33,970 nucleotides of DNA, taken from Salinicola sp. (GTDB taxonomy: Bacteria > Pseudomonadota > Gammaproteobacteria > Pseudomonadales > Halomonadaceae). Position 1 is the stretch's first letter; each line of letters starts with the position of its first letter. This document shows positions 1-33,970 of this stretch, piece after piece. Location: assembly GCA_002695065.1 (NCBI GenBank), contig NZNW01000046.1:1-33970 (forward strand), given 5' to 3'. The position numbers were made by a program, and so were the translations under genes. Under the pieces are notes generated by a model, which worked only from the letters and a program-made list of their open reading frames with translations, made no database searches and was not told the DNA's origin.

Positions 1-535
1 CCCGGTCGCGAAGCCCGGCCAGCACCGCCGGCTTGAGGGCACCCAGCGCCTCGCCGGAGAGGCCGCTGAGAACGATCAGCCTGGCATGGCGGCCCGACCG
101 CCCTGGCGCATATCCCAGCCACAGTGGAAATTCGACCGGGCGCAACGTCGCCGGCATGACCCGCAGCGCCCAGCGCCGCGGCCGGGCCAGTCGCTCCCAC
201 AGCCACCAGCGCTCGAACTGAGAGAGCGTCGGCGGTCCACCGCCCTCCAGGACCAGCGCGCCGTCGCTTTCCGCCGGATGGGGGGGCAACGCCCCCGCCA
301 TCAACATGGCTCTCGGCAGATTGTCGGCCGCCAGCAGCCAGGCCAGCGCTTCTCCCGTCTCACGGCCGATCCCCAGTGCCCACAGCGACAGCCACGCCGG
401 CTCGAACCGCTCGGCACCGTAACGCCGCAGCCTGGGCTCGGCGGCGGCGGCTCCCAGTCGCCGAGGCAGTCTCGACGCCGGCGCCGTCGTGGCCACCTCC
501 GGCCTCGTCCGCCGCGGGTCTTCGCGATCAGCCAT
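1..535 (-). CDS. hypothetical protein, C-terminus cut off by window edge
   Basis: An open frame runs from an ATG at 535-533 to the left edge without a stop (at least 178 residues). The start overlaps the last 8 bases of the upstream symporter gene, a spacing typical of translational coupling, although no good Shine-Dalgarno sequence is visible. The product begins with an Arg/Ala/Pro-rich stretch of about 40 residues. It then becomes rich in Trp and Leu, with runs such as PAWLSLWALGIG, FERWWLWERLARPRRWALRV and VEFPLWLGYAPGRSGR, which look like real coding sequence. There is no signal peptide and no clear membrane span. I do not recognise the family. The overlap suggests co-transcription with the symporter. 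The competing frame at 301-831 is Arg-rich and looks like a shadow. Confidence 0.55.
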   Translation of the reverse strand, partial: MADREDPRRTRPEVATTAPASRLPRRLGAAAAEPRLRRYGAERFEPAWLSLWALGIGRETGEALAWLLAADNLPRAMLMAGALPPHPAESDGALVLEGGGPPTLSQFERWWLWERLARPRRWALRVMPATLRPVEFPLWLGYAPGRSGRHARLIVLSGLSGEALGALKPAVLAGLRDR

Positions 536-2153
536 TGGCCCAGGCCTGCAGCAGCCCCAGTGCGGCCAGCGACACGAAGAACCAGAGGATCAGGCCGAGA
601 CAGCGTCGCCGCGTCAGGCGCGCATCGCGACCGATCTCGGCGGCACCGGCGCTGCGCCCCTTGAGGATCGCCTGCATGTCGGGCGCGGTCTCGTCGATCA
701 CCACGTCCGAGAGCTGCGCGGCCGACGGTGCCGGCGCGGTCAAGCTCACGGCATAGCCGACGACGACCGAGACGATCAGCCCCACGAAGTTCTGGTAGAG
801 CCAGGAGACATCGGTCTGCGAGACGGCCCACACCGCCGCCATGCCGACGATGATGCCGCTGACCGCCCCTCTGCCGTTGCTGCGATGGCTGAGCACGGCC
901 AGCAGGAAGGTTCCCAGCAGCGCGCCGTAGAACCAGGAACCGATGCGGTTGACGGCTTCGATGACCGGGCCGAGATTACCGGCGAAGAATGCGAACGCGG
1001 TGGCGTAGAGCCCCCAGAAGATGGTCGCCCAGCGCGACGCCTTGAGGTAGTGCTCCTCGTCGGCGTCGGGCCTGACGTAGCGGGCGTAGAAGTCGCGCAC
1101 CGTCACCGCGGAGAGCGAGTTGAGCGCGGAATCCAGGCTCGACATGGCGGCCGCGAAGACCCCGGCGATCACCAGCCCGGTCACCCCGACGGGAAAGGCG
1201 TTGACCACGTAGCGCGGGAACAGTTCGTTCAGGTTGTCCGGCGCGGTGAGACCGTGCTGCTGGTAGTAGGCGGCGAGCATCACGCCGATGAACAGAAAGA
1301 GCAGCATCTGCGGCACCAGCAGATAGCCGCCGATCAGCAGCGAGCGCTGCCCCTCGGCGATCGAGGGGCTGGTCAGCACCCGCTGGATCTGGCTCTGGTC
1401 GGTCCCGAAGTAGGCGACGTGCATGACCACGCCACCGATCAGCCCCGCCCATAGCGAGTAGGTCACGGTGGGATCGAGCGACAGGTCGATGGTATCGAAC
1501 ATGCCGTTGGCGGCACCGTAGGCGAACACGTCGCTCCAGCCACCGGGCAGGCTCGAGACCATCAGTACCATGCTCAGGATCGCGCCCAGCCACAGCACGA
1601 ACATCTGGATCACGTCGGTCCAGATCACCGCGCTGATGCCGCCGAGCACGGTATAGCTCACCGCGATCACCGCCATCAGCACGATGGTCAGATCGACGCT
1701 CCAGCCGGTGACGACCGAGAGCACCAGCGCCGGGGCGTAGAGCACCACGCCGGTGGCGAGGCCGCGCGCGACCAGAAACAGCAGCGCCGCCAGCGATCGG
1801 GTCAACGCCCCGAAGCGACGCTCGAGCAGCTCGTAGATGCTGTAGATGCCGGCACGATGGAAGATCGGCACCAGCACGACGATCAGCACCGCCATCGCCA
1901 GCGGCACGTTGATGAAGGTGGCCAGGCGCTCCAGACCACCCTCGAAACCCCAGCCGGGCGCGCCGATGAACGTGATCGCGCTGGCCTGGGTCGCCATCAC
2001 CGACAGGCCGATGGCCCAGCCGGGAATCTTGCGACCGCCGAGAAAGTAATCCTGCGTGCTCTCCTGATCCTTGCCAAAGCGGGCTCCCACCCAGGCAATC
2101 CCCACCACGTAGACGATCAGAACAGCGGTATCCCACCAGGTGAAAGCGCCCAC
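528..2153 (-). CDS. sodium:solute symporter (SSS family)
   Basis: About 541 residues with roughly 13 hydrophobic spans, the normal size for an SSS (SLC5-like) carrier that couples Na+ entry to solute uptake across the inner membrane. Family signs are the early segment DYFLGGRKIPGWAIGLS, the following SAITFIGAPGW, and VFAAAMSSLDSALNSLSAV, the conserved region whose Ser/Asp residues bind sodium in this fold. The substrate cannot be read from sequence; sialic-acid, sugar and amino-acid carriers share this pattern. I chose the GTG at 2153 because an AGGA stands six bases before it. The longer frame from 2198 adds a basic, non-conserved stretch and overlaps an inverted repeat that looks regulatory. 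The gene overlaps the truncated downstream gene by 8 bases. Confidence 0.85.
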   Translation of the reverse strand: MGAFTWWDTAVLIVYVVGIAWVGARFGKDQESTQDYFLGGRKIPGWAIGLSVMATQASAITFIGAPGWGFEGGLERLATFINVPLAMAVLIVVLVPIFHRAGIYSIYELLERRFGALTRSLAALLFLVARGLATGVVLYAPALVLSVVTGWSVDLTIVLMAVIAVSYTVLGGISAVIWTDVIQMFVLWLGAILSMVLMVSSLPGGWSDVFAYGAANGMFDTIDLSLDPTVTYSLWAGLIGGVVMHVAYFGTDQSQIQRVLTSPSIAEGQRSLLIGGYLLVPQMLLFLFIGVMLAAYYQQHGLTAPDNLNELFPRYVVNAFPVGVTGLVIAGVFAAAMSSLDSALNSLSAVTVRDFYARYVRPDADEEHYLKASRWATIFWGLYATAFAFFAGNLGPVIEAVNRIGSWFYGALLGTFLLAVLSHRSNGRGAVSGIIVGMAAVWAVSQTDVSWLYQNFVGLIVSVVVGYAVSLTAPAPSAAQLSDVVIDETAPDMQAILKGRSAGAAEIGRDARLTRRRCLGLILWFFVSLAALGLLQAWANG

Positions 2154-2168
2154 ATCCCGTCCTCGCTT

Positions 2169-2185
2169 TTTTGTTATCGACAAAA
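2169..2185. promoter_or_regulatory. palindrome TTTTGT-N5-ACAAAA before the symporter
   Basis: The 17-base sequence TTTTGTTATCGACAAAA is a perfect 6+6 inverted repeat around TATCG. It lies just upstream of the symporter Shine-Dalgarno sequence, in the 212-bp divergent gap shared with the ATP-grasp gene. The placement suits a repressor site over the symporter promoter. Several small-molecule-responsive regulator families use TTGT...ACAA-type sites, but no regulator gene is in the window, so the binding protein is unknown. Confidence 0.35.
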
Positions 2186-2364
2186 TTGAGCGTAGCACGT
2201 CGCTTTCGTCGCGCTTGGCGGCGTCACGGGCGAAGTCCCTCGCGCGATATCAGAAGCCCGCCCATTGAGGCCTCGAAGAACTTGCCAAACCGCCGAAACG
2301 GCCCGATGATAGCGCGCTTTTTTCCTCCATCGCGCCAGCGTGCTGGTATCTCAAGAGGTATCCG

Positions 2365-3264
2365 ATGCGTCTGATCTCCTTCGACGTTTCCCGCACCCTG
2401 CACATTCCCGGCGTGCGCTACATCAAACCCGAGCGCATGTACGATCATCTCGACGAGATCCAGGCCGCCGACTGGCTCCTGTTCCCCAGCTACTGGCAGG
2501 TCAACACGCTGCTGCACGCGATGCACAAGCGCATCTTCCCCTCGCCGGCCACCTACTACCTGGGCCACGACAAGGTCGAGCAGACGCGCGCCTTCCAGGC
2601 CATCTGCCCGGACAACATCCCGCGAACCGCGATTCAGGCCAGCACCTGCCACGGTATCGATACCCTCGAGGCGGAAATCGGCTACCCGATGATCGTCAAG
2701 GAGATCCGCAGCGCCCGCGGCAATGGCGTGCACCTGCTCGAGAGGCGACGCGAACTCGAGGCGCTGGCCGCATCCCAGGAGGTGCTGTACGCCCAGACGC
2801 GTCTTCCCATCGACCGGGACCTGCGCATCGTGTTGATCGGCGACCGGATCCTCGCCAGCTACTGGCGTGTGACGCCGCCGGGGGGTTATCGCGCCAACGT
2901 GGCCCAGGGCGGCACGATCGACCATGAGGACATTCCCCCATCCGCGCTGGCACTGGTGCAGCGCGTGGCCGCACGGCTGGGCGTCGATCACGGGGGATTC
3001 GACGTCGCCATGGTCGGGGATCACCCCTTCCTGTTCGAGTTCAACCGCCTGTTCGGCACCCAGGGAATCACCGACCCCGGCAGGACGACCGCTACCGCCA
3101 TCGTGGAGTGGCTCTCCCGCAGCCAGAACACGCCTGCCGCGAACGACGCCGGCGTCGAGGCGGAGCCGAACAAGAATGACCCCGGCCAGGTGGCCGGGGT
3201 CGTGGTCAGCGGAACGCCAAGCGATCTCAGCCTGGCGGCTGTTCCGGACTGTCGGGCATGTTGA
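2365..3264 (+). CDS. ATP-grasp (RimK-like) ligase
   Basis: 299 residues. The central and C-terminal parts look like a RimK-type ATP-grasp fold, which joins a carboxylate to an amine or thiol through an acyl-phosphate. Visible motifs are IGYPMIVKEIRSARGNGV (nucleotide-binding lysine near residue 112) and FLFEFNRLFGTQGI, in which E225 and N227 sit where Mg-ATP ligands are expected. Residues 1-70, with many aromatics, are probably the preATP-grasp lobe. The start is supported by an AGAGG seven bases upstream. The substrate is unknown; peptide-tailoring or glutamate-ligase-like roles are possible. The last 40 residues are low in conserved features and overlap the convergent BCCT gene by 38 bases. 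Codons 272-279 form the hairpin that terminates that gene. Confidence 0.75.
   Translation: MRLISFDVSRTLHIPGVRYIKPERMYDHLDEIQAADWLLFPSYWQVNTLLHAMHKRIFPSPATYYLGHDKVEQTRAFQAICPDNIPRTAIQASTCHGIDTLEAEIGYPMIVKEIRSARGNGVHLLERRRELEALAASQEVLYAQTRLPIDRDLRIVLIGDRILASYWRVTPPGGYRANVAQGGTIDHEDIPPSALALVQRVAARLGVDHGGFDVAMVGDHPFLFEFNRLFGTQGITDPGRTTATAIVEWLSRSQNTPAANDAGVEAEPNKNDPGQVAGVVVSGTPSDLSLAAVPDCRAC
3178..3201 (-). terminator. rho-independent-type terminator of the BCCT gene
   Basis: A perfect 10-bp stem (3178-3187 with 3192-3201) closes a 4-base loop, 25 bases after the BCCT stop codon. Read on the minus strand it is followed by ATTCTTGTTC, a weak T-rich tail. The hairpin lies inside the last codons of the convergent ATP-grasp gene, so one sequence serves both as coding DNA and as a terminator. 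Confidence 0.6.
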
Positions 3265-5290
3265 TGCTGCCCGGCTCTTCGCGATTGAGGTGCAGGAACT
3301 GCAGATGGCGCTCGTACTGGTCGAGAATGTCATCGATGACCTGCTCGCGGCTATAACCCATCAGGTCGTAGCCCTGGCTACCCTCCAGCAGGTACACCTC
3401 CAGACGATAGTAGCGACTGCTGCTGCGCGGTGTTCGCATGGCAAAGGACGGCGTCGAGAACGGATGCGTCCAGATCTGGTAGGCGAAGTTCTGCTCGCTG
3501 CCGAGATCGACGTAGAGCGACAGGTAGTCGTCGCCGTTCTGCGTGCCGGTGCTGATGTCGACCTCGACGCCCTGCTTCATCAGTTCCTCGCGCACCGCTT
3601 CCATCGCAGGCCGCCCGGTCTCCTCCAGGAACTGCTGGGCCTGCTGGCGATTGGGGAACGACATGGCCCGCTTGAGCCGGGTCTTCCAGTCGTGAGCGCG
3701 ATCGCGACCGCCGGCGGACATGCGTCCCGACAGCGAGCCGGAGAGGCTCAGGCGGTGGCTATCCTCCTTGAACGCCTCGACCTTCAGCGCCTTGTAGAGC
3801 CCCGCAATCATGAAGAACAGCACGATCGAGAAGGGCAACCCGGTGATGACCACCGCGCTCTGCAGCGTCGACAGGCCACCGGCCAGCAGCAGCGACAGGG
3901 TCAGCACCCCGATCACCGCCGACCACAGGATGCGCATCCAGATCGGTGCGTCGCTGTTGACGTCCTTCAGCTTGGAGGTGAAGTTCGACAGTACCAGGGC
4001 GCCCGAATCACCGGAGGTAACGAAGAACACGATCGCCAGGATACTGACCGCGATGGTCGAGATGACCGGGAACGGATACTCCTGCAGGAACAGATAGATG
4101 CCCGCCGGCGGCGTATCCATGACCTGCTGGCCGAAGTCCGTCGCGCCGTTCATCGCCATGTCGAGGGCGCTGTTCCCCAGGATCGACATCCAGATCATCA
4201 TGAAAGCGATGGGCAGCGTCAGGGTACCGGCCACGAAGGTTCTGATGGTACGACCGCGAGAAATACGCGCCAGGAACAGACCGACGAACGGGCCCCAGGC
4301 AATCCACCATGCCCAGAAGAACAGCGTCCAGGCGTTGAGCCAGTCCGTCGGCTGGTCGAAGGCGTAGGTGTCGAACGACATCGAGATGAAACCGGAGAGG
4401 TAGTCGCCGACGTTCATCACCAGCGCGTTGAGCAGGAACACCGTCTTGCCGGCGAACAGCACGAACAGCAGCAGCGCGATCGCCAGCAGGATGTTGAATT
4501 CGGAAAGACGTCGAATCCCCTTCTCGACACCGGTCACCGCGGAAATCGTGGCGAACAGCACGATCATCAGCACCAGGATGGTCTGGGTCCAGGCGCTTTC
4601 CGCGATGCCGAACATGAAGTTCAGCCCATAGTTGAGCTGGATGACGCCGATGCCGAGACTGGCCGCGATGCCGAACACCGTGCCCAGCACGGCGGCGATG
4701 TCCACCACGTGACCGATGGGGCCGTAGATCTTCTTGCCGAAGATGGGGTAGAGCGCGCTGCTGATGGTCAGCGGCAGGTTGTGCCGATAGCTGAAGAACG
4801 CCAGCGACATGCCCACCAGCGTGTAGATGCCCCAGCCCGACAGGCCCCAGTGGAGGAAGGTCAGCTGCATCGCGTGACGGGCGGCGGCCACCTGGTCACT
4901 CGGCGCATTGGGCGCGTTGTAGAACTGGGTCAGCGGTTCCGCCAGGGCGAAGAAGATGACCCCGATGCCGATACCGGCGGAGAACAGCATCGCCGACCAG
5001 GAGAAGATATTGAAGTCTGGCCTCGAATGCTCCGGCCCGAGGCGAATCTTGCCGAAGCGGGAAAAGCCCACGAACACCACGAAGGCCAGGTAGATGACGA
5101 CGGTCAGAAAGTAGTACCAGCCGAAAGTGTTGGAGATCCACCCCAGCAGCGCGTTGATGATGCCGTTCGCTTGCTCGGTAGCGATCATCGCCCACAACGA
5201 AAAGGCGACGATGCCGATGACCGACCCATAGAAGACGACTGGATTCAGCCTGTCCTGGGTCGTGGAATTATTATCGGGACTTGTGCTCAT
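3227..5290 (-). CDS. betT: BetT-like BCCT transporter (choline/betaine family)
   Basis: 687 residues with 12 predicted membrane spans, followed by a cytoplasmic tail of about 170 residues. It belongs to the betaine/choline/carnitine transporter family. The signature region WTLFFWAWWIAWGPFVGLFL and the helix with SAGIGIGVIFFALAEP are clear. The long tail, with YYRLEVYLLEGSQGYDLMGY and QVIDDILDQYERHLQFL, is typical of BetT proteins, where it takes part in osmotic control; BetP and OpuD types are shorter. Choline is the likely substrate, but no bet oxidation genes are in view. The ATG at 5290 is preceded by GGGAG; the extension to 5353 lacks membrane or family character. A terminator follows at 3178-3201, and a BetI-like site lies far upstream. 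Confidence 0.85.
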   Translation of the reverse strand: MSTSPDNNSTTQDRLNPVVFYGSVIGIVAFSLWAMIATEQANGIINALLGWISNTFGWYYFLTVVIYLAFVVFVGFSRFGKIRLGPEHSRPDFNIFSWSAMLFSAGIGIGVIFFALAEPLTQFYNAPNAPSDQVAAARHAMQLTFLHWGLSGWGIYTLVGMSLAFFSYRHNLPLTISSALYPIFGKKIYGPIGHVVDIAAVLGTVFGIAASLGIGVIQLNYGLNFMFGIAESAWTQTILVLMIVLFATISAVTGVEKGIRRLSEFNILLAIALLLFVLFAGKTVFLLNALVMNVGDYLSGFISMSFDTYAFDQPTDWLNAWTLFFWAWWIAWGPFVGLFLARISRGRTIRTFVAGTLTLPIAFMMIWMSILGNSALDMAMNGATDFGQQVMDTPPAGIYLFLQEYPFPVISTIAVSILAIVFFVTSGDSGALVLSNFTSKLKDVNSDAPIWMRILWSAVIGVLTLSLLLAGGLSTLQSAVVITGLPFSIVLFFMIAGLYKALKVEAFKEDSHRLSLSGSLSGRMSAGGRDRAHDWKTRLKRAMSFPNRQQAQQFLEETGRPAMEAVREELMKQGVEVDISTGTQNGDDYLSLYVDLGSEQNFAYQIWTHPFSTPSFAMRTPRSSSRYYRLEVYLLEGSQGYDLMGYSREQVIDDILDQYERHLQFLHLNREEPGSINMPDSPEQPPG

Positions 5291-5729
5291 GCGGCTCCCA
5301 TCATGGTCAGATAGTTTGCGTTGACGAGCATCGGCGCCCCTGACGGCTGACATGACCTGCCGGGGCGCAGGGCGTTCGAGGCCCTTGGCTCGTTTCCGTG
5401 TTCCCGCCGCGAGGCCATCTGGCCTCGAGTTGAGTTAAGTCGACTTCGGTCGTTGAATCCAGCCATGCCTTCAACGGAAGCGTCGCCCCACGCCGTTGCC
5501 CTGCCGCGCCCGGGATCAGGTCATGGAACCGCCGGCCCGCGCGTCGCGCGTTCTTCAGGTAACGATGCCGACGCTGGCGTCTGAAATATGGCTCATCGCC
5601 GGGTAAAAGCGAGGCTGGTTCTCCCGCGGGCAGTGGCGACGTTGGCCAGCGGCCGGAATCGGCCACCGCTCCGGTAGCTCTCGATGCTGACACCCGATGC
5701 TGGCACGCGATCGAAATCGATTTTTTATT

Positions 5730-5745
5730 AATTAACCGTTCAATT
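5730..5745. promoter_or_regulatory. BetI-like operator candidate
   Basis: The sequence AATTAACCGTTCAATT is an imperfect palindrome (6 of 8 positions match between half-sites) resembling the ATTGAACGTTCAAT type of site I recall for BetI, the choline-sensing TetR repressor. It lies in the only AT-rich island upstream of the BetT-like gene. On the minus strand a TTGAAC hexamer within it could act as a -35 element. No betI gene is in the window. Confidence 0.4.
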
Positions 5746-5830
5746 AAAATACGGCGTTATGAGTCCACTTTCAACAGCCACACTCAACACTCGCACGCCG
5801 CGATGGTCCGATGGGTACCAGAAACGACGA

Positions 5831-5850
5831 CGTCGGGCGCGGGCCCGACG
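5831..5850 (-). terminator. hairpin after dgt
   Basis: A perfect 8-bp GC-rich stem (5831-5838 with 5843-5850) and a 4-base loop, 27 bases after the dgt stop. On the minus strand it is followed by TCGTCGTTTC, a poor T tract, so it may be a weak or Rho-assisted terminator. Confidence 0.4.
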
Positions 5851-5877
5851 ACGAGAGGAAAAAAGCGGGGGGAGTGC

Positions 5878-7212
5878 TCAGTCTCCCTTCAGGCGCCCGC
5901 CCATCTCCTGGGCCAGCTCGACCGCGTAGTGGTCGGTCATGCCGCCGATGAAATCGAGCATTCGACGATAGCTGTCGTAGAGCGGCCAGTTCGGCTTCGG
6001 CGTGTTCTCGCCGATCAGCGCGAGCACTCGCTGGTGCTTGAAGGAGGAGTGCCCGGTGTGATGCAGCTCGTGGGCCGCCCCGATGAAGGCCTCCAGCAGG
6101 ATACCGAGCGTGGTATAGGCCCCGATCTCCAGCTTGGCCTTGCGCTCGTTCTGGAAGATGCGCTCGCGGGCCAGCTGCTTGGCCGAGGAGACGCCCCAGG
6201 TCAGATCCGGATGACAGAGCTCGAGCAGATCGTCGTTGAGGGTGCCGTTGAGCAGCGCTTTCTCGTGCTGGACGAAGACATCGCCGACTTCGTTGACCGC
6301 CCGCTCCATCGCCGCACCGCGCAGCGCCGCGATCCGCCGACGCTGGGACACCCCGTCGGCGGCCATCTGCTCGTATCCCGCCGGCGGCTCGCCGGCAATC
6401 TGCAGCAGCACCTGGGCGACCTCTTCGTAGCGCAGGATACCCATCTCCAGGCCATCCTCGAGGTCGAGCAGTGCATAGCAGATATCGTCCGCCGCCTCGA
6501 CCAGATAGGCCAGGGGATGGCGGCACCACTTGGAACCATCGACCGACTTGAGCCCGAGCCGCTCGGCGACCTCGACCAGCAGGTGCTTTTCGGACTGGTA
6601 ACAGCCGAACTTGCCCATCTGGCCGCCGTGCTCCACCGTCCACGGGTACTTGAGCAGCGTACCCAGTGTCGCGGCGGAGAGCCGCATGCCGCCGCGAAAC
6701 TGGTTGTACTCGATCTGGGTCACGATCCGGAAGCCCTGGGCGTTCCCCTCGTAGGTCAACAGGTCCCGGCGCTGCGCCTCGTCCAGCCCCTCCAGCAAAC
6801 CGCTCCCCTGCGCCTCGGCCCACTTGAACCAGTCGCGAATCGCGTACTCGCCGGCGTGCCCGAACGGGGGGTTGCCGATGTCGTGCCCCAGGCAGGCCGC
6901 CTGCACGATGACGCCGAGATCGGCGGGCGTGACCCAGCCCGGCAGGCTGTCGCGCAGCTGCTCGCCGACGATCATTCCCAGGCTACGGCCGACACAGCCG
7001 ACCTCGATCGAGTGGGTCAACCGGGTGTGGATATGATCGTTGTCGGTGAGCGGATGGACCTGGGTCTTGCGCCCCAGGCGCCGAAACGAGCCGGAGAAGA
7101 CGATGCGGTCGTAGTCCTTGTGGAACGGACTACGCCCGATTTCACCACGCGACGTCCGGGCATCGTGCAGCCGGACGGGATCGAGCAGGCGCTCCCATTG
7201 CATGACAGTCAT
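5878..7212 (-). CDS. dgt: dGTP triphosphohydrolase-like HD protein (dGTPase)
   Basis: 444 residues. It hydrolyses dNTPs, classically dGTP to deoxyguanosine and triphosphate, and helps keep the nucleotide pool balanced in the cytoplasm. The HD metal-binding motif is complete: H67 in RLTHSIEV, H110-D111 in LGHDIGNPPFGHAGE, and the later Asp in AADDICYALLDLEDG. The N-terminal RSPFHKDYDRIVFSGSFRRL is typical of the family. The length fits the shorter dGTPase-like group rather than the roughly 500-residue E. coli Dgt, so the preferred dNTP is uncertain. The ATG at 7212 has a GGAGA about seven bases upstream; the frame extends to 7278 but those residues look non-coding. A second in-frame ATG at 7203 is less well spaced. 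Confidence 0.88.
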   Translation of the reverse strand: MTVMQWERLLDPVRLHDARTSRGEIGRSPFHKDYDRIVFSGSFRRLGRKTQVHPLTDNDHIHTRLTHSIEVGCVGRSLGMIVGEQLRDSLPGWVTPADLGVIVQAACLGHDIGNPPFGHAGEYAIRDWFKWAEAQGSGLLEGLDEAQRRDLLTYEGNAQGFRIVTQIEYNQFRGGMRLSAATLGTLLKYPWTVEHGGQMGKFGCYQSEKHLLVEVAERLGLKSVDGSKWCRHPLAYLVEAADDICYALLDLEDGLEMGILRYEEVAQVLLQIAGEPPAGYEQMAADGVSQRRRIAALRGAAMERAVNEVGDVFVQHEKALLNGTLNDDLLELCHPDLTWGVSSAKQLARERIFQNERKAKLEIGAYTTLGILLEAFIGAAHELHHTGHSSFKHQRVLALIGENTPKPNWPLYDSYRRMLDFIGGMTDHYAVELAQEMGGRLKGD

Positions 7213-7352
7213 CGTGGTCTCCGGTTGTTGGCGATCGTCAGTCTCGGGGTTCGTGTCGCAAGCTTCAAGCGAAGCCAAGCGGGTCTGGCTTTTTCTTCCC
7301 GCTTCCAGGCGCGAAGCGCCGCTCTGACAGCTTACCGCTCCCCGAAGGGGCC

Positions 7353-8216
7353 CTACTCTTTCACATCCATGTACTCGCGGGCCCAGATCCGATACTCCTC
7401 GAGCGTCGAGTAGCGCGTCGACAGCCGCGAAGCGTCCAGGTCGTTGGTGGCAATGTCGCGCTGCTCGCGCAGGCAGTCATAGGTCGCCTTGATCGCGGCG
7501 AAGTAGGCAGCGTGACCGTTGACCACGATGCGCACCCCGAGCCTGGCCAGGCGCGCGCGGTCGCGCAGCGCCGGGTTGTCGTAGGTGACCAGCATCAGCG
7601 GTACCGTCAACGGCGCCGACAGCTTCTCGAGATGCTCGAAGTCCCTGACGCCGACCAGGCAGATGGCATCGACGCCGGCCGCCTGATAGGCCCGGATGCG
7701 GGCGATGGCAGCGTCGTCGTCGAGCTGGCCGGCGTTGGTGCGGGCGATGATCGACAGCGCCGGGTCGATCCGCGCCTCGAGTGCCGCGCGCATCTTGCCG
7801 ACGCCCTCCTCGACGGGAATCAGATCGGTCGACTTGTGCCCGTACTGCGCCGGCAGCAGGGTGTCCTCGATCGTCAGCGCGGCGACACCGGCCCGCTCCA
7901 GTTCGGTGATCGTGCGCATCACGTTGAGCGCGTTGCCATAGCCATGGTCGGCATCGGCGATCACCGGCAGCCGCGCCACGCGGCCGATCCGGGTCGCCTG
8001 CTCGACGAACTCGCTCAGGGTGATCAAGGCGAAATCGGGCGCCGCCAGTACCTGCAGCGAGGCGACCGATCCCCCCAGGATGCCGACCTCGAAGTCGAGA
8101 TCGGCGGCGATGCGAGCCGACATCGGGTCGAATACCGACGCCGTGTAGTAGCACTCGCCGCTGGCAAGCAGTTCGCGGAAGGCGTTGCGTAGATCATGCT
8201 GCGAAGGGGTCGTCAC
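7353..8216 (-). CDS. oxaloacetate decarboxylase, PEP mutase/isocitrate lyase superfamily
   Basis: 287 residues, a TIM-barrel protein of the PEP mutase/isocitrate lyase superfamily, very like Pseudomonas PA4872, which decarboxylates oxaloacetate to pyruvate and CO2 in a Mg-dependent reaction. Seen in sequence: the metal-site segment [15 protein letters not shown] (residues 86-100), the gating-loop region [15 protein letters not shown], and NGHAAYF, whose His falls at residue 235, the position I recall as the distinctive active-site histidine of PA4872. Start is GTG at 8216 with AGGAG six bases upstream. It lies on the same strand as dgt, 140 bases apart, and diverges from the MetE-like gene. 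Its role is probably cleanup or control of the C4/C3 acid balance. Confidence 0.85.
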
Positions 8217-8401
8217 GGGACACTCCTGTTCTTTACCCCGGCGTTCGAACTTGGGGCGCGATGGAAAAAATCCCGGCCGATGCCGATGGCACGTCGGTGA
8301 ATGCGTCGGCGGGGGCCGACAATCCTACCACTAAAGTTTGAGATCGCGACGCCGGCACGACCGGCCGCGAACCTCACGATGAATGATGCACATGGTCAGC
8401 T

Positions 8402-8414
8402 TGAACTGGCTTCA
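8402..8414. promoter_or_regulatory. MetR-like site TGAA-N5-TTCA
   Basis: TGAACTGGCTTCA fits the TGAA-N5-TTCA core recognised by MetR, the LysR-type activator of methionine genes, although the central base is G where A or T is usual. It stands 98 bases before the MetE-like gene in the 295-bp divergent gap (8217-8511). No riboswitch-like fold was evident in that gap. A 13-base degenerate motif can occur by chance. Confidence 0.35.
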
Positions 8415-8511
8415 TTGGCCGAACGGCCGCCCAGCCCGCATCATTGGCGACCTCGGTATCGACGCTCGCCGCTGACCCGCATGGCGAAGTCCCAGAACAG
8501 GAGACACATTC

Positions 8512-9621
8512 ATGTCACAAGCGCATCCCCCATTCCGAGCCGATATCGTCGGCAGCTTTCTGCGTCCGCCGGCACTGAAGGAGGCCCGGGCCCTCTTCCA
8601 CCGGGGCGATATCGACGCCGCGGCGCTCAAGGCCGTCGAGGATCGGGAAATTCGCCAGGTGGTCGAGCAGCAGCAAGCCGCCGGCCTCGAGGTGGTGACC
8701 GACGGGGAGTTCCGGCGCGCCTGGTGGCACTTCGATTTTCTCGAGCGGCTCGATGGCGTCACCGGCTTCACCGGTGACCAGGGCATCCAGTTCCAGGGCG
8801 TGCAGACGGGTGCGAAACAGATCCGGGTCGACGGCAAGGTCGGCTTCGACGATACCCATCCGATGCTGGATCATTTCCGCTACCTGGCCAGCGTCGCCAG
8901 CGTCATGCCCAAGATGACGATCCCCAGCCCCAGCGTGCTGCACTTCCGCGGCGGCCGCAAGAAGATCGACAGCGGCGTCTACCCCAGCCTGGACGCCTTT
9001 TTCGCCGATACCGCCGACGCCTACCGCGACGCCGTTCGCGCCTTCTACGACGCCGGCTGTCGCTACCTGCAACTGGACGACACCGTGTGGGCCTATCTCT
9101 GCTCGGAAAAGGAGCTGCAGGCGGCCCGGGACCGCGGCGACGACCCCGATCGACTGCAGGCGATCTACGCCGAGATGCTCAATCACGCCCTGGCCGACAA
9201 GCCGGACGATCTCCACGTCTCGCTCCACGTCTGCCGCGGCAACTTCCGTTCCACCTGGATCAGCGAAGGCGGCTACGAGCCGGTGGCCGAGACGCTGTTC
9301 GGCAGGGTCGGCGTCGATGCCTGGTTCCTGGAGTACGACAGCGATCGCGCCGGCAGCTTCGACCCGCTGCGCTTCGTCCCGGAGGGCCATCAACAGGCGG
9401 TGCTGGGGCTGATCACCACCAAGGTGGGCGAGCTCGAGGACCCGCAGGCCATCAGAGCGCGTCTCGACGAAGCGACACGGTTCGTCGACAGGCGTCAGCT
9501 CTGCCTGAGCCCGCAGTGCGGCTTCGCCTCCACCGAAGAGGGCAACGAACTCGCCGAGCGGGCACAGTGGGACAAGGTGCGCCTGGTGGTCGACCTGGCC
9601 CGCGACTACTGGGGCGGGTGA
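8512..9621 (+). CDS. MetE C-terminal-like (YxjG/YxjH-type) methyltransferase
   Basis: 369 residues, a single barrel equivalent to the catalytic C-terminal half of cobalamin-independent methionine synthase; full MetE is about 750 residues. The zinc site is complete: H239 and C241 in SLHVCRGN, E274 in WFLEYDSDRAG, and C336 in SPQCGFAS. The N-terminal ADIVGSFLRP and VVTDGEFRR are typical of the YxjG/YxjH group. These proteins probably transfer a methyl group to homocysteine or a related thiol; whether folate or another methyl donor is used cannot be told. The start has GGAG eight bases before the ATG. It is transcribed away from the decarboxylase gene, converges with the alpha-glucosidase gene, and has a MetR-like site upstream. 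Confidence 0.85.
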   Translation: MSQAHPPFRADIVGSFLRPPALKEARALFHRGDIDAAALKAVEDREIRQVVEQQQAAGLEVVTDGEFRRAWWHFDFLERLDGVTGFTGDQGIQFQGVQTGAKQIRVDGKVGFDDTHPMLDHFRYLASVASVMPKMTIPSPSVLHFRGGRKKIDSGVYPSLDAFFADTADAYRDAVRAFYDAGCRYLQLDDTVWAYLCSEKELQAARDRGDDPDRLQAIYAEMLNHALADKPDDLHVSLHVCRGNFRSTWISEGGYEPVAETLFGRVGVDAWFLEYDSDRAGSFDPLRFVPEGHQQAVLGLITTKVGELEDPQAIRARLDEATRFVDRRQLCLSPQCGFASTEEGNELAERAQWDKVRLVVDLARDYWGG

Positions 9622-9648
9622 AACACTGACGAGGCCCGGCGCGCGGGC

Positions 9649-11397
9649 TCAGCCCTGCCGCGCGCCGCCCTCGTCCTGCCCCATCAGCGATCCCAGCAGC
9701 CGGCTGAGAAAGCCCTTGCGCTCGGGGTCGGGCTCCTGGTCAATCAACGCCCTCGGATCGATGCTGCTTCTGTCGATATGCACGAACGCCGCCTGGAAGG
9801 CAGGCAGGGTCAGCCCGCCACTCTCCAGACGCCCCGTGAACCCGGCCTGATAGACGATCTCGCCGGCACCGGCGGGCAGGGTGGTGAAGCGCGACTCGCT
9901 GGTGAGATTGAAGACCGCCAGGATCGCCTGGTCCCGGGAGACCCGCAGCCAGCCCAGCAGTTCGTCGTCGAAGTCGCTCAGGATCAAGGTGCCGTCGACC
10001 ATCGCCGGCTGCGACTTGCGCCAGTGCAGGAAGTCGCGCGTCACCCGCAGCGTGCTCCCCGCATCGGCGAGCTGCCGCTCCACCGACAGCTGGCGATGGT
10101 GGCCGTCCACCGGCAGCCAAGGCTCCATCGAGGTGAAGCCCCCGTACTCGCCGCTGGTCCAGGGCATCGGCGTACGGCAGCCGTCACGCCCCTTGTAATC
10201 CGGCCACAGCGCCAGCCCGTAGGGGTCGACCAGCCGCTCGTAGGGCACGTCCGCTTCCGGCAACCCCAACTCCTCGCCCTGATAGAGGCAGATGCTGCCG
10301 TAGAGCGAGCAGAGCATGACCGTCGCGACCTTGGCCACCAGCGGCCCGTGCTGCTCCAGGTTTTCGTGCTGGGTCCAGCGCGATACGACACGCATCACGT
10401 CGTGATTGGAGAGCGCCCAGCAGGGCCAGGCGTCGCCGGCGTAATACTGGAAATGCTCGATGATGTCGCGCAGCCGCTGGGCGCTGAACTCGGCATCGAA
10501 CAGGTCGAAGGTGTAGGCCATGTGCAGCCGATCGTTGCCGATGGTGTACTCGACCATGCGTTCCAGCGGACGATCGTCGGAGATCTCCCCCACCGTCATG
10601 GTGCCGGGGTACTCGTCCATCAGTGAACGCAGTTCGCCCAGGAAACCGAGATTCTCCGGCTGGCTGATATCGAACTGGTGGCGCTGCATCGAATAGGGGT
10701 TCGATGCCGGTACGCTGGGCGTCTTGAGCTCACCGCTGCCGAGGGCCGGATTGTCCTGCAGCGCCAGGCTGTGAAAGTAGAAATTCGAGGTGTCCAGACG
10801 GAAACCGTCGACACCGAGATCGAGCCAGAAACGGGCGTTGTCGAGCTGCTCCTTGCGCACCGCCGGATTGTGGAAGTTGAGATCCGGCTGGCAGGAGAGG
10901 AAGTTGTGCAGGTAGTACTGGCGGCGCCGGCTGTCGAAGGTCCAGGCGCTGCCGCTGAAGAAGGAGAGCCAGTTGTTGGGCGGCGTGCCATCGGGCTTGG
11001 GATCGGCCCAGACGTACCAGTCGGATTTCTGGTTCTCCCGCGAGCTGCGACTCTGGATGAACCAGTGGTGCTGATCCGAGGTGTGACTGAGCACCAGGTC
11101 GATGATCACTTTCAGTCCCAGCCCGTGGGCCCGCTCGAGCAGCATCTGGAAATCGTGGAAGGAGCCGAACATCGGGTCGACGCCGCGATAGTCGGTGACG
11201 TCATAGCCGAAATCCTTCATCGGCGAAGGAAAGAACGGCGAAATCCAGATCGCATCGACACCCAGTTCGGCCACGTAGTCCAGTTTCGCGGTGATGCCGG
11301 GCAGGTCGCCGATGCCATCGCCGCGGGCATCCATGAAGCTTCTGGGGTAGATCTGATAGATGACGCTGCCACGCCACCATTGGGTCGAATCGGACAT
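9649..11397 (-). CDS. GH13 alpha-glucosidase with extended C-terminus
   Basis: 582 residues. It hydrolyses terminal alpha-glucosidic bonds of small sugars and may transglucosylate. The sequence closely follows the Halomonas sp. H11 type: WWRGSVIYQIYPRSF at the start, nucleophile D202 and T203 in GFRLDTSNF, acid/base E271 in TVGEISDD, and transition-state stabiliser D333 in SNHDVMR, all at the positions I recall for that enzyme (about 538 residues). There is no signal peptide, so it acts in the cytoplasm. About 40 extra C-terminal residues, charged with a short amphipathic stretch (KGFLSRLLGSLMGQ), are not part of the catalytic fold. Start is ATG 11397 after GGGGA; the frame to 11472 lacks family sequence. 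No sugar transporter is adjacent. Confidence 0.9.
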   Translation of the reverse strand: MSDSTQWWRGSVIYQIYPRSFMDARGDGIGDLPGITAKLDYVAELGVDAIWISPFFPSPMKDFGYDVTDYRGVDPMFGSFHDFQMLLERAHGLGLKVIIDLVLSHTSDQHHWFIQSRSSRENQKSDWYVWADPKPDGTPPNNWLSFFSGSAWTFDSRRRQYYLHNFLSCQPDLNFHNPAVRKEQLDNARFWLDLGVDGFRLDTSNFYFHSLALQDNPALGSGELKTPSVPASNPYSMQRHQFDISQPENLGFLGELRSLMDEYPGTMTVGEISDDRPLERMVEYTIGNDRLHMAYTFDLFDAEFSAQRLRDIIEHFQYYAGDAWPCWALSNHDVMRVVSRWTQHENLEQHGPLVAKVATVMLCSLYGSICLYQGEELGLPEADVPYERLVDPYGLALWPDYKGRDGCRTPMPWTSGEYGGFTSMEPWLPVDGHHRQLSVERQLADAGSTLRVTRDFLHWRKSQPAMVDGTLILSDFDDELLGWLRVSRDQAILAVFNLTSESRFTTLPAGAGEIVYQAGFTGRLESGGLTLPAFQAAFVHIDRSSIDPRALIDQEPDPERKGFLSRLLGSLMGQDEGGARQG

Positions 11398-11525
11398 GCG
11401 AGTCCCCGTGTTGGTGTCATCTATTTCACGCCGGTGACGATCGGCCAGCGACGACGACGCCCGGCCAGGCATGAGAGCCAGCCCCAGGCGCCATTATCAG
11501 CCTAACGTTACTCGAGCGTCGGACG

Positions 11526-12935
11526 CTACTCGTCCGCCAGCGCCGGCAGCAGCACTTTCACCTTGCGCGTCAGGGTATTGCGCCCCCATCCCAGCAGCTC
11601 GGCAGCCTCCCCCTTGCGCCCGCCGGTATGCTTCAAGGCGGTCTCGATCAGGATGCGTTCGAAATCCGGCACCGCCTCCTCGAGCAGGTGCGTGTGCCCC
11701 GAGGCCAGGGCCCGATCCGCCCACTCGCGAAACGCGTTGCGCCAGTCACCGCTTGGCGCCTCGGTCCCCTCGAGCTCGCGTAGTTCCGGCGGCAGGTCGT
11801 CGACCAGTACCTCCCGGCCGGACGCCATCACCGTGAGCCAGCGACAGGTGTTCTCCAACTGGCGCACGTTGCCGGGCCAGGGGAGACGCGTCAGATGCGT
11901 CTCGGCGTCCCTGGTCAGAACCTTGGGTTCGGCCGAGAGCTCCTTGGCGGCTTCGGCGAGGAAATGCTGGGCCAGCCGCGGAATGTCCTCGCGGCGCTCC
12001 GACAGACGGGGCAGGTGAACGCGAATCACATTGAGACGATGGAAGAGATCCTCGCGAAAGCGCCCTTCCGTCACCAGTTTCTCCAGGTTCTGGTGGGTCG
12101 CGGCGATGATCCGCACATCGACCTTGACCGGCACGTGGCCGCCGACCCGGTAGAATTCGCCATCCGCCAGCACGCGCAACAGCCGCGTCTGCGTATCGGC
12201 GGGCATGTCGCCGATCTCGTCCAGGAACAGCGTGCCGCCGTCGGCCTGCTCGAAACGCCCGCGCCGCTGGGCGGCGGCGCCGGTGAAGGCGCCCTTTTCA
12301 TGGCCGAACAGCTCCGACTCCATCAGGTCCTTGGGGATCGCCGCCATGTTGAGCGCGATGAAGGGATGGCCACTGCGCGGGCTGTGCTGGTGCAGTGCCT
12401 GGGCGACCCGCTCCTTGCCGGTGCCCGACTCTCCGTTGATCAGTACCGTGATGTGCGACTGCGACAGCCGGCCGATGGCGCGAAAGACCTCCTGCATCGC
12501 CGGCGCCTCGCCGATGATCTCGGCGGAGAGCCCTTCCGGCATCGCCGCCGGCGAACGCCGCTCGCGGGCGTGGGCAACGCCTCGTCGCACCAGCGCCAGC
12601 GCATCGTCCACATCGAACGGCTTGGGCAGATACTCGAAGGCGCCGCCCTGGTAGGACGCGACCGCGCTATCCAGGTCCGAATGCGCCGTCATCACGATCA
12701 CCGGCAGATCGGGATGCATCTCGCGCACCCTGGCCATCAGGTCGAGACCGTCGAGCCCCGGCATGCGGATGTCGGTCAAAAGCACGTCCGGCGGCTGCCG
12801 CTCGATCGCTTCGAGTGCCGCGTCGGCACGTTCGAAGGATTGCACCTCGAGATCCGGCTGTGCCAGCGCCCTTTCCAGGACCCAGCGGATCGCACGATCG
12901 TCATCGACGATCGCGATACGGGCGACTTCAGTCAT
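11526..12935 (-). CDS. ntrC: nitrogen response regulator NtrC (NR(I))
   Basis: 469 residues, the usual NtrC length. The receiver domain holds the phospho-acceptor D55 (LLTDIRMPG) with T83 and K105. The AAA+ domain has Walker A GESGTGKE at 168-175, the sigma-54-contacting GAFTGA at 215-220 and Walker B GGTLFLDEIGD at about 233-243. The C-terminal helix-turn-helix (TGGRKGEAAELLGWGRNTLTR) binds enhancer sites. When phosphorylated by NtrB under nitrogen limitation it activates sigma-54 promoters. A GGAG precedes the ATG by seven bases. It lies 108 bases after ntrB on the same strand, and NtrC-type sites are readable upstream of both ntrB and glnA. Confidence 0.95.
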   Translation of the reverse strand: MTEVARIAIVDDDRAIRWVLERALAQPDLEVQSFERADAALEAIERQPPDVLLTDIRMPGLDGLDLMARVREMHPDLPVIVMTAHSDLDSAVASYQGGAFEYLPKPFDVDDALALVRRGVAHARERRSPAAMPEGLSAEIIGEAPAMQEVFRAIGRLSQSHITVLINGESGTGKERVAQALHQHSPRSGHPFIALNMAAIPKDLMESELFGHEKGAFTGAAAQRRGRFEQADGGTLFLDEIGDMPADTQTRLLRVLADGEFYRVGGHVPVKVDVRIIAATHQNLEKLVTEGRFREDLFHRLNVIRVHLPRLSERREDIPRLAQHFLAEAAKELSAEPKVLTRDAETHLTRLPWPGNVRQLENTCRWLTVMASGREVLVDDLPPELRELEGTEAPSGDWRNAFREWADRALASGHTHLLEEAVPDFERILIETALKHTGGRKGEAAELLGWGRNTLTRKVKVLLPALADE

Positions 12936-13043
12936 GGCAGTTCTCCAGCAGAACGGTGAATCGCGCGCCTGGCGGCGTCGGCGTGGCCCGCGCGCTCACC
13001 CTGGCGGGCCTCCACGCACGCAGCCAAGAGTGGGCCGACACGC

Positions 13044-14099
13044 TCACTGTGGCGCCTCGAAAGGGATCAATAACCGGAATTCCGTGACCCCCGGATGGGG
13101 TTCGCACTCGATCAGGCCCTGGTGCTGGTGCAGGATCGACTGCGCGATCGACAACCCCAGGCCACTGCCCTCCGCACGCCCGGAGACCATCGGGAAGAAC
13201 AGGGTCTCGCGAATGTGCTCGGGAATGCCGGGGCCGTTATCCACCACCGCGACCTCGCACACCAGGCGGTGGCGCTCGGCACCGAGGGTGAACTGACGGC
13301 GAACGCGAGTCCGCAGCAGCAGGCGCGGCTCGGCGGTACCGAACTCCTCCATCGCCTGGACCGCGTTGCGCGCGATGTTGAGCACCGCCTGGATCAGCTG
13401 CGCCTCGTCGCCGACCAGATCCGGCATGCTGGGATCGTAGTCGCGCTCGAAGCGCAACCGATGATGCTCCACCTCGAGCAGTGCCCGCACCCGCTCGAGC
13501 ACCTTGTGCACATTGAAGGGTTCGTGACGCACCAGCGTGTTGGGGCCGAGCATGCGGTCGACCAGATCCCGCAGACGGTCCGCCTCCTCGACGATGATCC
13601 GGGTGAACTCGGTGAGCTGCGGGTCGGGAAGATCGCGCTCCAGCAGCTGCGCGGCGCCGCGGATTCCCCCCAGCGGATTCTTGACCTCGTGGGCGAGACC
13701 GCGCATCAGTACCTTGACCGTCTCCTGCCGCGCGATCAGGGCCTCCTCCCGCGAGATGCGGAGCAATCGATCCCGCGGCTCGATCTCCAGCAGCAGCTCG
13801 CGACTGGTGATCGGTGTCGCGGTGAAGTCCACCGTGATCACGTCGCCGGCGCCGAGCACCAGCGCCGCTTCCCGCTGCGTGTAAGGATGAAACTCCTGCA
13901 TCGCCTTGAACAGGACCTGGCGAACGCTGCCGTCCTCGCCATTCAGGCACTCCAGCCACTGACCGACGACACGGGGCCGGCTGGCGGCGAGCAGTGCCTC
14001 GGCCGCCGGATTGAGCCAGCGCACGTGGAGCCGCTCGTCGAGTAGCAGGACGGCGGTCGTCAGGTGCTCCAGCAAACGTTGATACATGCGTCGTTCCAT
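13044..14099 (-). CDS. ntrB: nitrogen sensor histidine kinase NtrB (NR(II))
   Basis: 351 residues. An N-terminal PAS domain (about 8-110) is followed by the H-box LAHEVKNPLGGIRGAAQLL with phospho-histidine H137, then the N-box LNIARNAVQAM, G1 DNGPGIP and G2 GSGLGLSIAQ of the kinase domain. No membrane span, so it is cytosolic and expected to answer to the PII protein. It phosphorylates and dephosphorylates NtrC. I place the start at 14099 rather than 14144 because a sigma-54 promoter at 14129-14142 would put the transcript start near 14118. No strong Shine-Dalgarno sequence is present, and the ATG at 14087 with GGAA upstream remains possible. Confidence 0.93.
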   Translation of the reverse strand: MERRMYQRLLEHLTTAVLLLDERLHVRWLNPAAEALLAASRPRVVGQWLECLNGEDGSVRQVLFKAMQEFHPYTQREAALVLGAGDVITVDFTATPITSRELLLEIEPRDRLLRISREEALIARQETVKVLMRGLAHEVKNPLGGIRGAAQLLERDLPDPQLTEFTRIIVEEADRLRDLVDRMLGPNTLVRHEPFNVHKVLERVRALLEVEHHRLRFERDYDPSMPDLVGDEAQLIQAVLNIARNAVQAMEEFGTAEPRLLLRTRVRRQFTLGAERHRLVCEVAVVDNGPGIPEHIRETLFFPMVSGRAEGSGLGLSIAQSILHQHQGLIECEPHPGVTEFRLLIPFEAPQ

Positions 14100-14128
14100 C
14101 GTGGTGATCCGGTATGTGCTTATACAGT

Positions 14129-14142
14129 GCAAAAACCGCGCC
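14129..14142 (-). promoter_or_regulatory. sigma-54 promoter of ntrBC
   Basis: On the minus strand TGGCGCGGTTTTTGCA has the invariant GG and GC with exactly ten bases between, and T-rich bases before the -12 GC. Transcription would begin near 14118, about 19 bases before the ntrB ATG. An NtrC-type palindrome stands about 85 bases upstream of that point. Confidence 0.65.
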
Positions 14143-14195
14143 ACTCCCCAATTTTGCCCACCTGCGAGGAGGTCCCGATGAAAAGCGGGATTTCA

Positions 14196-14212
14196 TTCAC
14201 CAAAATAGTGCA
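14196..14212. promoter_or_regulatory. NtrC-binding site upstream of ntrB
   Basis: On the minus strand TGCACTATTTTGGTGAA differs from the TGCAC...GGTGCA consensus at one outer base, and closely resembles the enterobacterial glnA sites as I recall them. Its distance from the sigma-54 promoter suits an enhancer acting by DNA looping, so ntrBC would be autoregulated. Confidence 0.65.
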
Positions 14213-14242
14213 AACGCTAAAGGCTATGCCTGCGGATCGGGA

Positions 14243-14830
14243 TTACCCATGCGGTCGGGACGACTTTCCACGATCGGGATTATTGGGATTGGCCGGCAGG
14301 TTGACGCTGGCACGCTGCACGTAGAGGGTCACCGGCGGCGTGGACAGCCGCACCTGTCCTCGAGCATCGACCAGCTCGGCCTGAAGCCGATGCTCGCCTC
14401 GCGACAATTGGCTCAGCACGAAGACGCTGGTGTGCATGGGCGACTGGCTCACCTTGTCGTCCACCCTGAGCTGGACGCGGTCACCCCGCTGCAGCGCGGG
14501 CTCGATCGCCAATTTCACCTGGACGGTTCCCGCCTGTCCGGTCGGCAGCGTCTGCTGGTCTCCCGGACTGGTGATCACGAAACGCTCGTACTCGACCGCA
14601 GCCGCCTCGGGCGCGACCGAACGATGAGGGTTCGCGCGTGTCTCGCCCCCGGTGGGGTCGACCACCGTGATCGGCTTGAGATCGACGCGCGTGCCCGCCC
14701 CCGGCTCGTCGCTGTAGACCACGTTACCCGCAGCGTCGACATGTCGATAGACCGGCGCCGCCATCACGGGCGAGGCGGCCCAGACCACCAGGCAAATCGA
14801 TATCACCGATACCATCGTCCCCATTTGCAT
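14243..14830 (-). CDS. secreted DUF4124-domain protein
   Basis: 195 residues. A signal peptide (about 1-25, ending VMAAP) is followed by the short DUF4124 motif VYRHVDAAGNVVYSDEPGAG. The rest looks like an Ig-like beta domain (FVITSPGDQQTLP ... GEHRLQAELVDARGQVRLSTPPVTLYV). Many gammaproteobacteria carry such a gene beside glnA and ntrB, but its function is not known. It would act in the periplasm or at the envelope. The start ATG follows GGGAG at about nine bases; the in-frame ATG at 14815 would shorten the signal sequence. It lies after the glnA terminator on the same strand. Confidence 0.8.
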   Translation of the reverse strand: MQMGTMVSVISICLVVWAASPVMAAPVYRHVDAAGNVVYSDEPGAGTRVDLKPITVVDPTGGETRANPHRSVAPEAAAVEYERFVITSPGDQQTLPTGQAGTVQVKLAIEPALQRGDRVQLRVDDKVSQSPMHTSVFVLSQLSRGEHRLQAELVDARGQVRLSTPPVTLYVQRASVNLPANPNNPDRGKSSRPHG

Positions 14831-14922
14831 CAGCGCCAGCTCCCATGTCGATCACCCTGTTATCGGCCGGCGGCCTCGCCCCTTCACCTGCCCGGTGGCC
14901 CTTTCGCGGAGACCTCCTCACG

Positions 14923-14948
14923 AAAAAGCCCCACCGAAGTGGGGCTTT
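14923..14948 (-). terminator. rho-independent terminator of glnA
   Basis: Perfect 10-bp arms at 14925-14934 and 14939-14948 close a 4-base loop (TTCG on the minus strand). Read on the minus strand the stem runs into TTTTTCGT, 30 bases after the glnA stop. A textbook terminator. Confidence 0.9.
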
Positions 14949-14977
14949 CCGTCAGGCCTGGGAGCGGGATTCGATCC

Positions 14978-16384
14978 TCAGACGCTGTAGTACAGGTCGA
15001 ACTCGACCGGATGCGTCGACAGGCGCAGGCGCTCGACGTCTTCACTCTTCAGCTCGATGTAGGCATCGAGCATCTCGTCGGTAAAGACGCCACCCTCGGT
15101 CAGGAAGGCGCGATCGGCATCCAGCGCTTCCAGTGCCTGGTCGAGGCTGGTCGCCACGGTGGGCACCTTCTTGCCCTCTTCCGGCGGCAGGTCGTACAAG
15201 TTCTTGTCCATGGCGTCGCCAGGATGGATCTTGTTCTTGATACCGTCGATACCGGCCATCAGCATGGCCGCGAAAGCCAGGTACGGGTTGGCGGTCGGGT
15301 CGGGGAAGCGGCACTCGACGCGCTTGCCTTTCGGGCTGGCGGTATAAGGAATACGGATCGAGGCAGAGCGGTTGCGCGCGCTGTAGGCGAGCATGACCGG
15401 CGCTTCGAAACCCGGCACCAGGCGCTTGTAGGAGTTGGTCGACGCATTGGTGAAGGCGTTCAGGGCGCGTGCATGCTTGATGATGCCGCCGATGTAGTAC
15501 AGCGCCATCTCGGACAGGCCGGCGTACTCGTCACCCGCGAACTGGTTGGAGCCATCCTTCCAGAACGACTGGTGGACGTGCATGCCGGAGCCGTTGTCGC
15601 CCACCAGCGGCTTGGGCATGAAAGTGGCCGTCTTGCCGTAGGCGTGAGCGACGTTGTGCACCACGTACTTGAGCTGCTGCACCTCGTCGGCCTTCTTCAC
15701 CAGCGTGTTGAACTTGACGCCGATCTCGTTCTGGCCGGCATTCGCCACTTCGTGGTGATGCACTTCGACTTCCTGGCCAACGGCCTGCAGCGTGTTGCAC
15801 ATGGCGCTGCGGATGTCGTGGAAGCTGTCGACCGGCGGCACGGGGAAGTAACCACCCTTGACCCGCGGACGGTGCGCCAGGTTGCCACCTTCGACCTGAC
15901 GGTCGGTGGACCAGGCACCCTCTTCGGAAGAGATCTTGTACATGGAGCCCTCGATATCGGACTTCCAGTGCACCTCGTCGAAGATGAAGAATTCGGGCTC
16001 CGGGCCGAAGAAAGCGGTGTCGCCCAGGCCGGTGCTGGCCAGGTAGGCCTCGGCACGCTTGGCGATGGAGCGCGGATCGCGCTCGTAACCCTGCATCGTT
16101 GCCGGCTCGATGATGTCGCAGCGCAGGATCAGCGTGGAGTCTTCGGTGAACGGATCGAGGAAGGCGGTGCCATCTTCCGGACGCAGAATCATGTCGGACT
16201 CGTTGATGCCCTTCCAGCCTTCGATGGAAGATCCATCGAACATCTGGCCGTCCTCGAAGAATTCCGCATCGACGGCGCTGGCAGGAATCGTGACGTGCTG
16301 CTCCTTGCCCTTGGTGTCGGTAAAGCGCAGATCCACCCACTTGACGTCGTGTTCTTCGATAAGGGCGAGGGTTTTCTCAGACAT
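14978..16384 (-). CDS. glnA: type I glutamine synthetase
   Basis: 468 residues, the exact usual length of bacterial GSI. It makes glutamine from glutamate, ammonia and ATP as a cytoplasmic dodecamer. Visible are the N-terminal FDGSSIEGW latch region, the catalytic-domain segments [17 protein letters not shown] and [12 protein letters not shown], and the adenylylation loop [10 protein letters not shown], whose Tyr falls at residue 397, the site modified by GlnE. So both covalent control and NtrC control are expected. The start at 16384 lies after GGAGGA; the extension to 16435 is not conserved. It has its own sigma-54 promoter, upstream NtrC sites and a strong terminator. Confidence 0.97.
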
Positions 16385-16510
16385 GTTGTCCTCCACTGTG
16401 AGCCATGGCTCGATTCGTTGGCGAATATCCAACACCGTTTTGTGGCGTGCGTGTTTTGTAGCACGAAGTCGGCGCTCTTGCCCACGCGCACACCGTTTTT
16501 ACATGACCAT

Positions 16511-16524
16511 GCAGAGAATGTGCC
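16511..16524 (-). promoter_or_regulatory. sigma-54 promoter of glnA
   Basis: On the minus strand TTGGCACATTCTCTGCA matches the TGGCAC-N5-TTGCA consensus well, with GG and GC separated by ten bases. Transcription would start near 16500, leaving a leader of about 115 bases before glnA. It is the equivalent of enterobacterial glnAp2. Confidence 0.8.
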
Positions 16525-16654
16525 AAAATGAGGCAAGGCGCAGCAGGGCGTTAATAAGCGTTTGATAAGCATGATGTTATCGAGGGGACAGCGGGCCGCG
16601 GCGGGCGCCACCCCGTGCATCATCATCGATGAGCCGAGGTTTCAGACCGCCAAA

Positions 16655-16671
16655 AGCACCAACCTGGTGCA
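16655..16671. promoter_or_regulatory. strong NtrC-binding site upstream of glnA
   Basis: AGCACCAACCTGGTGCA is an almost perfect GCACC-N5-GGTGC palindrome, the NtrC enhancer type. It lies about 160 bases upstream of the predicted sigma-54 start, at a fitting enhancer distance within the 425-bp gap between glnA and the deacetylase-like gene. Confidence 0.75.
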
Positions 16672-16685
16672 TACACTTACCCCTC

Positions 16686-16702
16686 TGCACCAAAAGAGAA
16701 AG
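16686..16702. promoter_or_regulatory. second, half-conserved NtrC site
   Basis: The half-site TGCACC (16686-16691) is intact but its partner half has decayed. The site centre is 31 bases from the strong site, about three helical turns and close to the spacing I recall between the two E. coli glnA enhancers. Paired sites favour NtrC oligomer assembly. Confidence 0.4.
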
Positions 16703-16809
16703 CGGACAAATCCTCTCCGGAACCTTTGCCGAAAATCGATAGGCAACGGATACTGTGGGCAAAGGCCATGTTTCGATGGCGACCGATGACTCGAGTGATG
16801 GAATGACCC

Positions 16810-17799
16810 ATGCCTAGGCTGGATCGCACACAGGATGTGGTACAGCGCCTACGCGGTCACTGGCGTCTCAGCCTGAGTGAGCCGTTGTGGGGTCGAAGCG
16901 CCATTCTCGCGATGAATCGCGTGCTGGACGATGAAGCCGAGGCCCGGTTGCCTCATAGAGCCGGCTGGTGCCTGGGGCCGGACAGCTTTCGTCAGTTGCT
17001 GGAGAGCCTCAGCGAGAGCGCGCAGATCGTCAGCCTGGAGAGCGTGCTGCAGCTGCATCACGACCAGCTGCCCCGCATCGCCCTCACCTTCGACGGCGGC
17101 TGGCGCGATACGCTGAAACAGGTGTCGCCGGCCCTGGAGCGGCTGGCGCTGCCGGCCAATGTGTTCCTGCCCTGCCCGGTCACCCAGCGCGCCTGGAGCT
17201 CATGGCACGAGGCCATCGGCGAAGCCCTCTGGCGCGACGAGACGGCCGACCACGCAAGGCGACTGCTCGCCGAAGCCGGCCTCCCGGCACCGCCCACCGT
17301 CGGCACGCACCGCGATGAGCGCTACAGTCAGGCGATCCGGAACTACATCGCCGAGCTCGACCAGTCGCAAGACGCCACCGCGTTGCATGCGGTCGCCTCG
17401 GCGCTGGATGCCGATCCGGCATTCGCCGACGAAGCCCTGGACGCCTTCAGCATCCGCCGTCTGGAGCAGGGAGGCCTGTTCCGCTTCGGCAGCCTGATAC
17501 CGCCGCATGCCACGACGCAGGACGTCTCCGCCCTGATACAGCTCCGTGAAAGCCAGCACCAGTTGGCAGTCCTCTGCCGTCACCCGCTTCGCATCGCCAC
17601 CAGCGCCTCGGCGCATGCGGACGAGGGCCTGGCTCGATTGGCGGCCAGCGCCGGCATCGAACGTGTGCTGACGCACAGAACGGGCTGGCTCGAGCCACCG
17701 ATCGACACGGTGCTGCTGCCGCGCTTCGCCATTACGCAGCCGGTCGCCAACAGCCCGGGGAGACTGTTCGACTGGCTGCTGGGCAATCTGCCCTCGTAG
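16810..17799 (+). CDS. polysaccharide deacetylase-like protein with altered metal motif
   Basis: 329 residues resembling a NodB-fold (carbohydrate esterase 4) protein. The segment IALTFDGGWRDTLKQVSPALERLALPANVFL matches motif 1 and the following strand of that fold. However, the usual TFDDG is here TFDGG (residues 93-97): the metal-binding second Asp is Gly, through GGC at codon 96. No clear H-x3-H second metal motif follows. The C-terminal part has many Leu/Ala and ends FDWLLGNLPS. It may therefore be a non-catalytic member or bind its substrate without metal. There is no signal peptide or membrane span. The start is the ATG at 16810 with only a weak GGAA upstream. It is divergent from glnA and convergent with the nucleotidyltransferase-like gene. 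Confidence 0.6.
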   Translation: MPRLDRTQDVVQRLRGHWRLSLSEPLWGRSAILAMNRVLDDEAEARLPHRAGWCLGPDSFRQLLESLSESAQIVSLESVLQLHHDQLPRIALTFDGGWRDTLKQVSPALERLALPANVFLPCPVTQRAWSSWHEAIGEALWRDETADHARRLLAEAGLPAPPTVGTHRDERYSQAIRNYIAELDQSQDATALHAVASALDADPAFADEALDAFSIRRLEQGGLFRFGSLIPPHATTQDVSALIQLRESQHQLAVLCRHPLRIATSASAHADEGLARLAASAGIERVLTHRTGWLEPPIDTVLLPRFAITQPVANSPGRLFDWLLGNLPS

Positions 17800-17849
17800 A
17801 GTCCTTCCCAGAGTCCCTGTCACAGCGTCCCTGTTACAGAGTCCCTGTC
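17798..17849. repeat. imperfect tandem repeat, 14-base unit
   Basis: Four adjacent copies of an AGAGTCCCTGTCAC-like unit (17798-17809, 17810-17823, 17824-17837, 17838-17849; the first and last are short or degenerate). The array fills the whole gap between two convergent genes and includes the ends of both stop codons. Confidence 0.7.
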
Positions 17850-18417
17850 AGAGCCCGCGAAACTCGAGCCCTGGCCAGCGGCGCTGCCACCCCTTGGCAA
17901 CGACGCGCTGCCGAAACACCTCACTATCGCCGTGCCGCGGATTGTGCGTCACCCGACCCGAGAGCAGCGAGGCGGTGCCAAAGGGTGCCGTCAGGCGAAT
18001 ACGGCCATCGTCGTCGAGCGTCACCGCCACCGCCGTTTCACACTCGACCCAGACGCTCAACGCTTCCTCTATGGAGGCGTAGGGGCGATGCCCGTGACGC
18101 CGGTGCATCTGCGCCTGGTTCTTGACCGACCAGGGCAGCGGGGCAGCGCGCCGGAGCGCGCTCTCGTGCGCCCGGTCGATGCGTACGCTGGCGTGGGAGG
18201 CGTCGAAATAGACGAGATCGATATCGTTCAGCGGCGTCGCTGGCGAATAGCCGTGCAGCCGATCCCAGACCAGATTGCGCACGAAACCGGCGGCCAGCCA
18301 CCAGTCGGGGAGACGCAACGCGCGCGCCTGGCGCAACACCTCCAGGCGCCAGGCGTCGGCACGAATCCATTCGATGATTCGTTCCGCGCGCTCCCGTTCC
18401 CCTTCCTCCGGAGACAT
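17848..18417 (-). CDS. nucleotidyltransferase-family protein (PF06042/DUF925 type)
   Basis: 189 residues. The pattern DWWLAAGFVRNLVWDRLHGY followed by PLNDIDLVYFD is that of the NTP_transf_6 (DUF925) family: the Gly-Phe-x-Arg-Asn motif and the DxD metal pair mirror nucleotidyltransferase fold active sites. The reaction has not been defined for this family to my knowledge. A C-terminal part with NPRHGDSEVFRQRVVAKGWQRRWPGLE is also usual for it. The ATG at 18417 has GAGGG four bases upstream and is much better than the TTG at 18435. No operon partner is evident; the end abuts the 14-base repeat. Confidence 0.8.
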   Translation of the reverse strand: MSPEEGERERAERIIEWIRADAWRLEVLRQARALRLPDWWLAAGFVRNLVWDRLHGYSPATPLNDIDLVYFDASHASVRIDRAHESALRRAAPLPWSVKNQAQMHRRHGHRPYASIEEALSVWVECETAVAVTLDDDGRIRLTAPFGTASLLSGRVTHNPRHGDSEVFRQRVVAKGWQRRWPGLEFRGL

Positions 18418-18552
18418 GAAACCCTCGCCTTTCAATGGGTTGGCCCGCCGCGTTCAGGGCCCTTGGCCCAAGCCCGTCGCGGCGGAATCGTCGTCGAAAA
18501 ACTCTCGAATGGTACCGATAGACTAAAGTAGCCAGTGTCGCGCGCTTGCCTG

Positions 18553-18558
18553 TACAAT
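18553..18558 (+). promoter_or_regulatory. possible -10 element for typA
   Basis: TACAAT in an otherwise GC-rich stretch could be a -10 box reading toward typA. No matching -35 hexamer is seen at 16-18 bases. If used, the 265-bp element would lie inside the typA leader. Confidence 0.2.
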
Positions 18559-18630
18559 GCGCGCCCGACCCTCCTACTCAGTGCCCAGGGGACTCGTCGA
18601 TCCAGCGCTAGAGCGCGGATCATCGACTTA

Positions 18631-18895
18631 GGGGCTGTCGGCGTTTCATGCACGGCCGCGCCGGAGCCAGTTATTGTGCGGGGCAAGGCGTGAGGAGCGT
18701 AGTTTGGTCATTCCAAATGAATGACGAATAACGCAGCACCACGCAAAAACTGGCCCGGCCCTTCGGGTTGCGCGGCAAATGGCGCCATGCGGCGTTGCGG
18801 GATTAAAAAAGGGAACCACCCTTCTCTGCATCCCGCGCCTGGCCTGGCGACATTTGGCGCAGCACCGCGGTTCGCGCTGAAACGTCAACAGCCCC
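18631..18895. mobile_element. 265-bp MITE-like element with terminal inverted repeats
   Basis: The ends are 18-base inverted repeats, GGGGCTGTCGGCGTTTCA at 18631-18648 and its near-complement at 18878-18895 (16 of 18 match). A TA dinucleotide flanks each side (18629-18630 and 18896-18897), as left by Tc1/mariner- or IS630-type transposition. Inside are two long imperfect hairpins: one spans 18661-18758 with a perfect 7-bp tip (18707-18713 with 18719-18725), the other pairs 18777-18803 with 18830-18855. No open frame fits a transposase. It ends 39 bases before typA. It could be a non-autonomous transposon, a structured repeat family, or both; copy number elsewhere is unknown. Confidence 0.65.
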
Positions 18896-18934
18896 TAGAC
18901 ATGGGCGCACACATTTTACGATGGAAACCGCCCC

Positions 18935-20788
18935 ATGAGTGACAACGCCTCTAACGCTCGTATCGAGAGCATTAGGAACATTGCCATTATCGCCCACGTC
19001 GACCATGGCAAGACGACACTGGTCGACAAGCTCCTGAGCCAGTCCGGCACGCTGGATCGCAAGGCCGAAGGCCAAGACCGGATCATGGACTCCAATGATC
19101 AGGAGAAGGAACGCGGCATCACCATCCTGGCCAAGAACACCGCGATCCGCTGGAACGACGGTAACGGCCGGGACTACCACATCAATATCGTCGACACCCC
19201 GGGACACGCCGACTTCGGTGGCGAAGTCGAACGCGTCATGTCCATGGTCGACTCCGTGTTGCTGCTGGTCGATGCCGTCGACGGCCCGATGCCGCAGACC
19301 CGCTTCGTGACCCAGAAGGCGTTCGCCCAGGGCCTCAAGCCGATCGTGGTGGTCAACAAGGTCGACCGTCCCGGCGCGCGCCCGGATTGGGTCGTCGACC
19401 AGATCTTCGATCTGTTCGACAACCTCGGTGCCACCGACGAGCAGCTCGACTTCCCGATCATCTACTGCTCCGCGCTCAACGGCATCGCCGGCATGGAGCC
19501 GGACGACATGGCCGAAGACATGACGCCGATGTTCAAGAGCATCGTCGACATCGTCGAGCCGCCCAAGGTCGAACTCGACGGCCCGTTCCAGATGCAGATC
19601 TCGGCGCTGGACTACAACAGCTATGTCGGCGTCATCGGTCTCGGCCGCATCAAGCGCGGCAGCGTCAAGCCGAGCCAGCAGATCAGCGTTATCACCAAGG
19701 AAGGCGCGACCCGCAAGGGCAAGATCGGCCAGGTCATGACCCACATGGGGCTGGAGCGGGTCCAGACCGACGAAGCCACTGCCGGCGACATCGTCTGCAT
19801 CACCGGTATCGACAATCTGGCGATCTCCGACACGCTGTGCGACGTCAACAACGTCGAAGCGCTGCCGCCGCTCTCCGTCGACGAGCCGACCGTCTCGATG
19901 ACCTTCCAGGTCAACGACTCCCCGTTCGCCGGCAAGGATGGCAAGTACGTCACCAGCCGCAACATCAAGGACCGTCTCGAGCAGGAGCTGATCCACAACG
20001 TCGCGCTGCGCGTCGAACAGGGTGAATCCTCCGAGAAATTCAAGGTCTCCGGGCGTGGCGAGCTGCACCTGTCGGTGCTGATCGAGACCATGCGTCGCGA
20101 AGGCTTCGAGCTGGCCGTGGGCCGCCCCGAGGTCATCATCCGCGAGATCGACGGCGTCAAGCAGGAGCCGTACGAAGAAGTCATCATCGACTGCGAAGAG
20201 CAGCACCAGGGCGCGGTGATGGAAGAGCTCGGCTACCGCAAGGGCGAGCTCTCCAACATGAATCCGGACGGCAAGGGTCGCGTTCGCCTGGACTTCATCA
20301 TCCCCGCGCGCGGCCTGATCGGCTTCCGCGGCCAGTTCCTGACCCTGACCTCCGGTACCGGCATCCTGACCAGCCGCTTCGACCACTACGGCCCGCTCAA
20401 GCCGGACGCCGCGATCGAGCGTCGCAACGGCGTGCTGGTATCGATGGTGCCGGGCAAGGCGCTGGCCTATGCGCTCTACACGCTGCAGGAGCGCGGCAAG
20501 CTGATCGTCGACCACGGCACCGAGGTCTACGAAGGCATGCTGATCGGCATCAACAACCGCGCCAACGACATGGTGGTCAACCCGACCAAGGGCAAGAAGC
20601 TCGACAACATGCGGGCTTCCGGCAATGACGAGAACATCGTGCTGACGCCGCCGATTCGCTTCACCCTGGAGCAGGCGATCGAGTTCCTCGACGACGACGA
20701 GCTGGTCGAGATCACCCCGAGCTTCATCCGCCTGCGCAAGAAGCACCTGACCGAAAACGAGCGCAAGCGGGCCGGCAAGAAAGGCTGA
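18935..20788 (+). CDS. typA: ribosome-associated GTPase TypA/BipA
   Basis: 617 residues, a full-length translational GTPase of the EF-G/LepA superfamily. G1 is AHVDHGKTT (20-28), the switch region includes [15 protein letters not shown]3 is [13 protein letters not shown]4 is NKVDRP and G5 is CSALNG. The C-terminal part holds the TypA-specific [20 protein letters not shown] and [14 protein letters not shown]. It binds 70S ribosomes and assists large-subunit assembly, notably in cold and stress. Only a weak GGAA lies before the ATG, but the N-terminus aligns with the family. Location near glnA matches the conserved glnA-typA neighbourhood of enteric bacteria. A perfect hairpin terminates it at 20833-20864. 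Confidence 0.97.
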
Positions 20789-20832
20789 TCGCCCCGCGAT
20801 CCACCGCTGCCGTCAAATCGCTGTTGCCACAC

Positions 20833-20864
20833 CGACGACACCCGCCCTCCGGCGGGTGTCGTCG
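20833..20864 (+). terminator. terminator of typA
   Basis: A perfect 14-bp stem (20833-20846 with 20851-20864) closes a CTCC loop 44 bases after the typA stop and is followed by TTT. The stem is very strong although the T tract is short. The rest of the gap to 21079 shows nothing clear apart from an isolated TACAAT at 20919. Confidence 0.75.
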
Positions 20865-21079
20865 TTTGGGCTGGCGTAGCGTTGATCAAGAAAAACTACT
20901 CATGCCAATCGACGGCTGTACAATCGGCAACATCGCGGCTACAAGACACCACCGTTCCGTCTCGCCACCCATGGCCCGACCGATCGAGACGACGCCGGAA
21001 TCGCGGTAGACAGAGGCAGGCGCGCCACCCCAACGGCGCACCAGGGGACAATATCAATAAACGCTCGGGGGAAGACGCG

Positions 21080-21850
21080 ATGACGCCGATCATCGATGTC
21101 CGCAACATTCGCAAGTCGTTCGGCGGCCTGACGGTCATCGACGACTGCTCCATTCAGGTCGCCAAAGGCTCCATCACCGGGATGATCGGCCCCAACGGGG
21201 CCGGCAAATCCACGCTGTTCAACATCATCGCCGGCAGCCTCGCGCCCGACAGCGGCGAGGTCCTGCTCAACGGCCAGGCGATCACGCATCTCTCCGCCAA
21301 CCAGCGCTTCCACCGCGGGCTGCTGCGCACCTTCCAGATTGCCCACGAGTTCAGCCACCTGACCTCGCTGGAGAACCTGATGATGGTGCCGCCGCGCCAG
21401 GAGGGCGAGAACCTGTTCAGCACCTGGCTGAAGCCGGGAGAAGTGCGGCGCCAGGAGGCCGAGGTCCGCCGTCGCGCTCTCGAGGTGCTCGACTTCGTCG
21501 GCCTGTCCCATGTCCGCAACGAGCTGGCCGGCAACCTCTCCGGCGGCCAGAAGAAGCTGCTCGAGCTCGGCCGCACCATGATGACCGATGCCGAGGTGGT
21601 GCTGCTCGACGAGATCGCCGCCGGGGTCAACCGCACCCTGCTCGGCGATCTGATGGGCAATATCGAGCGGCTCAACCGCGAGCTGGGCTATACCTTCCTG
21701 GTCATCGAACACGACATGGACATGATCGGTCGCCTGTGCGATCCGGTGATCGTGCTGGCCCAGGGGCAGGTGATGATGGAAGGCTCGATCGGCGAGATCC
21801 AGAACAATCCGGAAGTGATCGAAGCCTATTTCGGTTCCGAAACCGCCTAG
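21080..21850 (+). CDS. branched-chain-amino-acid-type ABC transporter ATPase (LivG-like)
   Basis: 256 residues. ATPase of a HAAT-type (Liv/Urt family) importer. Walker A GPNGAGKST (37-45), signature LSGGQKKLLELGR, Walker B VVLLDEI and H-loop VIEHDMD are all present, and the LivG-like insertion GLLRTFQIAHEFSHLTSLENLM is seen. The usual DEP after Walker B is DEIAAGVN here, a mild deviation. The ATG at 21080 has GGGGGAA upstream; the frame extends back to 20882 but that part is Arg-rich and non-conserved. It leads a four-gene set (ATPase, ATPase, permease, permease) whose binding-protein gene faces it. An 18-base duplication straddles its stop codon. Confidence 0.9.
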   Translation: MTPIIDVRNIRKSFGGLTVIDDCSIQVAKGSITGMIGPNGAGKSTLFNIIAGSLAPDSGEVLLNGQAITHLSANQRFHRGLLRTFQIAHEFSHLTSLENLMMVPPRQEGENLFSTWLKPGEVRRQEAEVRRRALEVLDFVGLSHVRNELAGNLSGGQKKLLELGRTMMTDAEVVLLDEIAAGVNRTLLGDLMGNIERLNRELGYTFLVIEHDMDMIGRLCDPVIVLAQGQVMMEGSIGEIQNNPEVIEAYFGSETA

Positions 21851-21868
21851 GGTTCCGAAACCACCCAG
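21833..21868 (+). repeat. 18-base tandem duplication across a stop codon
   Basis: GGTTCCGAAACCGCCTAG (21833-21850, including the TAG stop) is followed at once by a second copy with two changes (21851-21868), then by a further GGTT. The second copy has lost the stop triplet (CAG in place of TAG). Confidence 0.85.
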
Positions 21869-21935
21869 GGTTACAACGCCTCCGAACGTGAGACACGACG
21901 GCAACCCATCGCCAAGCAATAACAAAGAGCACTCA

Positions 21936-22640
21936 ATGCCATTACTCGAAGCAGTTGACGTTCATGGCGGCTACGGCGGCATGAACATTCTCAACGGCGT
22001 CAACATGACGATCGAGGCCGACGAAATCGGCGTCATCGTCGGCCCCAACGGCGCCGGTAAATCGACCATGCTCAAGGCGGTCTTCGGCCTGCTGACGATC
22101 ACCCAGGGCGAGATCCGGCTGCGCGGCAAGCCGATCACCAATCTTTCACCGCACAAGCTGGTGGAGATGGGCATGGGGTTCGTGCCCCAGGAGAAGAACA
22201 TCTTCCCGAGCCTCTCCGTGGAGGAGAACCTGGAGATGGGCGCGTTTCTCAAACCCGCCACCGTCTCGCGGCTCAAGGCGCAGATCTACGAATTCTTCCC
22301 CCCGCTACTGGAGAAGCGCCGCCAGCCGGCCGGCGAGCTCTCCGGCGGCCAGCGCCAGATGGTGGCCATGGGCCGGGCGCTGATGAACGAACCCAGCGTG
22401 CTGCTGCTCGACGAACCCACCGCCGGACTCTCGCCACGCTACATGAACGAGATCTTCGAGCGGGTGAAGACCATCAATGCCGCCGGCGTCGGCGTGCTGA
22501 TGGTCGAGCAGAACGCCAAGCAGGCACTGCGCATCGCCCACAAGGGCTTCGTGCTCGCGGCCGGCCAGAACCGATTCAGCGATACCGGCGAAGCGCTCCT
22601 CAACGACCCTCAGGTGGCCAAGAGCTTCCTCGGTGGTTGA
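21936..22640 (+). CDS. branched-chain-amino-acid-type ABC transporter ATPase (LivF-like)
   Basis: 234 residues, the shorter of the two ATPases as usual for LivF. Walker A GPNGAGKST, the family segment GMGFVPQEKNIFPSLSVEENLEMG, signature LSGGQRQMVAMGR, Walker B VLLLDEPTAGLSP and the H-loop region LMVEQNAKQAL (Gln in place of His, normal in LivF) are all visible. It pairs with the LivG-like subunit to power uptake. ATG at 21936; the Shine-Dalgarno (AGAG) is weak. The gap to the preceding gene is 85 bases and holds the 18-base duplication; LivH-like follows after 80 bases. Confidence 0.9.
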   Translation: MPLLEAVDVHGGYGGMNILNGVNMTIEADEIGVIVGPNGAGKSTMLKAVFGLLTITQGEIRLRGKPITNLSPHKLVEMGMGFVPQEKNIFPSLSVEENLEMGAFLKPATVSRLKAQIYEFFPPLLEKRRQPAGELSGGQRQMVAMGRALMNEPSVLLLDEPTAGLSPRYMNEIFERVKTINAAGVGVLMVEQNAKQALRIAHKGFVLAAGQNRFSDTGEALLNDPQVAKSFLGG

Positions 22641-22720
22641 TGTCCGTCGTCCCGCCGGCGAGCCCCGACTTGCCAGTGCCCGTATTCAAACCGAGACGTT
22701 TCCGTTAAAGAGAGCTGGTC

Positions 22721-23719
22721 GTGAATGAGCTGATCTACTTCTTCAACTACGTGGTGGTGGCCGGCAGCGTCACCGGCTGCATCTACGCCATCGGCGCCGT
22801 CGGCGTGACGCTGATCTACAGCATCCTGCGCTTCGCCCACTTCGCCCATGCCGACATGATGACGCTCGGCACCCTCGCCGTGCTGCTGCTGACGCTGGCC
22901 TTTCCCCACGCCGGAGATCCCCTCGGGCTGCCCACCGCGATCGTCATGCTGCCGGTGGCAATGGCGTTCACCTCGCTGGTGGCCGTGGGCATCGATCGCG
23001 CCTTCTACCAGCCGCTGCGGAGCCATGGCGTCAAGCCGATCGTGATGGTGATCGCCTCGCTGGGCGTCACGCTGATGCTGCAGGGTCTGATCCGGCTGTT
23101 CGCCGGCACCGGCTCGCAGAACCTCTACGTCGATGCGCGCAAGGAGATCTTTCGTATCGACGTGCCGGGCGTGACCCGGCCGATCATCCTCACCGAGCCG
23201 CAGGTCATCCTGTTCGTGATCACCATCGTCGCCGTGGTCGGGCTGCACCTGTTCCTGACCCGGGCGCGCCTGGGCAAGGCGATGCGGGCGATGTCGGACA
23301 ACCCCGACCTTGCACGCGCCTCCGGCATCAATACCAGGCTGATCATTACCCTGACCTGGGTCATTGCCGGGTCGCTGGCCACCATCGCCGGCACGCTGCT
23401 GTCGCTGGATGTCGCCTTCAAGCCCGACCTCAGCTTCTTCCTGCTGCTGCCGATCTTCGCCGCCGCCATCGTCGGCGGCGTCGGCCATCCCTACGGCGCC
23501 ATCGCCGGCGGTTTTCTGGTCGGCTTCGCCGAGACGTTGGCGGTCTTCAACTGGTCGGTACTGCTCAGGCCGCTGCGGGACAGCCTGCCGACCTGGCTGG
23601 AACTGCCCAACAATCTGGCGCTGGTGGGTACCGAATACAAGATCGTGGTGCCCTTCTTCATTCTGGTGGCGGTGCTGATCTGGCGCCCGACCGGCATCTT
23701 CAAAGGGAAGGTGATCTGA
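22721..23719 (+). CDS. branched-chain-amino-acid-type ABC permease (LivH-like)
   Basis: 332 residues with about 8 hydrophobic spans, an inner-membrane channel subunit. The LivH hallmarks are GSVTGCIYAIGAVGVTLIYSILRFAHFAHADMM at the N-terminus and GKAMRAMSDNPDLARASGI, the cytoplasmic coupling loop that contacts the ATPase. Start is GTG at 22721 with AGAGAG six bases upstream; the nearby ATG is out of frame. Its stop overlaps the next start by one base, so the two permeases are translationally coupled. The substrate family (branched-chain amino acids, urea, amides) is not fixed by this subunit. Confidence 0.9.
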   Translation: MNELIYFFNYVVVAGSVTGCIYAIGAVGVTLIYSILRFAHFAHADMMTLGTLAVLLLTLAFPHAGDPLGLPTAIVMLPVAMAFTSLVAVGIDRAFYQPLRSHGVKPIVMVIASLGVTLMLQGLIRLFAGTGSQNLYVDARKEIFRIDVPGVTRPIILTEPQVILFVITIVAVVGLHLFLTRARLGKAMRAMSDNPDLARASGINTRLIITLTWVIAGSLATIAGTLLSLDVAFKPDLSFFLLLPIFAAAIVGGVGHPYGAIAGGFLVGFAETLAVFNWSVLLRPLRDSLPTWLELPNNLALVGTEYKIVVPFFILVAVLIWRPTGIFKGKVI

Positions 23720-25023
23720 TGACTGCCCCCTCAACGCAACGCCCCGCAACTTCCGATCGTCGCACGCTCCCGATCCGCGAGCTGGTGCTGTTCGGCGGCC
23801 TCGCCCTCGTGGTTCTGGCCGTCTTCGCGACCATGGGTCCGGCCTACTCCACCCGCATGCTGGTGGAGGCCTCCTGCTACGCGATCCTGGCTCTCGGCCT
23901 GACCATCCAGTGGGGCTACGCCGGTCAGTTCAATGCCGGCATCATGGGCTTCGTCGCGCTGGGCGGTTTCTCGGCGACCTTCTTCAGCATCCCGGTCAAC
24001 CATGCGTTCTGGGCCAGCGACCTTCCCGGCCGGCTGGGCTGGGTGCTGCTGGCGATGGTCGTGGTCACCGCGATCGTGTTCGGCATCAGCCGGCTCGACC
24101 GCATCGGCGTACCCAAGTTGCTGCGCACGATCCTCGCCATCGTCGCCGGACTCATCGGCTACCTGGTCGTGATCAGCTGGTTGCGCAGCGTCACCGGCGA
24201 TATCGAGTCCCAGGTGGAGTTCATCGGCGGGCTGGGGCTGCCGGTGTGGCTGGGCTGGATCGTGGGCGGCGCCCTGGCCGGCGGTGTCGGCTATTTCATC
24301 GGCCATATCTGCCTGGGCCTGCGCAGCGACTATCTGGTCATCGCCACACTGGGGATCGCCGAGATCATCAAGGCGTTCCTCAAGAACTCGGACTGGCTCA
24401 CCCGCGGCACCGCGACCATCTCACCCCTGCCCTGGCCGGTTCCGGACCCCGGCGAGGTCGGCTTCCTGACCGCCCGTGCACTCTACCTGTCGGTGACCGT
24501 GGTCATGATCGCGGTGATCTTCTTCCTGCTCCATCGCGCCTATCACGCCCCCTGGGGCCGCATGATCCGCGCCATCCGCGACAACGAGGTTTCCGCCGCG
24601 GCCATGGGCAAATCGATCAATCGCCGCCGCCAGGAGATCTTCGTCTTCGGCTGTATCCTGATGGGGATCGGTGGCGCGGTGCTAACCAGCTTCAATGGGT
24701 TGTTCGATCCGCAGGGCTACCTGCCGCTCAACCACACCTTCCTGGTGCTGGTGATGGTGATCCTCGGCGGCCCGGGCAACAACCTGGGCACGCTGTTCGG
24801 CGCGGTGCTGGTCTACGTGATCTGGATCATGTCGGGGCCGATGGCGCTGGCCGTGATGCACGCCATCGTCGCACTGGGCTCGCACTGGTTCGACTGGCAA
24901 CCGGGGAATCTCGACAGCCGCGCCCTGCAGGCGAGGGTGTTCGTGATCGGGCTGCTGATCCTGCTGGTGCTGCGCTTCGCCCCGCGCGGGCTAATCCCGG
25001 AGAAGGTCGCGCATCACGATTGA
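23719..25023 (+). CDS. branched-chain-amino-acid-type ABC permease (LivM-like)
   Basis: 434 residues with about 10 membrane spans, second permease of the same importer. LivM signs are ALGLTIQWGYAGQFNAGIMGFVALGGFSA, GLRSDYLVIATLGIAEIIK and the coupling loop GRMIRAIRDNEVSAAAMGKSI. It is longer than many LivM proteins because of a segment at about 95-180 with extra hydrophobic stretches. The ATG overlaps the LivH-like stop (TGATG at 23717-23721). It is the last gene of the unit and ends before a bidirectional terminator that separates it from the convergent binding-protein gene. Confidence 0.9.
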   Translation: MTAPSTQRPATSDRRTLPIRELVLFGGLALVVLAVFATMGPAYSTRMLVEASCYAILALGLTIQWGYAGQFNAGIMGFVALGGFSATFFSIPVNHAFWASDLPGRLGWVLLAMVVVTAIVFGISRLDRIGVPKLLRTILAIVAGLIGYLVVISWLRSVTGDIESQVEFIGGLGLPVWLGWIVGGALAGGVGYFIGHICLGLRSDYLVIATLGIAEIIKAFLKNSDWLTRGTATISPLPWPVPDPGEVGFLTARALYLSVTVVMIAVIFFLLHRAYHAPWGRMIRAIRDNEVSAAAMGKSINRRRQEIFVFGCILMGIGGAVLTSFNGLFDPQGYLPLNHTFLVLVMVILGGPGNNLGTLFGAVLVYVIWIMSGPMALAVMHAIVALGSHWFDWQPGNLDSRALQARVFVIGLLILLVLRFAPRGLIPEKVAHHD

Positions 25024-25042
25024 ACGATTCCACGAAACCTGA

Positions 25043-25080
25043 AACGCAAAACCCCGAGCCTGAGCTCGGGGGTTTGCGTT
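25043..25080. terminator. bidirectional terminator between permease and binding-protein genes
   Basis: Arms at 25043-25059 and 25064-25080 pair over 17 bases with one mismatch around a CTGA loop. T-rich bases in the right arm serve the plus strand (GGGGGTTTGCGTT), and the complementary A-rich left arm gives GGGGTTTTGCGTT on the minus strand, so it can end both convergent transcripts. Confidence 0.8.
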
Positions 25081-25098
25081 CTGGAACGCCGGCGAAGG

Positions 25099-26301
25099 TT
25101 ATTCGTCGATCGCCCCCTTGGTAACAAATTTGCCATCCTCGACTGCCATTTCGACCACGATACCCGGCACGTCGCCGTTGTCGTCGAACTCCGCGCTGCC
25201 GGAGGCGCCTTCGTAGTTGATCTCCTTGCCTTCACCGATCAGCCTCTTGGCCTTTTCCCACTCTCCCGGCAGGATCGTCTCGCCCGGCGCCGTGGCAACG
25301 TCGCGCAGCGCCTTGGACAGGCCCTCGCGATCCGCGCTGCCGTTCTTCTCGATGGCGAGCGCCAGCAGGAACGCGGCATCGTAGGACTGCGCCGCGAACA
25401 CCGCGCTGGGGTCGATCCCGGCTTTCTCCGCCAGGTCGTTGAAGATGTCCGAGCCGGGCACGTCCGGCGATCCCGGACGCGTCGCGATCATGCCCTCGAG
25501 CACGTCGGCGCCCACGGCGTCGACCAGCGCGTTCCCGACCATGCCATCGCCGCCGGCATACTTGGTGAAGGCGCCGCTCTCGTAGGCCTGGCGCAGGATC
25601 GTCTGACCGGAAGTATCGGCGTAGGCCAGTACCACCAGCGTCTGCGAACCGCCGGAGGAGAGCTTGCCGATCTCCGACCGGTAGTCCGCCCGGTTGTCCT
25701 CATGGGCCAGGTTGGCGGAGATCGAACCGCCTTCCGCCTCGAACGTCTTGGTGAACGCGTCGTCCAGGCCCTGGCCATAGTCGTTGTTGACGTAGGTCAC
25801 CGCGACGTCCTCGATCCCCTTGGAGAGCAGCAGCTTGGCCAGCTGTTCACCCTGGAAGGCGTCGGAAGGCACGGTACGGAAGACCAGATCGTTGTCATCG
25901 AGATCCGTCACCGCCGGTGCCGTGGAAGCCGGCGATACCATCACCACACCGCCGGGAATCGCGGCGTTGTTGGCCGCGGCGATGGTGGCACCGGTACACA
26001 GCGCACCCACGATCGCGGTCACCTGCTCGCTGTTGACCAGCCGGTCGGCGGCGTTGGAAGCGGCCGAGGCATCCGAACAGGTGGTGTCACCCGAGGGCAT
26101 GACCATCTTTTCACCATCCAGCAGGCCGCCCTGGTCGTTGACCTCCTGCACCGCGAGTTTGGCGCCATCGAAGATCGGCGGCGTCAGGCTTTCGATACCG
26201 CCGGTGAAGCCCCCCAGAAATCCCACTTTGACATCCGCCTGCGCGACACCGGCGCATGCCGTGGTTGCCGCAATGGCGAGTGCAAGTACTGTCTTCTTCA
26301 T
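25099..26301 (-). CDS. branched-chain-amino-acid-type ABC substrate-binding protein
   Basis: 400 residues. A signal peptide (about 1-22, ending VAQA) is followed by a mature domain beginning DVKVGFLGGFTGGIESL, the Peripla_BP_6 (LivJ/LivK) fold. The two Cys of GDTTCSDAS and VGALCTGA fit a disulfide in the first lobe. VTYVNNDYGQGL and VVLAYADTSGQTILRQAY are family segments. The protein acts in the periplasm and delivers ligand to the adjacent permease. It is convergent with the transporter genes rather than within their operon, so its expression can be set separately. ATG at 26301, with a weak and distant AGAG; the frame to 26340 adds no signal-like sequence. The ligand cannot be told from sequence. 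Confidence 0.9.
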   Translation of the reverse strand: MKKTVLALAIAATTACAGVAQADVKVGFLGGFTGGIESLTPPIFDGAKLAVQEVNDQGGLLDGEKMVMPSGDTTCSDASAASNAADRLVNSEQVTAIVGALCTGATIAAANNAAIPGGVVMVSPASTAPAVTDLDDNDLVFRTVPSDAFQGEQLAKLLLSKGIEDVAVTYVNNDYGQGLDDAFTKTFEAEGGSISANLAHEDNRADYRSEIGKLSSGGSQTLVVLAYADTSGQTILRQAYESGAFTKYAGGDGMVGNALVDAVGADVLEGMIATRPGSPDVPGSDIFNDLAEKAGIDPSAVFAAQSYDAAFLLALAIEKNGSADREGLSKALRDVATAPGETILPGEWEKAKRLIGEGKEINYEGASGSAEFDDNGDVPGIVVEMAVEDGKFVTKGAIDE

Positions 26302-26553
26302 CGCTGTTGTCGCTCTTTGTTGGGTTGCGAAAGACCACATTCACTCTGCTGGCAAGCCGCCCAAAAGACAAGCGTCCGTAACCGTTCGTGTCTTCACCTT
26401 TCGGCGTGCCCGGGCGACCCGATCATAGCGCGGCCTCGCTCTCCCCAAGCCCAGGGGAAACCCGCCATGCCGGCGGCAAATCAATCGATTAGAGGCGACG
26501 TCGATTAGGGACTACGCTGAAACCGCGATAACGCCAACGGCAAGGAGAACGCC

Positions 26554-26856
26554 ATGCACAAGCATATCGAGTGGGATGCGCCGGGCGGCGCCAGCGTCGA
26601 TGCCCACTACGCCAAGGACGAACAGCATCGTGTCACCCCGCAACCGGGGATGATGCTGACCGCGCGCTACCACGGCGCCACGGTGCGCGTTCAGGTCGAG
26701 GCCTACAAGGATGGTGTCAGCATCGGCAAGGTCGCGGCACTGATCGGCGACGACGGGGAGCGTCACGACAGCCACGGAGACCTCGCCAAGGGCGACATGG
26801 TGCGCCTGCCCGATGACAAGCGCGCTTTCCAGGCGCCCGAGGACGACGAGGACTGA
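26554..26856 (+). CDS. small acidic hypothetical protein
   Basis: 100 residues, about 11 kDa, rich in Asp and His, with an acidic end (APEDDED). The start is well supported by AAGGAGAACGCC before the ATG. There is no signal peptide or membrane span, so it is probably cytosolic. The middle (MMLTARYHGATVRVQVEAYKDGVSIGKV) reads as several short beta strands, and VRLPDDKRAF follows. I do not recognise a family. It is divergent from the substrate-binding gene (252-base gap with no clear promoter) and converges with the small secreted-protein gene. Confidence 0.7.
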   Translation: MHKHIEWDAPGGASVDAHYAKDEQHRVTPQPGMMLTARYHGATVRVQVEAYKDGVSIGKVAALIGDDGERHDSHGDLAKGDMVRLPDDKRAFQAPEDDED

Positions 26857-26888
26857 TCGCAGGGCAGTAGATACACAGGCATAAAAAG

Positions 26889-26913
26889 CCCCGGTCCAGG
26901 GGGTGGACCGGGG
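26889..26913 (-). terminator. terminator of the small secreted-protein gene
   Basis: A perfect 9-bp stem (26889-26897 with 26905-26913) and a 7-base loop are followed on the minus strand by CTTTTTATG. It lies about 100 bases after the stop at 27016 and also just past the convergent small acidic-protein gene. Confidence 0.8.
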
Positions 26914-27015
26914 AAGTTGGAGGTACTGGAAAGTCGCGGGACCCGAAGCAGTGCCTACCGTTTCGTTGCGCTCGTCAGCACGGGCGCAACGCAGGGATAT
27001 CGTATGTCGTCGGTA

Positions 27016-27390
27016 TCAATCGAGGCTGGCAAAGGACATTTCCACGTTGCCACGCTCGCTATTACCGCCCCCATTCACATTCTGCAGCGCCTGGGCAGCG
27101 GCCGTGCTCTGGCCTTGGCCTACCAGACTATCGTTGCCGCCCGCGATGTCGGTTGCCCGCTGGGTAGTGGCAGCGACATAGGCCAGGGAATGATCGGCCG
27201 CGGTGCTGTGGCCACCGCTGACGGTGTTGATCCGATATTCGCTCGGCAGCAACTGGTACTGAGAAGTCGCCTGGGTATTGAGGGCTTCATGTTGCTGAGC
27301 GAAAGCACGTTGTTCCATGACGCTGTTGGCCTGAGCGGCGGCAGGGAGTGCAACGGCAAGTGCGATGGCGGCGAGAATGCGAGTTTTCAT
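27016..27390 (-). CDS. small secreted protein of unknown function
   Basis: 124 residues. A clear signal peptide (MKTRILAAIALAVALPAAAQA) leaves a mature protein of about 103 residues rich in Ala, Gln, Ser and Asn (25 or more Gln/Asn), low in hydrophobic core residues and without Cys. It may be periplasmic or exported and partly disordered. I recognise no family. Expression signals are unusually complete: a consensus-like GGAGG six bases before the ATG, a promoter candidate 17-bp spaced upstream, and a strong terminator, which together suggest abundant production as a single-gene unit. Confidence 0.75.
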   Translation of the reverse strand: MKTRILAAIALAVALPAAAQANSVMEQRAFAQQHEALNTQATSQYQLLPSEYRINTVSGGHSTAADHSLAYVAATTQRATDIAGGNDSLVGQGQSTAAAQALQNVNGGGNSERGNVEMSFASLD

Positions 27391-27464
27391 GGTGAACCTC
27401 CAATCTTCTTCGTTTGCGTGGTCGGCCTCGTGGCCTGACCGTTGAAGAGATTATGGAGGCCTAT

Positions 27465-27493
27465 TTATTAGGTGGCTAATCAGTTGGTTTGAA
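27465..27493 (-). promoter_or_regulatory. sigma-70-type promoter of the small secreted-protein gene
   Basis: On the minus strand TTCAAA (27493-27488) and TAATAA (27470-27465) are 17 bases apart in an AT-rich patch, giving a start near 27458 and a leader of about 68 bases. Confidence 0.5.
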
Positions 27494-27619
27494 GTCGTCT
27501 ATCACCGGGATTGATAGAGAAATATTCGACTACTCGCCACCCGAAGGGCTGCCCTGCCACACTGACAACCGGCTACCATGACGGAGCCAGCCGGCGTTAT
27601 GGGAAACAGGGGAAAACGA

Positions 27620-28327
27620 ATGGGACAGGCACGGAGCGCGATCATTCTGGGCGGGTTGCTGGCCATCGGCATGATCTGGGGCGGAAGCTACATCGAGGAC
27701 GCCGCCGAAACCTGGCGTGACGCCGGTCGCAGCGTCACGGTCAAGGGCCTGTCGGAGCGCGAAGTGCCGGCGGACATGGCACTCTGGCCGCTGCACTACA
27801 CCGTCACCGCCAACGAACTGGAAACGCTGCAGCAGGAGTTGACGACGCAGGAGAGCCGCATTCGCGAGTTTCTCACCCAGCGAGGCTTCGAGACCGGCAA
27901 TATCACCGTGACCTCGCCCCAGGTGACCGACCGATTCGCCAACCTCTACGGCGCCGACCGGCCCGACGAGCGCTACCAGGCCGAAGCCACGGTGCTGCTG
28001 CGCACGCCGGCGGTGGATAGCGTCAAGAAAGCGATGCCACAGACCGGAGAGCTGGTCCGCGCCGGGGTCGTGCTGTCACCCAACTATGACTACCGCACCG
28101 AATTCCTGTTCACCGGCCTCAATGACATCAAGCCGGAGATGGTCGCCGAAGCCACCAAGGATGCCCGCGGCGTCGCCCAGCAGTTCGCCAGGGACTCAGG
28201 CAGTCGCGTCGGCGAGATCCGCAGCGCCAACCAGGGCTACTTCTCGATCGAAGATGTTGACAGCTACACCCCCGATATCAAGCGGGTACGGGTGGTGACG
28301 ACGATCGACTACGCGCTGGAGGAGTGA
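27620..28327 (+). CDS. SIMPL-domain (DUF541) protein
   Basis: 235 residues. An N-terminal hydrophobic segment (SAIILGGLLAIGMIWGGSYI) acts as a signal anchor, then comes a SIMPL domain: VTVKGLSEREVPADMALWPLHYTVTAN, a coiled helix LETLQQELTTQESRIREFLTQRGF, and VLSPNYDYRTEFLFTGLNDIKPEMVAEATKDAR. The E. coli relatives (YggE type) are periplasmic and linked to oxidative stress; the molecular role is unknown. The WPLHY segment and the long helix are typical of the larger members. Start at ATG 27620 follows AGGGGA; ATGs at 27578 and 27599 are less well placed. It is divergent from the small secreted-protein gene and is followed by the CRISPR array. Confidence 0.85.
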   Translation: MGQARSAIILGGLLAIGMIWGGSYIEDAAETWRDAGRSVTVKGLSEREVPADMALWPLHYTVTANELETLQQELTTQESRIREFLTQRGFETGNITVTSPQVTDRFANLYGADRPDERYQAEATVLLRTPAVDSVKKAMPQTGELVRAGVVLSPNYDYRTEFLFTGLNDIKPEMVAEATKDARGVAQQFARDSGSRVGEIRSANQGYFSIEDVDSYTPDIKRVRVVTTIDYALEE

Positions 28328-28417
28328 CACCTCACCCAACGGTTTCCTACCCCGGTCGATGCCGTTATGGGGTGCCTGGGTGGCGGGCGCATCTGCATAA
28401 AGCACACTCCAACGCCG

Positions 28418-28568
28418 CGACGGATCTCCGCGCCTGCGGGGAACGGGAGTCGAGGCGAACCGCGCGGCTCGCGCGGATCGGTTGATCCCCGCGGGCGTGG
28501 GGAACAGAGCTGGCGGTAATGCTGGCGGGCCTCCTCGAGCGGTTCATCCCCACGGGCGTGGGGAACAG
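28418..28568 (-). CRISPR. three-repeat type I-E-like CRISPR array without cas genes
   Basis: Three 29-base repeats lie at 28418-28446, 28479-28507 and 28540-28568, separated by two spacers of exactly 32 bases (28447-28478 and 28508-28539), a strict 61-base period. The two right-hand repeats differ at two positions, and both contain the CCCC...GGGG hairpin and GGGGAACAG end of type I-E repeats in reverse orientation. The array therefore reads on the minus strand with its leader to the right. The leader-distal repeat is degenerate (about 20 of 29 match), as terminal repeats often are. No cas gene is visible in 34 kb. Confidence 0.9.
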
Positions 28569-28790
28569 TCTAATTGTAGGCTTTTGTTTTTAAAGAGCAA
28601 AACAAAGAGTCAACTTTCCACCAGCGATTCCTCCTGATCCGCTCACGAATTAGTAGGAGAGATTAACTCGATTATCAGTCGGTTACAGGAATGCTGGAAA
28701 TTCATATTGCTAATTACCAGCGATGTTTTTCGCACCACAGCTTTCGGGTCAAGCCATGAACCTCACCAATCTCCCCTTTCCACATCAATT
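28569..28790. other. AT-rich CRISPR leader and unassigned sequence
   Basis: The first 50 bases beside the leader-proximal repeat are AT-rich (including CTTTTGTTTTTAAAGAGC), unlike the surrounding DNA, as expected of a CRISPR leader. A TTGACT hexamer on the minus strand (28613-28608) could belong to the array promoter. From about 28620 to 28790 no gene is seen, and base composition gradually returns to normal. Confidence 0.5.
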
Positions 28791-28803
28791 GTTATGTTAT
28801 AAC
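28791..28803. promoter_or_regulatory. Zur-type palindrome over the zinc operon promoter
   Basis: GTTATGTTATAAC has perfect GTTAT/ATAAC arms and matches the GTTATA-n-TATAAC core of gammaproteobacterial Zur boxes. TATAAC inside it can serve as the -10 element, so bound Zn-Zur would block transcription. It lies 27 bases before the first gene of the operon. Confidence 0.7.
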
Positions 28804-28829
28804 CTTTGCTTCCGTTTCAGGAGATTGTC

Positions 28830-28976
28830 ATGTCACACCGTCACCGGCACCGCCCCGATGGGCCGTGCCATTTTTCTTTGATGTCGCTGGGCGCCGGGCG
28901 GCGCGTGTTGCTGGCGCTGTTGCCGCTGGCGGTGCTGTGGCTCGTCGCGGGCTGGGCTGCCGGGGTGTTCGGTTGA
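28830..28976 (+). CDS. 48-residue His-rich single-span membrane peptide, first gene of zinc operon
   Basis: An ATG at 28830 with a strong AGGAG six bases upstream opens a 48-residue frame ending at TGA 28974-28976. The N-terminus is MSHRHRHRPDGPCH, with four His and one Cys in 14 residues, able in principle to bind zinc. After a short basic stretch (GAGRR) comes one hydrophobic helix of about 20 residues (LLALLPLAVLWLVAGWAAGV). The stop overlaps the ATG of the ATPase gene (TGATG), so the two are translationally coupled. The Zur-type site is directly upstream. I know no named family. It may be a regulatory or accessory subunit of the transporter, or a leader peptide. Confidence 0.65.
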   Translation: MSHRHRHRPDGPCHFSLMSLGAGRRVLLALLPLAVLWLVAGWAAGVFG

Positions 28977-29698
28977 TGGCGCAGTCGAGGACACAGGCGA
29001 TGGATGAGCCCAATACCCTGCTGACACTGGAGTCTCTGTCGCTGGCGCAGGGCAATCGTATGGTGCTGGAGGGTATCGACGGCCACTTCGAGGCCGGCAC
29101 CATTACCGCGCTGGTGGGCGCCAACGGGGCCGGCAAGAGCACGCTGGTCCAGGGGATCATGGGCGAGCTGCGCCCCGTCAGCGGTCGGGTTGACTGCCGG
29201 GTGCCTAACGCCCGGCGTGCCTGGCTACCGCAGCAGCTGGCGCTGGACCTGACCTTCCCGATGAGCGTCGAGGAACTGGTGATGAGCGGCTGCTGGCCGA
29301 CCCATGGCAGTTTCAAGCGCTACGGTCCGACGGAGTATCGCCGCGGCCAGGCGGTGATGCAGCGCCTGGGTCTGCAGGCATTCGAGCACCGCCCTCTGGG
29401 CGAGCTGTCCGGCGGCCAACGCCAGCGCGCCCTGCTCGGCCGTACCTTGATGCAGGAAGCCCAGTTGCTGCTGCTGGACGAGCCGTTCGCCAATGTCGAT
29501 GCCGCCACCGTCGAGGTGCTGATCGAGGTACTGCAGGACATGGCGGCCAAGGGCGCGGCGATCATCATCGTGCTGCACGATCACGATCAGATGACCCGAC
29601 TGGCCGATCGGATCCTGCATCTGGAACGCGGGCATGGCACCTGGTCGACGCCCGCCCGGGTCGGTGGCTCCCCCTCCACGGCGGAGACGCTGGCATGA
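28976..29698 (+). CDS. znuC: zinc ABC transporter ATPase (ZnuC-like)
   Basis: 240 residues. Walker A GANGAGKST, signature LSGGQRQRALLGR, Walker B LLLLDEPFANVD and the H-loop IVLHDHDQ are complete, and WLPQQLALDLTFPMSVEELVMSG is the Q-loop region typical of metal-type ABC-3 importers. It powers Zn2+ uptake through the permease that follows. The start at 28976 overlaps the stop of the 48-residue peptide gene; the longer frame to 28865 is merely that gene read in another frame, and ATG 29000 is an alternative. The end overlaps the permease gene by four bases (ATGA). Zinc rather than manganese is inferred from the Zur-type site and the His-rich partners. Confidence 0.85.
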   Translation: MAQSRTQAMDEPNTLLTLESLSLAQGNRMVLEGIDGHFEAGTITALVGANGAGKSTLVQGIMGELRPVSGRVDCRVPNARRAWLPQQLALDLTFPMSVEELVMSGCWPTHGSFKRYGPTEYRRGQAVMQRLGLQAFEHRPLGELSGGQRQRALLGRTLMQEAQLLLLDEPFANVDAATVEVLIEVLQDMAAKGAAIIIVLHDHDQMTRLADRILHLERGHGTWSTPARVGGSPSTAETLA

Positions 29699-30579
29699 TC
29701 GACTGGCTGTTCTCTCCGTTGATCGATTTCGGCTTCATGCGCCGCGCGCTGGTGGCCGGCCTGGCGCTATCGCTGGTGGCGCCGCCACTGGGGGTTTTCC
29801 TCACCCTGCGCGGCATGAGCCTGGTCGGCGACGCCATGGCCCACGCCGTGCTGCCGGGCGTGGCGGTGGGTTTCCTGCTGGCCGGGTTCTCGCTGCCGGC
29901 GATGAGCTTTGGCGGCCTGATCGCCGGGCTGCTGGTGGCAGGGCTGGCGGGCAGCGTGTCGCGCCTGACCGGCCATCGCGAAGACTCCGCCATCGCCAGC
30001 TTCTACCTGATCTCGCTCGCCGCCGGGGTGATGTTGATCTCGATGCGCGGCAGCAGCGTCGATCTGACCCACGTGCTGTTCGGCTCGATCCTGGCGGTGG
30101 ACAGTACCGCGCTGTGGCTGATCGTCAGCGTGTCGAGCCTGACCCTGATCGTGCTCGCCGCGATCTTCCGCATCCTGGTGGTAGAGTGCCTCGACCCGCT
30201 GTTCCTGCGCGGCCAGGGCATTCGCGGCGGCGCCGTGCATGGCCTGTTCCTGGGCTTGATGGTGCTCAACCTGACGGCCGGCTTCCAGACGCTGGGGACG
30301 CTGATGGCGGTCGGCCTGATGATGCTGCCGGCAACGGCGGCGCGCTTCTGGTCGAAACGCCTCGAGGGCCTGATGGGGCTGGCCATCGCCATCGGCATGA
30401 TCTCGAGCGTGGGAGGCCTGCTGCTCTCCTATCACGCCGGCCTGCCCTCCGGCCCCTGCATCATTCTGCTCGCCGGCATCATCTATCTGTTTTCCGCGCT
30501 GTTCGGGCGGTACCACAGCGTCTTTGCCCGCTGGCGTCGTCGGGTCCAGCCCATGCTGCCGCCGGACGCCCACGGCTAA
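29695..30579 (+). CDS. znuB: zinc ABC transporter permease (ZnuB-like)
   Basis: 294 residues with about 8 membrane spans, an ABC-3 family permease. FLTLRGMSLVGDAMAHAVLPGVAVGF at the start and the late segment GFQTLGTLMAVGLMMLPATAARFWSKRL are the conserved parts. It forms the inner-membrane path for the metal handed over by the periplasmic binding protein. The ATG lies inside the ATPase stop region (ATGA, 29695-29698), indicating coupled translation. The C-terminus is basic (RWRRRVQP). The gap to the binding-protein gene is 40 bases, so all four genes probably form one transcript. Confidence 0.88.
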   Translation: MIDWLFSPLIDFGFMRRALVAGLALSLVAPPLGVFLTLRGMSLVGDAMAHAVLPGVAVGFLLAGFSLPAMSFGGLIAGLLVAGLAGSVSRLTGHREDSAIASFYLISLAAGVMLISMRGSSVDLTHVLFGSILAVDSTALWLIVSVSSLTLIVLAAIFRILVVECLDPLFLRGQGIRGGAVHGLFLGLMVLNLTAGFQTLGTLMAVGLMMLPATAARFWSKRLEGLMGLAIAIGMISSVGGLLLSYHAGLPSGPCIILLAGIIYLFSALFGRYHSVFARWRRRVQPMLPPDAHG

Positions 30580-30619
30580 CTCGGCACTCCACCGTTCAAC
30601 TCCACACGAGGAATTCAAG

Positions 30620-31678
<1,059 letters not shown>

Positions 31679-31687
31679 CTCGGCGAA

Positions 31688-31713
31688 ACCGGCGGCACTT
31701 CGGCGCCGCCGGT
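31688..31713 (+). terminator. hairpin after the zinc operon
   Basis: A perfect 9-bp GC stem (31688-31696 with 31705-31713) with an 8-base loop lies 10 bases after the znuA stop. It lacks a T tract, so it may be a 3'-protecting or Rho-linked structure rather than a classical terminator. Confidence 0.45.
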
Positions 31714-31788
31714 CGCTCCTCGCACTGGTCAATCACCGCCACCTGGACGACACTGCTCTCGAACCTTCGCCGAGACAGTGTCGTTTTC

Positions 31789-33042
31789 ATGCCGCCAGTG
31801 ACTGCCCCCCACCGTCATCTCTCTCTTGCCCAGGCCCGGCGGCTCGCCCTGAAGGCCCAGGGATTCACCGCCTCCTCCCCCGAGACCGTCAACCGCGGCC
31901 ATCTCAACCGCCTGCTGAGTCGCCTTGGCGTGTTGCAGATCGACTCCGTCAACGCCCTGGCCCGTTCCCACTACCTGCCCGTCCTGTCGCGGCTCGGCCC
32001 ATATCCGACGGTGCTGCTCGACGAGGCGGCCTGGAGCCGCAACCGTCACCGGTCCCTGTTCGAGTACTGGGGCCACGAAGCCTCGCTGCTGCCACTGTCG
32101 CTCTACCCGGCGATGCGCTGGCGCATGCGTCGCGCCCAGGACGGCATGGGCATCTACAAGCACCTGGCGAGGTTCGGGCGGGAGCGGCGCGACGTGATCG
32201 AGCGCGTGCTGGCCAGCGTGCGCGAGCAGGGTCCACTGGGCGCGGGGGCGCTGAACACGCGGGAAGGTCCGTCAGGCCCGTGGTGGGACTGGAGCGAGGA
32301 GAAGCAGGCGCTGGAGTGGCTGTTCGCCGCCGGGGAGGTCACCGTTGCCCGCCGCCGGGGCTTCCAACGGCTCTACGATCTCCCCGAGCGGGTGCTGCCG
32401 AGCGCGATACTGAACCAGCCCGAACCCGAGCTGCTCGAAGCCCATCGCCAGCTATTGGCCCAGTCCGCCACCGCCCTGGGAGTGGCCACCGAGAAAGACC
32501 TCCGCGACTACTATCGACTGGCACCGAACGATACCCGTACCGCGCTCGAGACCCTGGTCGAGGACGGCACCTTGACGCCGGTCGCGGTGCAGGGCTGGCG
32601 CCAGCCCGGCTACCTGCTCGGCGAACCCAGCGTGCCGAGGCGTGTCGAGGCCGCTGCCCTGCTGTCACCGTTCGACTCGCTGGTCTGGTACCGCGAGCGA
32701 ACCGAGCGACTGTTCGGGTTCCACTATCGCCTCGAGTTCTACGTGCCGCCTCGCAAGCGCGTCTACGGCTACTATGTCATGCCCTTTCTCCACGGTGACC
32801 GGCTCATCGGGCGTGTCGATCTCCGTGCTCGTCGCGCCGAGGGCGAGCTGACGCTCCTCGCGCTCCACCCGGAACCGGAGATTCGCTTCGGGGAGGAACA
32901 CCTCACCGCCCTGGCGCAGCAGTTCGAGCAACTGGCCGCCTGGCTGGGGCTTCCGCGTATCCATCTCGCCTGCGAACGCCCGCTGGCCCAGCGCCTCATG
33001 GCCCACTGGCCGGTGGACTCGCAACGGCGGCGCCATCTCTGA
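31789..33042 (+). CDS. YcaQ/AlkX-type interstrand-crosslink DNA glycosylase
   Basis: 417 residues, the size and pattern of the HTH_42 (winged-helix) glycosylase family. Segment LGVLQIDSVNALARSHYLPVLSRLG carries the Q-hydrophobic-D catalytic motif (Q50-I51-D52) of the YcaQ/AlkX branch; the AlkZ branch has Q-x-Q. Further family segments are LFEYWGHEASLLP, LLSPFDSLVWYRERTERLFGFHYRLEFYVP and HGDRLIGRVDLRA. The E. coli enzyme removes N7-alkylated bases and unhooks interstrand crosslinks. The start at 31789 lacks a clear Shine-Dalgarno sequence. It stands alone after the zinc operon and is followed by a heptamer repeat. Confidence 0.88.
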   Translation: MPPVTAPHRHLSLAQARRLALKAQGFTASSPETVNRGHLNRLLSRLGVLQIDSVNALARSHYLPVLSRLGPYPTVLLDEAAWSRNRHRSLFEYWGHEASLLPLSLYPAMRWRMRRAQDGMGIYKHLARFGRERRDVIERVLASVREQGPLGAGALNTREGPSGPWWDWSEEKQALEWLFAAGEVTVARRRGFQRLYDLPERVLPSAILNQPEPELLEAHRQLLAQSATALGVATEKDLRDYYRLAPNDTRTALETLVEDGTLTPVAVQGWRQPGYLLGEPSVPRRVEAAALLSPFDSLVWYRERTERLFGFHYRLEFYVPPRKRVYGYYVMPFLHGDRLIGRVDLRARRAEGELTLLALHPEPEIRFGEEHLTALAQQFEQLAAWLGLPRIHLACERPLAQRLMAHWPVDSQRRRHL

Positions 33043-33053
33043 AGCCGGCGCGT

Positions 33054-33088
33054 CCCTCTTCCCTCTTCCCTCTTCCCTCTTCCCTCTT
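33054..33088. repeat. heptanucleotide repeat (CCCTCTT)5
   Basis: Five perfect copies of CCCTCTT, then CCCT, beginning 12 bases after the glycosylase stop codon. One strand is pure pyrimidine, the other pure purine, so non-B structure and slippage are possible. It lies about 130 bases before the OmpW gene. Confidence 0.9.
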
Positions 33089-33110
33089 CCCTAAGCATAC
33101 TTCTGCGACC

Positions 33111-33137
33111 AATAACCACATTATTTTTGTGGTTATT
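33111..33137. promoter_or_regulatory. AT-rich perfect palindrome upstream of the OmpW gene
   Basis: AATAACCACA (33111-33120) and its exact complement (33128-33137) flank a TTATTTT loop. There is no T tract after either arm, which argues against a simple terminator. Set 79 bases before the OmpW-family gene, it is a candidate operator or promoter-region structure. Confidence 0.45.
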
Positions 33138-33215
33138 CGGGCGTAGGCTGATTCCGACGCCACGACCCCACCGGTCGCGGCGAGTACACCAAGGGCCATC
33201 AAGGGAACGCCATTC

Positions 33216-33851
33216 ATGAACACGATCCTACGCCGCTTGAGCATCGCCGGACTGGCGGTGGCGACATCACTCGGCACCAGCAGCGCCTTCGCCTACGGTG
33301 CCGGCGACTGGTTCACCCACTTCGGTATCGCCAAGGTCTCGCCCAAGAGCGACAACGGTGACTTCGATGCCATCGGCGTCGACCAGATCGACGTCGACGA
33401 CGAGAGCGGCTTCGCTTTCACGCTAGGTTATCGCTTCCTGGACAACTGGGGCGTCGAACTGCTGGCCGCCCAGCGCTTCAAGCACGACATCAATCTGGAT
33501 GGCACCCAGATGGCTTCCACCAAACATCTGCCGCCGACCCTGACACTGCAGTACTACCCGCTCGGCGGCACCGATGCCCGGGTTCAGCCCTATGTCGGCG
33601 CCGGCCTGAACTACACCCACTTCTCCGACGAGAAGGTCGACGGCGGCAGTCTGGACATGGATGACTCCTGGGGCGCTGCAGCGCAACTTGGCGTCGACCT
33701 GCTGATCGACGATCACTGGTCGTTGAATGCGGCGGCCTGGTATCTGGATATCGACTCCGACACCACCGCCACGATCGGTGGCGAATCCTACGACACCACG
33801 GTACATATCGACCCCGTCGTGGTCATGGGTGGCATCGGCTATCGCTTCTGA
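33216..33851 (+). CDS. OmpW-family outer-membrane protein
   Basis: 211 residues. A signal peptide (about 1-27, ending AFAYG) precedes an eight-stranded beta-barrel of the OmpW family: GDWFTHFGIAKVSPKSDNG near the start, GFAFTLGYRFLDNWGVELLAAQRFKHDI, LPPTLTLQYYPLGG and VQPYVGAGLNYTHFSDE. The C-terminus ends in Phe (MGGIGYRF), the outer-membrane assembly signal. Family members form narrow channels for small hydrophobic compounds and respond to osmotic and other stresses; the Asp-rich loops here suit a salt-adapted protein. A GGGAA about nine bases before the ATG is the likely ribosome site. The AT-rich palindrome upstream may regulate it. Confidence 0.9.
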   Translation: MNTILRRLSIAGLAVATSLGTSSAFAYGAGDWFTHFGIAKVSPKSDNGDFDAIGVDQIDVDDESGFAFTLGYRFLDNWGVELLAAQRFKHDINLDGTQMASTKHLPPTLTLQYYPLGGTDARVQPYVGAGLNYTHFSDEKVDGGSLDMDDSWGAAAQLGVDLLIDDHWSLNAAAWYLDIDSDTTATIGGESYDTTVHIDPVVVMGGIGYRF

Positions 33852-33881
33852 AGCGAACCGCCGCCACCCGGCCGGCTCGTC

Positions 33882-33905
33882 CCTGGCCACCGTCCGGTGG
33901 CCAGG
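33882..33905 (+). terminator. hairpin after the OmpW gene
   Basis: A perfect 10-bp stem (33882-33891 with 33896-33905) with a 4-base loop, 30 bases after the stop codon. No T tract follows. The remaining bases to 33970 show no gene. Confidence 0.5.
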
Positions 33906-33970
33906 CATATGGCGCGCCGAATTGACGTCCCCCGCCGAGATTTTTGCCCAAAACTCTAGACTTACGTCGG

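Follow-up and report, generated by a model that had tools for sequence, protein, structure and literature searches.

A 48-residue open reading frame (ORF) at the head of a zinc-import operon in Salinicola sp. is a real, conserved gene. Many zinc-import operons of the Pseudomonadota encode helix relatives of its product at the same place, and this suggests an overlooked fourth part of these importers. The product is probably a single-span accessory subunit of a Zni/Azt-type zinc importer, a reading drawn from sequence comparison because the helix keeps specific residues, goes with the importer and would be made coupled to the ATPase. The window, the whole stretch of 33,970 nucleotides that was analysed, carries the following features of this operon:

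28791..28803, no strand: Zur-type operator GTTATGTTATAAC, exact match, 26 bases before the ATG of the small ORF
28819..28823, plus strand: Shine-Dalgarno-like AGGAG of the small ORF, read from the sequence, six bases before the ATG
28830..28976, plus strand: small single-span protein ORF, 48 residues, ATG start (translation, searches, alignments, pN/pS, profile, model)
28974..28978, plus strand: TGATG overlap of the small-ORF stop and the ATPase start, read from the sequence
28976..29698, plus strand: ABC ATPase of a zinc importer, Zni/Azt type (Pfam ABC_tran, 7e-26)
29695..30579, plus strand: permease, ABC-3 family (Pfam ABC-3, 7.7e-54)
30620..31678, plus strand: substrate-binding protein with a long His/Asp-rich loop (Pfam ZnuA, 1.2e-85)

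Translation of 28830-28976 (+) gives MSHRHRHRPDGPCHFSLMSLGAGRRVLLALLPLAVLWLVAGWAAGVFG*. Residues 1-14 contain four His (3, 5, 7 and 14) and Cys13, and the N-terminal HxH...CH motif (residues 3-14) is followed by FSLMSL, by RR and by a helix at 22-44 that bears LW....WA. An earlier sequence-only reading had described the ORF, its AGGAG and ATG, the four His and one Cys in 14 residues, the one hydrophobic helix and the TGATG, all of which hold. The stop TGA (28974-28976) and the ATPase ATG (28976-28978) have one base in common. An upstream in-frame TTG at 28806 is an alternative start, but agreement among relatives begins at the Met of MSHRH/MAHRH, which favours 28830. The AlphaFold2 model of the small protein is a single confident helix at 22-44 (mean pLDDT 95 for residues 31-40), with residues 1-20 poorly modelled (mean pLDDT 59-64). 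The peptide and nine relatives have no Pfam or NCBIfam match above a curated cut-off, the best chance-level matches being FUSC (0.032), DotU (0.13) and, in 1/24, ATP_synth_reg (0.031); PDB sequences gave none up to E 1. Relatives of the ORF among longer proteins were considered and rejected for want of a linking Pfam or NCBIfam family.

Descriptions of zinc ABC importers name an ATPase, a permease and a binding protein, and some importers have AztD as an extra periplasmic chaperone. The importer of the window had been called ZnuABC-like, a label that gives way to Zni/Azt-like because Azt models outscore Znu models for all three proteins. The Azt models give the best NCBIfam scores throughout, yet all lie below the curated cut-offs: AztA 196.3 bits (cut-off 220) for the ATPase, AztB 256.7 bits (cut-off 280) for the permease and AztC 282.7 bits (cut-off 350) for the binding protein. 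The corresponding Znu scores, likewise below every curated cut-off, are 101.9 bits for ZnuC (cut-off 306), 83.8 bits for ZnuB (cut-off 284) and 132.7 bits for ZnuA (cut-off 268). A tblastn search at 1e-5 that covered position 28801 to the end of the window and 32 related loci found no aztD match. A long run of GACCAC repeats (31030-31110) codes for the His/Asp-rich loop of the binding protein, and its length could change by slippage. In several sister operons (L201/L306, L290, L293, L310, L311 and L312) a WD40-like protein is encoded downstream of the binding protein; some of these loci have the small ORF and others do not.

The Zur-type palindrome that the earlier reading had placed upstream of the ORF is the exact operator listed above, and its position close before the first gene points to a Zur-regulated operon. 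With up to two mismatches allowed, 0.42 such palindromes are expected in the window, a figure that does not refer to the exact form. The whole genome contains seven exact boxes against none for the reversed control. Five of the six others adjoin genes matching ZinT, Amidase_3, FolE2 (GCHY-1), DksA and CobW/COG0523, which are typical Zur targets; the sixth adjoins what we take to be a gene resembling alcohol dehydrogenase. A promoter scan of the plus strand ahead of the small ORF gave no sigma-70-type site. Between the SIMPL-domain gene and the promoter of the zinc operon lie two type I-E-like CRISPR repeats (GGTTNATCCCCNCGNGCGTGGGGAACAG; 28480-28507 and 28541-28568) 61 nt apart, with a possible third, degenerate repeat just upstream of the first; among 297 loci, the repeat pattern occurs only in three that cover this same place. 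Elsewhere in the same genome (L286, C79), a second metal ABC system with two permease-like genes lies just ahead of an amidase gene that has its own exact Zur-type box.

The earlier reading had proposed comparing related operons and the reading frame, and both comparisons came out in favour of a gene. The ORF is present in 18/18 genus genomes at 79-100% identity with a frame free of stops, and its pN/pS is 0.158 (18 distinct genus sequences). Across the family, the peptide has a match with E up to 0.1 in 250/275 genomes and no match in the other 25; in 235 of the 250 the E value is 7.3e-11 or lower. The pN/pS of 112 distinct family sequences is 0.369, and third codon positions are the most variable. 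Split by region, the value is 0.132 in the HxH...CHFSLMS stretch, which is biased downwards because the sequences were chosen by the motif C[HQ]FSLMS, versus 0.526 in the faster-evolving rest, the helix part. In the family sequences chosen for alignment, His5, His7 and Cys13 are invariant (17/17) and His14 nearly so (16/17), and FSLMS is invariant in the aligned Halomonadaceae peptides. In every strong Halomonadaceae locus examined, ATPase and permease lie directly behind the small ORF, whose position is thus constant. The permease is also present in 20/40 family genomes with no (25) or weak (15) peptide match; upstream of it, a single-helix ORF that lacks the His/Cys motif is clear in 18 of these 20, one is doubtful (G179) and one is cut by the contig end (G107). 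In one genome (G009) the small ORF is duplicated, and the second copy (L023, 1436-1611), about 8 kb from the intact one, has decayed; it runs out of frame mid-way and has no intact ATPase behind it. Among viral contigs, 12 pattern matches were found and none was confirmed, and plasmids gave no match to the peptide itself.

Beyond the family, sister operons were located via the permease in 38/381 genomes of the order, 12/350 of the class and 79/329 of the phylum, draws that overlap, and 69 operons were sampled (19 order, 10 class, 40 phylum). An automated rule places the end of a hydrophobic ORF at the ATPase start in 52/69 of them, compared with 80/3539 random points in the same loci (2.3%). 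Three more ORFs (L179, L232 and L267) fall just beyond the limits of the position rule, and 14/69 operons have no helix ORF by eye. The stricter pattern [RK]x(9-13)LWxxxxW[AS] occurs in 28/69 operons versus 0/3539 control points. The C-terminal helix, roughly SLL..S...RL..A..L..LW....WA, forms the conserved core. A core profile was trained on 24 of the 26 such ORFs from 31 outside-class loci, trimmed by eye to their last 33-38 residues (L254 and L281 omitted); Arg and Trp are invariant across these 24 sequences. Run on the window, this outside-class profile has the small ORF as its sole significant match (E 1.8e-9; next 0.31). A single-span ORF that matches the core profile thus ends at the ATPase start of this Zni-type importer. 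The idea of a chance ORF appeals to shortness and to other frames being open as well in GC-rich DNA; it is contradicted by conservation in genus and family, by the profile matches, by pN/pS and by the LW....WA position test, and its probability is negligible.

These residues also bear on whether the sequence might matter as a helix alone, with the nascent chain bringing the polysome to the membrane for assembly of ATPase and permease. Such a targeting device would suit a hydrophobic first gene with coupling to a soluble ATPase. Conservation goes beyond hydrophobicity, however, as the invariant Arg and Trp of the 24 outside-class sequences, the placement of LW....WA and the FSLMS of the Halomonadaceae attest, and we regard targeting as quite unlikely compared with a subunit role.

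The outside-class profile was also applied to genomes and loci held out from training. It matches just before the permease in 21/27 held-out permease-positive genomes and in the Salinicola genome itself, the matches sitting 665-884 nt ahead of the permease and in its orientation. The misses are G516 and five genomes that belong to a single genus (g484: G1032, G1035, G1134, G1153 and G1156). Among permease-negative genomes, 0/30 score below E 0.07 (best E 0.0765). At non-training loci, some of them repeated, it marks the ATPase start in 188/214 and misses 26; in several of the missed loci a helix ORF is nevertheless present (L186-188, L192-194, L196 with its repeat L200, L228, L233, and L238 with L241). 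The ORFs of L184, L186-188, L192-194 and L196 are recognised solely by position and hydrophobicity. The ORF keeps to the importer: no other locus falls below E 0.016 in 58 genomes, and elsewhere in 242 held-out loci the profile matches only the decayed L023 copy (7e-5) and one weak place (0.19). This constancy is hard to reconcile with a free-standing zinc-handling peptide (one that buffers or chaperones zinc, or that regulates another protein) whose place in the operon serves regulation alone, and the absence of His/Cys from many relatives tells against it too. Such a peptide is favoured by its four potential ligands, by the His-rich N-termini that several families share and by a zinc-limitation operon, but it nevertheless seems distinctly improbable.

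The product may instead be dispensable and the ORF a leader that merely sets ATPase translation, through coupling or through zinc-dependent stalling at His codons. Overlap was counted in a named genome collection with 189 confirmed relatives, of which the best 80 were taken (79 bearing Halomonadaceae names, one being 'Gammaproteobacteria bacterium MFB021') and two, L100 and L169, were left uncounted for overlap and box, giving 78 loci. With ATPase starts picked mechanically, the small-ORF stop overlaps the ATPase start in 71/78, in 53 by one base (TGATG type) and in 18 by four bases (ATGA type); in the remaining seven the ATPase starts 2-4 nt after the stop. Of these loci, 56/78 have an exact Zur-type box in the 250 nt upstream; outside the family, an exact box was found in only 15/69 operons. 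A leader thus gains from the overlap, from being the first cistron after a Zur-type box and from the lack of a strong Shine-Dalgarno sequence, by eye, before the ATPase start. Against it, selection acts at the amino-acid level, helix residues are kept across the phylum while the N-terminus, which stalling would need, varies freely, and many loci are non-overlapping, with the ORF ending up to about 70 nt before the start of the ATPase alignment. Because selection acts on membrane-helix amino acids phylum-wide, a leader without a role for its product is unlikely. Translational coupling of the small ORF to the ATPase is itself probable and is compatible with a leader role and a protein role both being true.

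Many such importers evidently work without the small ORF, since it is missing from 14/69 operons and since, on an ATPase tree of 82 rows, 14 of them without the ORF, its presence and absence require at least six changes, many branches being weak. Where it is present, the N-terminus ranges from almost nothing (33-38 residues in total, e.g. L177, L296 and L299) to long His-rich tails, which also occur in other families (L245, L247, L257-259, L270-272 and L278). In most relatives it has no His or Cys. The earlier reading had made a His-rich membrane peptide the distinguishing feature; the helix has held up, while the His stretch appears as an add-on and the gene extends beyond the Halomonadaceae. 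On sequence comparison, the His/Cys-rich N-terminus is a lineage elaboration and the helix the widely shared part. In 25/29 peptides the residues preceding the helix include more Lys and Arg than those following it, and by the positive-inside rule this excess would place the N-terminus in the cytoplasm. On a plasmid of Bradyrhizobium sp. 172 (L297, 4245-5627), the core profile matches the N-terminus of a DUF7453-matching protein (E 5.9e-6) whose gene follows that of the zinc-binding protein; the ATPase there was not found to be preceded by a small ORF of its own, and the protein is a possible natural fusion of the core helix. Ordinary gene callers had been expected to miss so short a frame, which is not always so: RefSeq lists relatives as hypothetical proteins in Skermanella mucosa (WP_202684557.1) and Comamonas antarctica (WP_175506313.1). 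At Enterobacter and Klebsiella loci the small ORF is absent among the gene-table entries listed, the tables being incomplete. The open-access literature, to which the search was confined (subscription papers lay outside its scope), yielded no description of such a protein.

A mechanism consistent with an accessory subunit can be proposed. When zinc is short, Zur would leave its box and the operon would be transcribed. The small protein would be made first, coupled via the overlapping stop and start to the ATPase, and would most likely insert with its N-terminus in the cytoplasm. Its helix might then pack against the permease, with the conserved Arg at the inner end and LW....WA at the outer end, and would stabilise or tune the permease as KdpF and AcrZ do for their transporters; the KdpF gene likewise heads its transporter operon. 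The general function must lie in the helix, since many relatives have no ligands. In the Halomonadaceae, the probably cytoplasmic HxH...CH motif may in addition sense or buffer zinc: at the permease's inner mouth, His5-x-His7...Cys13-His14 could form a zinc site through which import is slowed once cytosolic zinc recovers. This zinc-sensing step, drawn by analogy, is the most speculative part of the mechanism and is offered tentatively; sensing cannot be the general function, because the N-terminus of most relatives has neither His nor Cys. The composite proposal is more doubtful: that Pseudomonadota importers of the Zni/Azt type have an overlooked fourth subunit and that a cytoplasmic zinc site of the Halomonadaceae type closes the importer when zinc is sufficient, a fast post-translational brake atop Zur.

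If the fourth gene is conserved as proposed, zinc importers would have been reconstituted and deleted with one part unnoticed. The metal-ligand tail, where present, would allow a direct test of whether importers are braked within seconds, before Zur acts. The case also illustrates that position, a profile and held-out genomes can together serve to validate a short gene.

Among known systems, ZniCBA is close in arrangement. In K. pneumoniae, passages of PMC10797113 place zniCBA between mltB and pncC and report an experimentally shown role in zinc uptake. The available passages on ZniCBA from Klebsiella (PMC10797113) and Rhizobium (PMC12183173) give the same order of ATPase, permease and binding protein with a Zur-type box in front; they mention three genes and make no reference to a small ORF. 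In the K. pneumoniae mltB-pncC locus, the kind of locus in which ZniCBA was characterised, the fourth gene is nonetheless found: a Zur-type box is followed by a 35-residue helix ORF, MFTSIFMASGAVRAAIAGVLLAALWLATWWAVTLP, that overlaps the ATPase start. The mltB-pncC locus of Enterobacter hormaechei has a 33-residue helix ORF just before the ATPase. Unlike its Salinicola counterpart, the Klebsiella helix ORF has no His/Cys N-terminus.

AztABCD of Paracoccus, as presented in parts of PMC5387054 and PMC7731109, supplies in AztA, AztB and AztC the best models for the importer of the window, which differs in staying below all three curated cut-offs and in having no AztD match. In two aztD-bearing aztABCD operons (L295 and L298), the core profile has no match before aztA. 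AztD was considered as a stand-in where the ORF is missing and was rejected, as in the tblastn search at 1e-5 operons with and without the ORF alike gave no AztD match.

KdpF, AcrZ and CydX are single-span accessory proteins of larger membrane complexes (in part from PMC7267776), and each has one short helix, as the small ORF product does. No sequence relationship to them was found or is claimed; unlike them, the ORF product would partner an ABC importer, and a metal-ligand tail is present in some of its relatives. For the proposed sensing step, the model is BbZIP, in which, according to PMC10256678, a cytoplasmic His pair near the transporter exit lowers uptake when zinc is plentiful. The BbZIP sensor is a loop of the transporter itself, of another fold and another transport class than the small ORF product; cytoplasmic His residues would be the feature common to both.
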